The notes beneath the pieces are model-generated. The model saw only the letters and a list, made by a program, of their open reading frames with translations, ran no database searches and was not told the origin of the DNA. A stretch of 64,000 bases of DNA from Candidatus Paraluminiphilus aquimaris (GTDB taxonomy: Bacteria; Pseudomonadota; Gammaproteobacteria; Pseudomonadales; Halieaceae): NCBI RefSeq assembly GCF_026230195.1, contig NZ_CP036501.1:558001-622000 (forward strand), written 5' to 3'. The translations under genes and the position numbers were made by a program. Below, one piece after another: positions 1 through 64,000 of the stretch (the first letter of the stretch is position 1; each line of letters starts with the position of its first letter).

Positions 1-123
1 AGCGACAGCAATGCTGGGACGCTCATCAGCGCGGACAATGACATTACAATGGCATTGTCATCCAAGCGCGTACTCGCAGAAACCATGATTGCTGAGCTCG
101 CGAAACACCTGCCAGAGACATGA
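1..123 (+). CDS. coaBC: Phosphopantothenoylcysteine decarboxylase/synthetase, C-terminal fragment
   Basis: Only the last 40 codons are inside the window; the reading frame is open at the left edge and stops with TGA at 121-123. The residues SDSNA, followed about 15 residues later by a lysine-containing amphipathic helix ending KHLPET, align with the C-terminus of E. coli Dfp/CoaBC (SDNNA then a similar helix). CoaBC makes 4'-phosphopantetheine for coenzyme A. The stop overlaps the ATG of the next gene (ATGA at 120-123), so the two are translationally coupled. In Pseudomonas dut lies between coaBC and algC; here dut is missing from that place. The identification rests on a short tail plus gene order. 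Confidence 0.7.
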   Translation, partial: SDSNAGTLISADNDITMALSSKRVLAETMIAELAKHLPET

Positions 124-2507
124 GTGCATCACGTCCGCCAGAAGGACATATTTCAGCCGAAGAGAGACGTAAGTTACTTATTGCGATTGGCGGCATTGCG
201 CTCGCTGTTGTCCCTACCCTTGCGGCCGCTCTGTACTTAGTCGTCGGCCTATCATTTTCCGAGCAAAGTGCACTCTATAAAGCACAAGTAGATAACGCGC
301 TTTACCAGCGTGCAGACCTGATCAAATCGGATATTGCCGCCATCAAAGATGGCTTGCAGCAAAGTCTATCTGATCGCTCTTTTGAGCAAAACCCAACATC
401 GGCACTGCAATTGATCCCAGGTGGTCGTCAATTCCGCATTATTCCGCTGAGTGATATGGGCGTTGCGAGCCTAGACCCTGAAGACTACGGACTCAGTTCC
501 TTGGTTTTGCTCGACAGAGTGCGCAAGACATTCGAGACCGGCGCCATAGGATTCGAGATTATTAAGCGTGAAGAAACATCTCAACTCGTTGCGGTTGGTC
601 GATTCGAAACGCCCACACAGCGTGGTGTAGCCATTGCAACGCTGCACAGCCATATTCTTGCACGGTGGATGAGTGAGGCCCCCATTGGGCAGTTCAATCT
701 CTGGCAGACCTTTGACGATGCACCCAGCATACAAATATCCGAGTCAGCTGAGTTTCTACCTACGGGATCGGGCGGCCCCATAAAACGAACGATCGAGGGA
801 ACACCCTATATTTTAGGGCTGGATGTCGACCCCTCGATGATGCCATCAACACCGGCATTACCCTTCCTTTTTTGGCCTCTCATTTTAATAGGGCTCTTGG
901 CCAGTTATTGGGTTCTCATCCTTAAGCGCCGCGCTGACTTAGAGGGTGACGTCAAACTCATTCTCGATACTGCCGACTCACGCGACCCCATAAGGTTGCA
1001 GCACTCGGAACTGTCACCTCTCGCCCTCACTGTAAGACAGCTCGCCTCAAATAATAGAAGTCGAATGCGACGCTCGGGCGCAGCCGCCATCCAGCCAGAG
1101 CAGGGTCAGGACATCGCAGCGCGAGAGCCACAAACGCCTCAATTAATTGCCAGCGAATGGACGACAGGGATTGGGGCATGGGTAAGGCTTGCCGAGTCTG
1201 AAACAGAAGCCGTGGAGCAAAATGCTTTAAAGAAGCTGGCGGTAGGTGTTGCAGGTCTTGCCGTGCGATCATCGGCACAATCGTTTGTGGTCTCTTGTCT
1301 GGGCGGAGACAGAGAAATCCGCGCCAAAACTTGTTTCATAAAAGCACTTCTCTCAGAAGGTGTTGACGTGATTGACGTGGGACACGTGCCCACTCCCATA
1401 GCACACATGGCAACCCACAATGGCACCTCATCGGGTGCCGCGTTGGTCCTTCAACGCGATACCAAGGACCGGTTGACGCTTGGCGCGCTCTACAACCGTC
1501 AGTGGGTAGAAGAAGGCTTCTGGCAGAAAATCACCGCGCTCTCTTATGAGCACGTTGCTACATCCTCCAATGGTCGGAGTATCAAGCTCAAGCTAGATGA
1601 TGATTACTGCGACCGCCTTTCGGCCGATATGGCCATGGCGGAAAATCTGCGCATAACCGTTGTCTGCGATAGCCCAATAACACTGTCCATAGCTGAGCAG
1701 AGCTTGCAAAAAGCATCGTGTGACGTACGCAGTGTTTGCCTTGAGCGAGGCTTCTCAGAAAGTGAGGCGCAGGCGCACTTTAGTGGCCATGAGGCAGACC
1801 TCCATTTTGTTTTGAACAGTTGCGCCTCGCGGTTAACCGTCTTTGATGCGCACGGCAATCGGGTTCGCGACGACCATATCTTCATGCTAATTAGCCGAGA
1901 TGCGCTAGCGAGACACCCGGGAAGCGATGTCATTATTGGCTATAAAGGCTCGCGGATCCTCTCGTCATTTGTCACTTCATGCGGAGGAGCCTCAAAAATG
2001 GTGGACTCCGCTCCCCACGTTTTGCAGCGCGAAATGGCTGAAAGTGGCGCAATCATCGGTGGCGACTGCGACGGCGCCTTGTACTTACGCGATCGCTGGT
2101 TTGGATCTGACGATGCAATTTATGGCGGTGCGAGGCTTGCGGAAATTGTCAGTAACGAGGGACCGTTGACAGACCTTATAGCGGCTCTGCCCGAGACGTC
2201 GTTGAGTGTTTTACCCCTCGGTGATAAAACACCGTTGCACGATGCACTCTTGGCCTTATTGTCCGATGAAACCAGTTTTGCAGGCGCTCGGATATCGCAG
2301 GCTAATGGAATTCGCGTAGACTTCGCAGACAGCTGGGCCCACATTGATGATGCATTGGCAAATGATCCCACGCTGAGGTTTGAGGGTGACGACGATAGTT
2401 GCCGCGGCAGACTTGAGGAGCTTGTCGCTGACCTGTTATCGCAGAAGTACCCAGAGTTAGCACTACCGACTCCCCTGCCCACTATGTCAACTTCTAGGAG
2501 CCCATAG
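120..2507 (+). CDS. Membrane-anchored AlgC-like phosphohexomutase-fold protein, probably catalytically dead
   Basis: This 795-residue protein sits where algC (phosphomannomutase/phosphoglucomutase) sits in Pseudomonas. Residues 18-44 and about 247-268 are hydrophobic, enclosing a likely 200-residue periplasmic domain. A linker (about 270-345) leads to a mutase-like region at 345-785. Fold landmarks match AlgC well: GHVPTP (421-426) and RWFGSDDAIYGGARLAEI (659-676). The functional loops do not. The catalytic serine loop (AlgC TGSHNP) reads LQRDTK (444-449), the metal loop (DGDGDR) reads NSCASR (566-571), the sugar loop (GEMSGH) reads GGDCDG (647-652), and the C-terminal phosphate-binding loop (about 738-757) has lost its RxSNT core. 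The frame is intact for its full length and coupled to coaBC, so it is not a decaying pseudogene. A sensory or scaffolding role is inferred; true mutase activity is very unlikely. Confidence 0.8.
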   Translation: MSASRPPEGHISAEERRKLLIAIGGIALAVVPTLAAALYLVVGLSFSEQSALYKAQVDNALYQRADLIKSDIAAIKDGLQQSLSDRSFEQNPTSALQLIPGGRQFRIIPLSDMGVASLDPEDYGLSSLVLLDRVRKTFETGAIGFEIIKREETSQLVAVGRFETPTQRGVAIATLHSHILARWMSEAPIGQFNLWQTFDDAPSIQISESAEFLPTGSGGPIKRTIEGTPYILGLDVDPSMMPSTPALPFLFWPLILIGLLASYWVLILKRRADLEGDVKLILDTADSRDPIRLQHSELSPLALTVRQLASNNRSRMRRSGAAAIQPEQGQDIAAREPQTPQLIASEWTTGIGAWVRLAESETEAVEQNALKKLAVGVAGLAVRSSAQSFVVSCLGGDREIRAKTCFIKALLSEGVDVIDVGHVPTPIAHMATHNGTSSGAALVLQRDTKDRLTLGALYNRQWVEEGFWQKITALSYEHVATSSNGRSIKLKLDDDYCDRLSADMAMAENLRITVVCDSPITLSIAEQSLQKASCDVRSVCLERGFSESEAQAHFSGHEADLHFVLNSCASRLTVFDAHGNRVRDDHIFMLISRDALARHPGSDVIIGYKGSRILSSFVTSCGGASKMVDSAPHVLQREMAESGAIIGGDCDGALYLRDRWFGSDDAIYGGARLAEIVSNEGPLTDLIAALPETSLSVLPLGDKTPLHDALLALLSDETSFAGARISQANGIRVDFADSWAHIDDALANDPTLRFEGDDDSCRGRLEELVADLLSQKYPELALPTPLPTMSTSRSP

Positions 2508-3416
<909 letters not shown>

Positions 3417-3447
3417 TCGCAACACAATAAACCCTCTGGCGGACACA

Positions 3448-4053
3448 ATGCCCAAGAAACAAAGCGGTCGAAAAGAACAAATCCTACAAACTCTCGCAGA
3501 AATGCTGGAGTCGAGCCCAGGAAGCAAAATTACCACAGCAAAGTTGGCTGCAAATCTGGGGGTTTCAGAGGCTGCGCTATATCGTCATTTCCCGTCAAAA
3601 ACACGTATGTACGAGTCGTTGATCGATTTTGTTGAAGACACCCTCTTCACGCGTATTACTCAAATTCTTAACGAAGAAGCCAAGCAGTTGGCGCGTTGCA
3701 AGAAAATCCTCACGTTGTACCTGATCTTCTGCGAACGAAATCCGGGCATTACACGAATACTGAGTGGTGATGCGCTTATGGGAGAACACGAGCGCCTACG
3801 TGAGCGGGTAAGCCAAGTTTACGATCGCATTGAAACTCAATTGCGCCAGTGCTTACGCATGGCGGAAATGGAAGAGGGCTGGCGAACAGCAATTCCCGTC
3901 AACCCCGCTGCGAACATGCTTCTTGCAACAGCGGAAGGGCGCATAGCGCAGTTCGTGCGCTCAAACTTCGCGCAATCACCAACAGAAGGCTGGGATGATC
4001 AGTGGAGGATTGCCACCAGCGCAATCGGCATTGAGGTACCCAAAGGCGGTTAA
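3448..4053 (+). CDS. slmA: Nucleoid occlusion factor SlmA, TetR family
   Basis: SlmA binds specific chromosomal sites and antagonises FtsZ, preventing septum formation over the nucleoid. The N-terminal helix-turn-helix contains TTAKLAANLGVSEAALYRHF, nearly identical to E. coli SlmA, followed by PSKTRMYESLIDFVEDTL; the helical C-terminal dimer domain ends the 201-residue protein (E. coli 198). I chose the ATG at 3448, because the frame-open start at 3403 would overlap argB and add 15 residues with no counterpart in the family. The usual gammaproteobacterial neighbours (argB/dut side and pyrE) are kept. The stop TAA shares the tetranucleotide TTAA (4050-4053) with the stop of the convergent next gene. 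Confidence 0.94.
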   Translation: MPKKQSGRKEQILQTLAEMLESSPGSKITTAKLAANLGVSEAALYRHFPSKTRMYESLIDFVEDTLFTRITQILNEEAKQLARCKKILTLYLIFCERNPGITRILSGDALMGEHERLRERVSQVYDRIETQLRQCLRMAEMEEGWRTAIPVNPAANMLLATAEGRIAQFVRSNFAQSPTEGWDDQWRIATSAIGIEVPKGG

Positions 4054-4706
4054 TTGTCGCGAGAGGCTCTATCGCGGCTGAGTGATCTTCGCAACAAAAC
4101 GACGTCTTGTAGCTGTGCGAATCGATTGCGGTCTCGAGCATAATCCTCAGTTACTGCCGCTACTTGGCCTTCGCGCTCCTCGATCGACCGTCCCGCTGCA
4201 GCGATTTCGGATCTTAATATCTCTACCGCCTCAAGATCTTGAGGCAAAGCGTCTTCACCTCGCCGCTCAAAATCAGCTAAACGGCTGAGTGCCGTCTCGA
4301 GACGCCCCCGCGCAACGCGCTGGTTGCTGGCCAAAATAGAGAGTCGAATTTTAAGCTCGCGCAGTGCACGATCCCGCGCCGCATCAATGTCTTCCACGGT
4401 GCTATAACGGAGCAACAAAAATCGATCCCACTCAGCAAGTCGCGCACGCTCGGCTTCAGCGCCACGCTTGAGTCGCTCGACAAGGTCTTTGTCGTTCAAC
4501 TCTGAGTCACTGAGCTGACGGGGGACGACCTTAATGACTTCACCCAGAGGACTGAGCACCTCGTAGCCTCTCCCTGCGAACTTGGCAGGAACGTGCCAGT
4601 CCACAACGGTACCGCCCTCATTATTTTTGTAACGGTACAGGTTGTCAGCAAAAGCTGTCGAGCAGCTAATAATCGCCAGTAGCACAGCCAGCCGTTTAGA
4701 CACCAT
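4050..4706 (-). CDS. DUF4124-domain secreted protein with coiled-coil C-terminus
   Basis: The 218-residue protein begins with a clear signal peptide (KRLAVLLAIISCSTAFA, cleavage near residue 20). It is followed by a DUF4124-type segment starting LYRYKNNEGGTVVDWHVP, a small beta-rich domain often found at the N-terminus of periplasmic gammaproteobacterial proteins. Residues 75-210 are charged and heptad-like, rich in Glu, Arg and Leu, so probably a long coiled coil. Function is unknown. Its start codon overlaps the last 11 nt of pyrE on the same strand, so it is probably co-transcribed downstream of pyrE. It ends tail to tail with slmA, sharing TTAA. Confidence 0.8.
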   Translation of the reverse strand: MVSKRLAVLLAIISCSTAFADNLYRYKNNEGGTVVDWHVPAKFAGRGYEVLSPLGEVIKVVPRQLSDSELNDKDLVERLKRGAEAERARLAEWDRFLLLRYSTVEDIDAARDRALRELKIRLSILASNQRVARGRLETALSRLADFERRGEDALPQDLEAVEILRSEIAAAGRSIEEREGQVAAVTEDYARDRNRFAQLQDVVLLRRSLSRDRASRDN

Positions 4707-5343
4707 ACTGCTCCCGATAAGCGTTCATTTTTTGCAAGCTACCATTGAGCTCTGGCTGCATCTCCAGCCACTCAATAATGTCGTGCATCGTGATGACCGA
4801 CGTCACGGTTAAACCCAGGGAGGTTTGAACCTCCTCGACCGCAGATTGCGCTCCAACACCCCGCTCGCATCGATCCAGACCAATAACAACACCAACCGGG
4901 TTAGCCCCATGATCACGAATAAGGTCAACGGAGTGGCGAATTGCTGTGCCCGCAGTAATGACATCGTCAACAATGAGAATGTTCCCAGTCAAAGGGGCAC
5001 CTAATAAAATACCCCCCTCGCCATGCGTTTTAGGCTCTTTTCTGTCAAACGTAATCGCAAGATCTCTGTCGTAGCGGGTCCTTAAGGCAATACCGGCCGC
5101 GGTCGCCAGCGGAATACCCTTATAAGCGGGTCCGAATAAACCATCTAGACCCTCTAACATAGGCTGTGCTGCCTGCGCGTAACAATTACCCAGTGTTGCC
5201 ATGGCCTCGCCTGTTGAGAAGACGCCCGCATTAAAAAAGTAGGGGCTTACACGGCCTGATTTTAGGGTAAATTCGCCAAACTTGAGCGCCCCAAAACGGA
5301 TAGCAAGCTCGATAAACTGATTTTTGCTGTCAGATTCCTGCAT
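4696..5343 (-). CDS. pyrE: Orotate phosphoribosyltransferase
   Basis: PyrE joins orotate to PRPP to give orotidine 5'-phosphate, the fifth step of pyrimidine synthesis. The 215-residue length matches E. coli PyrE (213). The PRPP-binding signature ILIVDDVITAGTA is at residues 122-134, the flexible catalytic loop KEPKTHGEGG at 102-111, and SPYFFNAG near the N-terminus is typical. The ATG at 5343 has only a weak upstream purine stretch. It is divergent from the Crc-like gene across a 119-bp gap; I could not find an attenuator of the E. coli rph-pyrE type there, and rph is not directly upstream here. Confidence 0.96.
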   Translation of the reverse strand: MQESDSKNQFIELAIRFGALKFGEFTLKSGRVSPYFFNAGVFSTGEAMATLGNCYAQAAQPMLEGLDGLFGPAYKGIPLATAAGIALRTRYDRDLAITFDRKEPKTHGEGGILLGAPLTGNILIVDDVITAGTAIRHSVDLIRDHGANPVGVVIGLDRCERGVGAQSAVEEVQTSLGLTVTSVITMHDIIEWLEMQPELNGSLQKMNAYREQYGV

Positions 5344-5462
5344 TAAAACGCCCCAAAGAAACGCAAAATAAAATGGTAAAGATGAAGCCTAGCCATGCCT
5401 TGACGTTTCAAGTCACAAACTAACTAACGTAGTATACCCCTGTCGGTAATTAGGAAACAGAA

Positions 5463-6221
5463 ATGAAGGTGTTATCACTGGTAGTCGAGGGCCTTGAGCG
5501 AGCTCGCGAGGATGGGCTAGTCCCTTGGGTCTTTCAGCAGGATGCTGACATCATTTGTTTACAAGATACGCAGTGCTCTGAATATTCGCTTACGTCCAAC
5601 GACTTCTTTCCCAGCGAATACCACGCTTACTTCGCCGACAATTATGATGATCATCGCACTAACGGCGTTGCTCTTTACTGCCGTGAGATGCCCAAGGCCA
5701 TAATGTTTGGTCTGGGGTTCATGGATTACGACCCCTTAGGTTTGTACATTCAAGCCGATTACCCAGAACTCAGTGTAGGCAGTATTTTGGTGCCTTCCAT
5801 TCAGTCAAAGGATGATCCTTCGCGAAAAATGCACTTCCTCAACCAGCTTGGTGGGCATTTACAGAAAGTGCGCAATAAAAAACGTGAATTTATTCTTTGC
5901 GGCGGCTGGGAGCTCGCTTGGCAACCCAGAGATGCCGAAGAATCGGGCAACCGTCTCGATATACCGGGGTTTAGCAGCGAGGAGCGAGACTGGCTCGGCT
6001 CGCTCTACCGAGCAGGCTATACCGATGCCTTCCGACAAGTGGATCACGAAGACGATGACTTCACATGGTGGCCTGAAGGTGACGACAAGCCTGGCCTGCG
6101 AACAGACACGCAGATCATTTCGGACGGTCTCGCCGAGAGGGTAACCGCCGCCTACGTGGAGGGCGAAGAGGCCTTCTCAAGCCATGCACCCGTGATTATC
6201 GAATACGATCTCAACCTATGA
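5463..6221 (+). CDS. crc: Crc-like catabolite repression protein (inactive exonuclease III fold)
   Basis: The 252-residue protein has the endonuclease/exonuclease/phosphatase fold and lies beside pyrE, as crc does in Pseudomonas. It shares with Crc the LQDT (33-36), GVALYCR, PGF..ER.WL and FTWWPEGDD segments. Catalytic residues of exonuclease III are replaced: the Asn of the first strand is Val7, the metal Glu is Asp35, and the GDxN motif reads GGWE (147-150). The terminal His241 (SSHAPV) remains. In Pseudomonas, Crc works with Hfq to repress translation of catabolic mRNAs and lacks nuclease activity. The same role is inferred here, not shown. AGGA at 5452-5455 supports the ATG. The stop abuts that of rph on the other strand. 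Confidence 0.85.
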
Positions 6222-6953
6222 CGCAGCCAATGCCGCCGTCTGCGCTGCATGAAGTTGAATCCCAGCCGATTCCGCAAGATCCAACAAGGCATTCAATTCC
6301 GCCCGGCTAAATACCTTTTCTTCGGCCGTACCCTGCACTTCTATAAGACCGCCGTTGGCGAGCATCACCACATTGATGTCACTGTCGGCGGTTGAATCTT
6401 CTGGGTAATCAAGGTCAAGAACAGCCGTGCCTTGCCACATACCCACAGAAACGGCGGACACCATGCTGATTAGCGGATCAGTTTTGAGGTTGCCGGTACG
6501 CTGCAAGGCGTTTAAAGCAGCAACCAAAGCCACGCTTGCTCCCGTAATGGCGGTTGTTCGTGTCCCACCATCAGCCTGCAGAACATCGCAGTCGATGGTA
6601 ATTGTTCGCTCGCCCAGCTTTTTTAAATCAATGCTTGCACGCAACGACCGGCCAATTAATCGCTGAATCTCAACAGTTCGACCACTCTGTTTTCCTCGAA
6701 CGGCCTCTCTATCAACTCGGGAGTTGGTAGAGCTGGGAAGCATCCCGTACTCGGCCGTCAGCCAGCCTTGTCCTTTTCCCCTTAAAAACCCGGGCACCCC
6801 CTCGCTAATTGAGGCCGTGCAAAGTACACGCGTATCCCCAAATGACGCCAAAACGCTGCCGGCCGCCTGCTTGGTGAATCCGAGCTCAAAGGACACGTCC
6901 CTCATCTGATCGGGGCGACGGCCGCTGGGCCTATTACAGGAATCTTCAGTCAT
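6216..6953 (-). CDS. rph: Ribonuclease PH
   Basis: RNase PH is a phosphorolytic 3'-5' exoribonuclease that trims tRNA precursors and structured RNAs. The protein starts [16 protein letters not shown] and continues with the family pattern [14 protein letters not shown]. The phosphate and catalytic region includes [18 protein letters not shown], and [19 protein letters not shown] near the C-terminus is diagnostic. I chose the ATG at 6951-6953, with AAGGA just upstream, giving 245 residues (E. coli family full length 238). The frame stays open to 7112 but that extension has no similarity to the family. It is divergent from yicC and convergent with the Crc-like gene, overlapping its end by 6 nt. 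Confidence 0.95.
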
Positions 6954-6977
6954 TTCAGTCCTTTTTGTTTGGGGAGG

Positions 6978-7019
6978 TCTATCGCAATAGATGTTCCCAG
7001 TCAGTCTACTTGATAGACT
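6978..7019. promoter_or_regulatory. Two dyads in the rph-yicC divergent promoter region
   Basis: Two short inverted repeats lie in the 95-bp gap between divergent rph and yicC: TCTAT-N4-ATAGA (6978-6991) and AGTCTA-N5-TAGACT (7003-7019). They share the TCTA/TAGA core and their centres are about 26 bp apart. They could be operator half-sites for a dimeric regulator controlling both genes, or chance. No good sigma70 -35/-10 pair could be assigned with confidence. Confidence 0.3.
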
Positions 7020-7048
7020 AAACACTTTGTTAAATGTTGGAGTATTCA

Positions 7049-7912
7049 ATGGCACAAAGCATGACAGGCTTTGCCAGCCAAACCACGACCCTAGGCGAGT
7101 GGAAGCTGTCATTTGAGTGCAAATCTGTCAACAGCCGCTTTCTCGACATTACGCTTAAGCTGCCTGACGTTGTAAAGGTCTGTGAGTCACAGCTCAGGCA
7201 AACAATAAGTGATGCGCTTGTTCGAGGTAAAGTGGAGCTCGCGATTCGACTTGAACGTGACGAGAGCTTCCCCGAAGGCAAAGTCAATGCAGATAAATTA
7301 GCCGAACTCGAGCAGGCCCTAGAAACCATTAGAAATAACGTGTCTGATGTACGCCCGCCGTCAGCACTCGACGTGCTTCAAATGCCCGGCGTTTGGGTTA
7401 GCGAAAAGGCCGACACAAGCAGCCTCGTTGCACATTGCCTCACTTGCGCCCCCGAAGTATTGACGGCCTTGGTTGCTCATCGACAGTCAGAAGGATCCCG
7501 ACTTGAGGCAATGCTTAAAGAGCGTTGTGTCGCCATCACACACATTGTTACCGCTTATCGCAAAGAGTTGCCCGCGCTTACTGACGCCCATGAACAGAAA
7601 CTGCGCGATCGCATTGCGGCACTCAACATTAACCATGATGAAAAACGCCTCGAAGAAGAGTTGGTCTTTCTTGCCAATAAGTCAGATGTTGCCGAGGAAC
7701 TTGACCGGCTGGAAGCGCACATAGAGGCTATTTATGAGGCGCTTAACAGCAACGAGCCTTGCGGTCGGCGGCTCGATTTCCTTATGCAGGAACTCAATCG
7801 GGAGGCAAACACATTGGGGTCTAAAACGACCTCACTGTCCACAACCAATGCCGCGGTTGAGCTAAAAGTACTGATAGAGCAAATGCGAGAGCAGGTACAG
7901 AACCTTGAGTAA
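7049..7912 (+). CDS. yicC: YicC/YloC family endoribonuclease
   Basis: This family is implicated in RNA turnover; in E. coli YicC has been linked to degradation of the small RNA RyhB. The protein begins [10 protein letters not shown], the classic family start, and includes [13 protein letters not shown] and a C-terminal DUF1732 region with [22 protein letters not shown] chose the ATG at 7049 because GGAG (7039-7042) is 6 nt upstream; an in-frame ATG at 7034 would add five residues and precedes the ribosome binding site. Length is 287 residues, as expected. Its end overlaps the gmk start by 8 nt, so the two are likely translated from one message. Confidence 0.92.
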
Positions 7913-8537
7913 AAATAGAAAAATACAGGGCCAGCTGTATGTTGTCTCCGCTCCAAGTGGCGCTGGTAAAACCTCGCTCGTAAGGGCGCTTGTCGACTCA
8001 ACTGACGACTTAGCTGTCTCTGTTTCTCATACGACACGGGCAATGCGCCCAGGCGAAATCGATGGCGTTAACTACCACTTCGTCTCGGCGGAGACGTTCT
8101 GCGAAATAAGAGACCAAGGCGGATTTTTCGAGTGGGCACAGGTATTCGACAATTTTTACGGTTCGAGTAGCCAGGGCGTAACCGATCAACTCGACGAGGG
8201 CGTGGATGTCATATTGGAAATCGACTGGCAAGGTGCGGCACAGGTAAAGCAGCAGATGCCTAACGCCATCGCTATTTTCATTTTGCCACCGTCCACTGCG
8301 GCGCTCCGTGAACGCCTCACTGAGCGTGGCCAAGACGAATCCAGCGTGATTGAGCGTCGGATGCAGTCAGCTCGCGATGAAATGTCGCACTACGGTAAGG
8401 CCGACTACGTCGTACTCAACGATAATTTTGATGCGGCACTTCTAGACCTCGAATCCGTCATTAAAAGCCAGAGACTGTCGCAGCGCCATCAATCTCAGCG
8501 GCTCACCTCGGTTATCGCCGATTTGCTTGGAGAGTGA
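7905..8537 (+). CDS. gmk: Guanylate kinase
   Basis: Gmk phosphorylates GMP to GDP using ATP, feeding both nucleotide pools and (p)ppGpp metabolism. The P-loop is GAGKT at 19-23, preceded by VVSAPS. The GMP-binding segment SHTTRAMRPGEIDGVNYHFV and the lid region VIERRMQSARDEMSHY are typical, and the 210-residue length fits. No ATG lies upstream of the P-loop, so the start must be the TTG at 7905, inside the end of yicC, or another non-ATG codon. A TTG start overlapping the upstream gene suggests translational coupling. rpoZ and spoT follow, as in E. coli and Pseudomonas. Confidence 0.95.
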   Translation: MSKNRKIQGQLYVVSAPSGAGKTSLVRALVDSTDDLAVSVSHTTRAMRPGEIDGVNYHFVSAETFCEIRDQGGFFEWAQVFDNFYGSSSQGVTDQLDEGVDVILEIDWQGAAQVKQQMPNAIAIFILPPSTAALRERLTERGQDESSVIERRMQSARDEMSHYGKADYVVLNDNFDAALLDLESVIKSQRLSQRHQSQRLTSVIADLLGE

Positions 8538-8551
8538 CCTGCAAGCTAGTA

Positions 8552-8581
8552 TCGACAAGTACTGCGTCCAGTCGATATACT
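8552..8581 (+). promoter_or_regulatory. Predicted sigma70 promoter for rpoZ-spoT
   Basis: TCGACA (8552-8557) and TATACT (8576-8581) are separated by 18 bp and each differs from consensus by one base. Transcription would start near 8588, giving a leader of about 23 nt that carries AGGA (8600-8603) 7 nt before the rpoZ ATG. It lies in the 73-bp gap after gmk, so rpoZ-spoT can be expressed apart from yicC-gmk. Confidence 0.55.
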
Positions 8582-8610
8582 GCGCGCCCATTTAATTTCA
8601 GGACATCCGC

Positions 8611-8868
8611 ATGGCACGCGTAACCGTTGAAGATTGCCTCGATAACGTCGACAACCGATTTGAATTAGTGCTTTTGGCTTCTAAGCGAGCTCGCCAGCTA
8701 AGCACAGGCGGCAAAGACGCGCTGGTCGAGGTCGACTCAGACAAGGCGACTGTTGTTGCACTACGCGAGATCGCAGAAGGTCTGATAACACCCGACGTTA
8801 TGGCTCGCGAGCACGAGCTAGAAGCAGAAGAAGAGTTTGCCGCTAGCTTTGAGACGCCTGTACTGTAA
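8611..8868 (+). CDS. rpoZ: DNA-directed RNA polymerase omega subunit
   Basis: Omega is the small chaperone-like subunit that binds the beta' subunit of RNA polymerase and contributes to one ppGpp site. The 85-residue protein starts [20 protein letters not shown], the conserved family N-terminus, and contains ASKRARQL and [13 protein letters not shown], both standard. E. coli omega has 91 residues. AGGA at 8600-8603 sets the ATG. It precedes spoT by 32 nt, the common arrangement in this class of bacteria, linking the polymerase subunit and the alarmone enzyme in one transcript. Confidence 0.96.
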
Positions 8869-8900
8869 GTACTCAGGCCAATGCTGAAAAGCCAGGACTC

Positions 8901-11114
8901 GTGTCGACACCGCTAAAAGCATTAGGAGCCTCACTCACCGACGTTTCTCGACGGTTGGGGCTCCAGACGACCTCTCGACCACAGTTACTCCCCACGCACA
9001 ATCAAAGACAGTCCCTCACAGGCTTTGAGGATGTGCTCAATGACTACTTATCTCCCGAACAAGTAAGCACCATAAAGCGCGCGTATTTTTACGCCGAGCA
9101 AGCGCACTACGGTCAGGCTAGACGAACCGGTGAACCCTACGTTACACACCCTTTAGCGGTCGCTACTGTGCTCGCGCGAATGCACATGGATCACGAAAGC
9201 ATTATGGCCGCTCTGCTGCACGATGTTATTGAAGATACCGGTGTTTCAAAGGAAGACATACGCACGCAGTTTGGTGAGGAGGTTGCCGATCTCGTCGACG
9301 GCGTGAGTAAACTCACGCATGTAGAATTTGACAGCGCAGAAGAAAAACAAGCCGAGAACTTTCAAAAAATGGCGTTGGCCATGGCGCGTGATATTCGCGT
9401 CATTCTCGTTAAATTGGCCGATCGGCTGCACAACATGCGAACGTTGGGAGCGCTTAAGCCAGAAGCGAAGAAACGCATCGCCAATGAAACACTCGATATT
9501 TATGCACCCATAGCAACTCGATTGGGTATGAATGAAGTTCGTATGGAGTTTGAGGATTTGGGTCTTCGAACACTGTACCCCATGAGAGCGCGTCGGCTGG
9601 AAGCCGCCAGAGAAGCTGCACGCGGTCGTCGCAAGCAACTCATCGAAGACATTACAGAACAACTCGAGCAAGCAATTAAGCGCGATAATATTGAAGGGAG
9701 AGTCGCTGGACGCGAAAAGCACCTTTACAGCATCTACTCAAAAATGCGCGAAAAGCGAAAATCCTTTTCAGACATCATGGATATTTTTGCCTTTCGAGTC
9801 ATCGTCGACGACGTCGATGCCTGCTATCGCGCGCTGGGCGTTGTGCACTCCCTATACAAGCCGGTTCCGGGCGAATTTAAAGACTACATTGCCATTCCCA
9901 AAGCCAATGGCTATCAGTCCCTCCACACTGTTTTGAGAGGCATGCATGGTGTGCCGATTGAAATCCAAATTCGTACTCATGACATGGAGAATATGGCGAA
10001 TAACGGTATCGCCGCTCACTGGCTTTATAAAAGCAATCAGGACAACGCCAATATTCCCCAAATGCGTGCCCGCGAGTGGGTTAAAGGACTGCTCGAAATG
10101 CAACAGACGGCAGGCAATTCGCTGGAATTTATCGAAAGCGTCAAAGTCGACCTGTTCCCTGACGAAGTCTATGTTTTTACACCTCGTGGAAAGATCATGG
10201 AGCTTCCCAAAGGCGCGTGTGCCGTTGATTTCGCCTACGCTGTGCACACAGATGTCGGTAATCAATGTGTCGCCTGCCGCATAAACAACCAGTTAGCGCC
10301 GTTATCAGAGCCGCTTGAAAGTGGTGTGAGTGTTGAGATTGTCACGTCTCCTGCAGGGAGGCCGACGCCATCGTGGCTTAACTTCGTTGTGACCGCCCGC
10401 GCTCGATCTCAGATACGGCATTTTTTGAAACAACAGCAACACGAAGATTCTGTAGCCCTCGGCCAGAAACTCTTAACAAAGGCGATCGCCGCACTGACGC
10501 CCGATGACGGCATCGACAACAGCAGCATCGAGTCGCGCGTCGCTGAGCACTATCCTGGAACCGATTACGAAACAATTTTGACGGATCTTGCCCTTGGCAA
10601 TCAGTTGCCACAGGTGGTCGCGGCGACGCTGCTTGGACAGTCAGGAGCGTCTTTAGAGAACGATCAAAGCGCCATGGAGATTAAGGGGACGGAAGGGTAT
10701 GTGCTTGTCTATGCTAAGTGCTGCTGCCCTTTACCGGGTGACCCTATCGAGGGATTTTTAAGTCCAGACCGAGGTTTGGTCGTGCATCGCGAGAATTGCC
10801 GTAATCTCGACGATCTACGTGAGCAGCCCGAACGCCTCATGCCACTGAGATGGGACGACCAAATCGAGGGAACCTACCCGGTGGCGCTCAGAATTGAGAT
10901 GGCGAATCAACGCGGTATGATCGCCACCCTAGCAACAAAGCTCAGTGCAATTGGGCTCAATATCGAGCGGATTTCAACGCAAGATGAGTCCGTGCACTTT
11001 TCAAATATCATCATTGAATTACAACTCAACAGCCGGGTTCACCTTGCTCGTGTCATGAAGCGTATCCGCGTTATGGAAGGTGTCCGCAAAGTCGTTCGTT
11101 GCAGTCGGCGTTAA
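8901..11114 (+). CDS. spoT: Bifunctional (p)ppGpp synthetase/hydrolase SpoT
   Basis: This RelA/SpoT homologue makes and degrades the starvation alarmone (p)ppGpp. The HD hydrolase domain is intact (THPLAVA at 82-88, HDVIED at 107-112). The synthetase domain carries YKPVPGEFKDYIAIPKANGY, followed by a TGS domain (DLFPDEVYVFTPRGKIMELP), a CCCPLPGD zinc-finger-like segment and a C-terminal ACT domain. It is 737 residues against 702 in E. coli; the excess is an N-terminal extension of about 36 residues. The start is GTG at 8901, with AGGA close upstream. Because both active sites look complete it should work in both directions. Any second RSH enzyme (relA) would lie outside the window. Confidence 0.95.
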   Translation: MSTPLKALGASLTDVSRRLGLQTTSRPQLLPTHNQRQSLTGFEDVLNDYLSPEQVSTIKRAYFYAEQAHYGQARRTGEPYVTHPLAVATVLARMHMDHESIMAALLHDVIEDTGVSKEDIRTQFGEEVADLVDGVSKLTHVEFDSAEEKQAENFQKMALAMARDIRVILVKLADRLHNMRTLGALKPEAKKRIANETLDIYAPIATRLGMNEVRMEFEDLGLRTLYPMRARRLEAAREAARGRRKQLIEDITEQLEQAIKRDNIEGRVAGREKHLYSIYSKMREKRKSFSDIMDIFAFRVIVDDVDACYRALGVVHSLYKPVPGEFKDYIAIPKANGYQSLHTVLRGMHGVPIEIQIRTHDMENMANNGIAAHWLYKSNQDNANIPQMRAREWVKGLLEMQQTAGNSLEFIESVKVDLFPDEVYVFTPRGKIMELPKGACAVDFAYAVHTDVGNQCVACRINNQLAPLSEPLESGVSVEIVTSPAGRPTPSWLNFVVTARARSQIRHFLKQQQHEDSVALGQKLLTKAIAALTPDDGIDNSSIESRVAEHYPGTDYETILTDLALGNQLPQVVAATLLGQSGASLENDQSAMEIKGTEGYVLVYAKCCCPLPGDPIEGFLSPDRGLVVHRENCRNLDDLREQPERLMPLRWDDQIEGTYPVALRIEMANQRGMIATLATKLSAIGLNIERISTQDESVHFSNIIIELQLNSRVHLARVMKRIRVMEGVRKVVRCSRR

Positions 11115-11147
11115 CCCCATGACATTTTCACCCCAGCAGGTAACCCC

Positions 11148-11531
11148 ATGAAGAATCGCGCAGTTATAAGCACCGCAGCCGCTCCTTCGGCTATTGGTCC
11201 CTACTCTCAGGCGGTAAAGGTTGGCAATACCGTTTGGATCTCGGGACAGATCCCGCTCGACCCCACAACAATGGAAATTGTAAGCGGTGGTATTGAGGCA
11301 GAGACCCGCCAAGTGTTTGCTAACTTGCAGGCGATTGCAGACGCGGCAGGGGGAAGCTTAGACAGCTCCGTGAAGATCAATATCTCGCTCACTGACTTAA
11401 GCAACTTTCAGGTCGTCAATGCCGTCATGGCGGAAGTTTTTAATGAGCCTTATCCAGCTCGGGCTTGCGTCCAAGTTGCGGCGCTTCCAAAGGGCGTTCA
11501 GGTGGAAATTGAGGCGATTCTGGCGCTTTAA
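11148..11531 (+). CDS. ridA: RidA family 2-iminobutanoate/2-iminopropanoate deaminase
   Basis: RidA hydrolyses reactive imine/enamine intermediates released by PLP enzymes such as threonine dehydratase. The 127-residue protein shows the family pattern: APSAIGPYSQAVKVGNTVWISGQIPLD near the N-terminus and YPARACVQVAALPKGVQVEIEAIL at the C-terminus, including the catalytic arginine in PAR and the terminal Glu. The location right after spoT matches Pseudomonas. It probably belongs to the rpoZ-spoT transcript (33-nt gap). The 145-bp convergent region beyond it is rich in dyad symmetry. Confidence 0.93.
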   Translation: MKNRAVISTAAAPSAIGPYSQAVKVGNTVWISGQIPLDPTTMEIVSGGIEAETRQVFANLQAIADAAGGSLDSSVKINISLTDLSNFQVVNAVMAEVFNEPYPARACVQVAALPKGVQVEIEAILAL

Positions 11532-11566
11532 ACACCAAACTTAAAACAAAAAAGCAGTCTCGTAGT

Positions 11567-11647
11567 GCGACGTGGCTGTCGCGTTCGCCATAGATTAGTG
11601 GCGGCCTCGACCGGAAAACAGAATGTTTTGCACGGTCGGTGCGACCG
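11567..11647. other. Structured convergent intergenic region with alternative hairpins
   Basis: Between the convergent ends of ridA and the SDR gene I see GCGAC-N6-GTCGC (11567-11582). Further on, three related hexamers occur: CGACCG (11608-11613), CGGTCG (11633-11638) and CGACCG (11642-11647). The middle one can pair with either neighbour. Pairing with the first also nests AAAACA/TGTTTT (11615-11620 and 11624-11629); pairing with the second leaves a 3-nt loop. No run of T follows in the plus direction; on the minus strand a run of six T lies beyond the first dyad. A bidirectional transcription end is the simplest reading. Confidence 0.4.
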
Positions 11648-11676
11648 CGCGACATTTGCGCGTCATTTACGCAACA

Positions 11677-12525
11677 TTAAGAAGATGCCGCCAAGCTCAA
11701 TGCGCCCTCGTACCCTTCGCGAAAACTTGGATAACGAAGCGCAATACCCATCGCACGTAGTTTGGCGTTACTCACGCGTCGATTTGCACGGGGTTGATTA
11801 TCTCTCTCTCCTAGTGGTTCCCGGCCAAGCATGCTGAAACACCATTTTTCGAGTTCTCGCGTCGTTACTGGCGCGTCGTCATTGAGGTTCAACGTTGCAG
11901 GCAGCCTTTCGCCACGGATGTCACGCTTAACCAACTCTGCAATCACAGCCGCTGCGTCATCCCTGTGGATACGATTCGTAAATCCGTCATTGATACGCGA
12001 TGAATGGCCCTCCAGGATGGGCCCTAACATAATGGGGTTTGCACCGTCATAGAGGCCACTGGGACGCACCACCGTCGTCGTCACGGAACGCCGAAAGCAG
12101 GCCTCTGCGGTGAGTAAAGCGTCGACAAAAGGGTCACCGGCTGCGAGCGGTGAGTCTTCTTCTACCCAACCTCCCGATTTCTCGGCATAAACCCGTGTTG
12201 ATGAAACAAAAATTGCTCGCCTGACACCCTTTAGCAAACCAGCGTCGGCGATATTTTGAGCGGCCTTGGCATACCCTTGAGAATAACCGGTCACATCACG
12301 ACTGCTGGGCACCGGGGTAAAAATAAGGTAATCCGGCTGTGTCTTGGCTGCCTCTGCGAGGCCTTCAACCGAACTGTAGTCACCATAGATCCGCTTGGGT
12401 GTGGCATCCGACAACCGCTCTGGGTGTCGGGAGACGCCCATTACCTCTGCGACCTGACTCAAATGAGGAAGCGCACGCGTTGCCAAGTCACCAAAACCTA
12501 TGATCATTACCCTTGGAGTCTTCAC
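11677..12525 (-). CDS. YeeZ-like NAD(P)-dependent epimerase/SDR family protein
   Basis: The 282-residue protein has a Rossmann N-terminus with MIIGFGDLATRALPHL, an unusual GxGxxA nucleotide-binding motif like that of the YeeZ (SDR_a5-like) group. FVSSTRVYAEKSGGWVEEDSPL carries the family SSTRVY stretch, followed by VVRPSGLYDG. The classical catalytic YxxxK is not evident, since the Tyr is followed by AEK. The substrate is unknown. The annotated start is GTG at 12525; an ATG at 12507 directly before IIGFG is possible but would sit almost on an AAGGG. It is divergent from recG. Confidence 0.75.
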   Translation of the reverse strand: MKTPRVMIIGFGDLATRALPHLSQVAEVMGVSRHPERLSDATPKRIYGDYSSVEGLAEAAKTQPDYLIFTPVPSSRDVTGYSQGYAKAAQNIADAGLLKGVRRAIFVSSTRVYAEKSGGWVEEDSPLAAGDPFVDALLTAEACFRRSVTTTVVRPSGLYDGANPIMLGPILEGHSSRINDGFTNRIHRDDAAAVIAELVKRDIRGERLPATLNLNDDAPVTTRELEKWCFSMLGREPLGERDNQPRANRRVSNAKLRAMGIALRYPSFREGYEGALSLAASS

Positions 12526-12578
12526 CTTAGTGCCTTCGTCCCGCTATTATCAAAGGTGCAAGGTAACCGAAGCTCACT

Positions 12579-14642
12579 GTGTCGAACAATATTCTTCAAC
12601 TGCCACTCCGACAATTTAAAGGCGTTGGCCCTAAAGTTTTTAGCAAGCTTGAGTCCATGGGCCTTGAGACTGTGGAAGACTTGCTGTTTCACTTTCCTCT
12701 TCGGTATCAAGATAAAACGCGCCTTTCGTGCATAGGTGAACTCAAAGAGGGCATGGATGCGGTAGTGCGCGGAACCATCCGCGCCTCTGGTATCGCCAGA
12801 GGTCGACGCCCGACCTTAATCGTCAAAGTCGACGACGGTACTGGGTTGATAACGCTACGTTTTTTCCACTTCCGGCGAGCACAGGCGCAACAGCTTCGTA
12901 TAGGCGACACCATCACACTCTTTGGGCAGCCACGAATGGTGGGGGGTAACACCGAGTTCGCACATCCGGAATATATGGTTGGAGACCGGGAGCCGCAATT
13001 AGAAGAAGCGCTGACACCGGTCTACCCCGTAACAGAAGGTATGGGCCAGTCGACCATGCGAAATTTAACGCAACAGGCACTCACTTACCTCACACAAAAC
13101 CCTCCAGAAGACCTCCTCACGGGGCTACCCGGAGACAGTCCATCGATTACCGATTCGATCAAACTTCTTCATCGTCCGTCCCCGGATGCCAACACCGCTG
13201 CGATTGTTGCAGGCGAGCATCCCGCTCAACTGCGACTGGCATTGGAGGAGCTTGTGGCCCATCAACTGTCGCTCTTGTCGCGACGCGCACGAACACACGA
13301 GAAGACCGCCGCGCCTGTGAACTCTCAGGGCAAACTCGCTGATGCCATCACCTCTCAACTGCCATTTACCCTCACTGGTGCTCAACAGCGGGTCTGTGAA
13401 GAAATCGTAGCTGACCTTCGGAAATCAACGCCAATGCTCCGTCTCTTACAAGGCGACGTTGGGTCGGGGAAAACACTCGTTGCCGCACTCACAGCCGCGC
13501 ATATGGTCGAGTCAAAGCACCAGGTCGCGCTTATGGCGCCCACCGAACTATTGTCAGAACAACACTTCGCAGGCTTTCAGAAATGGTTTGAACCGCTTGG
13601 CATTAACGTTCTTTGGCTAACAGGACAAATCAAAGGTAAAGCGCGCAAGGCGGCGCTTGAGCGTATAGAGGCCGGCGAAGTCGACATTATTGTGGGTACG
13701 CATGCGTTGTTTCAGGATGCAGTGGCATTTAAGTCACTGGGCCTGGTGTTAGTCGACGAACAACACCGGTTTGGTGTTAATCAACGACTGTCGCTGACAC
13801 AACGCGGACTGAACGAGATCACACCGCATCAGCTGACCATGACAGCGACCCCTATACCAAGAACGCTTTCAATGGTGGCATATGCGGACTTGGATTGTTC
13901 AACAATCGACGAGCTCCCGCCGGGTCGTAAGCCGATTACCACCGCACTCATCGATAACGACAGACGACAAAGTGTCATCGAGCGCGTCGGTAATGCCTGC
14001 CAGCAGGGTCGGCAAGCTTACTGGGTCTGCGCGCTTATTGAGGAAAGTGAGGCACTGGATGCCACAGCCGCAGAAGTCACTGCGGAGCAATTAGAGGCAG
14101 CGCTGCCGGGCTTGCGCATCGGGCTCCTGCATGGCCGGATCTCCAGCCAAGAAAAAGGGGACATCATGGCAGCCTTCGCGAACCATGAGCTCGATATTCT
14201 GGTCGCAACCACGGTAATCGAAGTCGGTGTTGATGTGCCAAACGCGAGCTTAATGATTATCGAGAACGCGGAAAGATTCGGTCTAGCGCAGCTTCATCAG
14301 CTCCGAGGACGAGTAGGCCGCGGTGCAGTCGAGAGTCACTGCATATTGATGTACCAGTCGCCCTTGAGCCAGACGGCACGGGACAGGCTAACGGTCATGC
14401 GTGAGTCTCAAGATGGCTTTGTCCTGGCTGAAAAAGACCTCGAAATCAGAGGGCCTGGCGAGGTGCTGGGAACACGGCAGACGGGCGTCTCTTCTTTCAG
14501 AGTTGCCCGGCTCCCTGAGCACAATGAATTACTCGAAAAGGCGCAAGATATTGCATCAAATATGGTGAGTACCGATGCACAGCGCGCAGAAAAAATCGAA
14601 CAGCGCTGGACACGCACACTCGAGGCCTTCGCACACGTATAA
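12579..14642 (+). CDS. recG: ATP-dependent DNA helicase RecG
   Basis: RecG remodels stalled forks and branched DNA. Domains in order: an N-terminal wedge/OB region (LPLRQFKGVGPKVFSKLES, then VVRGTIRASGIARGRRPTL), Walker A LLQGDVGSGKTLVAAL, a DEQHRFG box (Walker B region), TMTATPIPRTL, and the helicase C domain with VATTVIEVGVDVPNASLMII and QLRGRVGRG. The 687-residue length is close to E. coli RecG (693). The start is GTG at 12579, since no ATG precedes the conserved N-terminus. It is followed by ubiA after 45 nt. In Pseudomonas recG and ubiA are also close together. Confidence 0.96.
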   Translation: MSNNILQLPLRQFKGVGPKVFSKLESMGLETVEDLLFHFPLRYQDKTRLSCIGELKEGMDAVVRGTIRASGIARGRRPTLIVKVDDGTGLITLRFFHFRRAQAQQLRIGDTITLFGQPRMVGGNTEFAHPEYMVGDREPQLEEALTPVYPVTEGMGQSTMRNLTQQALTYLTQNPPEDLLTGLPGDSPSITDSIKLLHRPSPDANTAAIVAGEHPAQLRLALEELVAHQLSLLSRRARTHEKTAAPVNSQGKLADAITSQLPFTLTGAQQRVCEEIVADLRKSTPMLRLLQGDVGSGKTLVAALTAAHMVESKHQVALMAPTELLSEQHFAGFQKWFEPLGINVLWLTGQIKGKARKAALERIEAGEVDIIVGTHALFQDAVAFKSLGLVLVDEQHRFGVNQRLSLTQRGLNEITPHQLTMTATPIPRTLSMVAYADLDCSTIDELPPGRKPITTALIDNDRRQSVIERVGNACQQGRQAYWVCALIEESEALDATAAEVTAEQLEAALPGLRIGLLHGRISSQEKGDIMAAFANHELDILVATTVIEVGVDVPNASLMIIENAERFGLAQLHQLRGRVGRGAVESHCILMYQSPLSQTARDRLTVMRESQDGFVLAEKDLEIRGPGEVLGTRQTGVSSFRVARLPEHNELLEKAQDIASNMVSTDAQRAEKIEQRWTRTLEAFAHV

Positions 14643-14687
14643 TAGACGGCTGCAGCTCATAGCAACTTCCAATAAAGGCTTTAAACC

Positions 14688-15563
14688 ATGGCATCCCTCA
14701 CATCAGGAAAGTTCGCTGCGTTACTGCGGGTGATGCGTTTTGATAAGCCAATCGGTACTTACTTGCTACTTGCTCCCGCACTTTGGGGACTGATCATTGC
14801 GTCTGAGGGCGTACCAGGACTGTTTTTACTCGTTACATTCGTCGTGGGGGCCGTTGTCATGCGCTCAGCGGGCTGTACCACGAACGATCTGACCGATAGA
14901 AACCTTGATGGTTTCGTAGAGAGAACGCGCGACAGACCCCTTGTAACCGGAGAGATTTCTGTTTTTGAGGCCTTAAGTCTACTTCTTGTTTTGTTCGGGA
15001 TCGCGCTCTGGTTAGTTATCCAAATTAACTGGCTAACCGTCCAACTTTCTGTCATCGGCGCTGCGCTGACTATTATTTACCCGTTTATGAAGCGCATTAC
15101 ACACCTGCCACAGTTTGTATTGGGGGCGGCGTTTTCTTGGAGCATACCAATGGCCTTTGCCGCGACACTAAACCAACTCCCCGCAGGTCTTTGGTGGTTG
15201 TTTGTGGCTAACCTGCTTTGGGTTGTTGTTTATGACACGCAATACGCAATGGTTGATCGCGAAGATGACCTGGAAGTAGGCATCAAATCGACCGCTATCC
15301 TATTCGGCGAGGCAGACACACGAATCATCCTCTTCTTACAGCTTCTGTGCCTGGCTTGCTTTGTGGCAACAGGGTTAAGCTTTGAGTTAGGTGCCATTTA
15401 CTTTGCCTCAATTGCAGTTGTCGCCGCGCTTTTTTTTCGGCATCAGCGACTTATCAGCAATCGTTCACGCGAGACCTGCTTCCAAGCCTTTAACGAGAGT
15501 AAATGGATAGGACTCATTGTTGCGATGGGGCTGCTGGGACACTTTGCGGTCTATCCCGTATAA
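14688..15563 (+). CDS. ubiA: 4-hydroxybenzoate octaprenyltransferase
   Basis: UbiA attaches the polyprenyl tail to 4-hydroxybenzoate in ubiquinone synthesis at the inner membrane. Both Asp-rich Mg-diphosphate motifs are present: NDLTDRNLD (66-74) with VERTRDRPL after it, and DTQYAMVDREDD (183-194). The protein has eight to nine hydrophobic helices and 291 residues, as usual. The ATG at 14688 precedes ASLTSGKFAALLRVMRFDKPIG, the typical start. ubiC, the usual neighbour that makes 4-hydroxybenzoate, is not adjacent here. Confidence 0.95.
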   Translation: MASLTSGKFAALLRVMRFDKPIGTYLLLAPALWGLIIASEGVPGLFLLVTFVVGAVVMRSAGCTTNDLTDRNLDGFVERTRDRPLVTGEISVFEALSLLLVLFGIALWLVIQINWLTVQLSVIGAALTIIYPFMKRITHLPQFVLGAAFSWSIPMAFAATLNQLPAGLWWLFVANLLWVVVYDTQYAMVDREDDLEVGIKSTAILFGEADTRIILFLQLLCLACFVATGLSFELGAIYFASIAVVAALFFRHQRLISNRSRETCFQAFNESKWIGLIVAMGLLGHFAVYPV

Positions 15564-15591
15564 GCAACGATGCAAATAATCCGGTAGCCGC

Positions 15592-16728
15592 GTGGAACTT
15601 AGAATTTTTCCCAATGTAAAAGACCTTCCTTGCAAGGAGTGGGAGCAAGCCTTTTCTTCAGGCTACCCATTTCTAAAACAGCGCTTTCTCCAGGGCCTCG
15701 AATCCTCCGGCAGTACCAACGGTGATTCTGGTTGGCAAAATTGCCACTTGGCGCTTTTTGACGATGAGAAATCTATTGCAATGGCGCCGGGGTTTCTCAA
15801 AAGTCATAGCTACGGTGAGTATGTGTTCGATTGGTCATGGGCCGATGCTTGGCACCGAAGTGGTCTGGATTACTACCCAAAACTTGTGACAGCCATTCCC
15901 TTCACCCCCGCAACAGGACCGCGAATTTGGACCGAAGCAAACACTAGCGACGTGCTACCAAGTTTTATCAACGCGGTCACCGATTGGTGCGAATCTGAGA
16001 AGATCTCCAGTTGGCACATTCTCTTTCCCGAGGAGGAGACGTCTTTTGCGTTGTCTGAATTGGGCTTAGTGCAACGAATGACTACCCAATTTCATTGGTT
16101 TAATCGCGGCTATACCCATTTTGACGACTTCTTAGCTGAATTTAACAGCCGAAAGCGCAAAGCACTTAAAAAAGAGCGTGCGGCAATCACAGCTCAGAAT
16201 CTATGGCTGAGCACAAAAACTGGCGCAGAAATATCCGAGGCCGATTGGAATTTCTTCTATTACTGTTACCAGACTACGTACCTAAAGCGCAGTGGTCACG
16301 AGGGCTATCTAACCGGTGAGTTCTTCACAGGCGTATGCCCTTCACTTGGCGAAGATACCGTTATGGTGATTGCACATGAGGGGGAGAATCCGGTTGCTGC
16401 CGCGCTCTATTTTGTCGACGGTCAAACACTGTACGGGCGTTACTGGGGCTGCCTCAAAGAGTTTGATTTCTTGCACTTCGAAGCCTGCTACTACCGTGGA
16501 ATCGAATATTGTATTGAGAAAGGCCTGTCGCGGTTTGACCCCGGTGCACAAGGCGAACACAAGATTCAGCGGGGGTTTGAACCCACCCTAACGTATTCGA
16601 ATCACTGGATAAGCGAACCACGACTCAAGGACGCGGTTGCTGATTTTTGCCGAAGGGATTGCGATCACGTTCGTCGCTATCGCGATGAAGCCGCGACCTT
16701 ACTGCCGTTTAAAAAGCAAGATGCTTAA
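15592..16728 (+). CDS. COG3146/DUF482 FemAB-like GNAT-superfamily protein
   Basis: The 378-residue protein matches the pattern of the DUF482/COG3146 group, predicted acyltransferases of the GNAT/FemAB type. Marks include [17 protein letters not shown], a [13 protein letters not shown] segment, [16 protein letters not shown] (a basic helix), and the C-terminal [18 protein letters not shown]. The substrate is unknown. The start is GTG at 15592, 28 nt after ubiA, so it may share the recG-ubiA transcript. Its stop shares the tetranucleotide TTAA (16725-16728) with the stop of yaaA on the other strand. Confidence 0.8.
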
Positions 16729-17504
16729 GCCGGCACCTCGTCGCGCAGGAAAACCCACTGATCACCCTGTGACTGTTCATCGCTGTAGTAGTACCCCGCC
16801 TCCGAAAACGATTTCAGCGCCTCAGGCTCTGTTATGCGGTTATCGATGATATAGCGCGCCATAAGACCGCGCGCTTTTTTGGCAAAGAACGAGATCATTT
16901 TGTACTGACCATTTTTGAGGTCTTTAAACTGCGGAGTGATGATGTCGGCGTTAAGGAGCTTTGGCTTTACTGCTTTGAAATATTCGTTCGAAGCAAGATT
17001 GATCAACACCTCCGTTTTTGCACTTACAAGGTCAGCGTTTAAGGTGTCGGTCAGCTGCTCTCCCCAGAATTCGTAGAGATTTTTACCGCGCTGATTCGTA
17101 AATTTAAGCCCCATTTCGAGTCGATAGGGTTGCATTAAATCGAGCGGACGCAACAGCCCATATAAACCAGAGAGAATGCGCAATCGCGTTTGAGCGAAGT
17201 CGAGGTCATCCTCTGACAGGGTCTCTGCTTGCAAACCCGTGTAAACATCGCCTTTAAACGCAAGAACTGCTTGCTTGGCATTGTCGCTGGTTGATTCTGA
17301 CTGCCAATTCATAAAGCGTTCATGATTTAAGTGGGCTATCTGTTCACTGACACCCATCAGCGCACGAATATCGTCCGGGTTTAAGCCTCTTGCGTCCTCA
17401 ACAAGGAGCGCTGACTGATCCATAAATCTGGGTAGCGTCGCTGACTGAGTAATGGGCGCTGTTTCGTAATCAAGCGTTTTCGCGGGGGACAGTACAGTAA
17501 GCAC
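16725..17504 (-). CDS. yaaA: Peroxide stress protein YaaA (DUF328)
   Basis: YaaA is induced by hydrogen peroxide in E. coli and limits Fenton damage by lowering free iron; it has a DNA-binding HhH-like fold. The protein starts [14 protein letters not shown], as in the family, and contains [36 protein letters not shown] and [18 protein letters not shown], all hallmarks. Length 259 (E. coli 258). No OxyR site was identifiable in the short upstream gap. It is divergent from dctQ, with 72 bp between them. Confidence 0.95.
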
Positions 17505-17576
17505 GGTGATTCTCTCTGCAATTGCGGTTCACTCGATGATAACCTTCAACGTCGTCTTGAGAAACGGGTTAACACA

Positions 17577-18095
17577 GTGAACTACTGGGCAACTTTTGCG
17601 CAGACCATCAACCGCACCAATCAAGCCATTGGTAAAAGTGTTGCCTTTGCAAGTATCGCTATGGCTCTCGTGACAACCAGCGTTGTCATTCTGCGCTACG
17701 GTTTTGAACAAGGCGCCATCGCAGCTCAGGAGTCCGTGCTGTACCTGCATGGTGCGCTGTTTATGCTGGGCGCCGCACCCACCCTGTTGGCAGATAAGCA
17801 TGTTCGCGTCGATGTGTTTTATCGTAATTTCAGCCAGCGCCAACAAACTTGGGTCAATACGGTAGGGCATGTTCTGTTCACAATACCTATTTGTTTACTC
17901 ATCGTATTCGGCTCCTACGGCTACGTCTCCGAAAGCTGGTCTATTATGGAAACCTCACCCGAGCCCGGCGGAATACCAGCCGTCTTCTTGTTAAAAACGT
18001 TGATACCTGCCATGGGCACACTGCTATTTTTGCAGGCCGTAAGCGCTATCATCATCGGGTTGATTGAGCTGAGCGAGGTGCCCGCCAATGATTGA
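17577..18095 (+). CDS. dctQ: TRAP transporter small membrane subunit (DctQ type)
   Basis: The small membrane component of a tripartite ATP-independent periplasmic transporter. The 172 residues form four hydrophobic segments (about 19-42, 52-71, 92-117, 137-160). The family pattern RYGFEQGAIAAQESVLYLHGALFMLGA is present, followed by KHVRVDVFY. The last 8 nt overlap dctM. The start is GTG at 17577 with a weak ribosome site. With dctM it forms the sodium-driven permease; the binding protein gene lies 1.8 kb further on the other strand. Confidence 0.92.
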   Translation: MNYWATFAQTINRTNQAIGKSVAFASIAMALVTTSVVILRYGFEQGAIAAQESVLYLHGALFMLGAAPTLLADKHVRVDVFYRNFSQRQQTWVNTVGHVLFTIPICLLIVFGSYGYVSESWSIMETSPEPGGIPAVFLLKTLIPAMGTLLFLQAVSAIIIGLIELSEVPAND

Positions 18096-19458
18096 AGGTG
18101 AGTTAGCGCTCGCTCTCTTTGCAAGCGTCTGTACATTGTTGCTCTTTGGCTTTCCAGTGGCATTAACCCTGGGTGGAACCGCACTGTTGTTTGCATCTTT
18201 TGGTGTGATTGCGGGTCACTTTGATGCGAGTTTCGTTGCGGCGCTCTCCGGTCGAATATTTGGCACCATAACCAACGAGACCTTAGTGGCCGTTCCCTTG
18301 TTCATACTGATGGGTGTGACGCTGGAGCGTGCAAAAATTGCTGAAGAACTGCTTACAGCGATGGCTAATGCCTTGGGCAATCGAACCGGTGGTTTAGGGA
18401 TGGCGGTCATTATTGTTGGCGCGCTGCTCGCCGCGAGCACCGGCATTGTTGGCGCCACCGTCGTCACCATGGGCGTCCTCGCGCTGCCTTCTATGTTAAA
18501 GGCGGGATACAACCCGAAGCTTGCAACCGGTCTAATTTGTGCAACCGGAACGCTGGGCCAGATTATTCCACCCTCTATTGCTCTCGTACTGCTGGGCGAC
18601 ATCATGTCGACCGCCTATCAGCAAGCCCAACTCCAAAGCGGCATCATTAACACGCAAACCGTCTCTGTTGGCGATCTGTTTGTGGGCTCTTTATTACCAG
18701 GGCTTGTGTTAGTCGGTCTGTACCTGAGCTACCTATTGTTCGTTGGTTGGCGCAATCCGTCGAACTGCCCTGCGCCCGAGGAAGCGGCTGCGACACCCGG
18801 CACGACGGTGCTAGGGGCAATTGCTCCACCACTGGGGCTTATAACGGTTGTCTTAGGGTCCATTATTTTGGGTGCTGCAACGCCCACAGAGGCGGCAGGT
18901 GTTGGTGCAGTGGGAGCGATGGCGCTTGCCAGTTTCAAACATGCACTCAACCTGTCTGTTCTCAAAGACATCGCACGATCAACCATGCAGACCACGAGCA
19001 TGGTCTTCCTTATCTTAATAGGTGCCGCCCTTTTCTCACTGGTGTTTCGCGGGTTTGGTGGTGATGAGGCTATCGAGGGGTTCTTCGAAACACTCGGTGG
19101 CGGGCCGCACGTTGCGTTGTTGATCGTGATGTTGGTGATGTTCTTGTTGGGCTTTATTCTCGACTTTATTGAAATCACCTTCGTTGTCGTACCGATCGTT
19201 GCACCAATTCTTTTATCCATGGGATTTGACCCAATCTGGTTGGGCGTCATGATCGCTGTTAACCTCCAAACCTCATTCCTAACTCCACCTTTTGGGTTTG
19301 CACTGTTTTATCTGCGTGGAGTCGCCGACGATTCGGTGGCAACGAGCGACATATATCAGGGTGTCATCCCTTTCGTATTCATTCAGATAGGCCTACTCGG
19401 CACGCTTTGGCTGATTCCTGATATCGTCACCTGGCTACCAAGCATGATGGGGCGTTGA
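18088..19458 (+). CDS. dctM: TRAP transporter large permease subunit (DctM type)
   Basis: The 456-residue DctM protein carries the transport path of the TRAP permease. It has about 12 hydrophobic segments, with the typical LFGFPVALTLGG near the start, VPLFILMGVTLERAKIAEELL, TGTLGQIIPPSIALVLLGD (family signature) and NLQTSFLTPPFGFALFYLRG near the end. It overlaps dctQ by 8 nt. Long DctM proteins of this type, paired with a TakP-like binding protein, are commonly found with 2-oxoacid or related organic-acid uptake. That substrate is inferred from the binding protein. Confidence 0.94.
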   Translation: MIEGELALALFASVCTLLLFGFPVALTLGGTALLFASFGVIAGHFDASFVAALSGRIFGTITNETLVAVPLFILMGVTLERAKIAEELLTAMANALGNRTGGLGMAVIIVGALLAASTGIVGATVVTMGVLALPSMLKAGYNPKLATGLICATGTLGQIIPPSIALVLLGDIMSTAYQQAQLQSGIINTQTVSVGDLFVGSLLPGLVLVGLYLSYLLFVGWRNPSNCPAPEEAAATPGTTVLGAIAPPLGLITVVLGSIILGAATPTEAAGVGAVGAMALASFKHALNLSVLKDIARSTMQTTSMVFLILIGAALFSLVFRGFGGDEAIEGFFETLGGGPHVALLIVMLVMFLLGFILDFIEITFVVVPIVAPILLSMGFDPIWLGVMIAVNLQTSFLTPPFGFALFYLRGVADDSVATSDIYQGVIPFVFIQIGLLGTLWLIPDIVTWLPSMMGR

Positions 19459-19527
19459 TCTAACGGGTCAAACAAGCAGTACATTTGACGAGAGACAAAA
19501 TCATGACCGCGCGATTTGGAGTCGTAA

Positions 19528-19920
19528 ATGAACCCAATTGATGAAAACCCCAGACCTCAAGGCGAACTAGCCCTGCAAACCGTGGCTATGCCTGCAGATA
19601 CAAACGCAAACGGGGATATCTTTGGTGGATGGCTATTGTCTCAAATGGATATTGCGGGAGGGGTTGCCGCGGCGGAGGTGGCGAGAGGGCGCGTAGCGAC
19701 AGTTGCTGTTCAAGGCATGTCATTTCTGACGCCTGTTCATGTCGGTGCGGTCGTCAGCTGCTATTGCGACATTCTCGATATTGGACGGAGCTCGGTTCGT
19801 GTCCTCATCGAAGTGTGGATCAACTCACAACACGATGGCGACCCCATAAAAGTTACCGAAGGCGAGTTTATTTACGTCGCCATCGACAACGCGAAACGCA
19901 CGCGCACTATTGGTCAGTAA
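19528..19920 (+). CDS. YciA-like acyl-CoA thioesterase (hotdog fold)
   Basis: The 130-residue protein carries the YciA pattern: ADTNANGDIFGGWLLSQMDIAGG, containing the catalytic Asp of this hotdog thioesterase group, and VAVQGMSFLTPVHVGAVV. These enzymes hydrolyse acyl-CoA esters with broad specificity in the cytoplasm. GGAG upstream supports the ATG at 19528. It lies between the TRAP permease genes and the oppositely oriented binding protein gene, with its last 14 nt overlapping the latter's end. It could share the dctQM transcript (69-nt gap), suggesting a link to acyl-acid uptake, but this is conjecture. Confidence 0.88.
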   Translation: MNPIDENPRPQGELALQTVAMPADTNANGDIFGGWLLSQMDIAGGVAAAEVARGRVATVAVQGMSFLTPVHVGAVVSCYCDILDIGRSSVRVLIEVWINSQHDGDPIKVTEGEFIYVAIDNAKRTRTIGQ

Positions 19921-21064
19921 ACGATATGGGTGGCAACACCCGATCTCTTGCGTTTAGGTAAGCGCGTTCTGATATCTCATGATAGGTCCGAACGCCATCA
20001 AGGAACGTTTGATACGACGCAGAAATTTTGGTCGCCATGGGGTCATCTTCTTTGAGCTTATCCAAGGCAATGACCGCATTGCTGTGCAAAATATCCAACA
20101 CATCGTCGGGTAATGGCCGCAACTTTGTATCGTACTCCTCAAGAAGTGCCGTCAACGACGAATTGTTACGAGCGGTAAATTCATCGAGCATGTCCTGGTT
20201 GGTCGCACGGGCCGCACCTTCAACGATTGCCTGTAGATCTGGGGAAAGGCGGTCAAAAGCATCCTGATTCACCGTAAATTCGAGCATTGCACCCGGCTCG
20301 TGCCAACCGGGGTAATAGTAATACTCTGCAACTTCCATCAACCCCAAGGTACGGTCGTTATAAGGGCCCACCCATTCCACCGCGTCGATAACGCCGGTCT
20401 GCATAGAGGTATAGATCTCCCCACCCGCGAGTCGCACTGAGGTGCCACCCGAGGCGGTAAAGACCTCGCCGGCGAGCCCCGGAATGCGCATCTTCAAGCC
20501 TTTTAGGTCATTGGCGGATTTCAGCTCCCGATTGAACCACCCCGCCATCTGAACACCCGTGGAGCCACCAGCAAACGGCCGCACACCAAAAGGCGCGTAA
20601 AGCTCACGCCATAGCTCCAGGCCCCCGCCATAGTGCAACCAACCATTCATTTCCTGCGCGGTCATACCAAATGGCACTGCGGTGTAAAAAACCGATGAGG
20701 GGATTTTGCCTTTCCAGTAGTAAGAGGCCCCATGCCCCATTTCCGCCACACCTTGCGATACAGCGTCGAAAACCTCGAAAGGCGGCACAACCTCGCCCGC
20801 TCCATAGACCCGGATGCTGAGACGCCCATTACTCATCTCTTCAACACGACGCGCAAAATTTTCAGGTGCAGAGCCTAGGCCGGGCAAACCTTTAGGCCAT
20901 GTCGTCACAAGCTTCCATTTAATTTCCTCGGTGCTTACAACTTGCGAGCGCGTTGCAGAGACCGGGTCCTTTTTTTGTGAATCCAGCGCCCAAAGACCTA
21001 ACGTGCCCACCCACAACAGCAGGAGACAGACAATGGCTACCGGTAGAACAGTTCTCTCTTTCAT
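19907..21064 (-). CDS. dctP: TRAP transporter substrate-binding protein (DctP/TakP-like)
   Basis: The 385-residue protein has an N-terminal hydrophobic signal anchor (about 7-27, no lipobox) and a periplasmic DctP domain. Segments such as WPKGLPGLGSAPENFARRVEEM, YGAGEVVPPFEVFDAVSQG, GLKMRIPGLAGEVF, AVEWVGPYND and YYYYPGWHEPG follow the TakP group, which binds 2-oxoacids through a cation. It is therefore probably the receptor for the nearby DctQM permease, although it lies on the opposite strand. It starts 7 nt after uvrD on the same strand and may be read through from it. Its end overlaps the thioesterase gene by 14 nt. Confidence 0.9.
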   Translation of the reverse strand: MKERTVLPVAIVCLLLLWVGTLGLWALDSQKKDPVSATRSQVVSTEEIKWKLVTTWPKGLPGLGSAPENFARRVEEMSNGRLSIRVYGAGEVVPPFEVFDAVSQGVAEMGHGASYYWKGKIPSSVFYTAVPFGMTAQEMNGWLHYGGGLELWRELYAPFGVRPFAGGSTGVQMAGWFNRELKSANDLKGLKMRIPGLAGEVFTASGGTSVRLAGGEIYTSMQTGVIDAVEWVGPYNDRTLGLMEVAEYYYYPGWHEPGAMLEFTVNQDAFDRLSPDLQAIVEGAARATNQDMLDEFTARNNSSLTALLEEYDTKLRPLPDDVLDILHSNAVIALDKLKEDDPMATKISASYQTFLDGVRTYHEISERAYLNARDRVLPPISFTDQ

Positions 21065-21071
21065 GCGCGCC

Positions 21072-23228
21072 TCACAGTGCTTGCAGATTAGCGTATTGCA
21101 GGACCAGCCACTTGCTTCCCTCGGCGAAGTTTACCTCGATGCGCGCGTTTGCACCTCGCCCTTCTATATTGAGAACCATGCCCTCCCCAAACATCGGGTG
21201 AAGAACACGCTGCCCCAAACGAAGTCCAGAATCATTCGCGCTCCCGATAGGCTGTTGCAACCGTTCCACCAAAGGTCGAGTCAAGCCGCCATGCAGTCTG
21301 ACCTCTTCAATCAGGTCGGCCGGTATCTCTCTCACAAATCGGGAGGGCGTATTGTAAGTCTCACTCCCGTGAAGACGTCGACTCTCGGCATAGGTAATCA
21401 ATAGCTTCTGTTGCGCACGCGTAATTCCCACGTAGGCCAACCGGCGCTCTTCCTCCAGCCGCCCCGGTTCTTCGACAGACATGCGGTGTGGAAAAAGGTT
21501 CTCCTCAAGCCCAGCTAAAATCACAAGCGGAAACTCAAGACCCTTTGCAGAGTGCAAGGTCATCATTTGCACGCTGTCTTCATAGGGATCGGCTTGGCTG
21601 TCGCCAGCATCGAGCGCAGCACTGTCTAAAAATTGCTGTACGGGAGAAAGCGTTTCGTCTTCTGCTCTGAAGGTCTTAGCTGCGGAAACTAATTCCTCCA
21701 GGTTTTCGACCCGTGCCTGGCCACGCTCGCCTTTTTCTGCCTTGTGAAAGTCAATAAGTCCGGTTCGATGAATAATGTGCTCGACCATTTCCTCCAAGGG
21801 AAGCTCAAGCGTCTCGCTATCCAACTCGTTAATCAGTGCAGCAAAGCCTGCGACGGAGGACCGCGCTCTCGCTGCCAATAAGCCTCGCTCCTGAACAAGC
21901 TCTATGGCCTGCCACATCGAGATACTGTGTTCACGCGCCACTGAGCGAAGCTCATCAATCGTTTTACTACCGATACCGCGAGTTGGCGTATTGATGACGC
22001 GCTCAAGTGCAGGGTCATCCCCACGACCGGTCATAAGCCTCAGATAAGCAAGTGCGTTTCGGATTTCGAGTCGCTCATAAAATCGTTGGCCGCCGTAAAT
22101 CCGGTAGGGGAGGCCCACCCTAATCAACGCCTCTTCGATGACTCGCGACTGTGCATTGGAGCGATATAAAATAGCGCTCGATCGACGGGTATTCCCCTCG
22201 TCCGTCCACGCTTGAATCTGCTCAACGATAAACCGAGCTTCGTCTTGCTCATTGAAGCCTGCATAGAGCTTAATCGGCTCTCCTTCATCACCGTCAGTCC
22301 ACAAATCCTTACCCAAGCGCCCCGAGTTATGGCCAATCACGCCGTTTGCAGCGTCTAGGATTGTTTTTGTAGACCGGTAGTTTTGTTCAAGGCGAACCGT
22401 CTGGGTGTCTTTGAAGTCGTGTGTGAACCGCTGGATATTTTCGATTTTCGCACCGCGCCAACCATAAATAGATTGGTCGTCATCGCCCACGGCAACCACG
22501 GGTATCGCATCGCCCGCTAGTACTCGAAGCCAGGCGTACTGTATCGAGTTCGTATCTTGAAACTCATCCACGAGTAAAATATTGAAACGTTCTTGATAGT
22601 GCCGGAGGGTCTCGGGAGACCTCAGCCAAAGTTCGTGCGCGCGCAATAACAGCTCAGCAAAATCGACAAGACCGCCGCGCTGACAAGCCTCCTCATACGC
22701 TTCATAAATTCGCACCATGGTTTTGGTGTAGAGATCACCCATCGGCGGGTCGATATGCTTGGCCCTAAGCCCCTCATCTTTTTGACCGTTAATAAACCAC
22801 TGCGCTTGCTTGGGAGGCCATTTAGCATCATCCAAGCCAAGCTCTCTAGAGATCCGCTTCACCAGTCGCAACTGATCGTCGCTGTCTAGAATCTGAAAAT
22901 TTTGTGGGAGGCCCGCTTCAGCCCAGTGCGTCTGCAATAAGCGATGCGCAAGACCGTGAAAGGTACCAATCCATAGCCCATGTGTAGGGCGTCCAAGCAT
23001 TTCTTCAATTCGCCCCCGCATTTCTTTGGCGGCCTTGTTGGTAAAGGTTACCGCCATCACGGCATAAGGGGACACGCCCTCTGCACGAATTAACCACGCA
23101 ATACGGTGCACCAATACACGGGTCTTACCCGAACCCGCACCTGCAAGCACCAATTGATTGCAACGCTCGGCAGCAACTGCCGATCGTTGAGCTTCGTTTA
23201 AGCCATCGAGAATATCTGATACGTCCAT
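21072..23228 (-). CDS. uvrD: DNA helicase II
   Basis: UvrD is the 3'-5' superfamily 1 helicase of nucleotide excision and mismatch repair. Present are Walker A LVLAGAGSGKTRVLVHR, motif Ia VTFTNKAAKEMRGRI, Walker B LLVDEFQDTNSIQY, motif III VGDDDQSIYGWRGA and motif VI YVGITRAQQKLLI. I chose the ATG at 23228 (MDVSDILDGLNEAQR, as in E. coli MDVSYLLDSLN), giving 718 residues; a GTG two codons earlier is possible. No LexA-type CTGT-N8-ACAG operator is visible upstream. dctP follows 7 nt downstream. Confidence 0.96.
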   Translation of the reverse strand: MDVSDILDGLNEAQRSAVAAERCNQLVLAGAGSGKTRVLVHRIAWLIRAEGVSPYAVMAVTFTNKAAKEMRGRIEEMLGRPTHGLWIGTFHGLAHRLLQTHWAEAGLPQNFQILDSDDQLRLVKRISRELGLDDAKWPPKQAQWFINGQKDEGLRAKHIDPPMGDLYTKTMVRIYEAYEEACQRGGLVDFAELLLRAHELWLRSPETLRHYQERFNILLVDEFQDTNSIQYAWLRVLAGDAIPVVAVGDDDQSIYGWRGAKIENIQRFTHDFKDTQTVRLEQNYRSTKTILDAANGVIGHNSGRLGKDLWTDGDEGEPIKLYAGFNEQDEARFIVEQIQAWTDEGNTRRSSAILYRSNAQSRVIEEALIRVGLPYRIYGGQRFYERLEIRNALAYLRLMTGRGDDPALERVINTPTRGIGSKTIDELRSVAREHSISMWQAIELVQERGLLAARARSSVAGFAALINELDSETLELPLEEMVEHIIHRTGLIDFHKAEKGERGQARVENLEELVSAAKTFRAEDETLSPVQQFLDSAALDAGDSQADPYEDSVQMMTLHSAKGLEFPLVILAGLEENLFPHRMSVEEPGRLEEERRLAYVGITRAQQKLLITYAESRRLHGSETYNTPSRFVREIPADLIEEVRLHGGLTRPLVERLQQPIGSANDSGLRLGQRVLHPMFGEGMVLNIEGRGANARIEVNFAEGSKWLVLQYANLQAL

Positions 23229-23325
23229 TGTCACAGTGTACTAGAAACCGTCATTTACAACGTCACTCTCAACACCAAGCGCCCACCTTTCTGCTACTCT
23301 TTGCTGGGGTTTCGGAGGTCATAGC

Positions 23326-24681
23326 ATGGACGAAAAAGACGACGACAAAAAACGCGTACTCACACCGCCCTCTGAATGGGCTGATGGGCTTAAACCGAAG
23401 TCCTCAACTCAAAGTGGTGAAGACACAGAGATCGATGAGAGCACTGATTGGCTTGAAGATGACGACTTTGAGGTACCTCCATCCTCAGAGTCGTCAGCGA
23501 ATGTAGAGCCTTCAGCAGACGAAGAGCCCTCAGCGAATGAAGAGCCCTCGGCGCAAGAGGGGACCGAGGGAGCCACAGGGCGCTCAGCCGATGTGCACTC
23601 TGCTTCGCGCGCAGACGCCATACTAACCGACCACGGTGAAGCGCAAGCAGGGAGCGCCCCCAATCGCGGCTCCAAACTACCCTGGTTGGTGGCCGTAGCG
23701 GGCTTTGTGATAGCCGGCGGCATGGGCGGACTCTGGCTGGACTCACAAAGCACAGCGACCACGGAAATTGCGGAGCTTAAAGATACGATTCGCGCACTAA
23801 AGCGCTCAGAAAATCAGGCGTCGTCGCAAGACAGCGATTTAGTAGCTGATAACGCTGCACTTCAGCTCCAAATCAGTGAACTGCAACAAAAGAATACAGA
23901 ACTTGCCGATGAGAACGAGGCCCTAAAAGATCGCGAGGCGGAGCGTGCCCAACGCGCTATTGCCCAGTCAACGAAGGAAGCGCCTGCCACGGCTGTTGCG
24001 ACCAAGGCCTCCGCATCAACTGGGACATCGCCGAGTTCTGTGCCTCCCAATCAAAGTGGCGGTCTGTGGTTCGTCAATCTCGAGAGTCATAAAACGCAAG
24101 CCGTCGCCAATGAGCGGCTAGCTTTACTGCGAAACAAGATCCCCAGCATGAATTTATCGATCGCAAGTGCCGAGGTGAAGGGTCAAACCTATTATCGTGT
24201 CAGAGCTGCCGGTTTTACCTCGAAATTAGACGCCTCCATGGCATCAAAGTGGGCGGCGCAAGCATTGAACGCAGGCCCGTTCTGGATAGGTAAAGACAGT
24301 GAGAAAAAACAACGTGCAATGTCCGAGCTAAAAACGTCACCAAAAGCGCGTGTGGCTAACAACGCTCCTAGTGCTCGGGTCAAAGCACCGGTACGGGCGC
24401 CACTGGCCAAGCAACCCGTTCGACTAAGATCACTGCCCATGCGGGATAATTGGTTTGTTTTTGTTGATACTTATGACAGCGGACAGCGTGCCGACGAAGT
24501 GATTTCAACGCTCAACGGCCAAGGTTTGGATGCAAAAGTCGCGGTTGAATCACGCTCGGGCGAGTTGTTTTATCGAGTCCAAATTGTCGGCATCGAAAAC
24601 GAAACGACCGGAAATACCATTGTTTCTCAACTGAGGGCAGATGCATTCAAAAATGCGCGCCTGAGAAAAACCGTGAACTAG
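23326..24681 (+). CDS. Membrane protein with tandem SPOR-like domains
   Basis: The 451-residue protein has an acidic cytoplasmic N-terminus (1-115), one transmembrane helix (about 119-137), a Leu/Glu-rich coiled coil (144-213), an Ala/Ser/Thr linker, and two C-terminal SPOR-like units at about 246-323 (GLWFVNLESHKTQAVANERL... YYRVRAAG) and 374-449 (NWFVFVDTYDSGQRADEV... FYRVQIVG). SPOR domains bind denuded peptidoglycan at division sites. The N-terminal half contains three 6-residue repeats EPSA(D/N/Q)E at 61-78. GGAGG upstream supports the ATG. The domain order resembles FtsN-like or DamX-like proteins but I cannot assign it to either. The stop shares CTAG with the convergent next gene. Confidence 0.75.
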   Translation: MDEKDDDKKRVLTPPSEWADGLKPKSSTQSGEDTEIDESTDWLEDDDFEVPPSSESSANVEPSADEEPSANEEPSAQEGTEGATGRSADVHSASRADAILTDHGEAQAGSAPNRGSKLPWLVAVAGFVIAGGMGGLWLDSQSTATTEIAELKDTIRALKRSENQASSQDSDLVADNAALQLQISELQQKNTELADENEALKDREAERAQRAIAQSTKEAPATAVATKASASTGTSPSSVPPNQSGGLWFVNLESHKTQAVANERLALLRNKIPSMNLSIASAEVKGQTYYRVRAAGFTSKLDASMASKWAAQALNAGPFWIGKDSEKKQRAMSELKTSPKARVANNAPSARVKAPVRAPLAKQPVRLRSLPMRDNWFVFVDTYDSGQRADEVISTLNGQGLDAKVAVESRSGELFYRVQIVGIENETTGNTIVSQLRADAFKNARLRKTVN

Positions 24682-24977
24682 AACCCGGTAATGCGCGGCT
24701 CGGGAAATCGATCCAGCATCATTTCAGTCTTCTCGGGTAACTCACCCACACCCAGTGATATCCACATAATCAAAACGAACACGAAGATCGTGACGGCATC
24801 GTGTCGGCGCGTTGAAAGACGGGACTGCTGAGCATAAGAAGAAAGCGGGTTCGCAATGATGACGCTGGCTATCACCGTTATGGCCCATCCTAGATAGGGA
24901 TCATTTCCCCAGAAAGACTGCACGAAGCCTGCGTACAGCAGTGGCACCGCGAGCACGAGATAGAGCCACCTTGGCAT
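24678..24977 (-). CDS. Small hypothetical membrane protein (99 aa)
   Basis: I do not recognise a family. The protein has three likely membrane helices (about 3-22, 29-45 and 63-80) separated by a polar basic loop (SRLSTRRHD), and ends in a charged tail. The ATG at 24977 is unambiguous. It ends tail to tail with the SPOR protein, sharing the tetranucleotide CTAG (24678-24681). It lies 35 nt downstream of the cupin gene on the same strand, so the two may be co-transcribed. Coding potential is supported by tight packing and clean hydrophobic periodicity rather than by homology. Confidence 0.6.
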   Translation of the reverse strand: MPRWLYLVLAVPLLYAGFVQSFWGNDPYLGWAITVIASVIIANPLSSYAQQSRLSTRRHDAVTIFVFVLIMWISLGVGELPEKTEMMLDRFPEPRITGF

Positions 24978-25012
24978 TAAACGAGCCGCTTCAACAGCAT
25001 AATTCTACCCTT

Positions 25013-25384
25013 TCAAACCCAAATATTCTGAGCCGCTGTTAGCTCAGACGCTGTATCGCCCGTGTTGACAACACCTCTTGGTTCAACCAGAAGCACTTTA
25101 GCTTCAGAAGTGGCGTGTGGCCGGTGGCGCATACCCCTGGGAATAACCAACATTTCTCCCGCAGACAAAAGTACGGGACCTGACTCAAGGTCAATGGTGA
25201 GCTCACCTTCGAGCACAATAAAGGTCTCGTCGGTCTCTTCGTGATGATGCCAAACAAACTCGCCTTCTAGTCGCACTAGCTTGAATTGATAGTCATTCAT
25301 TTCGGCAATGACTTTAGGGCTCCATTGCTCTCTAATAAGAGAGAGCTTTTGATTGAAGTTGACCTTTGCTGGAGATGTTTTCAA
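25013..25384 (-). CDS. Cupin-domain protein
   Basis: The 123-residue single-domain cupin contains the metal-binding first motif VWHHHEETDETFIVLEGEL (three His followed by Glu/Asp, about residues 44-62) and the second motif with MLVIPRGMRHRPHA (about 79-92). N-terminal NFNQKLSLIREQWSPKVIAEMNDY matches a common small-cupin family of unknown function, possibly mannose isomerase-like. The start appears to be TTG at 25384, preceded by AGGGAG; the next ATG is after residue 29 and would lose the conserved N-terminus. The ligand or reaction is unknown. Confidence 0.8.
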   Translation of the reverse strand: MKTSPAKVNFNQKLSLIREQWSPKVIAEMNDYQFKLVRLEGEFVWHHHEETDETFIVLEGELTIDLESGPVLLSAGEMLVIPRGMRHRPHATSEAKVLLVEPRGVVNTGDTASELTAAQNIWV

Positions 25385-25432
25385 AAGAGGCTCTCCCTAC
25401 TGTGACTTACAAATACAACCGTCTTGATGGGC

Positions 25433-25957
25433 TCAAACAACAGGCGTCCATTGGCTCGACTTTAAAACATAAACCGCCTTCGTCGGCGACTCAGTGTGAC
25501 TATAAACGCCACCTAGTTTATTTACGGCTGTTATCGAACGTATATTTTCTGGCCCTATATCGAAGAAAACCGAATCACATAACTCGAAGGCGCGCTCGAG
25601 CATCGCGTCTTTGATCTCTCGGTTTGCAGCGCTACCCCAATGTTTCCGAGCGAGGAATGTGAAGCCAATGCGGACACTTTGATCCTTGTCGTCATAACCG
25701 TAGAACCGAGTAGAACCGACCACCTCTTGGGTAAGGCGTTCACGAATAACAAAGCAACCAAGGTCATTGGCCAGCCCATTTGAGAAAAACACACTAAAAA
25801 TATCCCTCTGCCAGCGATTTGACTCCGGATGTTGCTCCCAAATCAGTGGATCGGATGCAACTGCGTAGAGCGATTCAAAGTCAGATTCAGCAACTAGCTC
25901 TAGTAGAAAGTGCTTGGTTTGAATGGGCTCAGGAAAAATATCAGCGCTGGAAGGCAT
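25433..25957 (-). CDS. GNAT family N-acetyltransferase (RimJ/RimL type)
   Basis: The 174-residue protein has the acceptor-strand pattern of RimJ/RimL-like acetyltransferases: QTKHFLLELVAESDFESLYAVASDPLIWEQHP and later GSTRFYGYDDKDQSVRIGFTFLARKHWGSAANREIKDAMLERAFE, which contains the acetyl-CoA binding region, and NIRSITAVNKLGG. The target is unknown. GGAGG four to five nt upstream fixes the ATG at 25957 rather than the upstream in-frame start at 25981. It overlaps the end of the DUF3784 gene by 17 nt, indicating coupling. Confidence 0.83.
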   Translation of the reverse strand: MPSSADIFPEPIQTKHFLLELVAESDFESLYAVASDPLIWEQHPESNRWQRDIFSVFFSNGLANDLGCFVIRERLTQEVVGSTRFYGYDDKDQSVRIGFTFLARKHWGSAANREIKDAMLERAFELCDSVFFDIGPENIRSITAVNKLGGVYSHTESPTKAVYVLKSSQWTPVV

Positions 25958-26264
25958 AAGACCTCCATAAAAACCACGCAAAGGGCAGACCCTGAATGAT
26001 TGACCACGCGATTATCGCTTCCTCGGCCTCAAGAAAAGCCGTCAGCACTAACAGTGATAAGGGCGGGAAGAGGGTAAGCTTTTTGAAAAAAGGTTTAAAA
26101 AATATCGTTAAATAACGGTCAATATCAAAGGCCTGACGCTTCTCTTCACTCATGGTGTTATAGCCCGCCAGCAAATAACGCGCGTTAGCAGGCGTGATGA
26201 CGAAGGCAACTACTAAATATGAAAGCGACATCAAACCTGTGGTGAACAGTAGCGTCGTGTCCAT
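25941..26264 (-). CDS. DUF3784-like small membrane protein
   Basis: The 107-residue protein (from the ATG at 26264; an upstream in-frame start at 26285 adds seven residues) contains YLLAGYNTMSEEKRQAFD, the marker of DUF3784 proteins, between the first membrane helix (about 5-26) and two later helices (about 66-84 and 86-102 in this numbering). Function is unknown. It follows purK by 51 nt on the same strand and overlaps the acetyltransferase gene, so purE-purK-DUF3784-GNAT may form one operon. Confidence 0.7.
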   Translation of the reverse strand: MDTTLLFTTGLMSLSYLVVAFVITPANARYLLAGYNTMSEEKRQAFDIDRYLTIFFKPFFKKLTLFPPLSLLVLTAFLEAEEAIIAWSIIQGLPFAWFLWRSYAFQR

Positions 26265-26315
26265 AAGTGCAAATCCATTTCTCACCGTCAGCTTACGGGC
26301 TTGCGCGTGCCGACT

Positions 26316-27389
26316 TTAGGCGTCGTGAAGCTCTGAAATTAGCAGGGCTGCCTCACGCCTAATCTCTGACGCATCCGGTCCGATGAGCGTCATATGGCCT
26401 AGCTTCCTACCTTTGCGGATGCCTTTTCCATAGGTCTGGACTAGCGTTCGAATAGGGCCCTGAGGCATTTTCGCTGGAAGCGCATCGTCGAGTAGATTCA
26501 CCATTGAGGCCGCCTCGGTAAACACTGGCTTGCGAGCAGGCTCACCCATCACACAGCCCACATGCTGCGTAAATTGATCTGCGCCAACAGCACCGATAGT
26601 CCAATGTCCCGTATTGTGTACGCGAGGCGCAATCTCATTAACAATGAGCTCACCCGCAGTAAGAAAGAACTCAATGGCGAGGACGCCCACGTAATCCATA
26701 GCGGTTACCAGCCGATTGGCATACTCCTCGGCCAAAGCCGCTTTTTCTTCGTCAATGCCAGAGGGGACAAAACTCCCGATCAAGATGCCATCACGCATGA
26801 CATTTTCAGTCATGGGGTAGCACGCTGTGCGCCCATTGACGTCGCGCCCAATAATGATGGCGTACTCGAGATCAATGGCGATCTCTGCTTCGGCAATAAC
26901 GGGGTAAGCCTCTTTGGGAATAAGGTCTAGGGAATCACAATCAATCCGCCATTGACCACCACCGTCGTAGCCACCCAATGTACGCTTACAACGCGCATGC
27001 TGGCCTGGCAACTGCGCCAACGCACTTCCTAACTGATCTGCTGACGAAACCAACGACCAAGGCGAAGTGGGGATATTCAGCTGGTCTAACATCGCCTTTT
27101 GAGTATCGCGTTCACGAAGTACAACCAACGCCTCATAATTTGGCGCTAAACCCACTTGAGCGGCACGAAGCAACATGTCGTCTGGCAAACTCTCTCGCTC
27201 AACCGTGATCGCATCGCATTGCTCAAGAAAGTCATTGAGTTGCTCAGGGTAGTAAATAGGGCCCAGACCAGCGACAACCGGCGTCTCATCTACGCACATG
27301 TAGCATACGGCGTAACCAAGACGATTCGCTGCTTCTCCAAGCATCTGGCTCAACTGACCGCAGCCAATAATTCCAAGACGTTTTGACAT
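26316..27389 (-). CDS. purK: 5-(carboxyamino)imidazole ribonucleotide synthase
   Basis: PurK is the ATP-grasp enzyme that carboxylates AIR to N5-CAIR in purine synthesis. The 357 residues begin MSKRLGIIGCGQLSQMLGEAANRLGY, the family signature, with ATP-grasp elements CKRTLGGYDGGGQWRI, AEAEIAIDLEYAIIIGRD and VNEIAPRVHNTGHWTIGA. It follows purE by 14 nt, the usual purEK pair. Confidence 0.96.
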   Translation of the reverse strand: MSKRLGIIGCGQLSQMLGEAANRLGYAVCYMCVDETPVVAGLGPIYYPEQLNDFLEQCDAITVERESLPDDMLLRAAQVGLAPNYEALVVLRERDTQKAMLDQLNIPTSPWSLVSSADQLGSALAQLPGQHARCKRTLGGYDGGGQWRIDCDSLDLIPKEAYPVIAEAEIAIDLEYAIIIGRDVNGRTACYPMTENVMRDGILIGSFVPSGIDEEKAALAEEYANRLVTAMDYVGVLAIEFFLTAGELIVNEIAPRVHNTGHWTIGAVGADQFTQHVGCVMGEPARKPVFTEAASMVNLLDDALPAKMPQGPIRTLVQTYGKGIRKGRKLGHMTLIGPDASEIRREAALLISELHDA

Positions 27390-27403
27390 TGACCCTCTCG
27401 CTC

Positions 27404-27889
27404 TTAGTCGAACGGATTAATGGGAACACCCGCAGATTGTGCTTCTCGGTAGCGATCAAGGGCATCGCGAATGGCTTCATCTTCGTTGGCCAGCATGGCA
27501 GCAGCGAACAACGCCGCATTAATCGCACCCGGCGTTCCAACAGCGAAGGTGGCAACAGGGACACCCTTGGGCATTTGAACAATAGACATCAACGCATCGA
27601 CGCCCTGTAATACCGTTGCGTCGATGGGCACACCCAATACGGGAACGGGTGTCATCGCGGCTGCCATACCCGGCAAGTGAGCTGCTCCGCCCGCACCCGC
27701 AATAATGGCTTTTAGCCCTCGTTCACGAGCAGACCGAGCATAATCGTAAAGACGATCGGGCGTTCGGTGCGCGGAAACTACCTTTGTCTCATAGCTAACG
27801 CCTAGCTGATCAAGGATCTGAACCGCATTTTCCATCACGCCCCAATCTGAACGTGACCCCATAATGATTCCAACGGCACTGTTCGCCAT
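27404..27889 (-). CDS. purE: N5-carboxyaminoimidazole ribonucleotide mutase
   Basis: PurE rearranges N5-CAIR to CAIR. The signature [25 protein letters not shown] and [13 protein letters not shown] is complete, with [23 protein letters not shown] later. I chose the ATG at 27889 with GAGG six nt upstream (161 residues); a GTG at 27901 is also open. About 55 nt upstream a TATACT-like -10 (27944-27949, minus strand) is visible, with no convincing -35. No PurR palindrome was found. Confidence 0.96.
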
Positions 27890-28113
27890 GAATGTCCTCA
27901 CAAGGCGCGAACTTTGAGATGCGCCAAAAAATGGAAGCCGGCGAGTATACCTGAGAAAGCGCTGTCGTACAGGAAAGGGCGCCTACCTCTGCGACGCCAG
28001 AGTGGCCAGAAGCCGTTACCTGGCCCCTCGTGCCTCCACATCTTCAAAGGTGAGCCAGAAAAGTATGCGAGATAGTCGCAAATACTGACTCCCATCCGCA
28101 AACACGCGCCCAG

Positions 28114-28233
28114 TTATTCGTCCTGATAACTTTCTTCTAGAACACCCTTTTCCTTTAACGTTTTAGTCAGTTTTTCCAAACGAACAAACGCCACCAAACC
28201 AAAAACAAAACCCAATATTCCAAACGCTTCCAT
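28114..28233 (-). CDS. Very small hypothetical protein (39 aa)
   Basis: From the ATG at 28233 the product starts MEAFGILGFVFGLVAFVRLE, then has a charged helical part KLTKTLKEKGVLEES and ends YQDE. The pattern of a short hydrophobic N-terminal half followed by an amphipathic charged tail (…L.KTLKEKGVLEE) is reminiscent of short conserved proteins I have seen in other gammaproteobacteria, but I cannot name it. GAGGA lies 10-11 nt upstream. A longer frame to a GTG at 28320 exists but its extra residues look non-conserved. Confidence 0.55.
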   Translation of the reverse strand: MEAFGILGFVFGLVAFVRLEKLTKTLKEKGVLEESYQDE

Positions 28234-28392
28234 TTTGTATTCATCCTCATTCAGAGCTTTGAAGGAGAAGGCACGGTTGCTAACACCACAAAGGTCATCA
28301 ACAACCAGGTATAAACTCACAACGTCGCAAGCAAGTGTGCATGGTTAAAACATCAAATACTAACGTTAGGGCTAGATCTAAACGCTCGCCGC

Positions 28393-28587
28393 TTACGTCT
28401 TGTTTGACCTTGAGGCAGAAATTAAATAATTGATGGGTGGTCCGGTCAGCACCACCAAACCGAGCAGAACCTTCCAGTACCATTCTCCAAGCGCGTCACC
28501 CACGAGGTACTGAAACGCCCCGTAGCCTATTACGATAAGGAGAAGCGCAATGTTGATGTATAAGTTCCATATTACGAATTTCTTCAT
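28393..28587 (-). CDS. Small two-helix membrane protein (64 aa)
   Basis: The product starts MKKFVIWNLYINIALLLIVI, giving a first hydrophobic helix, then FQYLVGDALGEWYW and a second helix (about 40-56) before a polar tail. No family is recognised. GAGGC about 8 nt upstream supports the ATG at 28587 over the in-frame TTG at 28605. Layout and several positions (MKK, Leu9, Ile20, Gln26-Tyr27, Gly43, Leu47, C-terminal Ile-x-Tyr) match the 67-residue protein at 29145-29348, so the two may be distant paralogues. Confidence 0.55.
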   Translation of the reverse strand: MKKFVIWNLYINIALLLIVIGYGAFQYLVGDALGEWYWKVLLGLVVLTGPPINYLISASRSNKT

Positions 28588-28674
28588 ACTAATAGCCTCA
28601 GTCAAAGTGCCTCATATCATTTGATGCGCTTCTTTTTTTGCCCAACAGACTCGCTACACAAACCCACCCAGTCG

Positions 28675-28998
28675 TCATTGATAGATTGCCCAGCGAACCT
28701 TCCGATCTTGATCGAAGGTAATTTCACAGCGAAGTAAATTGCGGTGAAGCACGCTGCTGTGAATAACGCGTTCGCCCTGCTCAGAGTTTTCAACTCTGTA
28801 AGCCGACAACTTCACGGTTTCGAGTTGCCGTAAAACACTCGAGTGGGAAACTCCCGCTTTAAAGTTTCCACACAGATAATAAATTTCGTCTCTTGCTGCT
28901 AATGCGAAGAACGTATAAACCCCCAACAAAAGTACACCTATGGCAGTTACTGCCAACGTATAGCGAGTGCTTCGGCTATTTGTCTGTTGAGTAATCAT
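28675..28998 (-). CDS. Small membrane-anchored protein with BamE/SmpA-like pattern (107 aa)
   Basis: An N-terminal membrane helix (about 13-34) is followed by a soluble region: FKAGVSHSSVLRQLETVKLSAYRVEN, then HRNLLRCEITFDQDRKVRWAIY. A Gly-x-(S/T)xxxVxxxL helix plus a later strand ending in FDxDxKV resembles the BamE/SmpA fold, but sequence similarity is weak and I offer this only as a hint. The ATG at 28998 has no strong ribosome binding site; a GTG one codon earlier is possible. It is flanked by other tiny genes on the same strand. Confidence 0.5.
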   Translation of the reverse strand: MITQQTNSRSTRYTLAVTAIGVLLLGVYTFFALAARDEIYYLCGNFKAGVSHSSVLRQLETVKLSAYRVENSEQGERVIHSSVLHRNLLRCEITFDQDRKVRWAIYQ

Positions 28999-29001
28999 CA
29001 C

Positions 29002-29144
29002 ATCGCATCGGTATGTCTACGAAAAGCATTTTAGTTTTTGGCGGCTCGCTGGACTGGGATTTCCCAGAACTAACGGGTGCGCAGAGCCGAGCCTTTAACA
29101 ACATCGTTTGTCGTAACATCTTCGCCATGCCTACAGGACAGACG
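29002..29144. other. Gap within the small-gene cluster
   Basis: 143 bp between two small minus-strand genes. I see no supported reading frame, clear promoter or repeat in it. It probably holds the promoter of the 107-residue protein gene. Confidence 0.3.
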
Positions 29145-29348
29145 TTACTCACTTTTTTTCTTAGTTAAGTCGGTAATGAGGGCATATATGGCCGGTAAAA
29201 GAATCAGTAGCATGAACACTCCACCGGGAAGAACGTAGAAGTCGCGGTTCGGCCTGCCGTTGATGAAGTACTGCGCAATATCAAACAGGATACTGCTGGC
29301 AAAAAAACACAGGACGAGCGTTAAGGAGCCGGTTAGATATTTCTTCAT
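29145..29348 (-). CDS. Small two-helix membrane protein (67 aa)
   Basis: Starts MKKYLTGSLTLVLCFFASSI (helix 1, about 5-24), then IAQYFINGRPNRDFYVLPGG and a second helix (about 43-60), and ends in a Lys-rich tail. No family is recognised. TGGA about 6-7 nt upstream supports the ATG at 29348. It lies 76 nt beyond the glmS end, on the same strand, so read-through from glmS is possible. It appears related in layout to the 64-residue protein at 28393-28587. Confidence 0.55.
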   Translation of the reverse strand: MKKYLTGSLTLVLCFFASSILFDIAQYFINGRPNRDFYVLPGGVFMLLILLPAIYALITDLTKKKSE

Positions 29349-29409
29349 AACATCCAGAAAATTTTCCCTAACATAAGCGAGTTTGTGTACTTACATTATG
29401 GTTCTGAAA

Positions 29410-29432
29410 GTGGAGTGCAAACCCTACTCCAC
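29410..29432 (-). terminator. Possible hairpin terminator overlapping the glmS stop
   Basis: On the minus strand GTGGAGT (complement of 29426-29432) pairs with ACTCCAC (complement of 29410-29416) around a 9-nt loop. The stem takes in the last codons and the TAG stop of glmS. It is followed by TTTCAG only, so a strong Rho-independent end is doubtful. Confidence 0.35.
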
Positions 29433-31244
29433 CGTCACAGACTTCGCTAAATTGCGGGGCTTATCAACGTCAGTACCTTTGGCTACAGCCACGTGGTAGG
29501 AAAGCAACTGAAGCACGACGGTGTAGACAATGGGACCTGCCAGTTCTGAGACCGAGGGCACGTCGATTACGGTGACTCCCGGACCGCTTTCGTAGCCCAC
29601 AGCTTGGTCAGCAAAAACAAAGAGTTGACCTCCTCGCGCACGAACTTCTTCGAGGTTCGACTTGAGTTTGTCGAGCAGATCATCCTTAGGCGCAACCGCT
29701 ACAATCGGCATTTTATCGTCGACCAAGGCGAGTGGTCCGTGCTTCAGCTCTCCAGCGGGATACGCTTCTGCGTGGATATACGAGATTTCCTTGAGCTTAA
29801 GCGCCCCTTCCTTGGCAACGGGGTGGTAAACACCTCGACCGAGAAATAGCGCGTGATCGCGCTGAATAAAATGCGTCGCAAGACCACTAATTTTAGCGTC
29901 TTGCGCAATGGTCGCCTCCACCGCCGAGGGCAATTCAGCAATCGCTTGCATCACAAGTGCTTCATCAAGCCTACTTTTTGGCTGGCGACGGGCAATGCAG
30001 GCCATAAGTACCATCAACGCCGCCAATTGCGTGGTAAATGCCTTTGTTGAGGCAACCCCAATTTCAGGACCCGCTTTAGTGAGGAACACGAGATCACTCG
30101 CTCGCACAATGGCACTGTGGTCGACATTACAAATTGCGAGTTTAGCCAGTGCATGGTCATCGGATAGGTGCTTAATCGCTGCGAGCGTATCAGCCGTCTC
30201 GCCAGACTGAGAAATTGTCACAACCAATGTGCCAGGCAGGGCCACCGACCGCCGATAACGAAATTCAGAGGCCACCTCCACCTGGCAGGGTACGCCAGCG
30301 AGGGCTTCTAACCAGTGACGCGCAACGAGGCCAGCGTGGTAGCTAGTACCGCAGGCTATTATTTGTACCGCTTGAACTTGATCAAAGATCGCCGCCGCAT
30401 TATCACCAAACAAACTGTCATCGAGTGACTCGAACGTTAACGTATCGCGCAACCGATCAGGCTGCTCATAAATCTCCTTGAGCATGTAGTGCTCGAAACC
30501 GCCGCGATCAGCTTGGCCATCACTGCCAGTCAGACGTGTTTTAGGGCGGTCTATCGCATCACCCTGTGCGTCAACGATTTGAAAGCCTGTTGGCTTCAAA
30601 ATGGCAAGGTCACCATCTTCAAGGTAAACAAATGTATCGGTGACCTGACGCAAGGCAAGCGTGTCTGATCCGGCAAAGGTCTCGCCACTGCCCACACCCA
30701 ACACCAATGGGCTGCCTTCTCGCGCAACGATCACTTCGTCTTCGTGTTCGATATCGACAACGGCTATCGCGTAAGCGCCTTCGAGTTGAGCAATTGTTCG
30801 TTGCACTGCCTCTAACAACGTTGCACCTGACATCAGTGCTTTATGAATTAAATGAACAATGACTTCCGTGTCTGTCTGCGACAGAAATTCAACGCCTTCA
30901 GAGATCAAGGTATCTCTTAAATGTGAATGGTTTTCAATAATCCCGTTATGGACAAGTGCCACACGATCACCCGCAAGGTGGGGGTGAGCGTTCAAAGACG
31001 TGGGCTCTCCGTGCGTCGCCCAACGGGTTTGCGCAATACCACGGAAACCCGCAATAGGGTTTTGCGCATTCGCATCCTCAAGCGCCTGCACTTTGCCTGC
31101 ATATTTGTGCAATTGAAGCGCATGGTCCTTGTCGATCAAGGCCATGCCAGCCGAATCATAACCTCGGTACTCAAGCCGCCTAAGCCCCTCCAGTAAAATT
31201 TCAGAGACTTCGCGCTGAGCTGCCGCTGCCACTATTCCACACAT
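29424..31244 (-). CDS. glmS: Glutamine-fructose-6-phosphate aminotransferase
   Basis: GlmS makes glucosamine 6-phosphate from fructose 6-phosphate and glutamine, the first step toward UDP-GlcNAc for peptidoglycan and LPS. The 606-residue protein starts MCGIVAAA with the nucleophilic Cys2 of the glutaminase domain. It has TRWATHGEPTSLNAHPH and two SIS domains (IIACGTSYHAGL, SQSGETADTLAA) and ends PRNLAKSVTVE, as in the family. It follows glmU by 8 nt, so glmU-glmS form an operon, in the same order as in E. coli beside the atp operon. Confidence 0.97.
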   Translation of the reverse strand: MCGIVAAAAQREVSEILLEGLRRLEYRGYDSAGMALIDKDHALQLHKYAGKVQALEDANAQNPIAGFRGIAQTRWATHGEPTSLNAHPHLAGDRVALVHNGIIENHSHLRDTLISEGVEFLSQTDTEVIVHLIHKALMSGATLLEAVQRTIAQLEGAYAIAVVDIEHEDEVIVAREGSPLVLGVGSGETFAGSDTLALRQVTDTFVYLEDGDLAILKPTGFQIVDAQGDAIDRPKTRLTGSDGQADRGGFEHYMLKEIYEQPDRLRDTLTFESLDDSLFGDNAAAIFDQVQAVQIIACGTSYHAGLVARHWLEALAGVPCQVEVASEFRYRRSVALPGTLVVTISQSGETADTLAAIKHLSDDHALAKLAICNVDHSAIVRASDLVFLTKAGPEIGVASTKAFTTQLAALMVLMACIARRQPKSRLDEALVMQAIAELPSAVEATIAQDAKISGLATHFIQRDHALFLGRGVYHPVAKEGALKLKEISYIHAEAYPAGELKHGPLALVDDKMPIVAVAPKDDLLDKLKSNLEEVRARGGQLFVFADQAVGYESGPGVTVIDVPSVSELAGPIVYTVVLQLLSYHVAVAKGTDVDKPRNLAKSVTVE

Positions 31245-31252
31245 AGAAATTC

Positions 31253-32614
31253 CTACTTCTTAGATTTTTCTGGGCGTTTCCACCCCTTAATATTGCGCTG
31301 TTTTGCCCGCCCAACGGCCAGTTCAGACTCGCCAACAGGGGAGGTTACCGTTGAACCGGCTGCAACGAATCCGTTGTCTTCAACGCTTAGCGGCGCGACC
31401 AATGTACTGTTCGAACCAATGAAGACATTTTCGCCCAATTCTGTTCGGTGTTTATTAACCCCATCGTAATTGCAGGTGATCGTCCCCGCGCCGATATTGG
31501 AACCAGCACCAATTTCAGCATCACCAACGTAAGCGAGATGGTTGGCCTTTGCGCCCTCGCCGAAATGACTGTTCTTCACTTCAACAAAGTTTCCAACCTT
31601 GGCCTTTGCCGAAAGCTCTGCGCCCGGTCGCAGTCGGGCATAAGGCCCAATTTGGCAATCGGGCCCGACCGTCGCGCCCTCGATATGCGAGAAAGCGCGG
31701 ACAATGGCGCCTTCGCCAATCGTGCAGTCTTTGAGCACGCAATTTGCTTCGATGGCGGCACCACGGGCAATGCTGACATGGCCCTCAATCAGCACATTGA
31801 CGTCAATCGATACGTCTTCGGCACAATCCAGCTCTCCCCGAAGGTCGAACCGGCTTTTATCAGAAAGGTAAACCCCGCGTGCCATTAGCGCTTCTGCCTG
31901 CCGAATTTGTAGGGAGCGCTCAAGGGCTTCAAGTTGAATGCGATCATTCACGCCTTGTGTTTCAACTTCGTCATCTGTCACCACAACCTCCACACTGTGC
32001 CCGTCACTAACCGCCAGCCCTAAGACGTCGGGTAAGTAGTATTCGCCTTGCGCATTGTCATTCGTCACGCGCGCTAACCAACTCTTTAAGTTCTGAGATT
32101 TCGCCGCCAGGACCCCCGTGTTTACCTCGCAAACAGACAGCTCCTCAACATTGGCATCTTTTTGCTCAACCACCCTCTCAAATGCTCCGTTTGAATCACG
32201 AATGACGCGGCCATACCCATGGGGATCCTTTACTGATGCAGCCAGTAATACCGGCCCTGATTCAGCCGCTTTAATAACGCGCGATAAGGTGGCCGACGAC
32301 AGCAACGGCACATCGCCAAAAAGGACAATAACCGTGCTTTCAAGCTGACAGTGCGGCGCCGCTGCAAGCGCAGCATGCCCCGTACCTAGCTGCTCGGACT
32401 GAACATAAGTTGTGACGTCATCGGCCGCAATCGCCGAGGAAACCAGCTCGGCACCGTGACCGACAACCACATGAATTCTGGATGCCTCTAGCGCACGTGC
32501 AGTGTCGAGCACATGGTGAATCATGGGTTTACTGGCTAAGGCGTGGAGCACCTTCGGTAATGAAGATCGCATGCGCGTACCGCGGCCGGCGGCCAGCACT
32601 ATTACTTCAAGCAT
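31253..32614 (-). CDS. glmU: Bifunctional N-acetylglucosamine-1-phosphate uridyltransferase/glucosamine-1-phosphate acetyltransferase
   Basis: GlmU performs the last two steps to UDP-GlcNAc. The N-terminal pyrophosphorylase domain carries LAAGRGTRMRSSLPKVLHAL; the C-terminal left-handed beta-helix has hexapeptide-rich sequence with IGPYARLRPGAELSAKAKVGNFVEVK and NHLAYVGDAEIG, the acetyltransferase active region. 453 residues (E. coli 456). It is upstream of glmS. A 137-bp gap separates it from atpC; the promoter should be there but no convincing -35/-10 pair was found. Confidence 0.97.
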   Translation of the reverse strand: MLEVIVLAAGRGTRMRSSLPKVLHALASKPMIHHVLDTARALEASRIHVVVGHGAELVSSAIAADDVTTYVQSEQLGTGHAALAAAPHCQLESTVIVLFGDVPLLSSATLSRVIKAAESGPVLLAASVKDPHGYGRVIRDSNGAFERVVEQKDANVEELSVCEVNTGVLAAKSQNLKSWLARVTNDNAQGEYYLPDVLGLAVSDGHSVEVVVTDDEVETQGVNDRIQLEALERSLQIRQAEALMARGVYLSDKSRFDLRGELDCAEDVSIDVNVLIEGHVSIARGAAIEANCVLKDCTIGEGAIVRAFSHIEGATVGPDCQIGPYARLRPGAELSAKAKVGNFVEVKNSHFGEGAKANHLAYVGDAEIGAGSNIGAGTITCNYDGVNKHRTELGENVFIGSNSTLVAPLSVEDNGFVAAGSTVTSPVGESELAVGRAKQRNIKGWKRPEKSKK

Positions 32615-32751
32615 AGATGTTTACAGTTCAGAGCACGCTGGTGAGCATGTCACAGCGGTATGACAAGAGCTAGGTGAAATAGGTCTCAGAAAGAAGAACC
32701 GACAAACGTGACACGCTCGCCGGTCTTTCAATAAGGAAAGCGTTTGCCTGC

Positions 32752-33177
32752 TTAACGGCCTGCGCGGTTTTTGAGCTTTCTCAAGGTCGCAAGTTGCGCT
32801 GCAGCCTCTGCCAGCTGTGCCGATGCACGCCCATAATCGAGTTCGCTACTTTGATTTGCCAAAGCCTCTTCCGCCGCTTTACGGGCTTCTTCAGCTGCAG
32901 CCTCATCAAGATCGTCACCCCGAACGGCGGTGTTAGCCAAAATGGTGACGACATCGCCCTGCACCTCAAGGTAACCACCCGAGACGTAGTACACCTCCTC
33001 AGAGCCACCTTGAGTCACAACGCGCACCGAACCCGGAATAAGGTTGGTTAAAAGCGGCGTGTGACCGTAGGTAATACCTAACTCACCGTCTGAACCGTTG
33101 GCAACCAACAGTTCGACGAGGCCTGAAAAGATTTGAGCTTCTGCGCTAACGATATCGCAGTGAATGGTCAGTGCCAT
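32752..33177 (-). CDS. atpC: F1F0-ATP synthase epsilon subunit
   Basis: Epsilon is part of the central stalk of F1 and can inhibit ATP hydrolysis. The N-terminal beta-sandwich ([55 protein letters not shown]) and the C-terminal helical hairpin (about 88-135) are present; 141 residues. Last gene of the operon. Downstream a poor hairpin (32692-32725) precedes a short T-rich stretch. Confidence 0.95.
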
Positions 33178-33189
33178 TGCCGCCTCCGA

Positions 33190-34626
<1,437 letters not shown>

Positions 34627-34668
34627 TTAACAGCGCCGCAGTAAATCTAAATTTGCGCGTTACTGCGC

Positions 34669-35532
34669 CTATCCAATAGCGGCTGCGCCGCCAACGATTT
34701 CCGATAGCTCTTGGGTAATCGCTGCTTGTCGTGCTTTGTTGTAAACAAGCTGTAATTCATCGATCAGTTCGCCCGCATTATCACTGGCGTTTTTCATAGC
34801 GATCATTCGGGCCGCCTGCTCGCAGGCTCCGTTTTCGACAACCGCCTGATATACCAATGCCTCGATATAGCGCGCCAAAAGACCGTCTAACAACTCGCGC
34901 GCATCGGGCTCGTAAATGTAATCCCAGTGGTGTGCGTACTGCGCTTGCGAGTCGGCCTCAAGAGGGAGTAATTGTTCAGCCGTAGGCGACTGAGTCATGG
35001 TGTTAACGAACTCATTCGATACGAGATACAGCTTGTCGATATTCCCATCAACGTATGCATCTAGCATGTGCTTCACTGCACCAATAAGCTGCTCAACCGT
35101 TGGCTCCTCACCAATATCGCGCACGGTTGCTACCACATTGCCGCCCACTGAAGCGAAGAACGCCTGCGCTTTGCCGCCAATGAGACAAAGGTCGACTTCA
35201 TGACCGGCGTCTGAATGCTCCTTCATTGACTGCAATGCACGTTTGAACAAATTGATGTTCAAGCCTCCACAGAGTCCGCGATCTGAAGAGACAACGACAT
35301 AACCAACGCGCTTTACCTCGCGCTGCTGCATGTAAGCGTGGCGATACTCAGCAGAGGCATTGGCTATGTGCCCAATAACGGCCCGCATTCGGCGCGAGTA
35401 GGGCTTACCTACCTCCATGCGATCTTGAGCGCGGCGCATTTTGCTCGCCGCGACCATTTCCATCGCACTGGTGATCTTTTGAGTACTTTGAATACTCGTG
35501 ATCTTCGTGCGAATTTCCTTACCAGCTGCCAT
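34669..35532 (-). CDS. atpG: F1F0-ATP synthase gamma subunit
   Basis: Gamma is the rotor shaft of F1. The N- and C-terminal coiled-coil helices are conserved: [20 protein letters not shown] with [17 protein letters not shown], and near the end [18 protein letters not shown]. 287 residues, identical in length to E. coli. Seven nt downstream of atpA. The centre has [11 protein letters not shown], standard for the family. Confidence 0.97.
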
Positions 35533-35538
35533 GGTTGT

Positions 35539-37083
35539 TTACCAAGTCTGAGTTGAGATGAAGGCTTCTAAACCCGCTTTAAATGCGGCTTCACGGTCGC
35601 CATTCCAGTTACCATCGTTCGCAATTTCTTGCATCAATGCACCGTGCTCGGCATGCATGTAAGACAGAAGCGCCGCTTCAAAATCAGCCATTTTTTCAAC
35701 TTCGACAGCCTTCAAATAGCCCTCGTTAGCGGCGTAAAGCAAAACGCCCATTTCCGCGACGGACTGTGGTGCGTACTGCTTCTGCTTCATGAGTTCTGTA
35801 ACACGCTCACCGTGATCCAACTGGGCTTTGGTCGCCTCATCCAGGTCAGATGCGAACTGCGAAAACGCCGCCAGTTCACGGTACTGTGCTAATGCAGTAC
35901 GAATACCGCCAGACAGCTTCTTGATAATCTTTGTCTGAGCTGCACCGCCAACTCGCGAAACCGAAATACCGGCGTTCATCGCTGGGCGAATACCCGCATT
36001 GAACATATCGGCCTCAAGGAAGATCTGCCCGTCAGTAATCGAAATAACGTTTGTCGGTACAAACGCCGAGACGTCGCCCGCCTGTGTTTCAATAACAGGC
36101 AATGCCGTCAGTGAGCCTGTTTGACCCTTTACTTCGCCATTGGTAAACGCTTCCACGTAATCAGCGTTGACGCGAGCAGCACGCTCTAGCAAACGCGAGT
36201 GGAGGTAAAAGACATCACCCGGGTACGCTTCACGGCCGGGTGGGCGACGAAGCAATAATGAAATTTGACGATAGGCTACCGCTTGCTTCGAAAGATCGTC
36301 GTAAATGATCAGCGCATCCTCACCACGGTCACGGTAGTACTCACCCATCGTGCAGCCCGCAAACGGCGCTAAGAATTGCATTGCCGCGGGATCTGATGCG
36401 TTGGCAGCAACGACAATGGTGTGGTCCATCGCGCCATGCTCTTCAAGCTTGCGAACAACTGACGCCACAGACGATGCCTTCTGGCCAACAGCAACGTAGA
36501 TACATTTAATGCCTGTGCCTTTTTGGTTGATAATGGCATCAACCGCAATAGCCGTCTTACCTACCTGGCGGTCACCAATGATCAGCTCTCGTTGGCCACG
36601 GCCGATCGGAACCATTGCATCGATGGCTTTCAGACCAATTTGAACCGGCTGATCAACCGACTGTCTGGCAATAACGCCCGGCGCAATTTTCTCAATCGCG
36701 TCCGTCTCAGTTGTTTCGATGGCGCCTTTGCCGTCAATCGGATTACCCAAAGAATCAACGACGCGTCCTTGCAGCGCAGGTCCTACCGGCACTTCGAGAA
36801 TCCTGCCCGTACAACGACAAGTCTGGCCCTCTGCCAACTGCTTGTAGTCACCCAGGACTACCGCACCGACGGAATCGCGCTCTAGATTAAGCGCAAGACC
36901 AAACACATTGCCTTCAAACTCAATCATCTCACCGTACTGAACTTCTGTGAGACCATGGATTCGGATAATACCGTCTGTTACCGAGACGATAGTGCCTTCG
37001 TTTGTCGCCTGTGAGGCCACATCGAGCTGCGAAATACGCTGCTTGATGATGTCACTGATTTCCGACGGGTTCAGTTGTTGCAT
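35539..37083 (-). CDS. atpA: F1F0-ATP synthase alpha subunit
   Basis: Non-catalytic nucleotide-binding F1 subunit. Walker [16 protein letters not shown] and the signature [20 protein letters not shown] are present. I chose the ATG at 37083 ([17 protein letters not shown], the usual start) with AGAGGA about 7 nt upstream, giving 514 residues (E. coli 513). The frame is open to a TTG at 37101 inside the atpH end, which adds six unconserved residues. Confidence 0.97.
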
Positions 37084-37097
37084 GACCGGTTCCTCTG

Positions 37098-37634
37098 TCA
37101 AGATTTCAACGCGGTCGCCAGCTTATGCAAGCGCCCACGAACGGAGCCGTCGATAACCATATCGCCAGCTCTAATAATGGCTCCCCCAATAAGAGAGGGG
37201 TCTGTTTCGACAGTCATATCGACTGTTTTTCCCAACTTTGATGTCAGCGATGTCGATAGCTGCTCAAGTATTGCACTTGGCACATCGAACGCACTCGTGA
37301 CCGTTACGTTAGCCGCCGCATCCAATGCGGACTTCAGCTCGGCGAACAATGCCGCGACCTCTGAAGCAAGCGCTAAGCGGTGGTTTTCCGCCATTACGCT
37401 AACAAACTGCGTTATACCTGCCGGCATATCGTCACCGAGAACAGCCGAAACAGTGCCTGCGCGCTGCGCTGCTGTGCTTGCTGGGTCATCCAACACCTCT
37501 GCAACGGTTGGATCAACCACCACAGCCGATAGTGTCTCCAGTGCACGGTGCCAAGCATCGACCGCACCGTCGTCGACAGCAAACTGAAAAGCAGCCCGAG
37601 CGTAAGGTCTTGCCAATGTGGTTGGCTCGATCAC
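37098..37634 (-). CDS. atpH: F1F0-ATP synthase delta subunit
   Basis: Delta links the F0 stator to the top of F1. The N-terminus has [13 protein letters not shown] and the C-terminal end [27 protein letters not shown], both family hallmarks. 178 residues (E. coli 177). The start is GTG at 37634, only 2 nt after atpF. Confidence 0.95.
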
Positions 37635-37636
37635 AA

Positions 37637-38107
37637 TTACTGCTCCTTAACCAGCTGCTCTAAGAGTGCCGCGTGTTTGTCAGCATCAATCTCAGCTGCA
37701 AGCACCTTTTCAGCGCCCGCAATCGCAAGTGTGCTTACTTGAGCCAAAAGCTGCTCTTTCGCCTGCGCCTTTTCTCGCTCCACTTCAGCTGAAGCGAGCT
37801 CTTTCACACGATCAGCCTCAGCAACCGCTGCCGTTTTAGCCTCGTCTACTACTGTTGCTGCGCGCTTGTTCGCCGCGTCCACAATAGATGCCGCTTCTTT
37901 TTTTGCTTCAGACAGCCGATCAACCGCTTCTTTCTGGGCAAGCTCTAGATCGTGACTCGCACGATCTGCCGCTGCTAAACCATCGGCAATTTTTTGCTGT
38001 CGCTCTTCCATCGCCGCTAAGATCGGCGGCCAAACGTAGCGCATACAAAACGCTACAAAAACGAGGAAGGCGATCAACTGACCAATAATGGTGTAGTTAA
38101 TGTTCAC
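37637..38107 (-). CDS. atpF: F1F0-ATP synthase b subunit
   Basis: Stator stalk subunit with one N-terminal membrane helix (about 5-26: [23 protein letters not shown]) and a long charged coiled coil, 156 residues as in E. coli. The start is GTG at 38107 with GGGAG about 7 nt upstream; no ATG is nearby. Confidence 0.96.
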
Positions 38108-38164
38108 AATTCACTCCCGTGGAGATTTTGCATTCGCCGGCAACACCGGCGAAGGAAAATAGTT

Positions 38165-38401
<237 letters not shown>

Positions 38402-38431
38402 CTATTGAGTCTTAGTATGGAAGGTCAGAAA

Positions 38432-39331
<900 letters not shown>

Positions 39332-39365
39332 TCAAAAACACGTGTTCAAAAACGTGCTTTTCTAT

Positions 39366-39734
39366 TCAATTCTCTTTTCTTGCCGCCAAGTGATAAAACA
39401 CCGGGCTGCAAACTAAAACCACTATTGCACCCAAGAACAAAGGCCCCGGATGCGGATTCTGGGCTTTGGCAAACCAAACCCCGAACAACAACGCACTGAA
39501 ACTAAACTTCGCTATCCCCAGCAACGTCGGCGCTTGCGCACCGAATCGGCTGAACATACTCGCCGCAAGCCAAATTTGCGGGCCTCCAACAATGCCTGCG
39601 CCCACACATACGGCTATCGCCGCGGTTCGGTCCATGACTACCCACACAACCAGTGCGAGCACCCCAACAACCACACTTGTATACGACAGTGCTCTTATGA
39701 GGTGATGAGCCAGCTTTTCTCGCGTGTACTCCAT
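39366..39734 (-). CDS. atpI: ATP synthase accessory protein AtpI
   Basis: AtpI assists assembly of the c ring or Mg uptake and starts many atp operons. From the ATG at 39734 (MEYTREKLAHHLIRALSYTS) it has 122 residues (E. coli 126) with four hydrophobic segments. GGGAG lies about 10 nt upstream. An in-frame TTG at 39776 would add 14 residues. The 89-bp gap to parB should hold the atp promoter; the best pair I could see (TTGATG-17-TAGACT) is weak. Confidence 0.85.
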   Translation of the reverse strand: MEYTREKLAHHLIRALSYTSVVVGVLALVVWVVMDRTAAIAVCVGAGIVGGPQIWLAASMFSRFGAQAPTLLGIAKFSFSALLFGVWFAKAQNPHPGPLFLGAIVVLVCSPVFYHLAARKEN

Positions 39735-39823
39735 CGCCAAGCACTCCCAAAGCGAAGGGTTCTCAAGCGCGCGCAAGTCTATTCGAATTGAGATGGGGCA
39801 TCAACAAAGCAAAATGCCAACTT

Positions 39824-40705
39824 TTATTGCATACGGCCAAGAATGCCATCTAAAACATCTAAGTTACTGTATTGAATAATGAGTCTTCCTCGACCGTTTT
39901 TGTTTTCAATACTGACCTTTGTCCCGAACTGCTCGGATAAGCTTCGTTCGAGTCGGTCAATATCGGGGTCGACTTTGGTTTTTATTTCCGCATCTTTTGG
40001 ATTCAATATGGCTTTAACAAGCGCTTCGGTTTGTCTTACTGATAACGCAGCTGCAGCCACTTTTCGTGCTGCCATAACTTGGTGGTTACCTTCGAGCGCA
40101 AGCAAGACCTTTGCATGTCCAGCATCAATACGACCCGTTTCTAATAACTCGGCCGCCCCTGCTTCTAGGGACAATAAACGCAGCAAGTTAGCAATAACGG
40201 ACCGAGACTTTCCAACGGCATTCGCAATTTCTTGCTGACTTAGCTCAAACTCAGCCTGCAGTCGCTTTAATGCTCGCGCCTCTTCCATTGGGTTGAGGTT
40301 CTCACGTTGGATATTCTCAATAAGCGCCATAGCAATCGCAGTTTCATCGCTAATATCCCTAACCAACCCTGGAATACTGTCCAATCCCGCTATTTGGCTT
40401 GCTCGCCACCGCCGCTCACCGGCAACGATTTCAAACCGATCGCTTGAAATGGCTCGGACAACAATTGGCTGCATAACCCCTTGAGCTTTAATACTTTCAG
40501 CAAGCTCATTAAGCGCCGTATCATCAAACTCCACTCTCGGTTGATACTTGCCGCGCTGCAACCGCTCTAAGCGAATCTGTCTTAATTCACCATCAGCTGG
40601 AGTACTGGAGGACGACGGCGCACTCTCGCCGCCTTTTTGCTTTGTAAGTTCTGTACCCAGCAGGGCATCGAGCCCTCGGTTTAATTTTCGTTTCTTTGTT
40701 GTCAT
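39824..40705 (-). CDS. parB: Chromosome partitioning protein ParB
   Basis: ParB is the CTP-dependent clamp that loads at parS and spreads over nearby DNA for origin segregation. The CTP-binding motif region contains GERRWRASQIAGL (C-motif) and IENIQRENLNPMEEA, followed by the helix-turn-helix (LSQQEIANAVGKSRSVIANLLRLL) and a C-terminal dimer domain. 293 residues. It lies 21 nt after parA. Two perfect parS sites occur about 12 kb away inside recF. Confidence 0.96.
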   Translation of the reverse strand: MTTKKRKLNRGLDALLGTELTKQKGGESAPSSSSTPADGELRQIRLERLQRGKYQPRVEFDDTALNELAESIKAQGVMQPIVVRAISSDRFEIVAGERRWRASQIAGLDSIPGLVRDISDETAIAMALIENIQRENLNPMEEARALKRLQAEFELSQQEIANAVGKSRSVIANLLRLLSLEAGAAELLETGRIDAGHAKVLLALEGNHQVMAARKVAAAALSVRQTEALVKAILNPKDAEIKTKVDPDIDRLERSLSEQFGTKVSIENKNGRGRLIIQYSNLDVLDGILGRMQ

Positions 40706-40726
40706 GTGAATTACCTTAGCCGCGAC

Positions 40727-41485
40727 TTACTGTCGACGCGAAAATTCCTCCGCTAACGCCATGTAGGCTCGAGCACCACGGGAATAACGATCATAAACAA
40801 TACCTGGTTCACCATGACTTGGTGCCTCGGCCAACCGCACATTACGCGGTATAACCGTGCGATAAACCAAATCACCAAAATGACTGAAAAGCTGCTCAGA
40901 CACTTCTGTCGTTAATGAGTTTCTAGGGTCGTACATGGTTCTCAAAATACCTTCTATTTCGAGGTCCGGGTTAACCGTTTCGTTGATACGACGAATCGTG
41001 TTGAGCAGTGCTGATAAACCCTCTAACGCAAAGTATTCGCACTGCATCGTAATAAGAATCGAGTGACATGCCACCATCGCATTGACTGTCAGCATGTTCA
41101 GAGAGGGCGGACAATCGATAAGCACATAATCGTAGCGGAGCTCCCCAGGTGCTAAGCCGCTTTTTAATCGTGTTTCCTTCCCATCGACATCTATCAGTTC
41201 GACTTCAGCCGCAGTTAAATCACCATTAGCAGGAATCACATCAAACCCGCCGGTCGGCGATGCGATTGCGCACTGTTCAAGATCGCCCTCGTCGAGGAGT
41301 AGATCAAGAATCGAAAACTCTACCGCGTTCTTTTCAACGCCCGAGGACATTGTCGCGTTGCCTTGTGGATCCATATCGACCAACAGTACGCGTTTATCGA
41401 TCTGTGCCAACGACGCAGCCAAGTTAACACTGGTCGTTGTTTTCCCCACGCCACCTTTTTGGTTCGCTATGGCAATTATTTTCAT
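40727..41485 (-). CDS. parA: Chromosome partitioning ATPase ParA (Soj)
   Basis: Deviant Walker A KGGVGKTTTSVNLAASLA follows MKIIAIANQ; Walker A' and B (VLLVDMDPQGNATMSSG, VLIDCPPSLNMLTVNA) are present. 252 residues, the short chromosomal type without an N-terminal HTH. Its ATG overlaps the rsmG stop by 4 nt. ParA moves ParB-parS complexes over the nucleoid. Confidence 0.96.
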   Translation of the reverse strand: MKIIAIANQKGGVGKTTTSVNLAASLAQIDKRVLLVDMDPQGNATMSSGVEKNAVEFSILDLLLDEGDLEQCAIASPTGGFDVIPANGDLTAAEVELIDVDGKETRLKSGLAPGELRYDYVLIDCPPSLNMLTVNAMVACHSILITMQCEYFALEGLSALLNTIRRINETVNPDLEIEGILRTMYDPRNSLTTEVSEQLFSHFGDLVYRTVIPRNVRLAEAPSHGEPGIVYDRYSRGARAYMALAEEFSRRQ

Positions 41486-42120
41486 TGGTTTCTCTCGCCC
41501 TGTTTAACGATTGCGAGCATTCTCGCGTCGTTAAGAAACGGCACCTTTAAATTCACCGTTTTCTGAACGGTAAAATCGAGATCTAAATCCGATATCTCAC
41601 TCTCCGCTGTCTGCGACTTCATCGCAAACCAACGACCGTCATCACTCAATAAATGATGCGTTACTCGACACATACGATTCAGGTCTGCAAAGGCTCTGGA
41701 AATAACCACATCAAAACATTTTTGTGGGTGATATTTCTCAACACGATCCTGAACGACCTCAATATTCTTAAGATCAAGTTGATTCGCGACTTGTTGTAAA
41801 AATCGTGTTTTTTTACCGTTGCTGTCTAATAAAACAAAGTGCGTGTCAGGAAGGTAAATTGCAAGTGGAATCCCGGGTAAGCCAGCGCCCGTTCCTACGT
41901 CACAAACGCGCCTTACCAACTCAAGGTTAGGCATGACACTAAGACTATCGAGCAGGTGTTTGATGACCATCTCTCGTTTAGATCGCACTGCCGTTAAATT
42001 AAATGGTTTATTCCACTTTTGTAATAGGTCTAAGTACTCAACGAGCGCAGGTTTATGGCAGGGGTCTAAGCCAAGCGAGGACAGTCCCGCGCCTAATAAG
42101 TCTGATGCGGCACTAGCCAT
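41482..42120 (-). CDS. rsmG: 16S rRNA (guanine527-N7)-methyltransferase
   Basis: RsmG methylates G527 of 16S rRNA using SAM. The SAM-binding motif [17 protein letters not shown] is intact, with [10 protein letters not shown] later. I chose the ATG at 42120 ([12 protein letters not shown]), giving 212 residues (E. coli 207) and overlapping the mnmG end by 8 nt; the frame remains open to 42171 but that part is buried in mnmG. Confidence 0.95.
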
Positions 42121-44014
42121 TACTTGCGTTGAGAACCGTCGACGAATGAGACTCCCGTTTGAGATAGACAAGGAGGAGTGACAGTGCTGAGGGCGTCACG
42201 CCTTGGATCCTGCCAGCGCGCGCCAAATTCTCAGGTTTTTGGTCCATCAGTTTCTGGCATATTTCGTTGGATAAACCGCTTACTTGAGTAAAATCAAAGC
42301 CCACAGGAATCGCGGTGTTTTCATGCCGTTTCAATCGGTTTATTTCATCTTGTTGTCGCGCAATATAGCCAGCGTATTTAACACGGGTTTCTATGTGATC
42401 TGCTGTGGCGGTATCGGTAACCGCCTCGCCTTTAAGGCAAGCCACATCCTGGTAGCTAAGTTCTGGACGGCGCACTAGGTCCGCCATGGAGTACTCTCGC
42501 GATAGCGGTGACACCAGCTTCTCATTCAAAGACTGAGCTTGGTTCGTATTCGGATGAATAAACGTTGTTTCAAGCCGATTCAATTCCTGACTAATACGCT
42601 CGCGCTTTGCTTCGTACGTTCGCCAGTGTTGGTCTGTTACGAGACCTAAGCTGCGACCCAGCTCGGTGAGTCGCTCATCCGCATTATCTTCCCTGAGTTG
42701 CAGTCGATACTCTGCACGCGATGTAAACATGCGGTAGGGCTCCTGTGTCCCCAAGGTAACCAGATCATCGACTAGTACCCCCATGTAAGCTTCATCTCGC
42801 CGAGGTTCCCATAACGACAAGTCGCGTGTGAACCGTGCCGCATTTAATCCGGCTAACAAGCCTTGTGCACCTGCTTCTTCATAACCTGTTGTGCCATTTA
42901 TCTGGCCAGCAAAAAATAGACCCGCTATTTGTCTTGTTTGGAGATTGTGCTGCAAATCTCTAGGATCGAAGTAGTCGTACTCAATGGCATAACCTGGGCG
43001 CGTAATGTGGGCGTTTTCGAGGCCAGGAATTGTTCTGACCATGGCGTCTTGAATGTCGTAAGGCAGCGATGTGGATATACCGTTGGGGTACAACTCAGTT
43101 GTAGTTAACCCCTCAGGCTCTAAAAAGATCTGATGCGAGGTTTTGTCGGCGAACCGGTGGATCTTATCTTCGATGCTAGGACAGTAGCGCGGGCCTGTAC
43201 CCTCAATGACACCACTGAACATGGGAGAACGATCCAAACCGCTACGAATAATGTCATGCGTCGATTCATTGGTTTTCGTTATCCAACAACAAACCTGCTC
43301 TGGATGTTCGTCCATTGATCCCAGTTGTGACATGACGGGGCGAGGTTCATCACCCCATTGCTCTTGTAAATCAGAGTAATCGACACTGTTGCCATCAATT
43401 CTGGGGGGGGTTCCCGTTTTCAGGCGCCCTATTCTGGGGCACAACTCGCGCAAACGATGCGCTAAGGTAATGACCGCCGGGTCTCCCATACGCCCGCCAG
43501 TTTGGTTTTCGAGGCCAATGTGTATTTTTCCGTTAAGAAAGGTTCCCGCAGTGAGCACACACGCTTTTGTGTGAAATCGAATTCCTGTGGCTGTGCGCAC
43601 TGCTGAGACTGTTGTGCCGGTCAGCTCAATGTCATCTACCGCGTCCTGAAAAATAGTAAGATTTTCTTGTGCGAATAAAATTTGTCTTATCGCATTACGA
43701 TAAAGAACGCGGTCAGCTTGCGCACGGGTCGCTCGAACAGCCGGTCCCTTTCTCGCATTGAGAACCCTAAACTGAATCCCCGCATGATCCGTTGCCCGCG
43801 CCATTGCGCCGCCTAACGCGTCTATTTCTCTGACAAGATGCGACTTACCAATGCCACCGATAGCAGGGTTACACGACATTTGCCCTAATGTGTCTATTGA
43901 GTGGGTGATGAGGAGCGTGCGCGAGCCTGCACGAGCAGCCGCAAGCGCCGCTTCTGTTCCGGCATGTCCGCCGCCAACAATAACGACATCAAATATTCGA
44001 TTCGCTGTAGTCAA
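42113..44014 (-). CDS. mnmG: tRNA uridine-5-carboxymethylaminomethyl modification enzyme MnmG
   Basis: MnmG (GidA) is the FAD partner of MnmE in modifying U34 of several tRNAs. The FAD motif [21 protein letters not shown] starts at about residue 10. [21 protein letters not shown] and [18 protein letters not shown] are family signatures. 633 residues (E. coli 629). The start is TTG at 44014 with GGAGG nine nt upstream (44024-44028); a nearer ATG at 44021 is out of frame. Confidence 0.96.
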
Positions 44015-44581
44015 ACTTCATCGCCTCCGATGGGGCGCGGGAGTATACGGGCATTTTGGTCATAACTTAAGTCAGCTGTCATTACGAGAAGCACGCTTCA
44101 ATAACGTTAAACGGCCAAGATGTTTCCGTGTTTGTCTTTACTCCTACGAGTTGTAGGGGAGGTTACGTGGCTAGATGGCTAAATCTAGACGCTAGTTTTA
44201 CTCACTTAATGCTCTAGGAGAGGAAATCATTTACTTGCTTGCAACATGATTCTTCTGTGCGGGTCTAATTGATTAAATAAAGAATATATATAAAGAAAGA
44301 TACTTTATTGTTGTAGTTATTAAGGGCGTTAAAACTGTGGACACTTCGCCCAATTGCGCTTGTGACTTGGTTATCACGGCCGCATAAGTCGGTAAACAAC
44401 CACCGTATTTCCTCAGCAGAAGCCTGTGATGACTTTTGGATAAGTGTGCCCTTCTTTTGATTTCAGAGTAGCCGATACTTACACACAATTAAGTGCACAG
44501 GCTTACAACCCCTGTTCTGCACAGGCTTATCAACACGAGAGGAAAATAATTAAAAGGTGGTGGCAAGGTGTGAATAGACTG
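44015..44581. other. mnmE-mnmG intergenic region, origin-like (AT-rich, degenerate DnaA boxes)
   Basis: This 567-bp gap has no credible gene. An AT-rich core (about 44266-44316, with AATATATATAAAG) is followed by DnaA-box-like 9-mers, each one mismatch from TTATMCACA: TTATCCAAA (complement, 44435-44443), TTACACACA (44479-44487) and TTATCAACA (44527-44535); a 7/9 match lies at 44336-44344. A direct repeat TGCACAGGCTTA occurs at 44494-44505 and 44518-44529. CTAGAT-N6-ATCTAG is at 44171-44188. In E. coli oriC lies next to mnmG. This may be a relic or a secondary origin; it also must hold the mnmG promoter. Confidence 0.4.
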
Positions 44582-45940
44582 TTATTTGCCGATGCAAAAG
44601 GAGCTGAAAATCTGCCCTAAAATGTCATCGCTCGATACCTTGCCGGTGAGAGAGTCGATGGCGTTTTGAACGAGTTTCAAGTCTTCGGATAGCAGCTCGG
44701 CTGCATTGTGTAGGCTATACGCAGACAAGGCATTTGTCAGATGTTCATTGGCAACGGTCAGCGCCTCAACATGGCGTTGTCTTGCGCTGAACTGGCTGGT
44801 CTGATGACCTTCACCAAGTAATATCGTTTCAATAACCGAGGTGAGACTTTGCAGTCCTTCACCTGTCTTTGCACTCACCCCTACGCGAGTTATTCCATCT
44901 TGCGATGTTATAACACCCGCTGTACGGCCTGACTGGTCGATTTTGTTGTGCACTTTGATGATTAGGTTGCGGTCACCGGGAAAATCCACCTCATCATCAA
45001 AGTCTTGGTCAAGAAGACAGGTGTCGTCAACAACATGGATAATCAAATCGGCCATGCCTGCTGTGTTTTTAGCGCGTTTTACACCCTCTTTTTCGATGAC
45101 ATCCTGAGTTTCTCTGATACCGGCTGTATCGATTATTTCTAATGATAAATCACTGATATTGATGGTTTGTTTCAGCGTGTCACGTGTTGTTCCGGGTAAG
45201 TGGGTAACAATAGCGACGTCATCGTGTGCCAGCGCATTGAGTAGGCTACTTTTACCCGCGTTGGGTGCGCCAAATAACGCAGCGGTATAACCCTGCGTTT
45301 TCCGTTGGGCTGTCGATACGTCGTTTAAAAGCGAAGAAATGGTTGCTTGGCATTCATTCAGGCGCTCAATAACTGAATGGCGCTTAAGAACATCAATGTC
45401 TTCTTCAGGAAAGTCGATAGATGCTTCGGTGAGAGCTCGCAGTTCATTCAGACGCTGGGAGAGCGTGGTCACTAGTGTTGAAAACCCGCCCGCGAGTGAT
45501 GAACTTGCGAGTTTGGCTGCGGTTTCGTTCTCGGCAGCAATGAGGTCAGCTATGGCCTCTGCTTGTAACAGGTCTATCTTACCGTTTAAAAATGCGCGTT
45601 CGGAGAATTCACCGGGTTGCGCACTTCTCGCACCAAGGTCCAGACAGCGAGTTAATATGCTTTGTAAAACTATGTGCCCGCCATGGCCCTGTAATTCCAC
45701 GACATCTTCACCGGTAAAGGAGTTTGGACCAGGAAAATAGAGTGCGATTCCCTTATCAAGTACGTCGCCAGAGGCTGCCGTAAATGACGTGTAGTGTGCG
45801 AACCGCGGAGTCAGTGCGGTGTTTGTGACCTGCGAGGCGATGGCAGAAGCATTCGGTCCGCTCAAGCGAATCATGCCGACAGGGCCGTTTCCCCTCGCCG
45901 TTGCAACGGCTGCGATCGTGTCGGTTTCTAATCCGGCCAA
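44582..45940 (-). CDS. mnmE: tRNA modification GTPase MnmE
   Basis: MnmE (TrmE) works with MnmG on U34 of tRNA. The G domain contains GAPNAGKSSLLNALAHDD (P-loop) and LPGTTRDTLK; the C-terminus ends IFSSFCIGK with the conserved Cys. 452 residues (E. coli 454). The start must be TTG at 45940 because no ATG precedes the conserved DTIAAVATARGNGPVGMIRL; AAGG is about 10 nt upstream. Confidence 0.95.
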   Translation of the reverse strand: MAGLETDTIAAVATARGNGPVGMIRLSGPNASAIASQVTNTALTPRFAHYTSFTAASGDVLDKGIALYFPGPNSFTGEDVVELQGHGGHIVLQSILTRCLDLGARSAQPGEFSERAFLNGKIDLLQAEAIADLIAAENETAAKLASSSLAGGFSTLVTTLSQRLNELRALTEASIDFPEEDIDVLKRHSVIERLNECQATISSLLNDVSTAQRKTQGYTAALFGAPNAGKSSLLNALAHDDVAIVTHLPGTTRDTLKQTINISDLSLEIIDTAGIRETQDVIEKEGVKRAKNTAGMADLIIHVVDDTCLLDQDFDDEVDFPGDRNLIIKVHNKIDQSGRTAGVITSQDGITRVGVSAKTGEGLQSLTSVIETILLGEGHQTSQFSARQRHVEALTVANEHLTNALSAYSLHNAAELLSEDLKLVQNAIDSLTGKVSSDDILGQIFSSFCIGK

Positions 45941-45952
45941 ATGATTAAGACC

Positions 45953-47635
45953 TTATCGGGCTGCTTGTTCAATCTGCCGAGTCACAACGTACTGCTGTGC
46001 AAACGACAGCAGGTTGTTGCAAAGCCAGTACAACACCAAGCCGGCTGGGAACCACATCATTAAGAATGTAAAGGCAATCGGCATGTACTGCATGATCTTT
46101 GCCTGCATAGGGTCGGGTGGAGCGGGGTTTAAGCGCTGCATCAAGTACATGCTGATACCCATAAGAATAGGCAGTACAAAATAAGGGTCCATGGCTGAGA
46201 GATCGTCCACCCATAAGATGAAGGGTGCATGCCGAAGCTCAACGGACTCAAGGAGTACCCAATACAACGCAATAAAGACAGGCATTTGAATCAACATGGG
46301 TAAACAGCCACCCATTGGATTAATTTTTTCCTTCTTCCACAGTTCCATCATGGCCTGTTGTTGCTTGGCTTTATCTTCTGCGTACTGGTCTCGGATGCTT
46401 TGTATCTTAGGTTGTACCGTTCGCATTTTCGCCATCGACTTGTAACTTGCGGCTGACAATCTAAAGAAGGCGAGCTTGACGCAAATGGTGAGAATAATGA
46501 TCGCCACACCCCAGTTGATTACAAACCCCTGAATCATTGTAAGTAGCCAAAACAGGGGTTTTGCCAACCACCATAACCACCCGTAATCAATTACGAGGTC
46601 TAAGTTCTCAGCTAGATCAGCAAGAGCAACTTGGTCTTTCGGTCCCACGTAAAGCCGTTGTGAAACCGTTGTTGTTTCTCCGGGAGAGATCGTAATTGAT
46701 GGGTTTTTAAAACCGATTACGTTGTCGCCATTAGACAGCCTGCTTGCAAAGTAGTCGTGTGACTCATTTTGTGCAGGTATCCATGCCGATACGAAGTAAT
46801 GCTGCAAAATGGCAACCCAGCCCGCGGGAAGCTGCTTTGCAAAAGGTCCATCAGCAAGATCAGAAAAAGACAACTTCGTGTAGCGTTCGTCCGGTTGTCT
46901 GAGTGCGGCACCGAGATAGGGACTGACACCAAACCCAACGTTTGCGTTGGGCGCTTCCGTGTTGTCTCGCTTCAGTTGAGCAAAGGGCGTCATCGATGCA
47001 CTGGCAGGGCCAGCGTTAGTGATTGTGTAGTCAACATCAACGAAATAACGACCGTCATTGGCGGTAAAGCGCTTGAATACCTGAAGCCCGTCCTCCCGGT
47101 TGCCTGCCCACGCAAGGGTTAACGTGTCGCTACCGTCACCATTGGTTGTTGTTCCTAGAGAAATATATTGTGCTCGCTGACCGCTTGCATCAATGCCATC
47201 TGGGCCAATGAGACCACTTTGCGCGACGTAGGTTCTCAGCGCACTTGATTCCAACAACAAAAAAGGTTGGTCCGGTGTGTCGAGTCGTGTGGGGAATTTT
47301 GGTAAAGACGCGTCCATCACATCACCACCGTCTACGCTCACGCGAAGATTGAGTGTGTCGGTGGTTAAAGGCGCTAAGCCGCCGGCGTATCCCTCTGAAG
47401 GGATGGGGGTTGTATCGGCAGAGACCATTGGTATGTCTGATATTGTCGAATCAGAGCGCGTATTGGCTGTTTGATCGCTATACGCAGGCAACGTTCCGGG
47501 CGCTCTCGACACTTCGGCGGCGTACCGTTCGGCCTGGTCTTTGTTGTAATCATCGGAATATTGATTCCATTCGATCAATAGCATCAGCGAAAGAACGGCG
47601 GTGGAGCTGATGAGTAATAAGCGTAGGGGGTCCAT
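45953..47635 (-). CDS. yidC: Membrane protein insertase YidC
   Basis: YidC inserts small membrane proteins, alone or with SecYEG. The 560-residue protein has an N-terminal helix (about 4-22), a large periplasmic domain and five C-terminal helices. Diagnostic segments are KINPMGGCLPMLIQMPVFIA, SVELRHAPFILWVDDLSA and WFPAGLVLYWLCNNL. E. coli has 548 residues. It follows yidD by 12 nt. Confidence 0.97.
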   Translation of the reverse strand: MDPLRLLLISSTAVLSLMLLIEWNQYSDDYNKDQAERYAAEVSRAPGTLPAYSDQTANTRSDSTISDIPMVSADTTPIPSEGYAGGLAPLTTDTLNLRVSVDGGDVMDASLPKFPTRLDTPDQPFLLLESSALRTYVAQSGLIGPDGIDASGQRAQYISLGTTTNGDGSDTLTLAWAGNREDGLQVFKRFTANDGRYFVDVDYTITNAGPASASMTPFAQLKRDNTEAPNANVGFGVSPYLGAALRQPDERYTKLSFSDLADGPFAKQLPAGWVAILQHYFVSAWIPAQNESHDYFASRLSNGDNVIGFKNPSITISPGETTTVSQRLYVGPKDQVALADLAENLDLVIDYGWLWWLAKPLFWLLTMIQGFVINWGVAIIILTICVKLAFFRLSAASYKSMAKMRTVQPKIQSIRDQYAEDKAKQQQAMMELWKKEKINPMGGCLPMLIQMPVFIALYWVLLESVELRHAPFILWVDDLSAMDPYFVLPILMGISMYLMQRLNPAPPDPMQAKIMQYMPIAFTFLMMWFPAGLVLYWLCNNLLSFAQQYVVTRQIEQAAR

Positions 47636-47647
47636 TACGTCCTCGGT

Positions 47648-47914
47648 CTATTGGTCGTTTTTACTTGGGTTGTCAACGGTATCTGGAACAGGATCATAAC
47701 CGCCGTCGCTCCATGGATGACAGCGAGAAATGCGTTTTATGCTCAGAATGCTGCCTTTTATCGCCCCGTGTTCACTAACGGCTTCAATCGCATAGGTGGA
47801 GCAACTGGGGTGGAACCTACATCGGTTACCGATAAATGGGCTGATGAAGAGCTGATAGAGCTTTATGGGTGCGATGATGGCGATGAGGGTAAACCGGTGA
47901 AACAGTGATCGCAT
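47648..47914 (-). CDS. yidD: Membrane protein insertion efficiency factor YidD
   Basis: YidD is a small membrane-associated helper of YidC. The family signature [15 protein letters not shown] plus [17 protein letters not shown] is intact. I chose the ATG at 47914, which overlaps the rnpA stop as TGATG and gives 88 residues (E. coli 85); the frame extends 12 codons further inside rnpA. Confidence 0.95.
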
Positions 47915-48270
47915 CAGACGCGCTCCCTCTTGTTGACGAGCTTTTGCCAAACAGCCGCGATGTCTTCACGTAATTCAGCATTGGACTTGTCAGCGACGCC
48001 ACGCCGGGCTAAAAAAATGATGTCAATGGGCGTAGGAAGGGGGTTTAAGCGAAAGTGTTCTCTGACAATGCGCTTTATTCGATTTCTTTGAGTAGCGTGT
48101 CGGACATTCTTTTTAGCGACAATGACACCCAGTCGTGACTGCTCCTCACTCGACGAAATACTGAGCAACATACCTGAAGCGCCGCTTGCTTTTACGGGGT
48201 TACCGTCAAAAACAGCGCTAAAGGCTTTTTTGTCGAGTAGTCGGTGGTGTTTTGGAAACGAGGTGCTCAT
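47914..48270 (-). CDS. rnpA: Ribonuclease P protein component
   Basis: Protein subunit of RNase P, which matures tRNA 5' ends. The RNR motif is in [32 protein letters not shown] near the start and [11 protein letters not shown] near the end fit. I chose the ATG at 48270 ([12 protein letters not shown], 118 residues; E. coli 119); a GTG at 48285 would add five. It is 21 nt downstream of rpmH. Confidence 0.95.
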
Positions 48271-48291
48271 GGGCTTGTTGCCCACAGGGGT

Positions 48292-48426
48292 TTACGCTGA
48301 CAGACGGAGACGTCCACGCGCACGTCGTCGCGCCAAAACTTTACGGCCATTCTTTGTAGCCATGCGTGCACGGAAACCGTGGTTGCGCTTGCGCTTTAAA
48401 ACGCTGGGTTGGAATGTACGCTTCAT
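48292..48426 (-). CDS. rpmH: 50S ribosomal protein L34
   Basis: A 44-residue basic protein read on the minus strand: [20 protein letters not shown], then [20 protein letters not shown] and RLSA. This is canonical L34 and completes the rpmH-rnpA-yidD-yidC order. The frame is too short for length-based gene calls but its identity is certain. A good promoter lies just upstream at 48469-48497. Confidence 0.98.
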
Positions 48427-48468
48427 GCTGGGTGCCTTTGGTAGACAGTCGTGAAATTAGGGGGGCGG

Positions 48469-48497
48469 AGTATAGGTATCTCAGCAGTTACTGGCAA
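48469..48497 (-). promoter_or_regulatory. Predicted sigma70 promoter for rpmH
   Basis: On the minus strand TTGCCA (complement of 48492-48497) and TATACT (complement of 48469-48474) are separated by exactly 17 bp. Transcription would start near 48462, leaving about 35 nt before the rpmH ATG. Confidence 0.6.
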
Positions 48498-48599
48498 TAG
48501 GCAATACACCACAAATGATAATGGCGCGCCGTGTATAAATTATTTTTGCGTGAGTGCCTGCTAACGTCTCGAGGACCAGATCATGGGGGTCACTTGTCA

Positions 48600-48905
48600 T
48601 AGACAACCCGGTTGCAATGGTTTTGCAACACAAAGTCCATAACTTATACACAAGAAACTCACAGAAAAACCCCTTCTAGAGCTTGATTTTTTTTGTTTCT
48701 TAAGTTTCCCCAAAAAAAACATAAGCCATTGATTTCTATCGTTTTAATTGTTCTTGATCTGGAGATAAATTTGTGGATAACTAGGCGCAGACTAACGAAT
48801 TAGCACAGCGTCGATGTTTTATCGGCCACAGCCGCACGGAAATGTACGATTAATGGCGGCCGTTCAAGTCGTCACAGCCATTCATAGCAAAGATTACATA
48901 ATAAA
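48600..48905. other. oriC: Candidate chromosomal origin (oriC) between rpmH and dnaA
   Basis: Two exact DnaA boxes face each other: TTATACACA at 48644-48652 and TTATCCACA on the minus strand at 48772-48780. Between them is an AT-rich stretch (about 48684-48770) with runs of eight T and eight A that could unwind. A dyad GTTGCAA-N5-TTGCAAC (48611-48629) lies beside the first box. Transcription diverges here, as at many bacterial origins, and dnaA follows. No clear promoter or strong ribosome site for dnaA was found. The rest of the 479-bp gap (48427-48599) holds the rpmH promoter. Confidence 0.6.
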
Positions 48906-50345
48906 ATGCAACCAACTTCGATCGACCACCTGCCAGCTAGCAATCAAAGCCTTTGGGATGAATGTCTTCATCAGCTCAAACGAGAGGTGCCAGAAGTTCA
49001 GTTTAATACCTGGGTGAGACCACTAACGCCTGTGGAGGATCGAAACGCCTTTGTTTTAAGAGCACCGAACCGCTTCATTAGAGACTTTGTTGAAGATAAG
49101 TACAGTCATCTGATCAGCGAATGCTTGTCGATGTTGAGCACAGATGTGCAGAGTCGAACGCTAAGGGTAGTAACGGGCGAGAGTGGGGGGTTGAATCAAG
49201 GCGCCGCTGCCGCACCTAAACAGTTTGAGCCAAACCTGAACTCGCCAACAAATTTTAGTTTAAGTGCCCGTTCTCAGAGGCCTGTCAGTCAGCCAAGAGA
49301 GCAAAGGGTGGTGGTTCCTTCGCACCAGCATAATCTGGTGGACGGGTATACGTTTTCCAGTTTTGTTGAAGGAAAAAGCAACCAATTAGCGCTGGCGGCA
49401 GCCCAGCAAGTGGTAGAAAGTCCGGGAGATGCCTACAACCCACTGTTCTTATACGGGGGCGTTGGCTTGGGCAAGACGCATTTAATGCACGCCGTTGGTA
49501 ATGCCTTAAGGCAACGCAAGCCGGATGCAAAGATCGTTTATTTGCATAGCGAGCGGTTCGTAGCGGACATGGTAAAGGCCCTGCAATTAAATGCGATTAA
49601 CGACTTTAAACGGTTTTACCGCTCAGTCGATGCGCTCTTGATTGACGATATTCAATTTTTTGCTAATAAAGATCGAAGCCAGGAGGAATTCTTCCATACA
49701 TTCAATGCCTTACTGGAAGGTGGTCAACAAATGATACTCACCTGTGATCGCTATCCAAAAGAAATTGATGGTGTTGAGGAGCGCCTGAAAAGTCGTTTTG
49801 GCTGGGGGCTTACTGTTGCAGTAGAGCCACCTGAGCTTGAAACCCGAGTGGCCATTTTGATGAAGAAGGCGGAGCAAGCCGGTATTAATATCTCTCATGA
49901 AGCGGCCTTTTTTATAGCGCAGCGGATTCGCTCGAATGTTCGCGAGCTCGAGGGTGCGTTAAAACGTGTTATTGCGAGTGCGAATTTTACGGGCCGTCCT
50001 TTTGACATAGACCTTATTAAAGAGAGTTTAAAAGACCTTCTTGCGCTTCAAGACAAGCAGGTGTCGCTTGATAACATTAAGCGCACTGCGGCGGACTACT
50101 ACAAGATTAAGGTCGCAGATCTACTTTCTAAGCGGAGGAATAGGTCTGTTGCTAGGCCACGGCAGGTGGCTATGGCTTTATCAAAAGAACTAACAAATCA
50201 TAGCCTGCCGGAAATTGGCGATGCGTTTGGTGGTCGAGACCACACGACAGTGCTGCACGCATGTCGTAAGATAACGGAGTTAAGAGAAACGACGTCCGAT
50301 ATTGGGGAAGATTACAAAAACCTGCTACGTTTGCTAACAACGTAA
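48906..50345 (+). CDS. dnaA: Chromosomal replication initiator DnaA
   Basis: DnaA binds oriC and unwinds it. Domain I (1-90), a variable linker (about 90-135), AAA+ domain with Walker A GGVGLGKT (184-191), and the C-terminal DNA-binding signature [14 protein letters not shown] near 440-455. 479 residues (E. coli 467). The ATG at 48906 follows AATAAA with no strong purine box, hinting at weak or regulated translation. dnaN follows 37 nt later. Confidence 0.97.
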
Positions 50346-50382
50346 TATGGCAGCGGGTTGCTGAAAAAGAGAGAAAGAAAGA

Positions 50383-51492
50383 ATGAAGTTTTCGGTATCT
50401 AGGGATGCGCTTATTCGGCCACTTAATTTGGTAGCAGGTGTAGTTGAGCGAAGGCAGACGCTCCCTATCCTGTCCAATGTGTTGATGAGCTTGGAAGGTA
50501 ATCGGTTGTCACTGACCGGCACAGATCTTGAAGTAGAGCTTGTTGGGCGCATTGAGGTTGTCAATGCGGGTCCAGACGGCGATATCACTGTCCCCGCCAG
50601 AAAGTTAGTCGATATATGTAAAAGTCTCCCTGACGGTGTCGACATCAACTTTAGTGTCGAAGACGGCCGCGTTACGGTGAAGGCGGGACGCAGCCGGTTT
50701 ACTTTATCAACACTGCCTGCAGCGGAGTTTCCCACGGTCGAGGCCGGTGAGGGCGAGGTTGATTTAGAGCTGTCGCAATCGCTTGTTCGCCAGATGATCG
50801 AGCGCACTGGCTTTGCCATGGCGCAGCAGGATGTTCGTTATTACCTCAATGGCATGTACTTGGAGATTAAGGCTGGACGTTTGCGCTTTGTAGCAACCGA
50901 CGGTCATCGGTTGGCGCTTTGCACTGCGCCGGGGGAGTTGGCCGCAGAGGACAAGTCAGTCATCGTGCCGAGGAAGGGCATATTAGAGCTTGCACGCCTG
51001 CTAGACGGCGATGGGTCAGTAACACTCATTGTTGGTTCGAACCACATTCGAGCCGTGACCGATCAGTTTACATTTACCTCAAAGCTGGTTGATGGAAAGT
51101 TTCCTGAGTATGAGCGCGTATTGCCAAAATCCCCAGACAAAGCCGTTTCAGGTGATCGATCGGAGTTGAAGCAAGCCTTTACGCGAACCGCCATTTTATC
51201 TAATGAGAAGTACCGAGGCGTGCGATTGTCTCTGTCTGATGGGGCTTTAGAGATAACGGCGAACAACCCAGAGCAAGAGCAGGCCGAGGAGTCGGTGCCG
51301 GTTGATTACGCCGGTGAGGTACTTGAGGTTGGCTTTAACGTCAGTTACTTGCTCGATGTCATGGGTGTTTTGTCGGGCAATACGGTTCGCATGTCCTTGT
51401 CGGACTCGGCGAGCTCTGCATTGATCGAAGAAGGGGAAGCTGTCAGCGGCGAGGCAGAGGCTCTCTACGTCGTTATGCCCATGCGACTCTAA
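50383..51492 (+). CDS. dnaN: DNA polymerase III beta sliding clamp
   Basis: Beta clamp, dimeric ring tethering DNA polymerase III. MKFSVSRDALIRPLNLVAGVVERRQTLPIL is the family start; FVATDGHRLALC and the C-terminal YVVMPMRL are typical. 369 residues (E. coli 366). A purine-rich stretch (gagaaagaaaga) precedes the ATG. recF begins 5 nt after its stop. Confidence 0.97.
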   Translation: MKFSVSRDALIRPLNLVAGVVERRQTLPILSNVLMSLEGNRLSLTGTDLEVELVGRIEVVNAGPDGDITVPARKLVDICKSLPDGVDINFSVEDGRVTVKAGRSRFTLSTLPAAEFPTVEAGEGEVDLELSQSLVRQMIERTGFAMAQQDVRYYLNGMYLEIKAGRLRFVATDGHRLALCTAPGELAAEDKSVIVPRKGILELARLLDGDGSVTLIVGSNHIRAVTDQFTFTSKLVDGKFPEYERVLPKSPDKAVSGDRSELKQAFTRTAILSNEKYRGVRLSLSDGALEITANNPEQEQAEESVPVDYAGEVLEVGFNVSYLLDVMGVLSGNTVRMSLSDSASSALIEEGEAVSGEAEALYVVMPMRL

Positions 51493-51497
51493 GGTTC

Positions 51498-52583
51498 TTG
51501 CACGCGTTGCTTAACCAGCTTTCGATTGAGAACTTCCGAAATATCACCGCAATGTCACTGTCCCTTGATGAGGGACTAACAGCGTTTACGGGTGATAATG
51601 GCGCGGGTAAGACCAGTGTTTTGGATGCTGTTCATCTACTCGGGACAGGTAAGCCGTTTTCTACCCACCGTATTAACCACGTTATTCAGCGTGAGTCCTC
51701 ATTCGTTCAAGTAGTGGGGCGCCTATCGGCGCCGGCAAAAGCCATTTTGGGTGTGCGCCGCGATCGTGGCGGTGGTGGCGAGGCGCGAATTTCAGGCACA
51801 CCGGTAAAAACGTTGTCTGAACTGGCTAAGGCGATGCCTTTGGTTGTGATGAATGCAGAAACGTTGAATGTTATTCGCGATGGGCCTGAGGGTCGCCGAA
51901 AGTTTATCGATTCGTTTGTGTTCCACGTGGAACAAGACTTTGCACAGATGTCCCGTCGTTATCAAAATGCGCTCAAACAGCGAAACGCTTTGTTGCGGGA
52001 TCGCTGCTCATCTGACGATGCGGTTTGGGTTCGAGATTTGGCAGTGACGGGGGAGTTGTTGAGTGCGGCCCGATCGCGCGCGGTCGTCTCGTTAGCTAAA
52101 GCGCTCGAAGGTGTTTTGTCGGATGTGGATATTTCGTTGCCCTCGTGGAAATTGCTTCAACGACCTGGTTGGGGTGGTGGCTTGTCGCTTTATGACGCGC
52201 TGAGCGCTTCGTCTGACTCAGATAAGCAAAGAGGGTTTACACAGGTCGGTCCGCATCGGGGTGATGTGGTTTTCATGGTTGAGGGGTCGCCTGCACACGA
52301 AGTGCTATCACGTGGCCAAATGCGCGTTTTGATGGCGGCGACGAAGCTTGCTCAGGCGCGCGTTATGCGCCGTGATACAGGTGTTTCGCCGCTGTTGTTG
52401 GTTGATGACGTGGCTGCCGAACTTGATGCGAATAATGCTGCGGGGTTGTTTCGTAACATGGTGTCAGATGGCTTTCAGGTCCTCGCTACCATGGTTGATG
52501 CGACAGGCGCGTCCGCGTGGACTGAAAATAGATTGTCAAATGTGTTCCACGTGGAACACGGAACGATCATAGATGGCAATTAA
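51498..52583 (+). CDS. recF: DNA replication and repair protein RecF
   Basis: RecF is an SMC-like ATPase that loads RecA at gaps. Walker A GDNGAGKTS (32-40), the QVGPHRGD segment, the signature LSRGQMRVLMAA and Walker B LLLVDDVAAELD are present. 361 residues (E. coli 357). The start is TTG at 51498 or the TTG three codons later; no ATG precedes the conserved LSIENFRNI. It carries two perfect parS sites, which encode VFHVE at residues 141-145 and 349-353. Confidence 0.95.
   Translation: MHALLNQLSIENFRNITAMSLSLDEGLTAFTGDNGAGKTSVLDAVHLLGTGKPFSTHRINHVIQRESSFVQVVGRLSAPAKAILGVRRDRGGGGEARISGTPVKTLSELAKAMPLVVMNAETLNVIRDGPEGRRKFIDSFVFHVEQDFAQMSRRYQNALKQRNALLRDRCSSDDAVWVRDLAVTGELLSAARSRAVVSLAKALEGVLSDVDISLPSWKLLQRPGWGGGLSLYDALSASSDSDKQRGFTQVGPHRGDVVFMVEGSPAHEVLSRGQMRVLMAATKLAQARVMRRDTGVSPLLLVDDVAAELDANNAAGLFRNMVSDGFQVLATMVDATGASAWTENRLSNVFHVEHGTIIDGN
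51919..51934. promoter_or_regulatory. parS: parS site 1 (ParB binding)
   Basis: TGTTCCACGTGGAACA, a perfect 16-bp palindrome that matches the conserved bacterial parS pattern (TGTTNCACGTGNAACA). It is inside recF, in the codons for VFHVEQ, about 3 kb from the dnaA start. ParA and ParB are encoded at 39.8-41.5 kb. Confidence 0.9.
52543..52558. promoter_or_regulatory. parS: parS site 2 (ParB binding)
   Basis: A second identical 16-bp palindrome TGTTCCACGTGGAACA near the end of recF, 624 bp from the first, in the same reading frame (VFHVEH). Two sites so close would form one ParB loading centre. Confidence 0.9.
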
Positions 52584-52595
52584 GTGGCATAATAG

Positions 52596-55049
<2,454 letters not shown>

Positions 55050-55084
55050 AGTAACCGCTCGGCCGTAAGCCTTTGTTTATATGG

Positions 55085-55108
55085 GGCTTAGTGGCTTAGT
55101 GGCTTAGT
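55085..55108. repeat. Tandem 8-bp repeat, three copies
   Basis: GGCTTAGT occurs three times head to tail at 55085-55108, in the 54-bp gap between gyrB and rmuC and running into the rmuC stop codon (55104-55106, minus strand). Copy-number change would not alter either protein. Confidence 0.75.
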
Positions 55109-56462
55109 CTGGTTTGTCTTCCTTTGGTGTATTGCCTTTGTCGGTGGCAAGAGACAGTTGATTGGCGTCTGTCTGTTCCGGGAGGACGTCTATGTTTTCT
55201 GGAAATGATTTTGACACGCGTGTGGATAGCGTTTGGAAGCGATCGACTTTGCCGTGAAGCCCCTGCCGTCCGACCAAGCTTTTAACCGCATCATTGTAAC
55301 GTTTTGTGGTTTGCGAAAGCGCACTACCCACGTTTTCCATCCGCTCTGCAACCAAACACACGGCATTGAAAATATCGCCTGCCCGGTCGCTAATTTCGCG
55401 GGCTTCTTCGTTGCTACGTTCAACCATCCACAAGTTGGCGACCGTCCTTAAAATAGGCATGAGTGTCGTATGCGAGACTAAAATAACGTTTTTCTTGTAG
55501 CCGTAATTGAACAGATCGCGGTTGGTCCGCATGATTTCGATATAGGCGGGTTCAACCGGCATGAACATAAGGACAAAGTCTGGGCTTTGCAGGCCGGCTA
55601 AGTTTGCATAGTCTTTGTCTGACAACTGGTCGATATGGCGCTTTACCGCATTAGCATGCGCCACTAATGCTTGTGTCCTAACCGCGTCCTCCTCAGCAGT
55701 AATGGCTCTCTCATAGTCGACCAATGACACCTTACTATCGATGACAACGTGCTTGTCTTGTGGGAGGAAAATGACAAAGTCAGGAAGAAAGCGCTGACCG
55801 TCTTCGCCTTTGAAGGCTTGTTGCGCCTCATAATGTTCACCTCTGCGAAGGCCCGCAAGCTCAAGAGTTCTCTCAAGCTGGGCTTCTCCCCAGTTCCCAA
55901 CCAATTTTTTATCACCTTTGAGCGCCTGGGTGAGATTGCTTGCCTCTGAAGACATCACTTGGCCCATGTCGTGAAGCTGCTTTATTTGCGTTTTAAGGAC
56001 GGCGTTTTGCCCAGTAAGGTCGGTATGAACTTGGTTTACTCTCGATTGAAAGCCATCGATCTTCTCAGAGAGCGGTTTCAGAAGTTGATCCAGCGATTCC
56101 TGGTTCCGTGAGGCAAGCGTCTTTTCTCCTTGGCTCACCAAGGTCTGCGCCGCTTTTTCAAACTCCAACTTGAGAACCTTCTTAGCGTCTTCAAGTAGCG
56201 CAAGCTTCGCTGTGTGCTCTGTTTCCTTGATCGAAAGCGTGGCCTTGAGTCCCTCCTCCCGAGCAACGGAGGCAGAGAGTTGCTCATTTAGCGCGGCCAT
56301 TTCTATTTTGAGCTGTTCTAACCCCTCTTTCGCCACGTCTCCACGGGTCAACGCCTCACTCACACTTTCCTTGTATTGGCGATGTTTTCGATTGTTGTAT
56401 GTCGTGGCCGCCAAAAATAGGATGCCTAGAACTAAACTAACGACCAGCGCGTCTAAACCCAT
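55104..56462 (-). CDS. rmuC: DNA recombination protein RmuC
   Basis: RmuC limits inversions at short repeats and has a nuclease-like core. An N-terminal membrane helix (about 4-20), a long coiled coil (25-190), and the core domain VGNWGEAQLERTLELAGLRRGEHY, LPDFVIFLPQDKHVVIDSKVSL and DFVLMFMPVEPAYIE. 452 residues (E. coli 475). The ATG at 56462 lies 15 nt from the glyS end on the same strand. Confidence 0.94.
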   Translation of the reverse strand: MGLDALVVSLVLGILFLAATTYNNRKHRQYKESVSEALTRGDVAKEGLEQLKIEMAALNEQLSASVAREEGLKATLSIKETEHTAKLALLEDAKKVLKLEFEKAAQTLVSQGEKTLASRNQESLDQLLKPLSEKIDGFQSRVNQVHTDLTGQNAVLKTQIKQLHDMGQVMSSEASNLTQALKGDKKLVGNWGEAQLERTLELAGLRRGEHYEAQQAFKGEDGQRFLPDFVIFLPQDKHVVIDSKVSLVDYERAITAEEDAVRTQALVAHANAVKRHIDQLSDKDYANLAGLQSPDFVLMFMPVEPAYIEIMRTNRDLFNYGYKKNVILVSHTTLMPILRTVANLWMVERSNEEAREISDRAGDIFNAVCLVAERMENVGSALSQTTKRYNDAVKSLVGRQGLHGKVDRFQTLSTRVSKSFPENIDVLPEQTDANQLSLATDKGNTPKEDKPD

Positions 56463-56477
56463 CGAAAAGAACCTCGG

Positions 56478-58541
56478 TTATCTTGCTAGCACCGCCAAGT
56501 CGGCAACCCTCAGAAATTGATTACGTAATGCTTTCAGTAATGCCAAACGATTTAACCGTATCGCGTCATCGTCTGCGTTGACGAGTACTTGCTCAAAAAA
56601 CGCATCGACATCGTTTCTTAGACCTGCCAAGCAATTAAGCGATTCAACGTAGTTCGAGACACTTAGCGCCTTATCGAGTTTATTTTTGGTTTTTTCAAGC
56701 GATTCATACAATGTTGTTTCGGCGGACATTTCGAATAGTGCCGGATCAACATTACCGATGGTTTCGCCAGTTTTTGCCAGGATATTGGCTACACGCTTGT
56801 TGGCCGCCGCAAGTGTCATCGCAGCCTCAGACCCTGCAAAGCCCTGAATGGCTTGGCTTCGACCGTCAATATCGCCAATAGTTTGAGTGCCTACAGCGGT
56901 AACCGCTCTTAACATATCAACCGATACGCCGACCTCTTCGTAATGTGCGGGCAGCCGCTCAAGTAAGTAATGTAAAACTGTGTCGACGGTATCTGCCAAT
57001 AGGATGCCGCTGTCAAACTCAGACGCTGCTTGCCCAATTACCCCTCTGATATCGGATTCTGGCGCGTAAGCCAGTAAAAGCCTTATGACTGCGACTGATG
57101 CGCGCCTCAGGGCGAAGGGATCTTTTGACCCTGTTGGGCTTTGTCCAATGCCAAAGATACCCACCAGCGTATCAAGCCGATCGGCTAAGGCGAGTGCAGC
57201 GGATTCCGGTGTTAGCGGCAGCTGGTCACCCGAAAACTTAGGCCAGTAATGCTGCTCGATAGCGTCTGCGACTCCATCAGAAAGACCGTCGTTAAGTGCG
57301 TAGTGCCTACCGGCAATACCCTGTAATTCGGGGAACTCTCCGACCATATCGGACACGAGATCGGCTTTTAAGACAGCGCCTGCGCTACTGACAGTTGCCT
57401 CGTCTGCGCCGAGCGCGCCACTTAGAGCGACAGCCAGTTGCGCAATTCTGCGCTGCTTATCTGCCAGGGTTCCCAAGTCGCGTTGAAACAGAACGCTTTC
57501 AAGCCGCTCAGACTTTACAGCGAGACTCGTTGCTTTGTCTGTGTCAAAGAAAAATGCGGCATCCGCCAATCTAGGGCGTATCACCTTCTCGTTTCCGTAG
57601 ACGACTGCTTGCGGGTTTGAGCTTTCGATATTGGAAATGGTGATGAAAGCGGGAACTAAAGCACCGTCGAGCGTTTCGATATGAAAATACTTTTGATGCT
57701 CTCGCATCGAAGAGACAAGTGCTTGGCGCGGGACCGACAAGAACGCCTCGTCAAAGCCCCCTCGTAATGCAACGGGCCACTCTACAAGACCGGTGACTTC
57801 GTTGAGTAATGCTTCATCGATAATGGCGGTTTCAGTATTCGACACCAAAGCCTCGACTTGTTGGCGAATCAGGGCTTTGCGCTCGCTGTGGTCTGCAATG
57901 ACGTATTGCTCGCGTAGAAGTGCTTCATAAGATTCTGGGTTGGGAATGTTGATTTCGCTTTGTCCGTGAAAACGATGACCACGTGACGTCCGACCAGACT
58001 GAAGACCAAATAGCGACACATCGAGTGCGTCGTCACCGAGCAATAAAATGAGCCATTGAACGGGGCGCAAGAACTCGTGACGCTCCCTACCCCACCGCAT
58101 TCGCTTGGAGACCGGGATTTGTGCCACGGCTTGTCGAACAATCTCTGGCAATGCCTCAGCGCAAACGGCGCCTTGAACACGTTTTACTATGCCAAGCCTG
58201 TCACCTTTGTCGGTGGCAATGGTAGCGAGCGCGTCAACGGCTATGCCCTGCTTCTTGGCGAAACCGATTGCAGCAGGTGTCCAGTCGCCTTCTTTTGTTT
58301 TGGCCGCTGCAATAGGCGGGCCCAAAATTTCTTGTTCAGTGTCAGGCGCTTCCTTGGAGACACCCGAAATAATGGCGGTTAAGCGTCGAGGCGTTGCGAG
58401 CACTCTCGCCTCGTCAAAGTGCAAACTGTGACCTTTGAGGCCGCTACAAATGCCTGCGGCAAGAGCCTCTGCCATATGCACGTATTCACCGGCTGGAAGC
58501 TCTTCCGTTCCCAGCTCAAATAAAATCGTTTCTTTGCTCAT
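56478..58541 (-). CDS. glyS: Glycyl-tRNA synthetase beta subunit
   Basis: Beta subunit of the heterotetrameric glycyl-tRNA synthetase, involved in tRNA binding. The start [20 protein letters not shown] and segments [27 protein letters not shown] and [10 protein letters not shown] are standard. The HD-like region and a C-terminal anticodon-binding part are present. 687 residues (E. coli 689). It overlaps glyQ by 4 nt. Confidence 0.96.
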
Positions 58542-59479
58542 GCTTGGGCCTCCTTTGCCAGCGAAGCCAATGCAGCTTCGGCAAGGTCGGCGTCCGCCAG
58601 AGGGAAGCCCAGTTTGGCACGTGCGGCCACGTAACCTTTTGCTGCCGCGCGGGCAATCGTTCGAACCCTCAGGATGTACCGTTGGCGCTCGGTCACGCTG
58701 ATCGCATGGCGCGCATCAAGAAGGTTGAACGTGTGCGACGCTTTCATCACATACTCATAAGCAGGCAGTGGTAGGGCAAGTGCGACAAGCCGCTCGGCTT
58801 CGCTCTCGCAGAAATCAAAGTGAGCAAACAAGTGATCGACATCAGCCTCTTTGAAGTTAAACGTCGACATTTCAACTTCGTTCTGATGAAAGACGTCACC
58901 GTATTTGATGACGCCGGTTGGTGTCTCGGTCCACACGAGGTCATAGACGGACTTAACGTCCTGTATGTACATGGCTAGTCGCTCTATTCCGTAGGTAATC
59001 TCACCTGTGACGGGCAAGCATTCGAGTCCACCTGCCTGCTGAAAGTAAGTGAACTGGGAGACTTCCATGCCGTTAAGCCAAACTTCCCATCCTAATCCCC
59101 AGGCGCCCAACGTGGGCGACTCCCAGTTATCTTCAACAAACCGAATGTCGTGTTTGAGAGGGTCTAAGCCTAGTCGCTCCAAGCTACCTAAATAAAGCTC
59201 TTGGAAGTTCGCTGGCGATGGCTTCATAACCACTTGAAACTGATAATAGTGCTGCAGTCGATTAGGGTTTTCGCCATATCGGCCGTCTTGGGGCCGTCGG
59301 CTAGGTTGCACGTAAGCGGAGTTCCAGTTTTCGGGGCCTAAGGCCTTAAGAAACGTAGCCGGGTGAAACGTGCCCGCGCCAACTTCTAAATCTAGTGGCT
59401 GTAAAATGACACAGCCGTTCTCCCCCCAAAAGGCTTGGAGTTCGAGAATGAGCTGTTGAAATGTTAGTGGTGAACTCAC
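58538..59479 (-). CDS. glyQ: Glycyl-tRNA synthetase alpha subunit
   Basis: Catalytic subunit. [56 protein letters not shown] and [18 protein letters not shown] are all diagnostic. I prefer a GTG start at 59479 (313 residues; E. coli 303): GGGA lies about 7 nt before it. An ATG at 59497 has no ribosome site and sits only 10 nt beyond a TATACT -10 element (59508-59513, minus strand), so it would be almost leaderless. The frame is open to 59563. Confidence 0.94.
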
Positions 59480-59567
59480 GTAAATGTCCCAATACATCGA
59501 AGACGCGAGTATACAGTGGCCAGCACTGGCATAATATGAGCAATCATCGGCAATTAAGCGCATCTAG

Positions 59568-60515
59568 GTGTCAAAGAGTCACAATTCAGCGAAGTTTTTG
59601 ATCAAGGATCGTCTTGCGGCAGGCGTGCTTAGGGCGAGTTTGCGCCTTTCGTCGGTACTGCCTTTAGAAACGGCTCGTGGCTGCGGTCGTCTGCTTGCAC
59701 GTCTTTTATATGCGATGAACTCCAAAACAGTCCGTATTATTCGGCGTAACATTGAACTGGCCTATCAAGATCGATCGCCTTCAGAGCGCGAGGCCTTGGT
59801 AAAAGCCGCCATCAGTGAGCAAGGGGCGCTGATCAGTGAGTTGGGCCATGTTTGGAGGCGCTCTTCTGATTACGTCATGTCCAAGGTCTCCGTCGTAGGG
59901 CAAGCGCACTTTGATGAGGCGCTAGCCGATAAGCGAGGTGTTCTGGTGTTGGCGCCTCATGTAGGAAACTGGGAGGTTTTGCCTCATCACTTGGTAACGC
60001 AGGGAGATCTACTTGGACTGTTCGAGCCACCGAAGCTTCCAAGTGTTGGTAGAGAGGTACTTGCAAACAGGCAACGCCCTGGTGGTGAATATGTGCCGAC
60101 CACGCCGAAAGGCTTGGTAAAGTTGATTAGGCATTTCAAACAGGGCGGTTTGACGGGTATTTTGCCTGATCAGGTGCCCAGTCATGAATCGGCGGGTCTC
60201 AACGTGCCCTTCATGGGCGTCGATTGTTTTACGGCAAGCTTGTGCGCCAATTTGCTTTCTAAATCGGGTGCTAGAGCCTTGATTGCAGGTGTCTTCCGGG
60301 TCTCTGGCGGTTGGGAAGTGGTTTATAACCCTGTCTCTGAATCGATCTATGACAAAGACTTGAAGACAGCGTTACAGGCTATGAATAAAGATATTGAAAA
60401 ATTGATTTCTGGGCGCGATCAACAATATCAATGGTCCTACAAACGATTTCGAACACTCCCGCGCTCGCTTGCTGATCATTACGCCGGTGTAAAACACCGA
60501 GGAGGGAAAAAATGA
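59568..60515 (+). CDS. LpxL/HtrB-family lipid A acyltransferase
   Basis: Inner-membrane acyltransferase of the late lipid A pathway. The catalytic motif HxxxxE is present as HVGNWE in LAPHVGNWEVLPHHL; GILPDQVPSHESAGLNVPFMG follows the family pattern. 315 residues with an N-terminal hydrophobic region. Which acyl chain or position it handles cannot be told. The start is GTG at 59568, divergent from glyQ. In Pseudomonas an homologue lies near glyQ too. It overlaps djlA by 4 nt. Confidence 0.9.
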   Translation: MSKSHNSAKFLIKDRLAAGVLRASLRLSSVLPLETARGCGRLLARLLYAMNSKTVRIIRRNIELAYQDRSPSEREALVKAAISEQGALISELGHVWRRSSDYVMSKVSVVGQAHFDEALADKRGVLVLAPHVGNWEVLPHHLVTQGDLLGLFEPPKLPSVGREVLANRQRPGGEYVPTTPKGLVKLIRHFKQGGLTGILPDQVPSHESAGLNVPFMGVDCFTASLCANLLSKSGARALIAGVFRVSGGWEVVYNPVSESIYDKDLKTALQAMNKDIEKLISGRDQQYQWSYKRFRTLPRSLADHYAGVKHRGGKK

Positions 60516-61321
60516 ATGTTTTCCTGGGGAAAATTTTAGGGACGCTCATTGGGTTTTCTGCATTAGGTGTTGTCGGTGGCTTTGTTGGATTTTTAGTTGG
60601 ACACCTCTTTGATTCTGGCCTATTGCGGGCCATAAGAATGACGGGCCCCGATGGGCTCCATGAGTTGCAACAAGAGTTTTTTGATACGACGTTTGTCATG
60701 TTGGGGTATATCGCTAAAGCCGATGGTCGCGTGTCGGAGACAGAGATCGCGCAGGCCGAGGCAATGTTTGCTCAATTACGGTTGACACCCTCACAGCGTG
60801 AGGGTGCGATTAAGCGATTCAAGCGGGGTGCCGAGGCGACTTTTGATCCCGCGCCGGAACTGACCCGTTTTAGACGAATTGTGGCATTGCGCCCCAACAC
60901 CTCCCAAACGTTGATGCTGTTTTTGGCCAGTATGGCTCTGGCCGATGGCCGCTTGGACAGGGCTGAGAAAGAAGCGCTCTCTCGAGTTGCTCGCGCGCTA
61001 GGGATCTCCGAGACGGCACTGCAGCGCATAGTGAGTATGGTGGCGGCGCAAGCAAATTTTGGCGGGCAGCGCCAGCAGCAGCGCCGACAGTATCAGCCGC
61101 AGCGCAGTCAATTGGCCGAGGCCTACCAAGCCTTAGGGGTCAAACCCGATGTTGACGATCGTGAGTTGAAAAAAGCCTATCGTCGACTAATGAGTGAGAA
61201 TCACCCGGACAAACTCAGCGCGAACGGCGTTCCGAAGGAAATGGTTGAGCTCGCCACCGAACGTTCTCAAAATATAACCACCGCATACGATCTCATTAAG
61301 CAATCGCGCGGCTTGAAGTAG
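60512..61321 (+). CDS. djlA: Membrane-anchored co-chaperone DjlA
   Basis: DjlA stimulates DnaK at the membrane. One N-terminal helix (about 8-30, Gly-rich), a TerB-like helical domain (about 50-180: FFDTTFVMLGYIAKADGRVS, LFLASMALADGRLDRAEKEAL), a Gln/Arg-rich linker, and a C-terminal J domain (about 202-269) with the HPD motif in SENHPDKL. 269 residues (E. coli 271). Coupled to the acyltransferase by a 4-nt overlap. Confidence 0.95.
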   Translation: MNVFLGKILGTLIGFSALGVVGGFVGFLVGHLFDSGLLRAIRMTGPDGLHELQQEFFDTTFVMLGYIAKADGRVSETEIAQAEAMFAQLRLTPSQREGAIKRFKRGAEATFDPAPELTRFRRIVALRPNTSQTLMLFLASMALADGRLDRAEKEALSRVARALGISETALQRIVSMVAAQANFGGQRQQQRRQYQPQRSQLAEAYQALGVKPDVDDRELKKAYRRLMSENHPDKLSANGVPKEMVELATERSQNITTAYDLIKQSRGLK

Positions 61322-61339
61322 CGAAGAGAAAGTAACTGG

Positions 61340-62788
61340 CTACGGTCGCCAGAACGTGGGCGTAAAGAGAATCAGAAGGGTAAAGATCTCAAGCCTTCCT
61401 AAGAGCATCGCTATACACAAGATCACTTTACCTGCGTCGGACACCGCTCCGTAGTTGGCCGCTACCGTTCCTAATCCAGGCCCTAAATTATTAATGGCGG
61501 CCATGACTGAGCTTACCGCTGAGAGAAAATCGAGCCCCGTACCCAGCATCGCCAGTACCAAAATGAAAGACGAGAACATGTAGACCGCGAAAAAACTCCA
61601 GACGGCACTAACCACCTCTGGTCTGACGCGACGGTGATCGAGCTTGAGCGGTATGACTGCGTTTGGGTGCAGCAGCTGGCGAAGCTCCCGCAGCCCCTGA
61701 CGAAAGATGAGCAAGATCCGCATCGCCTTCATACCGCCGCCAGTTGATCCTGCGCAGGCGCCCATAACGCTTAGCATCAGCAGGAAAATGGGTAAAAAGG
61801 AGGGCCACGCCGAAAAATTATCGCTCGCGTATCCGGTGGTTGTTGCAATAGACACCGTCTGAAACAGGCCGTGAATGAGTGCTTCCTCCAGGGGTAGCGT
61901 GTTCATTATGGCGAGCGTTGCACAGGTAATAACGACAGAAATCAGCACCATGCCGGAGAAAAATTTCGTTTCAGAGTCATAGCGATAAATCGTCGGATTC
62001 CGTTTCGAGAACGCGACAAAATGCAACCCGAAGTTGACGGCGCTGATGAGCATAAACAAGCTGCTGATCAACAAAATAACATTACTGTCGAAATACCCCA
62101 TGCTTGCGTCGTGAGTCGAAAACCCCCCGATTGCGATGGTAGAAAACGAGTGGCTAATGGCATCGAAAGCGCTCATTCCAGCCAGGAAATACGCTAAGGC
62201 GCAGATGACCGTGAGACCTAAGTAAATGCTAAAAAGTGCTTTGGCGGTCGACGTAATTCGGGGGGTGAGTTTGCTGTCTTTTGCGGGCCCCGTGCTTTCT
62301 GCGCGATATAACTGGACTCCACCAATTCCAAGCATGGGTAGAACAGCCACCGCCAACACAATGATTCCTATGCCGCCCAGCCACTGAAGCAATTGCCGGT
62401 ACAACAGGATCGATTGCGGTATGTTGTCGAGCCCTACCAACACCGTCGCGCCTGTTGTCGTCAGGCCTGATACCGACTCGAAAACCGCATCAAATACCGT
62501 AATGTCCACAGCGTCACTGAGTAGAAACGGCAGAGCACCATAGACACCCAGAACGATCCAGAACGCGGCTGTGACCATGAATCCGTCACGAATTTGTAAC
62601 TCTGATTTCACACGCTGGGTCGCCAACCACAAGAAGACGCCCGAGGAGGCGGTTGCCGCAAAGGCCTGACCAAATATGGATGCCGTTCCGTCGTTCTGTA
62701 CCCAGCCTAGAGTCATCGAGGGCAGTGTTCCCAGGCTAAACAGCATAAGCAGCAAGCCAACGATCCGAACACACAGGCCAATATTCAT
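61340..62788 (-). CDS. trkH: Trk potassium transporter membrane subunit TrkH
   Basis: Potassium-conducting subunit of the Trk system. Four half-membrane pore loops are visible, the first SGLTTTGATVLVGLD. SHSFSTIAIGGFSTHD, GACAGSTGGGMKAMRI and AINNLGPGLG follow in order, matching the other pore loops. 482 residues (E. coli 483). The start overlaps the trkA stop as TAATG. Confidence 0.96.
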   Translation of the reverse strand: MNIGLCVRIVGLLLMLFSLGTLPSMTLGWVQNDGTASIFGQAFAATASSGVFLWLATQRVKSELQIRDGFMVTAAFWIVLGVYGALPFLLSDAVDITVFDAVFESVSGLTTTGATVLVGLDNIPQSILLYRQLLQWLGGIGIIVLAVAVLPMLGIGGVQLYRAESTGPAKDSKLTPRITSTAKALFSIYLGLTVICALAYFLAGMSAFDAISHSFSTIAIGGFSTHDASMGYFDSNVILLISSLFMLISAVNFGLHFVAFSKRNPTIYRYDSETKFFSGMVLISVVITCATLAIMNTLPLEEALIHGLFQTVSIATTTGYASDNFSAWPSFLPIFLLMLSVMGACAGSTGGGMKAMRILLIFRQGLRELRQLLHPNAVIPLKLDHRRVRPEVVSAVWSFFAVYMFSSFILVLAMLGTGLDFLSAVSSVMAAINNLGPGLGTVAANYGAVSDAGKVILCIAMLLGRLEIFTLLILFTPTFWRP

Positions 62789-64000
62789 TAGATGAAGCTA
62801 CCGCCGACCACAAACAGCTTTTCAACCAAGCTTATTTTCGAGGGGTCCGTTAGGAACAAAATAACGTGATCATCCTCTTCAACAACGACATGCCGATGCG
62901 CAATGATGACTTGGTCACCGCGAAGTATGGCACCCACCGTTGCACCCGGGGGCAAATCGAGCTCGTCGAGTCGTCTTCCCACAACCTTTGATGTTTTGGG
63001 GTCGCCATGTGCCGTCATTTCGAGCGCTTCGGCAGCCCCTCTTCGCAGCGAGTGCACGGCGCTGATATCGCCTTTTCGGACATGGGTTAACAAGCTGCTG
63101 ATCGTGATCTGTTGTGGCGATATGGCGATGTCGATTTCTTGGCCTACAAGCTCCGCGTAGGCTGAGTTAGTGATGAGTGTAATCACTTTTTTAGCGCCTA
63201 AGCGTTTGGCAAGCATAGACATCATGATGTTGGACTCACCATTGTTGGTGAGCGCACAGAACACATCAGTATTCGCGATGTTTTCTTGTTGCAGAAGCTT
63301 AGAGTCATTTGCGCTGCCGTTGAGCACAATGCTCTCCTCTAACTCTTCCGAGAGTTGGCGACAGCGATCGTAGTTGAGTTCGAGTACTTTGACTTGATAG
63401 TCCTGCTCGAGTCGCTTCGCCAGCGACGCCCCAATTTTCCCGCCTCCCGCTATCATCACCCGTTTGTAGGGTTCGTCGAGCTTTCTCAGTTCAGAGGTGA
63501 CAGCCCTTATGTTTTCACTCGCCGCGATAAAAAAGGCTTCATCATCGGGTTCTACAACGGTTGAGCCCTCGGGAATAATAGCGCTTTGAGATTTGCGGAA
63601 GATCGCGGCTACGCGCGTGTCTACACTTGGCATGTGCTCGCGGATTTCTTGGAGTTCACGCCCTACGATCGGCCCCCCGTCAACAGCCCTCACGGCAACG
63701 AGGCGTATCTTTCCGCCGGCGAAATCCAATACCTGAAGCGATCCGGGATTTAAGATCAACTGGTGGATAGCGTCGGTAACCAGCCGCTCAGGACTGATCG
63801 ACACATCGACGGGAATGGCGCCTGACTGGAATAATTTTTTATCTTCATTGAGATAGTCGACTTCGCGAATTCTGCAGATTTTTGTTGGCGTGCGGTAGAG
63901 CGTGTAAGCAATGGCGCAGGCGAGCATATTGACTTCGTCGCTGTCGGTGACGGCGATGAGCATATCCGCATCTTGTGCACCGGCGTCCGCTAACGTGGTT
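62788..64000 (-). CDS. trkA: Trk potassium uptake regulatory protein TrkA, N-terminus cut by window
   Basis: Two RCK (Rossmann plus TrkA-C) units that gate TrkH through NAD(H)/ATP. The reading frame continues past the ATG at 63963 to the window edge with TTLADAGAQDADMLIAVTDSDE, matching E. coli [21 protein letters not shown], so the true start is outside (about 55 residues missing). The second Rossmann motif VMIAGGGKIGASLAKRLE and LSHVRKGDISAVHSLRRG, GATVGAILRGDQVIIAH are clear. Confidence 0.95.
   Translation of the reverse strand, partial: TTLADAGAQDADMLIAVTDSDEVNMLACAIAYTLYRTPTKICRIREVDYLNEDKKLFQSGAIPVDVSISPERLVTDAIHQLILNPGSLQVLDFAGGKIRLVAVRAVDGGPIVGRELQEIREHMPSVDTRVAAIFRKSQSAIIPEGSTVVEPDDEAFFIAASENIRAVTSELRKLDEPYKRVMIAGGGKIGASLAKRLEQDYQVKVLELNYDRCRQLSEELEESIVLNGSANDSKLLQQENIANTDVFCALTNNGESNIMMSMLAKRLGAKKVITLITNSAYAELVGQEIDIAISPQQITISSLLTHVRKGDISAVHSLRRGAAEALEMTAHGDPKTSKVVGRRLDELDLPPGATVGAILRGDQVIIAHRHVVVEEDDHVILFLTDPSKISLVEKLFVVGGSFI

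Follow-up and report, generated by a model that had tools for sequence, protein, structure and literature searches.

PGM5 (aciculin) is a soluble protein of animals. According to a study that includes the herring structure, it is an inactive member of the phosphohexomutase superfamily that has a noncatalytic role and keeps substrate binding (PMC7761743). The phosphohexomutase GlmM, an active enzyme, inhibits the cyclase CdaA by contact (PMC8573169). PctA and Mlp24 are examples of double-Cache chemoreceptors, whose output is a chemotaxis signaling domain. The PMM/PGM enzyme AlgC of Pseudomonas aeruginosa (4il8 and 1k35) has the whole four-domain fold that is predicted for the protein described here.

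This protein is encoded in the 64,000-nucleotide stretch of DNA that we analyzed (the window). Its scaffold motifs are recognizable as those of AlgC, but 18 of 20 active-site positions are changed, including Ser108, the three metal-binding Asp residues, His329, and Arg421. Unlike PGM5, which keeps substrate binding, the window protein has lost most binding residues and has membrane helices, and a mutase-like domain takes the place of the signaling domain of PctA and Mlp24. Membrane-fused AlgC proteins of other Halieaceae and related families (e.g., L074, Pseudohalioglobus lutimaris) have a like N-terminus at the same coaBC-argB locus but, unlike the window protein, keep TGSHNP, DGDGDR, GEFSGH, and RASNT and, with these motifs intact, should be active. 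In the literature searched, which lay mostly outside subscription journals, we found neither a phosphohexomutase pseudoenzyme from bacteria nor a fusion of a Cache domain to a mutase.

The gene and its locus

120..2507 (+): AlgC-derived pseudomutase gene, 795 codons, with an ATG that overlaps the coaBC stop (ATGA)
2511..3416 (+): argB, the downstream neighbor, beginning three bases after the pseudomutase gene stop

The genome around the window is a single contig of 2.72 Mb. An intact frame coupled by start and stop to coaBC had been reported in the earlier note, and we observed both a single open frame of 795 codons with an ATG start and the ATGA overlap (coaBC at L144:6873-8123; pseudomutase gene start at L144:8120). 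The gene stands between coaBC and argB, as AlgC does in other Halieaceae genera; algC adjoins argB in Pseudomonas as well. A search for Dut near coaBC gave no match in 26 loci, all from genomes other than that of the window, where nothing separates coaBC from the pseudomutase gene since the two overlap.

Elsewhere in the window, positions 5463-6221 (+) encode an ExoIII-fold protein that scores above the TIGR00633 cutoff and whose catalytic motifs look altered (GGWELA, SSHAP). By look, we take its neighbors to be pyrE (4696-5343, -) and rph (6216-7112, -), and by place and look it presumably resembles Crc of Pseudomonas. Crc is a known noncatalytic ExoIII relative.

A mutase fold without its active site

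1155..2483 (+): four-domain phosphohexomutase fold without active site, codons 346-788 (model, phmmer, Foldseek)
1449..1466 (+): LQRDTK, replacing the catalytic serine loop TGSHNP, codons 444-449 (alignment)
1815..1832 (+): NSCASR, replacing the metal loop DGDGDR, codons 566-571 (alignment)
2058..2075 (+): GGDCDG, replacing the sugar loop, codons 647-652 (alignment)
2094..2138 (+): conserved stretch RWFGSDDAIYGGARL, codons 659-673, partly invariant across enzymes and pseudoenzymes

Both the phmmer score of the window protein against AlgC (E = 1.3e-31) and the Foldseek score of its predicted fold against 4il8 (E = 2.1e-34, TMt 0.86) indicate that the likeness to AlgC is not by chance. Pfam matched domain III above the cutoff and domain I below it, with domains II and IV unmatched; the predicted structure has the four-domain fold of the alpha-D-phosphohexomutase superfamily. 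The structure prediction that the earlier note had proposed returned a fold of AlgC type (AF2, Foldseek). The AF2 model had a pLDDT of 87.3, and the pTM of 0.61 for the full model leaves the domain arrangement uncertain.

The same note had described the AlgC landmarks VPTP and RWFGSDDAIYGGARL as kept and every functional loop as replaced, and the alignment bears out both descriptions. In RWFGSDDAIYGGARL, the residues constant in enzymes and pseudoenzymes are R659, W660, D665, Y668, and R672. Where the catalytic loop reads T-G/A-S-H-N-P in enzymes, the serine column holds Q, and NSCASR occupies the metal loop. The sugar loop GEMSGH has become GDCDGA through changes of E325 to D, S327 to D, and H329 to A (codon 653), and the phosphate loop RASNTT is gone, with R421, S423, N424, and T425 all lost. 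Only R247 and K285 are kept among the 20 positions, which follow AlgC numbering, with S108 counted out on the alignment with AlgC. We infer that the window protein is catalytically inactive. With 2 of 20 positions, it also departs from the PGM5 type, in which an inactive protein keeps its substrate-binding residues; the HTCC2080 group described below, with 9 to 13 positions, fits that type in part.

Loss of the active site across Luminiphilus

For all counts, the genus is Luminiphilus (OM60/NOR5). Active-site positions were counted in 132 aligned copies, with L032, L033, and L165 left out of the enzyme set beforehand. The 114 copies from outside the genus are a sample; 31 represent 22 of the family's 27 other genera, and the remainder come partly from the 80 top-ranking loci among 453 found. 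All 114 kept 17 to 20 of the 20 positions, compared with 2 to 13 across the 18 Luminiphilus copies. Within the genus, the HTCC2080 group (L009, L010, L037, L038, L012, L022, and L039, with L022 truncated by a contig end) kept 9 to 13, L011, L014, and L015 kept 8 or 9, and the other eight copies, including the window protein, kept 2 or 3. H109, K118, D242, D244, D246, R247, and H329 are kept in all seven HTCC2080-group copies, and S423 and T425 are retained as well by the six whose end is complete.

The serine column contained G (nine copies), Q (three), L (two), D (two), A (one), and S (one). Seventeen of the 18 copies thus lack Ser, and the one Ser, in L050, stands in VVSRDQ, a loop otherwise unmatched. 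The active-site columns diverged in many directions toward no single new motif. Of the 71 columns that reach 97% constancy or more in enzymes, 22 retain 90% or more in pseudoenzymes (16 lie in domain III), and 15 fell below half, 11 of these belonging to the 20 active-site positions; near-invariant columns numbered 68. In the mutase-domain tree, the 18 Luminiphilus copies formed one clade (support 0.999). The simplest reading is that catalysis would have been lost once at the base of the genus and that the loops then drifted.

Orthologs with the same motif losses, which the earlier note had anticipated, make up the whole set of 18, and close relatives with intact motifs, which it had named as a refutation, amount to 0 of 18. 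Sequencing error or a chimera was excluded by the same losses in independent genomes. Recent decay from an intact congeneric relative was likewise excluded, with 0 of 18 copies above 13 of 20 positions.

The membrane-tethered N-terminus

120..371 (+): cytoplasmic start, first membrane helix, and long periplasmic helix, codons 1-84 (hydropathy, model)
372..827 (+): periplasmic alpha/beta domain, double-Cache-like, codons about 85-236 (model)
861..1076 (+): second membrane helix and linker of HAMP-like layout, codons 248-319 (hydropathy peak 250-268, model)

Two membrane helices enclosing a periplasmic region of some 200 residues had been proposed, and they were recovered as hydropathy peaks at residues 26-44 and 250-268 that enclose about 205 residues, with a long helix at residues 16-84 in the model. 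The periplasmic part has a predicted dCache fold; Pfam dCache_1 had no match in the window protein, but among 47 aligned N-termini it matched 9, at E = 1.8e-7 in the best case. The HAMP family of Pfam was unmatched in the window protein (E = 1) and in five other full-length copies (E = 0.1), and the linker after the second helix recalls HAMP by helix layout only.

The earlier note's view of the membrane fusion as a special trait did not hold, as a like N-terminus is found on intact-motif AlgC proteins from other genera and families. Frames, counted stop to stop in these comparisons, reached at least 780 amino acids in 97 of the 114 sampled copies outside Luminiphilus, and therefore the fusion itself is not the special feature. 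In one alignment, 15 of 16 intact-motif copies from the rest of the order had frames of 802 to 926 amino acids. Some of the shorter outside frames are cut by contig ends, and others are about 460 to 550 amino acids long without the N-terminus. Judged from these frames, membrane fusion of AlgC is old and common in the order, and no description of a membrane-tethered, Cache-bearing AlgC turned up in the limited range of literature searched. In genus g44, L156 and L157 have AlgC frames of 510 and 481 amino acids without the membrane part, and congeneric species have the long form.

Purifying selection on the pseudomutase

We estimated dN/dS (NG86 with bootstrap) for five pairs, all drawn from two subclades. 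For L006/L007, the values were 0.168 (0.119-0.227) for the full gene, 0.121 (0.073-0.179) for the mutase part, and 0.232 (0.150-0.360) for the N-terminus. The corresponding values for L009/L010 were 0.072 (0.052-0.099), 0.032 (0.017-0.055), and 0.120 (0.078-0.179). Three more HTCC2080-group pairs, at higher silent divergence, gave 0.027 to 0.041 for the mutase part and 0.079 to 0.103 for the N-terminus. The mutase part lay below the N-terminus in all five pairs, and the intervals overlapped only in L006/L007. Flanking coaBC and argB gave 0.051 and 0.016 for L006/L007, which is therefore less constrained than its neighbors, and 0.086 and 0.055 for L009/L010, in which the mutase part is therefore tighter than its own coaBC. 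CoaBC values for pairs with L037 (pN about 0.72) reflected misalignment and were left out. Neutral simulations at the silent rate accumulated a mean of 17 (L006/L007) and 26 (L009/L010) stops, and the frame stayed open in 0 of 500 runs for each. With dN/dS far below 1, the protein is selected, and the pseudo-AlgC of two subclades is under purifying selection.

For the window copy, a dN/dS of 0.075 against G006, the sole full-length comparison used for rates, is unreliable because silent sites are saturated (pS 0.744). Selection on the window lineage would rest on its open frame and on the sister lineages. The claim of a selected pseudoenzyme thus stood for sister lineages, with dN/dS well below 1, and the window copy itself could not be measured well.

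Mutase-domain identity was also compared between Luminiphilus and other genera at matched CoaBC identity, in bins whose pairs are not independent. It was 34% (58 pairs) versus 52% (4 pairs) at CoaBC identities of 0.55 to 0.62, 48% (35) versus 58% (58) at 0.62 to 0.70, 60% (14) versus 65% (72) at 0.70 to 0.80, and 89% (7) versus 78% (2) at 0.80 to 0.95. N-terminus identities in the same ascending bins were 28 versus 31%, 39 versus 33%, 47 versus 37%, and 79 versus 57%. These comparisons imply an early relaxation of the mutase domain and a return to tight constraint in recent pairs, with the sensor unrelaxed.

Repeated loss of the gene

approximately 259..2277 (+): stretch missing in G114, in-frame, 2,019 bp, ends uncertain by two bases

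The coaBC-argB site was examined in 48 of 57 Luminiphilus genomes, with a full gene in 18 (one cut by a contig end), a remnant in 3, no gene in 26, and 1 case that could not be judged. Where the gene is absent, the coaBC-argB gap is 106 to 250 bp. On the CoaBC+ArgB tree, in which several deep nodes are weakly supported and from which G029 was left out (its locus, L219, stops short of coaBC), the gene must have been lost five times or more if loss is final.

G114 belongs to the same species as the window genome, and its DNA is 98.2% identical over 8 kb up to the break. Its deletion leaves 122 codons with a dN/dS of 0.34 (0.15-0.78), versus 0.05 for coaBC and 0.04 for argB; silent divergence in the remnant, over few sites, is 0.151 versus 0.050 (coaBC) and 0.110 (argB). 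G128 and G014 have only short stretches left, broken by stops. Absence from 26 of 48 genomes and remnants in 3 mean that cells can live without pseudo-AlgC; its gene is dispensable and has been lost often.

Several other loci drew attention. In G116, the argB beside pseudo-AlgC is internally deleted (L049 3999-4216), with only residues 1-36 and 260-294 matching, and a 30% identical homolog lies on another contig. G008, an incomplete assembly, has two argB copies (contigs C252 and C170), possibly through contamination. In G063-G065 and G098, from other genera, the best AlgC-profile match reached only E = 1e-27 to 1e-35, as expected of CpsG, which these genomes carry; at a completeness of 60 to 92%, they are possible further AlgC losses outside Luminiphilus.

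A likely substitute mutase

A PGM_PMM_I search of the window genome, the check for a second intact algC that had been suggested, found no such gene and returned instead GlmM and a CpsG-type mutase as the two further matches, both with intact loops. GlmM scores above its own NCBIfam cutoff; the other mutase has CpsG as its best NCBIfam match, below that model's cutoff. The start of the CpsG-type gene coincides with the end of galU, which is preceded by a GMP/PMI gene, and pgi lies a few genes beyond on the opposite strand. At E = 1e-80, 47 of 57 Luminiphilus genomes had a CpsG-type mutase, as did 76 of 78 good genomes across the family. The 10 Luminiphilus genomes lacking a match are at most 85% complete, and G019 and G031 among them carry full pseudo-AlgC. 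Given this spread in genus and family, the CpsG-type mutase was very likely present before AlgC lost its catalysis, and as far as its sequence tells, the enzyme beside galU can cover the enzymatic role of AlgC. Genus g23 presents the reverse of Luminiphilus, with an intact-motif AlgC frame of 1,027 amino acids (L162) and a CpsG-type match at E = 1e-80 in 0 of 5 genomes.

Possible function of the pseudomutase

We consider it about an even bet (roughly 50%) that catalytic output was replaced and that the protein has survived in the membrane as a Cache receptor or a scaffold carrying a pseudomutase domain. It would descend from a catalytically active AlgC (PMM/PGM) that a periplasmic double-Cache-like sensor anchored to the inner membrane, in a Luminiphilus ancestor whose CpsG-type mutase could supply Man-1-P and Glc-1-P. 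The active site would then have been taken apart, by the simplest account a single time at the root of the genus, with the catalytic residues lost probably because CpsG sufficed. We infer that a periplasmic cue would bind the Cache part, that the linker would relay the signal, and that the dead mutase domain would be the cytoplasmic output, acting by binding a partner protein. With metal ligands kept, the HTCC2080 group may still bind hexose phosphate without turnover. Some lineages would have kept the protein, its sensor and its dead domain both constrained, and others would have removed it.

Several observations count against a receptor or scaffold: the mutase domain diverged faster than live AlgC at CoaBC identities below 0.8; the gene is absent or reduced to a remnant in 29 of 48 genomes and mostly lost in the same-species G114; the active-site columns took many directions; the bootstrapped pairs cover two subclades, with silent sites saturated for the window copy; and the domain arrangement in the model is uncertain. 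The first two also suit a relic in the course of removal, in which CpsG covers the reaction, the copies of the window lineage are irrelevant, and the frame is open through recency or argB polarity. The five or more inferred losses, the in-frame deletion in G114, the stop-bearing remnants in G128 and G014, and the 34% versus 52% mutase identity in the lowest CoaBC bin all favor such a relic, and because of the deletion within the species, slow decay stays the main rival for the window lineage. Nevertheless, long open frames persist in 18 of 18 copies, of which the 11 aligned to the window protein are as little as 22% identical to it, the dead-domain dN/dS is 0.03 to 0.12, and the 68 near-invariant columns persist. 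Polarity is countered by the gene-less genomes, where the short gap shows that argB needs no long gene in front. We therefore regard a relic as possible, though on the unlikely side.

If only the membrane sensor were used, the mutase domain would be passive ballast for folding or dimerization. At matched CoaBC identity, the N-terminus indeed diverges like that of live-AlgC genera or more slowly, and the mutase domain diverges faster in the three comparable bins below 0.8. Yet the dead domain is the more constrained part in every bootstrapped pair, separately so in all except L006/L007, no full copy has lost it, and the G114 deletion takes most of both parts, making ballast improbable. AlgC may keep some activity after replacement of its serine, although a literature search brought up nothing on this. 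The residues kept by the HTCC2080 copies would suit an enzyme of changed chemistry or with residual, serine-independent mutase activity. We give this idea very little credence, since the window copy keeps only R247 and K285 and the serine column has no constant replacement in 18 copies.

A receptor or scaffold fits best, with GlmM-CdaA (PMC8573169) and inactive PGM5 (PMC7761743) as precedents. As proposed here, the pseudomutase would be like GlmM in acting by protein contact on membrane signaling, although GlmM is an active enzyme and CdaA is not implied as the partner. The proposed signaling role is plausible. More tentative, and somewhat doubtful, is a new type of transmembrane receptor that evolved stepwise, with a dead phosphohexomutase as the cytoplasmic output of a double-Cache sensor. 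The steps still visible would be the live tethered AlgC of sister genera, the serine-less HTCC2080 form, which would be metal binding and perhaps sugar binding, and the fully remodeled window form.

Within a single bacterial family and at one fixed locus, these findings provide a graded series that runs from enzyme through pseudoenzyme to deletion, and the likely replacement enzyme is identified. How an enzyme turns into a signaling protein thereby becomes a directly testable question. They also draw attention to the membrane-tethered, Cache-bearing AlgC itself, which is common in the order.
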